NCBI GenBank assembly: GCA_019310865.1 | Contig: JAFDDL010000328.1 | Span: 1-5,077, forward strand | Source: Deltaproteobacteria bacterium | GTDB taxonomy: Bacteria; Desulfobacterota; Desulfobacteria; Desulfobacterales; JAFDDL01 | DNA: 5,077 nucleotides | Direction: 5' to 3' | Part shown: positions 1 through 5,077 of the stretch, piece after piece | Position numbering within the stretch: position 1 is the stretch's first letter | Layout: every line of letters begins with the position of its first letter | Notes under the pieces: generated by a model | Told to the model about the DNA's origin: nothing | The model's input: only the letters and a program-made list of their open reading frames with translations | Databases searched by the model: none | Position numbers and translations under genes: made by a program

Positions 1-135
1 GCTGTAGCGGAAAAACTTGAACGGATTGAAAAAAGCAGACTTGCTCGGGAGTGCGCTAAATTGGATCCCAAATTTGAACAGGATCTATCTGAAGAAGGCT
101 TCGAAATGGAGATAGATGAATGGCCGGAATACTAA
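1..135 (+). CDS. MazE-type antitoxin, C-terminal fragment (5' end outside window)
   Basis: The frame is open from the first base and ends with TAA at 133-135, giving the last 44 residues of a protein that begins upstream of the window. The visible part is highly charged: a probable helix ([19 protein letters not shown]) is followed by an acidic tail ending in EIDEWPEY. A short charged C-terminus of this kind is what wraps and blocks the toxin in MazE/CopG-like antitoxins, and a WPEY-type ending is familiar from antitoxins paired with MazF. The DNA-binding N-terminal half (AbrB or ribbon-helix-helix) is not in the window, so its class cannot be decided. The stop lies 16 nt inside the following mazF gene, a typical antitoxin-toxin overlap implying co-transcription and translational coupling. 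Function is inferred mainly from this partner and the tail composition. Confidence 0.75.
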
Positions 136-458
136 GGGGTGATATCATCTGGGCAGATCTGAATCCTACCATTGGGCACGAGCAATCAGGCCTGCGACCG
201 ATACTCGTATTAAGCCATGAAGTCTTTAATAAGAACTCAGGTACCATAATTGCCGTCGCAATTACAAGCCAGCCTCAAAGAGCAGGCTTTCCATTGACCC
301 TTGGGCTTAAAGAAACAAAACTACCCAAAAAGTCATGGGTAAAAATAAGTCAGATCCGCACATTATCTGTTAAACGCCTTCGGAGAAAGCTTGGAACAGC
401 AAAACCTGAGGAGTTGGATCTGATCGTTGAAGGCCTTAATGAAATAATTGGGGATTAA
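120..458 (+). CDS. mazF: MazF/PemK-family endoribonuclease toxin
   Basis: A complete 112-residue protein, the usual length for MazF. It should be a cytoplasmic sequence-specific, ribosome-independent mRNA interferase that cleaves RNA when freed from its antitoxin. The N-terminus carries the family signature: RGDIIWADL (6-14), then [13 protein letters not shown] (19-31) and ITSQ (48-51), followed by QIRTLS (78-83). Arg26 and Thr49 align with the catalytic Arg25 and Thr48 of Bacillus subtilis MazF, so the active site looks intact. The ATG at 120 has GGAG at 108-111 with an 8-nt spacer, inside the antitoxin gene. The gene overlaps the antitoxin by 16 nt and is followed directly by an intrinsic terminator, so the two form a closed module. 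Control is probably autoregulation by the complex at a promoter upstream of the window. RNA target specificity cannot be read from the sequence. Confidence 0.95.
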
Positions 459-469
459 CAAAACAGTTG

Positions 470-501
470 AGCTGGACCGGGCTAAGCCGGAGCTTTTTTT
501 T
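470..501 (+). terminator. Intrinsic terminator of the toxin-antitoxin module
   Basis: Twelve bases after the mazF stop lies an interrupted GC-rich stem. AGCT (470-473) and CCGG (477-480) on the left pair with CCGG (487-490) and AGCT (491-494) on the right, with a GGA bulge on the left and a six-base loop GCTAAG. It runs straight into a tract of eight T (494-501). The T tract is on the + strand only, so it terminates mazEF transcription. The - strand side has no comparable U tract, so it is not clearly a terminator for the convergent cutA. Confidence 0.75.
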
Positions 502-516
502 CAATACACCGGCGTG

Positions 517-849
517 TCACGACATCTTTGATATCGGGTTTACGGTTTCTTCAATCCAATCGAAAAACGGCTGATTTCCCTCTGTAACCGGCAACGCAAC
601 AATACAGGGGCAGTCATAGCTATGAAGCGATGTCACGGTCCGCTTCAGCTCCGGAATTTTTTCCCGGATCGTTTTGGCGATCAGGACAACCTCCTGATCC
701 TCCTCAATAGCCCCATCCCACCAGTACATCGACTGCATGCCGTTAAACATGTTCACACAGGCAACCAGCCGTTTCTCCAGCAGGGCCCGTCCGATCTTTC
801 TGGCTTCCTGCAGATCGGACATGGTCATGTAAACAAAACGAATTTCCAT
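517..849 (-). CDS. cutA: CutA1-family divalent-cation tolerance protein
   Basis: A complete 110-residue protein of the usual CutA1 length. CutA1 proteins form very stable trimers with a ferredoxin-like fold; in E. coli, cutA mutations alter copper and other divalent-metal tolerance, but the molecular role is still unclear. Family motifs in order: RLVACVN (27-33, with the conserved Cys31), SMYWWDGAIEEDQE (40-53), AKT (58-60), LHSYDCPCIVALPV (75-88, equivalent to the usual HPYxxPxI segment) and GNQPFFDWI (91-99). The E. coli metal ligand Cys16 corresponds to Met8 here, so metal binding may differ. The ATG is preceded by GAGG (857-860 on the - strand) with a 7-nt spacer. It lies 138 nt downstream of the unknown exported-protein gene on the same strand and may share its transcript. 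It converges with mazF across a gap of 58 nt. Confidence 0.95.
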   Translation of the reverse strand: MEIRFVYMTMSDLQEARKIGRALLEKRLVACVNMFNGMQSMYWWDGAIEEDQEVVLIAKTIREKIPELKRTVTSLHSYDCPCIVALPVTEGNQPFFDWIEETVNPISKMS

Positions 850-973
850 AATTGCGCCTCGCTTCGGTAGGATTCAAGATCTGAGCACCCTGGTCGTTGG
901 CGGCACAGCCGGGGGCAAAATGGAATCGCTGGTCCATGAAGCGCAACGGCAGAACCGATGCGCTCCCTACCAT

Positions 974-987
974 CGCTTGTGAAAGCG
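974..987 (-). other. Short hairpin directly after the stop codon of the exported-protein gene
   Basis: On the - strand, CGCTT (987-983), a TCAC loop and AAGCG (978-974) form a perfect 5-bp stem abutting the TAA at 988-990. There is no U tract after it, so it does not meet the pattern of an intrinsic terminator. It could be a 3'-end stabiliser or mean nothing. The rest of the 138-nt spacer before cutA (850-987) holds the cutA ribosome binding site; I see no separate gene or convincing promoter in it. Confidence 0.3.
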
Positions 988-1584
988 TTATAAATTCTTC
1001 AGCCCCTTATAGTCGATGGCTTCTGCATAAGCGATCATGTCCTCTTTGTCCAGCTTGCTGCCGTCCAGCTTAACGACATACTTATTGTCCACCACCATGG
1101 TGATCTCACCGCTTCGGTTGTCCGGGTTGTATTTAACGATCGCCTTCTGGCGCTTGATTTTCTGCCATTTCCCACCGCCGGCCGTGGCAAAAGCCGGATT
1201 TGAAAACATGGTCATCATTCCCTGCATCATGGGAGAGGCCGCATCATTAATGTCGATTTTCACCTGTTTGCGCTTGTCGCGGTATACCCGCGAGGCGCCT
1301 ATCATCGAGCCCCCTAAAAACCCGGCACCGGCCTGAGCTGTTCCTTCTTCAGCCTTCCATCCGTCCAGGGGCTTGGGCAAAAAACCTTTAATCAGATCAC
1401 TTCGAAGCTGGTTGATCAGCTGAAGTGCATAGCCTAAACTGTCAACGGATTCGGCGTACTCCTTTTCGGCGTAGGCTTCCAGAGCCTCCTTGATACTATC
1501 GGTTATCTCATCCGCATTTGCCTGTCCCACTGCTGCCAATACAAAGAGAACTACAACTGTCATTTTAAACAATTTGCCCATCAT
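988..1584 (-). CDS. Exported protein of unknown function with signal peptide
   Basis: A complete 198-residue protein that I cannot assign to a named family. Residues 1-24 are a classical Sec signal peptide: Lys4 and Lys7, a hydrophobic core MTVVVLFVLAAVG, and an ANA cleavage site before Asp25. The mature protein is therefore probably periplasmic; there is no lipobox Cys and no further membrane segment. Mature residues 25-68 look like one long amphipathic helix rich in Glu, Ala and Leu. A PLDGWKAEE turn (72-80) follows, then a Gly/Ala-rich stretch ending in GASRVYRD, a Met-rich patch (SPMMQGMMTMFSNP) and a probably beta-rich C-terminal half (KIKRQKAIVKYN, SGEITMVVDNKYVVKL). I have a general memory of similar uncharacterised proteobacterial proteins with a 'GW...ASR.Y' core and a 'SNP' segment, but know no function. 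The start has a strong AAGGAG at 1591-1596; a second ATG follows directly. cutA lies downstream on the same strand. Confidence 0.85.
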   Translation of the reverse strand: MMGKLFKMTVVVLFVLAAVGQANADEITDSIKEALEAYAEKEYAESVDSLGYALQLINQLRSDLIKGFLPKPLDGWKAEEGTAQAGAGFLGGSMIGASRVYRDKRKQVKIDINDAASPMMQGMMTMFSNPAFATAGGGKWQKIKRQKAIVKYNPDNRSGEITMVVDNKYVVKLDGSKLDKEDMIAYAEAIDYKGLKNL

Positions 1585-1590
1585 TTCAAT

Positions 1591-1596
1591 CTCCTT
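1591..1596 (-). promoter_or_regulatory. Strong Shine-Dalgarno of the exported-protein gene
   Basis: The - strand reads AAAGGAGATTGAAATGATG: AAGGAG lies 6 nt before the first ATG (1582-1584) and 9 nt before the second (1579-1581). Both are workable; the first is annotated. This is the strongest ribosome binding site I noticed in the window. Confidence 0.7.
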
Positions 1597-1644
1597 TCTA
1601 CGGTATAGGGCCTAAAGATTCCAAGCCCGGTTAAATTGAGCGTT

Positions 1645-1653
1645 ATCATATCA
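1645..1653 (-). promoter_or_regulatory. Possible extended -10 promoter for the exported-protein gene
   Basis: In the divergent spacer the - strand carries TGATATGAT, matching the extended -10 form TGn-TATAAT except at one core base. No good -35 hexamer sits 16-18 nt upstream (the best is near TGGAAT), as is common for extended -10 promoters. Transcription from it would give a leader of roughly 50 nt before the ATG at 1584. Position and motif fit, but the region is AT-rich and chance matches are likely. Confidence 0.35.
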
Positions 1654-1713
1654 TTTTTACATCGTACCATTCCAGCTTATTTGATATAGTAATACCAATA
1701 AGGGAATTATGCC

Positions 1714-2157
1714 ATGGTCTTTTTACCACCAAATGCCCCCGGGGCCGGTTTTTATTTCCGTGAGCTGAAAACCGATCCGCCCGGCACAGGCATCGGTGAA
1801 CCGGAAACCGCAGACGACGTGTTAGAGGCGCAGACGCCCCAGGAACGTCTTGTGTGCCGGCAATGCGGGCAGATTATCACCAACGCATCCCAACGCATTT
1901 CAGTAGATGGCTCCCACCAGCACACCTTCGCCAATCCCCACGGTATCGTCTATGAAATCGGCTGCTTTCAAGCTATCAGCGGTTGTGGGGTCGCCGGGGC
2001 GCCATCTGAGGATTTCAGTTGGTTTCGCGGCTACCGATGGCGGATAATTCTCTGTATAAACTGCCTGACCCACCTGGGGTGGTCCTTTAACCACACCACG
2101 GGGCATTCGTTTTTCGGTCTCATTCTCGACCGCCTGATCACGTCTTTCGATTCTTGA
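1714..2157 (+). CDS. Stand-alone CULT-domain (cereblon-like) protein
   Basis: A complete 147-residue protein. Residues 46-142 match the CULT domain, the cereblon C-terminal fold that binds thalidomide-type drugs, uracil and cyclic-imide ligands. Seen: zinc pair C48xxC51 and second pair C114xxC117; NPHG at 74-77, identical to the human cereblon NPHG around Asn351; SWFRGYRW at 102-109; HLGWSF at 120-125; FFGLILDRLI at 133-142. The aromatic cage Trp103, Trp109, Trp123 has the same spacing as human Trp380, Trp386, Trp400, and Phe125 matches human Phe402. The best-known bacterial relative is MsCI4 of Magnetospirillum gryphiswaldense (from memory it shares CRQCGQ, GAPS, SWFKGY and FFGLI). There is no Lon-like or DDB1-binding region, so this is not a ubiquitin-ligase part. 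A Pro/Gly-rich 45-residue N-terminal extension has no signal peptide, so it is probably cytoplasmic. The native bacterial role is unknown. Start: ATG with AGGG at 1701-1704, 9-nt spacer; an in-frame TAA at 1699-1701 excludes a longer form. Confidence 0.93.
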   Translation: MVFLPPNAPGAGFYFRELKTDPPGTGIGEPETADDVLEAQTPQERLVCRQCGQIITNASQRISVDGSHQHTFANPHGIVYEIGCFQAISGCGVAGAPSEDFSWFRGYRWRIILCINCLTHLGWSFNHTTGHSFFGLILDRLITSFDS

Positions 2158-3700
2158 ACCGGTCCCATATCTGCTCGGCCGGCTCTACGATTTCCGGAAC
2201 CCGAAAGCCGAATCCCACCCCCAGCAGAATCGAGATAAACAACAGGCCAATAACAGCCGCCGTGGTCAGTGCACCGGCCATTGAGGTCGCATCGATGCCA
2301 AGGGCCGCCACCCACTTGAATACCACAAGAAGAAATCCCATCAGCAAACCGATTCCGGTCATCTTTGCAAAGCATCGGTATACCCCAAGGCTCTCCGTAT
2401 TATGACTACGCCGATTCCAGAGCCCATAAATGAGAATTGCCTGGAAAAGCAAGGAGACGGACATGGCCAGGGCAATACCCCGGGCCCCCCATGAATGCAT
2501 GCCAAAAAAATAGATCGGCAGGGAAAGCACCACCGCAAGGGTTCCGAAAATCGCCGGAAACACGGTATCCTGCATGGCATAAAAGCCCCGGATAATCAGG
2601 GTGTAGGCCGCCATTGCAACCGCCCCGGGAAGCACATAGGCCAGCACCTGGGCCGTCAAGGTCGTGGCAGCTGTATCGAATTGACCCCGCTGGAACAGCA
2701 CCACCACGATTTCTCTGCGAAGCACAATGAGCAATACAACCAGAGGTATGGCCAATGACAGATATCGCAGGGTGTGATTCAAAAGCCGATTGACCTCGGA
2801 AAAATTCTTTTCAGCCATCAGCCGGGATAAGTAGGGGAAAATGGCTGTCCCAACCGCCTGGCCGAAGAGGCCCACCAGCACGAACATGATAACCTTTGCG
2901 TAATTGATGCCGGCAACGCTTCCGGTGGGCAAGAATGAGCCAAAGAATCGGAAAAATATCTCGATGGAAAAGGCAGGGGTCAGCCCCACCATCAGGGGAA
3001 GGGTCAACAGAATATAATGCTTGAAATCCGGATGCGCCCACCCGAAAGCAGGCCTATATTGCATCCCGACACGCCGGGCGCCCACATATTGAAGACAAAA
3101 ATTGCCCAAAAAGGCACCTGCCAGAACCCCCCACGAGAGCCCTTCCATTCCGTAAAGCCGACCCAGGCAAAGTCCGCCGGTAATGATCCCGATATTGTAG
3201 ATTAACGGCGCCAAAGCCGGAATGAAAAACCGCTCTTTTGCGAACTGAACCGCCATGAACAGACCGCCGGCAAAAAAGAAAAACTGCGCCGGCAAAATGA
3301 TCCGGGTCATTTTAACAACCTGCGCCCGGATCGCGGGATCATCAACACCCGGCGCCAGAATCCCCACAAGGGGCTCTGTGTATATCTCCCCCAGCACGAT
3401 TAGAAATAGGGCCACGATCCCGATGCCGGTCAGCACCGTAGAGAAAACATGCCACCCGGCCGCTTCATCTTCATGGGTGATGTATTTGGCAAAAATCGGA
3501 ATAAAGGTGACGGAAAGAAAACCGCCGGCCACAAAATGATTTAAAATTTCCGGTAAGGCAAAGGCGATCTGGTAGGCATCGACACCGCCGCTGACCCCTC
3601 CCACAAAAGCGATGACCATCTCCCGGCAAAGCCCGATAATCCGGCTCAAGAAAACCGAGGACATCATGATCAGCGAGGCAATGCCCACTTTTTTATACAT
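2138..3700 (-). CDS. murJ: MurJ/MviN-family lipid II flippase (divergent)
   Basis: A 520-residue polytopic inner-membrane protein, normal MurJ length, with about 14 hydrophobic segments. MurJ flips lipid II across the inner membrane for peptidoglycan synthesis (MOP superfamily). Family features: SRIIGLCRE (19-27) with Arg20 and Arg26 matching E. coli Arg18 and Arg24; VDAYQIAFALPEIL (40-53) with Asp41 matching Asp39; FLSVTFIPIF (61-70); GQAVGTAIFPYLSRL (280-294); FQRGQFD (336-342); RGFYAMQDTVFPA (371-383). Unusual: the E. coli Arg52 position is Asn54, and the Arg270 position in the YADRL motif is Val270 (YAKVI), by eye alignment. It may be a lineage variant or a paralogue for another lipid-linked substrate. 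The start is uncertain: ATG at 3700 (MYKKVGIASLIMM) fits the family but lacks a close Shine-Dalgarno; an in-frame TTG at 3712 would add four residues. It lies downstream of the MOSC gene, and its last 20 nt overlap the convergent CULT gene. Confidence 0.9.
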   Translation of the reverse strand: MYKKVGIASLIMMSSVFLSRIIGLCREMVIAFVGGVSGGVDAYQIAFALPEILNHFVAGGFLSVTFIPIFAKYITHEDEAAGWHVFSTVLTGIGIVALFLIVLGEIYTEPLVGILAPGVDDPAIRAQVVKMTRIILPAQFFFFAGGLFMAVQFAKERFFIPALAPLIYNIGIITGGLCLGRLYGMEGLSWGVLAGAFLGNFCLQYVGARRVGMQYRPAFGWAHPDFKHYILLTLPLMVGLTPAFSIEIFFRFFGSFLPTGSVAGINYAKVIMFVLVGLFGQAVGTAIFPYLSRLMAEKNFSEVNRLLNHTLRYLSLAIPLVVLLIVLRREIVVVLFQRGQFDTAATTLTAQVLAYVLPGAVAMAAYTLIIRGFYAMQDTVFPAIFGTLAVVLSLPIYFFGMHSWGARGIALAMSVSLLFQAILIYGLWNRRSHNTESLGVYRCFAKMTGIGLLMGFLLVVFKWVAALGIDATSMAGALTTAAVIGLLFISILLGVGFGFRVPEIVEPAEQIWDRFKNRKT

Positions 3701-3717
3701 GGCAGGGGTCAATTGTC

Positions 3718-3753
3718 CTAGTGCCCGACGGTATGTTCGACTCTGGTTTGCAT
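3718..3753 (-). CDS. Possible 11-residue leader ORF before murJ
   Basis: Between the MOSC stop (3766-3768) and murJ, the - strand has AAAGGA (3766-3761), a 7-nt spacer, then ATG at 3753 opening a short frame MQTRVEHTVGH that stops with TAG at 3720-3718. The stop lies 5 nt before the TTG (3712) and 17 nt before the ATG (3700) of murJ, in another frame. It has a far better ribosome binding site than murJ itself. It could couple translation of murJ to the MOSC gene, be chance, or be the remnant of an original murJ start displaced by a small indel. Confidence 0.3.
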   Translation of the reverse strand: MQTRVEHTVGH

Positions 3754-3765
3754 GGATCTATCCTT

Positions 3766-4209
3766 TCACGCCACAGAATCGGCAATCACCTCCACCGCAT
3801 CACCGTTTCGAATCATGCCGCCCTTGATCACCTTGGCAAAAACCCCTTCCCGGGGCATGATGCAATCACCGGCCTGATAGTAAATTGCACATTTGTTTTT
3901 ACACTCCTTGCCGATCTGGGTAATTTCCACCAGGGCTTCATTGCCCAGCCGAACCTGAGTTCCAACTGGGAGTTGAACCCATTCGAGACCGGTGGTTGCA
4001 ATATTTTCCGCAAAGTCGCCAAAGGTGACATCCAGTCCCTGGCTTCGGGCTTTTTCAATACTCTCGGCGGCTAAAAAACTGACCTGTCGATGCCAGTCCC
4101 CGGCGTGGGCGTCACCTTCAAGGCCAAAATTTTCAACTAAATGCGCCATGGAGATACAGGTTTTTCGGGTACCCTTTTTTTTGCTGATGGCAATGCTGTC
4201 TATTTTCAT
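3766..4209 (-). CDS. Stand-alone MOSC-domain protein
   Basis: A 147-residue protein from the ATG at 4209, consisting of a MOSC domain only. MOSC domains (named after molybdenum cofactor sulfurase C-termini) are thought to bind or transfer sulfur or metal-sulfur groups through a conserved Cys; the substrate of this small type is not established. Visible motifs: GLEGDAHAGDWHRQVSFL (29-46), GDFAENIATTGL (64-75), LPVGTQVRLG (80-89) and ITQIGKECKNKCAIYYQAGDC (96-116), with Cys103 of the KEC motif as the likely key thiol and Cys107 and Cys116 nearby, then MPREGVFAKVIKGG (118-131). The frame is open 33 codons further, to a GTG at 4308 inside rsmI, but MKIDSIAISKKKG is where family members I remember begin, and GGGGG (4214-4218) lies 4 nt before this ATG. 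It lies 88 nt after rsmI and upstream of murJ. It has no signal peptide, so is probably cytoplasmic. Confidence 0.88.
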   Translation of the reverse strand: MKIDSIAISKKKGTRKTCISMAHLVENFGLEGDAHAGDWHRQVSFLAAESIEKARSQGLDVTFGDFAENIATTGLEWVQLPVGTQVRLGNEALVEITQIGKECKNKCAIYYQAGDCIMPREGVFAKVIKGGMIRNGDAVEVIADSVA

Positions 4210-4297
4210 GATGCCCCCATTCACGGATTGAATCTTATTTTGGGCTTCAATACGCCATATTGGTGTTGATTCCATTAACATATAGCTGTTTTCGCGT

Positions 4298-5077
4298 TTA
4301 TTCAACACCGTCCTGTCTGTTTGGCTCGATTTGTTTTTTGATTTTCAAGCCTTCCGCATAAACCAGCTGCTTGGAGACGGAAAATTGTTTGGCGATTTCT
4401 TTGCTGATATCCCCCAGGCGCCTGCCACCATCTGAGAGAGATTGCCTGACGGCCTCCCGGATTTGTGCCATTGGCGGCGACGGGGATGCCGTGGATGCGC
4501 CCACAAGCAAGGTGCACTCCCCCTTGATGGCCATCCGGTCGCGCAAGCGGTTTAAAATCTCCGATGCCGAACCACGGATAAACTCCTCATGGGTTTTGGT
4601 CATTTCGCGCGCCAGCACGCAATACCGATCGCCCATCATCTGTTTTATTTCCGACAGCAGCATCTCGATTCGCTTGGGAGACTCATAAAAAACCACGGTT
4701 CGCGACTCATGGGCAAGGGATTGAAGCTGTTTGTTGCGTTTGGCCTTCTTCTTGGGCAGAAAGCCCTCGAACACAAACGCGTCGGTGGCAAGGCCCGCCA
4801 CGCTCAAGGCAGTAATGGCGGCAGAAACACCCGGAACCGGTTTGACCGGAATACAATACGCGATGCATGCCTTGATTAACGTATAACCAGGGTCTGAAAT
4901 CGTCGGTGTTCCGGCATTGGACAGCAGCGCAATGGACACGCCGGACCTGAGCCGGTTTGCCAGATCAGGGGCCCGCTCACTTTCGTTATGCTCATGATAG
5001 CTGATCAGCGACGCACGAATATGATGGTGTGCCAATAATTTCCCCGCATAGCGGGTATCTTCCGCGGCAACCAGATC
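4298..5077 (-). CDS. rsmI: 16S rRNA (cytidine-1402 2'-O)-methyltransferase, 5' end missing
   Basis: The frame is open to the window edge and gives the last 259 residues; about 25-35 N-terminal residues, including the usual ATPIGNL start motif, lie outside. RsmI uses S-adenosylmethionine to 2'-O-methylate C1402 in the decoding centre of 16S rRNA and belongs to the tetrapyrrole-methylase-like fold. Motifs, numbered from the edge: AAEDTRYAGKLL (4-15), SYHEHNE (26-32), LLSNAGTPTISDPG (51-64; the usual SDAGTP reads SNAGTP here), VPGVSAAITALSVAGL (81-96), FEGFLPKKKAKR (103-114), VVFYESPKRI (128-137) and LAREMTKTHEEFIRG (155-169). The C-terminal helical region (216-248, GDISKEIAKQFSVSKQLVY) is the usual RsmI tail. 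It ends with TAA at 4300-4298. An 88-nt spacer (4210-4297) separates it from the MOSC gene; I see no terminator there, so read-through is likely. Confidence 0.96.
   Translation of the reverse strand, partial: DLVAAEDTRYAGKLLAHHHIRASLISYHEHNESERAPDLANRLRSGVSIALLSNAGTPTISDPGYTLIKACIAYCIPVKPVPGVSAAITALSVAGLATDAFVFEGFLPKKKAKRNKQLQSLAHESRTVVFYESPKRIEMLLSEIKQMMGDRYCVLAREMTKTHEEFIRGSASEILNRLRDRMAIKGECTLLVGASTASPSPPMAQIREAVRQSLSDGGRRLGDISKEIAKQFSVSKQLVYAEGLKIKKQIEPNRQDGVE

Follow-up and report, generated by a model that had tools for sequence, protein, structure and literature searches.

A bacterial CULT-domain protein with an intact cereblon-type cage and a constrained N-terminal segment in Desulfobacterota

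The window, by which we mean the whole 5,077-nucleotide stretch of DNA that was analysed, carries at positions 1714 to 2157 of its forward strand a gene for a CULT-domain (cereblon-type) protein of 147 amino acids. The open reading frame is exactly the one proposed by the sequence-only reading, with an ATG start and, 8 nt upstream, a Shine-Dalgarno-like AAGGGA read from the sequence (1700 to 1705, +). At its 3' end it runs into the 3' end of a murJ ORF on the opposite strand (2138 to 3712), and the preceding ORF (988 to 1584) likewise lies on the opposite strand, so the CULT gene stands alone. A weak sigma-70-like match at 1681 to 1710 (+) counts as no evidence, with 2 such matches on both strands against 0.7 expected. 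Elsewhere, the window encodes a MazF/PemK-type toxin (120 to 458, +; Pfam E 1.7e-29), whose start overlaps the tail of a short ORF (1 to 135, +) that is perhaps an antitoxin, and a CutA1 divalent-cation tolerance protein (517 to 849, -). The product of 988 to 1584 (-) has 198 residues and, judged by eye, a signal-peptide-like start; searches of Pfam, NCBIfam and PHROG returned zero matches to it at E <= 0.01. Between murJ and an rRNA methyltransferase gene (TIGR00096) lies a gene for a MOSC-domain protein (3766 to 4308, -); its best NCBIfam match scores under the cut-off and is to the MOSC half of a MoaC-MOSC fusion.

The claim that the 147-residue product is a CULT protein with an intact cage is supported by sequence, profile and predicted fold, which agree. 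In phmmer searches it matches MsCI4 (MGR_0879, from Magnetospirillum gryphiswaldense) at an E-value of about 1e-26 and cereblon chains at 4e-15 to 5e-12, and 711 homologues score at E <= 1e-3; chance resemblance is therefore excluded. The closest among the matches listed are 97%, 81% and 57% identical over 100%, 86% and 82% of the query, and 2 of the 120 proteins among the matches listed bear the name 'cereblon family protein [Desulfobacterales bacterium]'. The structure prediction that had been suggested as a check gave an AlphaFold model whose beta-tent fold matches solved CULT domains (VIA-align); the outcome that would have refuted the proposal, a fold lacking the two-sheet CULT architecture, did not arise. 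In Pfam at E <= 0.01 the protein has solely sub-threshold matches, to Yippee-Mis18 and At4g08330. Neither a LON domain nor a DDB1-binding part was recognised at that threshold, and the N-terminal LON joined to CULT that defines cereblon proper is not found here. Pfam likewise gave no attached DNA-binding, enzymatic or protease domain and, at E <= 0.01, no match to SspB. Six candidates for CULT fused to other domains, in proteins of 227 to 721 aa, yielded none at E <= 1e-3, in a search that is weak because it requires shared 5-residue words. The protein is a new member of a known family.

The zinc cysteines and cage tryptophans are close to constant in an alignment of 117 CULT ORFs, which come from the fetched loci and the window and include two duplicates. 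C48, C51, H70, N74, G77, W103 and W109 are kept in all 117, and P75, C114, C117 and W123 in 116, the remaining row being gapped. Both CxxC pairs noted at the outset are present, C48/C51 (1855 to 1866, +) and C114/C117, and make up the predicted zinc site. The second pair lies within the cage region at 2020 to 2088 (+), together with W103, W109, W123 and F125. Human cereblon reads NPHG at the hairpin tip, as does this protein (N74-P75-H76-G77; 1933 to 1944, +), and Phe125 is the human type of the fourth cage aromatic. Both likenesses hold, but neither is exceptional: they fall at positions that vary within the family, and each is the most frequent state among the bacterial loci examined. Of 114 unique loci, 73 have His as the third residue of NPxG, 15 have Ala and 26 another residue; 81 have Phe as the fourth aromatic and 26 have Tyr, with 7 unparsed. 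The two states occur together in 65 of 115 aligned loci (two duplicates left out); the remaining pairings are His+Tyr (8), Ala+Tyr (8), Ala+Phe (7), other+Phe (15), other+Tyr (11) and one gapped. All 13 MsCI4-like proteins have NPAG.

The three tryptophans show the spacing of 6 and 14 residues that had been likened to the human protein, but this is a family trait and not specially human, since passages of PMC8900816 give the same spacing for MsCI4 (Trp79/85/99) as for human cereblon (Trp380/386/400). These passages also describe the glutarimide as held by the backbone of human His378 and MsCI4 Phe77; the counterpart here is Phe101, as in MsCI4. The Tyr that had been ascribed to MsCI4 is confirmed: Tyr101 sits at the base of its cage, is absent from the human protein and forms a hydrogen bond that raises affinity with the binding mode unchanged (the same passages), and PDB entry 4v32 is titled as a Y101F mutant. 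Two further cysteines, C84 (1963 to 1965) and C91 (1984 to 1986), are kept in 107 and 102 of the 117 ORFs; MsCI4 shares C84 and has Leu in place of C91 in the phmmer alignment. A disulfide or a second metal site formed by this pair is possible.

Ahead of the first zinc cysteine, 169 of 186 parsed proteins have 34 to 62 residues, and the other 17 have longer N-termini that are probably over-called starts (200 proteins were taken, and the 14 left out have a loop that is neither NPHG nor NPAG). The 13 proteins of the MsCI4-like group have 20 to 26 residues there, and three distant loci (L101, L103 and L116) 19 to 29. Two hydrophobic residues followed by Arg form a recurring motif in this segment, mostly from 34 residues before the position of C48; here the motif is Y14-F15-R16, within F13-Y-F-R16-E-L-K19 (1750 to 1770, +). 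R16 is nearly invariant in an alignment of 36 close relatives and not so in an alignment of 95 relatives. The linker that follows (residues 22 to 43; 1777 to 1842, +) has a net charge of -5. In the AlphaFold model residues 1 to 38 are without confident placement, with pLDDT <50 in the motif and through residue 38.

For the motif counts, 249 parsed cores (250 minus L081) were reduced to 94 under 70% core identity and then to 75 with an N-terminus of at least 38 residues and mechanically called starts, the 19 shorter ones left out including the MsCI4-like representatives. At offsets 30 to 37 the motif with Arg occurs in 34 of the 75, against a shuffled mean of 3.0 and maximum of 11, and with Arg or Lys in 42, against a mean of 5.6 and maximum of 14 (1000 shuffles each), an enrichment overstated to an unknown degree because shuffles ignore shared descent. 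It is absent from 33 of the 75, several of which come close to it, for instance with a single hydrophobic residue ahead of the basic position. Pro follows two positions on in 21 of the 75, where the window protein has Leu, and the linker is net negative in 56, with a mean of -3.1. The motif is similarly frequent in proteins with Phe (49 of 83) and with Tyr (12 of 22) as the fourth cage aromatic.

Codon comparisons in 18 disjoint pairs, selected on core identity and on a linker at least 45% identical, gave a dN/dS of 0.75 just ahead of the motif (bootstrap 0.48 to 1.34; 72 codon pairs), 0.31 in the motif (0.17 to 0.46), 0.22 in the linker (0.15 to 0.28), a value lowered because the pairs were picked by linker identity, and 0.13 in the core (0.11 to 0.15). 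The N-terminal segment looks translated and constrained; the motif's value is not clearly different from the linker's, and these figures do not mark the motif as the more constrained of the two. The segment's constraint, coupled with its lack of a confident fold, suggests a second binding partner. The abstract and two sections of Lupas et al. 2015 (PMC4287342) do not mention the motif, nor do the listed titles and abstract openings of the literature on bacterial CULT function, cyclic imides and the ClpX-binding motif; within those parts of the CULT literature surveyed, the element is without a description.

Most of the best 80 of 126 genome loci are labelled Desulfobacterales, Desulfobacteraceae or Deltaproteobacteria; others, such as Thermodesulfovibrio and Thermodesulfobacteriota, appear as single labels. 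Each of 12 genomes has one CULT copy. When the phylum to which one of those 12 belongs was sampled evenly, at least 39 of 395 genomes gave a match, a lower bound set by scoring at most 10 candidates per genome; four of these matches contain one in-frame stop (G292, G063, G197 and G167), and one genome (G196) has a second, partial match. Within one family, 3 of 6 genomes have the gene. The gene is thus retained patchily and mostly as one copy, in agreement with the distribution given in the sections of Lupas et al. consulted (PMC4287342), and its detection in only 39 of 395 genomes implies a role dispensable in most of the phylum. A mobile-element or phage origin is ruled against by zero CULT matches in 50,697 phage records and 72,556 plasmid records, and by the lack of a PHROG match.

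Genomic context was compared across 118 stretches (the best 80 of the 126 loci, 37 further ones and the window), with neighbours defined by mechanical gene calling and BLAST clustering. A CULT ORF is present in 117; none was found in L019, which contains 300 N. By core coding sequence 114 are unique, L109 and L111 duplicating L065 and L023, and L081 failing the motif pattern. The top neighbour family lies within three genes in at least 16 of the 114 unique loci (several contigs end near CULT), and where both neighbours are available (106 loci) a same-strand neighbour lies within 60 nt in 47 and not in 59, by mechanical starts. Gene order is not conserved, so genomic context names no partner and was set aside as a guide to function; judged by eye, no recurring neighbour among the loci points to proteolysis or repair. 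An asparagine-synthase-like gene lies opposite CULT in 13 of 117 loci (L008, L030, L035, L040, L058, L060, L063, L065, identical to L109, L067, L071, L080 and L110; names by eye). Alongside it are amidoligase-like (11 of 117) and glutaredoxin-like (9 of 117) genes, and in 12 of the 13 an EF-G-like gene lies downstream in the same orientation as CULT, again by eye. We read this arrangement as lineage synteny because longer blocks are shared there, and none of these four kinds of gene is a neighbour in the window.

In our reading the product is soluble and consists of a single CULT domain, the three tryptophans of which would cage the ring of a cyclic imide, with a C-terminal aspartimide or glutarimide as the likeliest ligand, and give this reading a probability of about 0.5. 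For MsCI4 and cereblon, it is established that the cage binds imide rings, and MsCI4 has been solved with thalidomide (PDB 4v2y) and deoxyuridine (4v31). By analogy with MsCI4, binding of uracil- or glutarimide-type ligands would follow here. The natural ligand reported for cereblon in human cells is a C-terminal aspartimide or glutarimide, which arises by ageing or through PCMT1 acting on C-terminal Asn (parts of the preprint PMC11974815). With lower confidence, the natural ligand in these bacteria may be the same kind of end on damaged or Pcm/PIMT-processed proteins. The CULT-bearing genomes carry PIMT-family matches, so the same imide-forming chemistry is probably available in them. Co-occurrence itself was discarded as a clue: the PIMT family is present in 395 of 395 genomes, and a PCMT match at E < 1e-50 in about 339 of 356 genomes without a CULT match, so a family this close to universal lends no support to a Pcm-CULT pathway.

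The cage could instead read a free pyrimidine-type metabolite and not a protein end, making the protein a sensor or buffer for uracil, uridine or hydantoin. MsCI4 binds uracil and uridine (sections of PMC4287342), which with the deoxyuridine structure makes either a possible ligand, but the lack of an attached DNA-binding or enzymatic domain in Pfam and of a clear pyrimidine-pathway gene among the recurring neighbour clusters inspected by eye leads us to regard this reading as unlikely. There is one possible exception among those clusters, a 240-aa family near CULT in 13 of the 114 unique loci that looks cytidylate-kinase-like by eye alone.

On the imide reading, a captured protein might be handed over via the constrained N-terminal segment. 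By hypothesis, a peptide that docks on a protease would take the place, in a free-standing protein, of the LON domain to which CULT is fused in mammalian cereblon (parts of PMC4449219). In its full form, the cage would take C-terminal cyclic imides while the hydrophobic-Arg motif docks a AAA+ protease (Clp/Lon), as a tethered proteolytic adaptor. The motif's excess over shuffles, the lower dN/dS of motif and linker than of the codons ahead of them, the lack of confident placement of residues 1 to 38 and the short N-termini of the MsCI4-like proteins are all in keeping with such a scheme. SspB, whose tail docks the ClpX zinc-binding domain as a short peptide (parts of PMC12373786), is rare in the phylum sample, with matches in 5 of 395 genomes, 2 of them above the cut-off; among the 39 CULT genomes only G171 has one, sub-cut-off. 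However, the partner is a candidate only, the motif is missing from 33 of the 75 proteins, the shuffles ignore relatedness, the motif is not set clearly apart from a linker whose dN/dS is lowered by pair choice, and any likeness to the SspB tail is tentative. We therefore hold the adaptor to be distinctly doubtful, and equally speculative the broader proposal that the free-standing CULT proteins of Desulfobacterota amount to a cereblon degron pathway in bacteria, in which C-terminal aspartimides or glutarimides are captured and the complex is docked on Clp or Lon by a conserved N-terminal hydrophobic-hydrophobic-Arg/Lys peptide borne on a disordered linker. That binding shields the imide or aids its hydrolysis, instead of marking the protein for destruction, is very improbable: the labile ring would lie sheltered in the cage and no protease domain is attached, but beyond the structural zinc no catalytic residue was identified, and the same contact acts as a degron in the human protein (parts of PMC11974815).

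The listed titles and abstract openings of the literature named above mention no role for bacterial CULT proteins. The bacterial version cannot act via a cullin-DDB1 ubiquitin ligase and would offer a clean test of whether the reading of cyclic imides is ancestral; if the degron-pathway reading is true, this function of cereblon would predate ubiquitin and not depend on it. For a partner search, the conserved N-terminal segment is a concrete handle. The cage has the chemistry of the human protein in its Phe and in NPHG. The 147-aa protein may also stand in for the human pocket better than MsCI4, which needed Y101F (passages of PMC8900816).

Set beside known systems, the protein differs from MsCI4 in having Phe125 and NPHG in place of Tyr101 and NPAG, 47 residues with a conserved motif in place of 23 before the first zinc cysteine, and an extra C91. 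It resembles human cereblon (CRBN) in the CULT fold, the cage and the lack of a Tyr hydroxyl at the fourth position, and differs from it in that neither the LON domain nor the DDB1-binding part of CRBN was recognised in its 147 aa and in Phe101 at the place of His378 (passages of PMC8900816). With SspB, a ClpXP adaptor, it shares the idea of a ligand-binding domain with a tethered docking peptide and nothing more. With the delta-proteobacterial CULT proteins in the sections of Lupas et al. 2015 consulted, and with the 'cereblon family protein' of Desulfobacterales at NCBI, it forms one and the same group.
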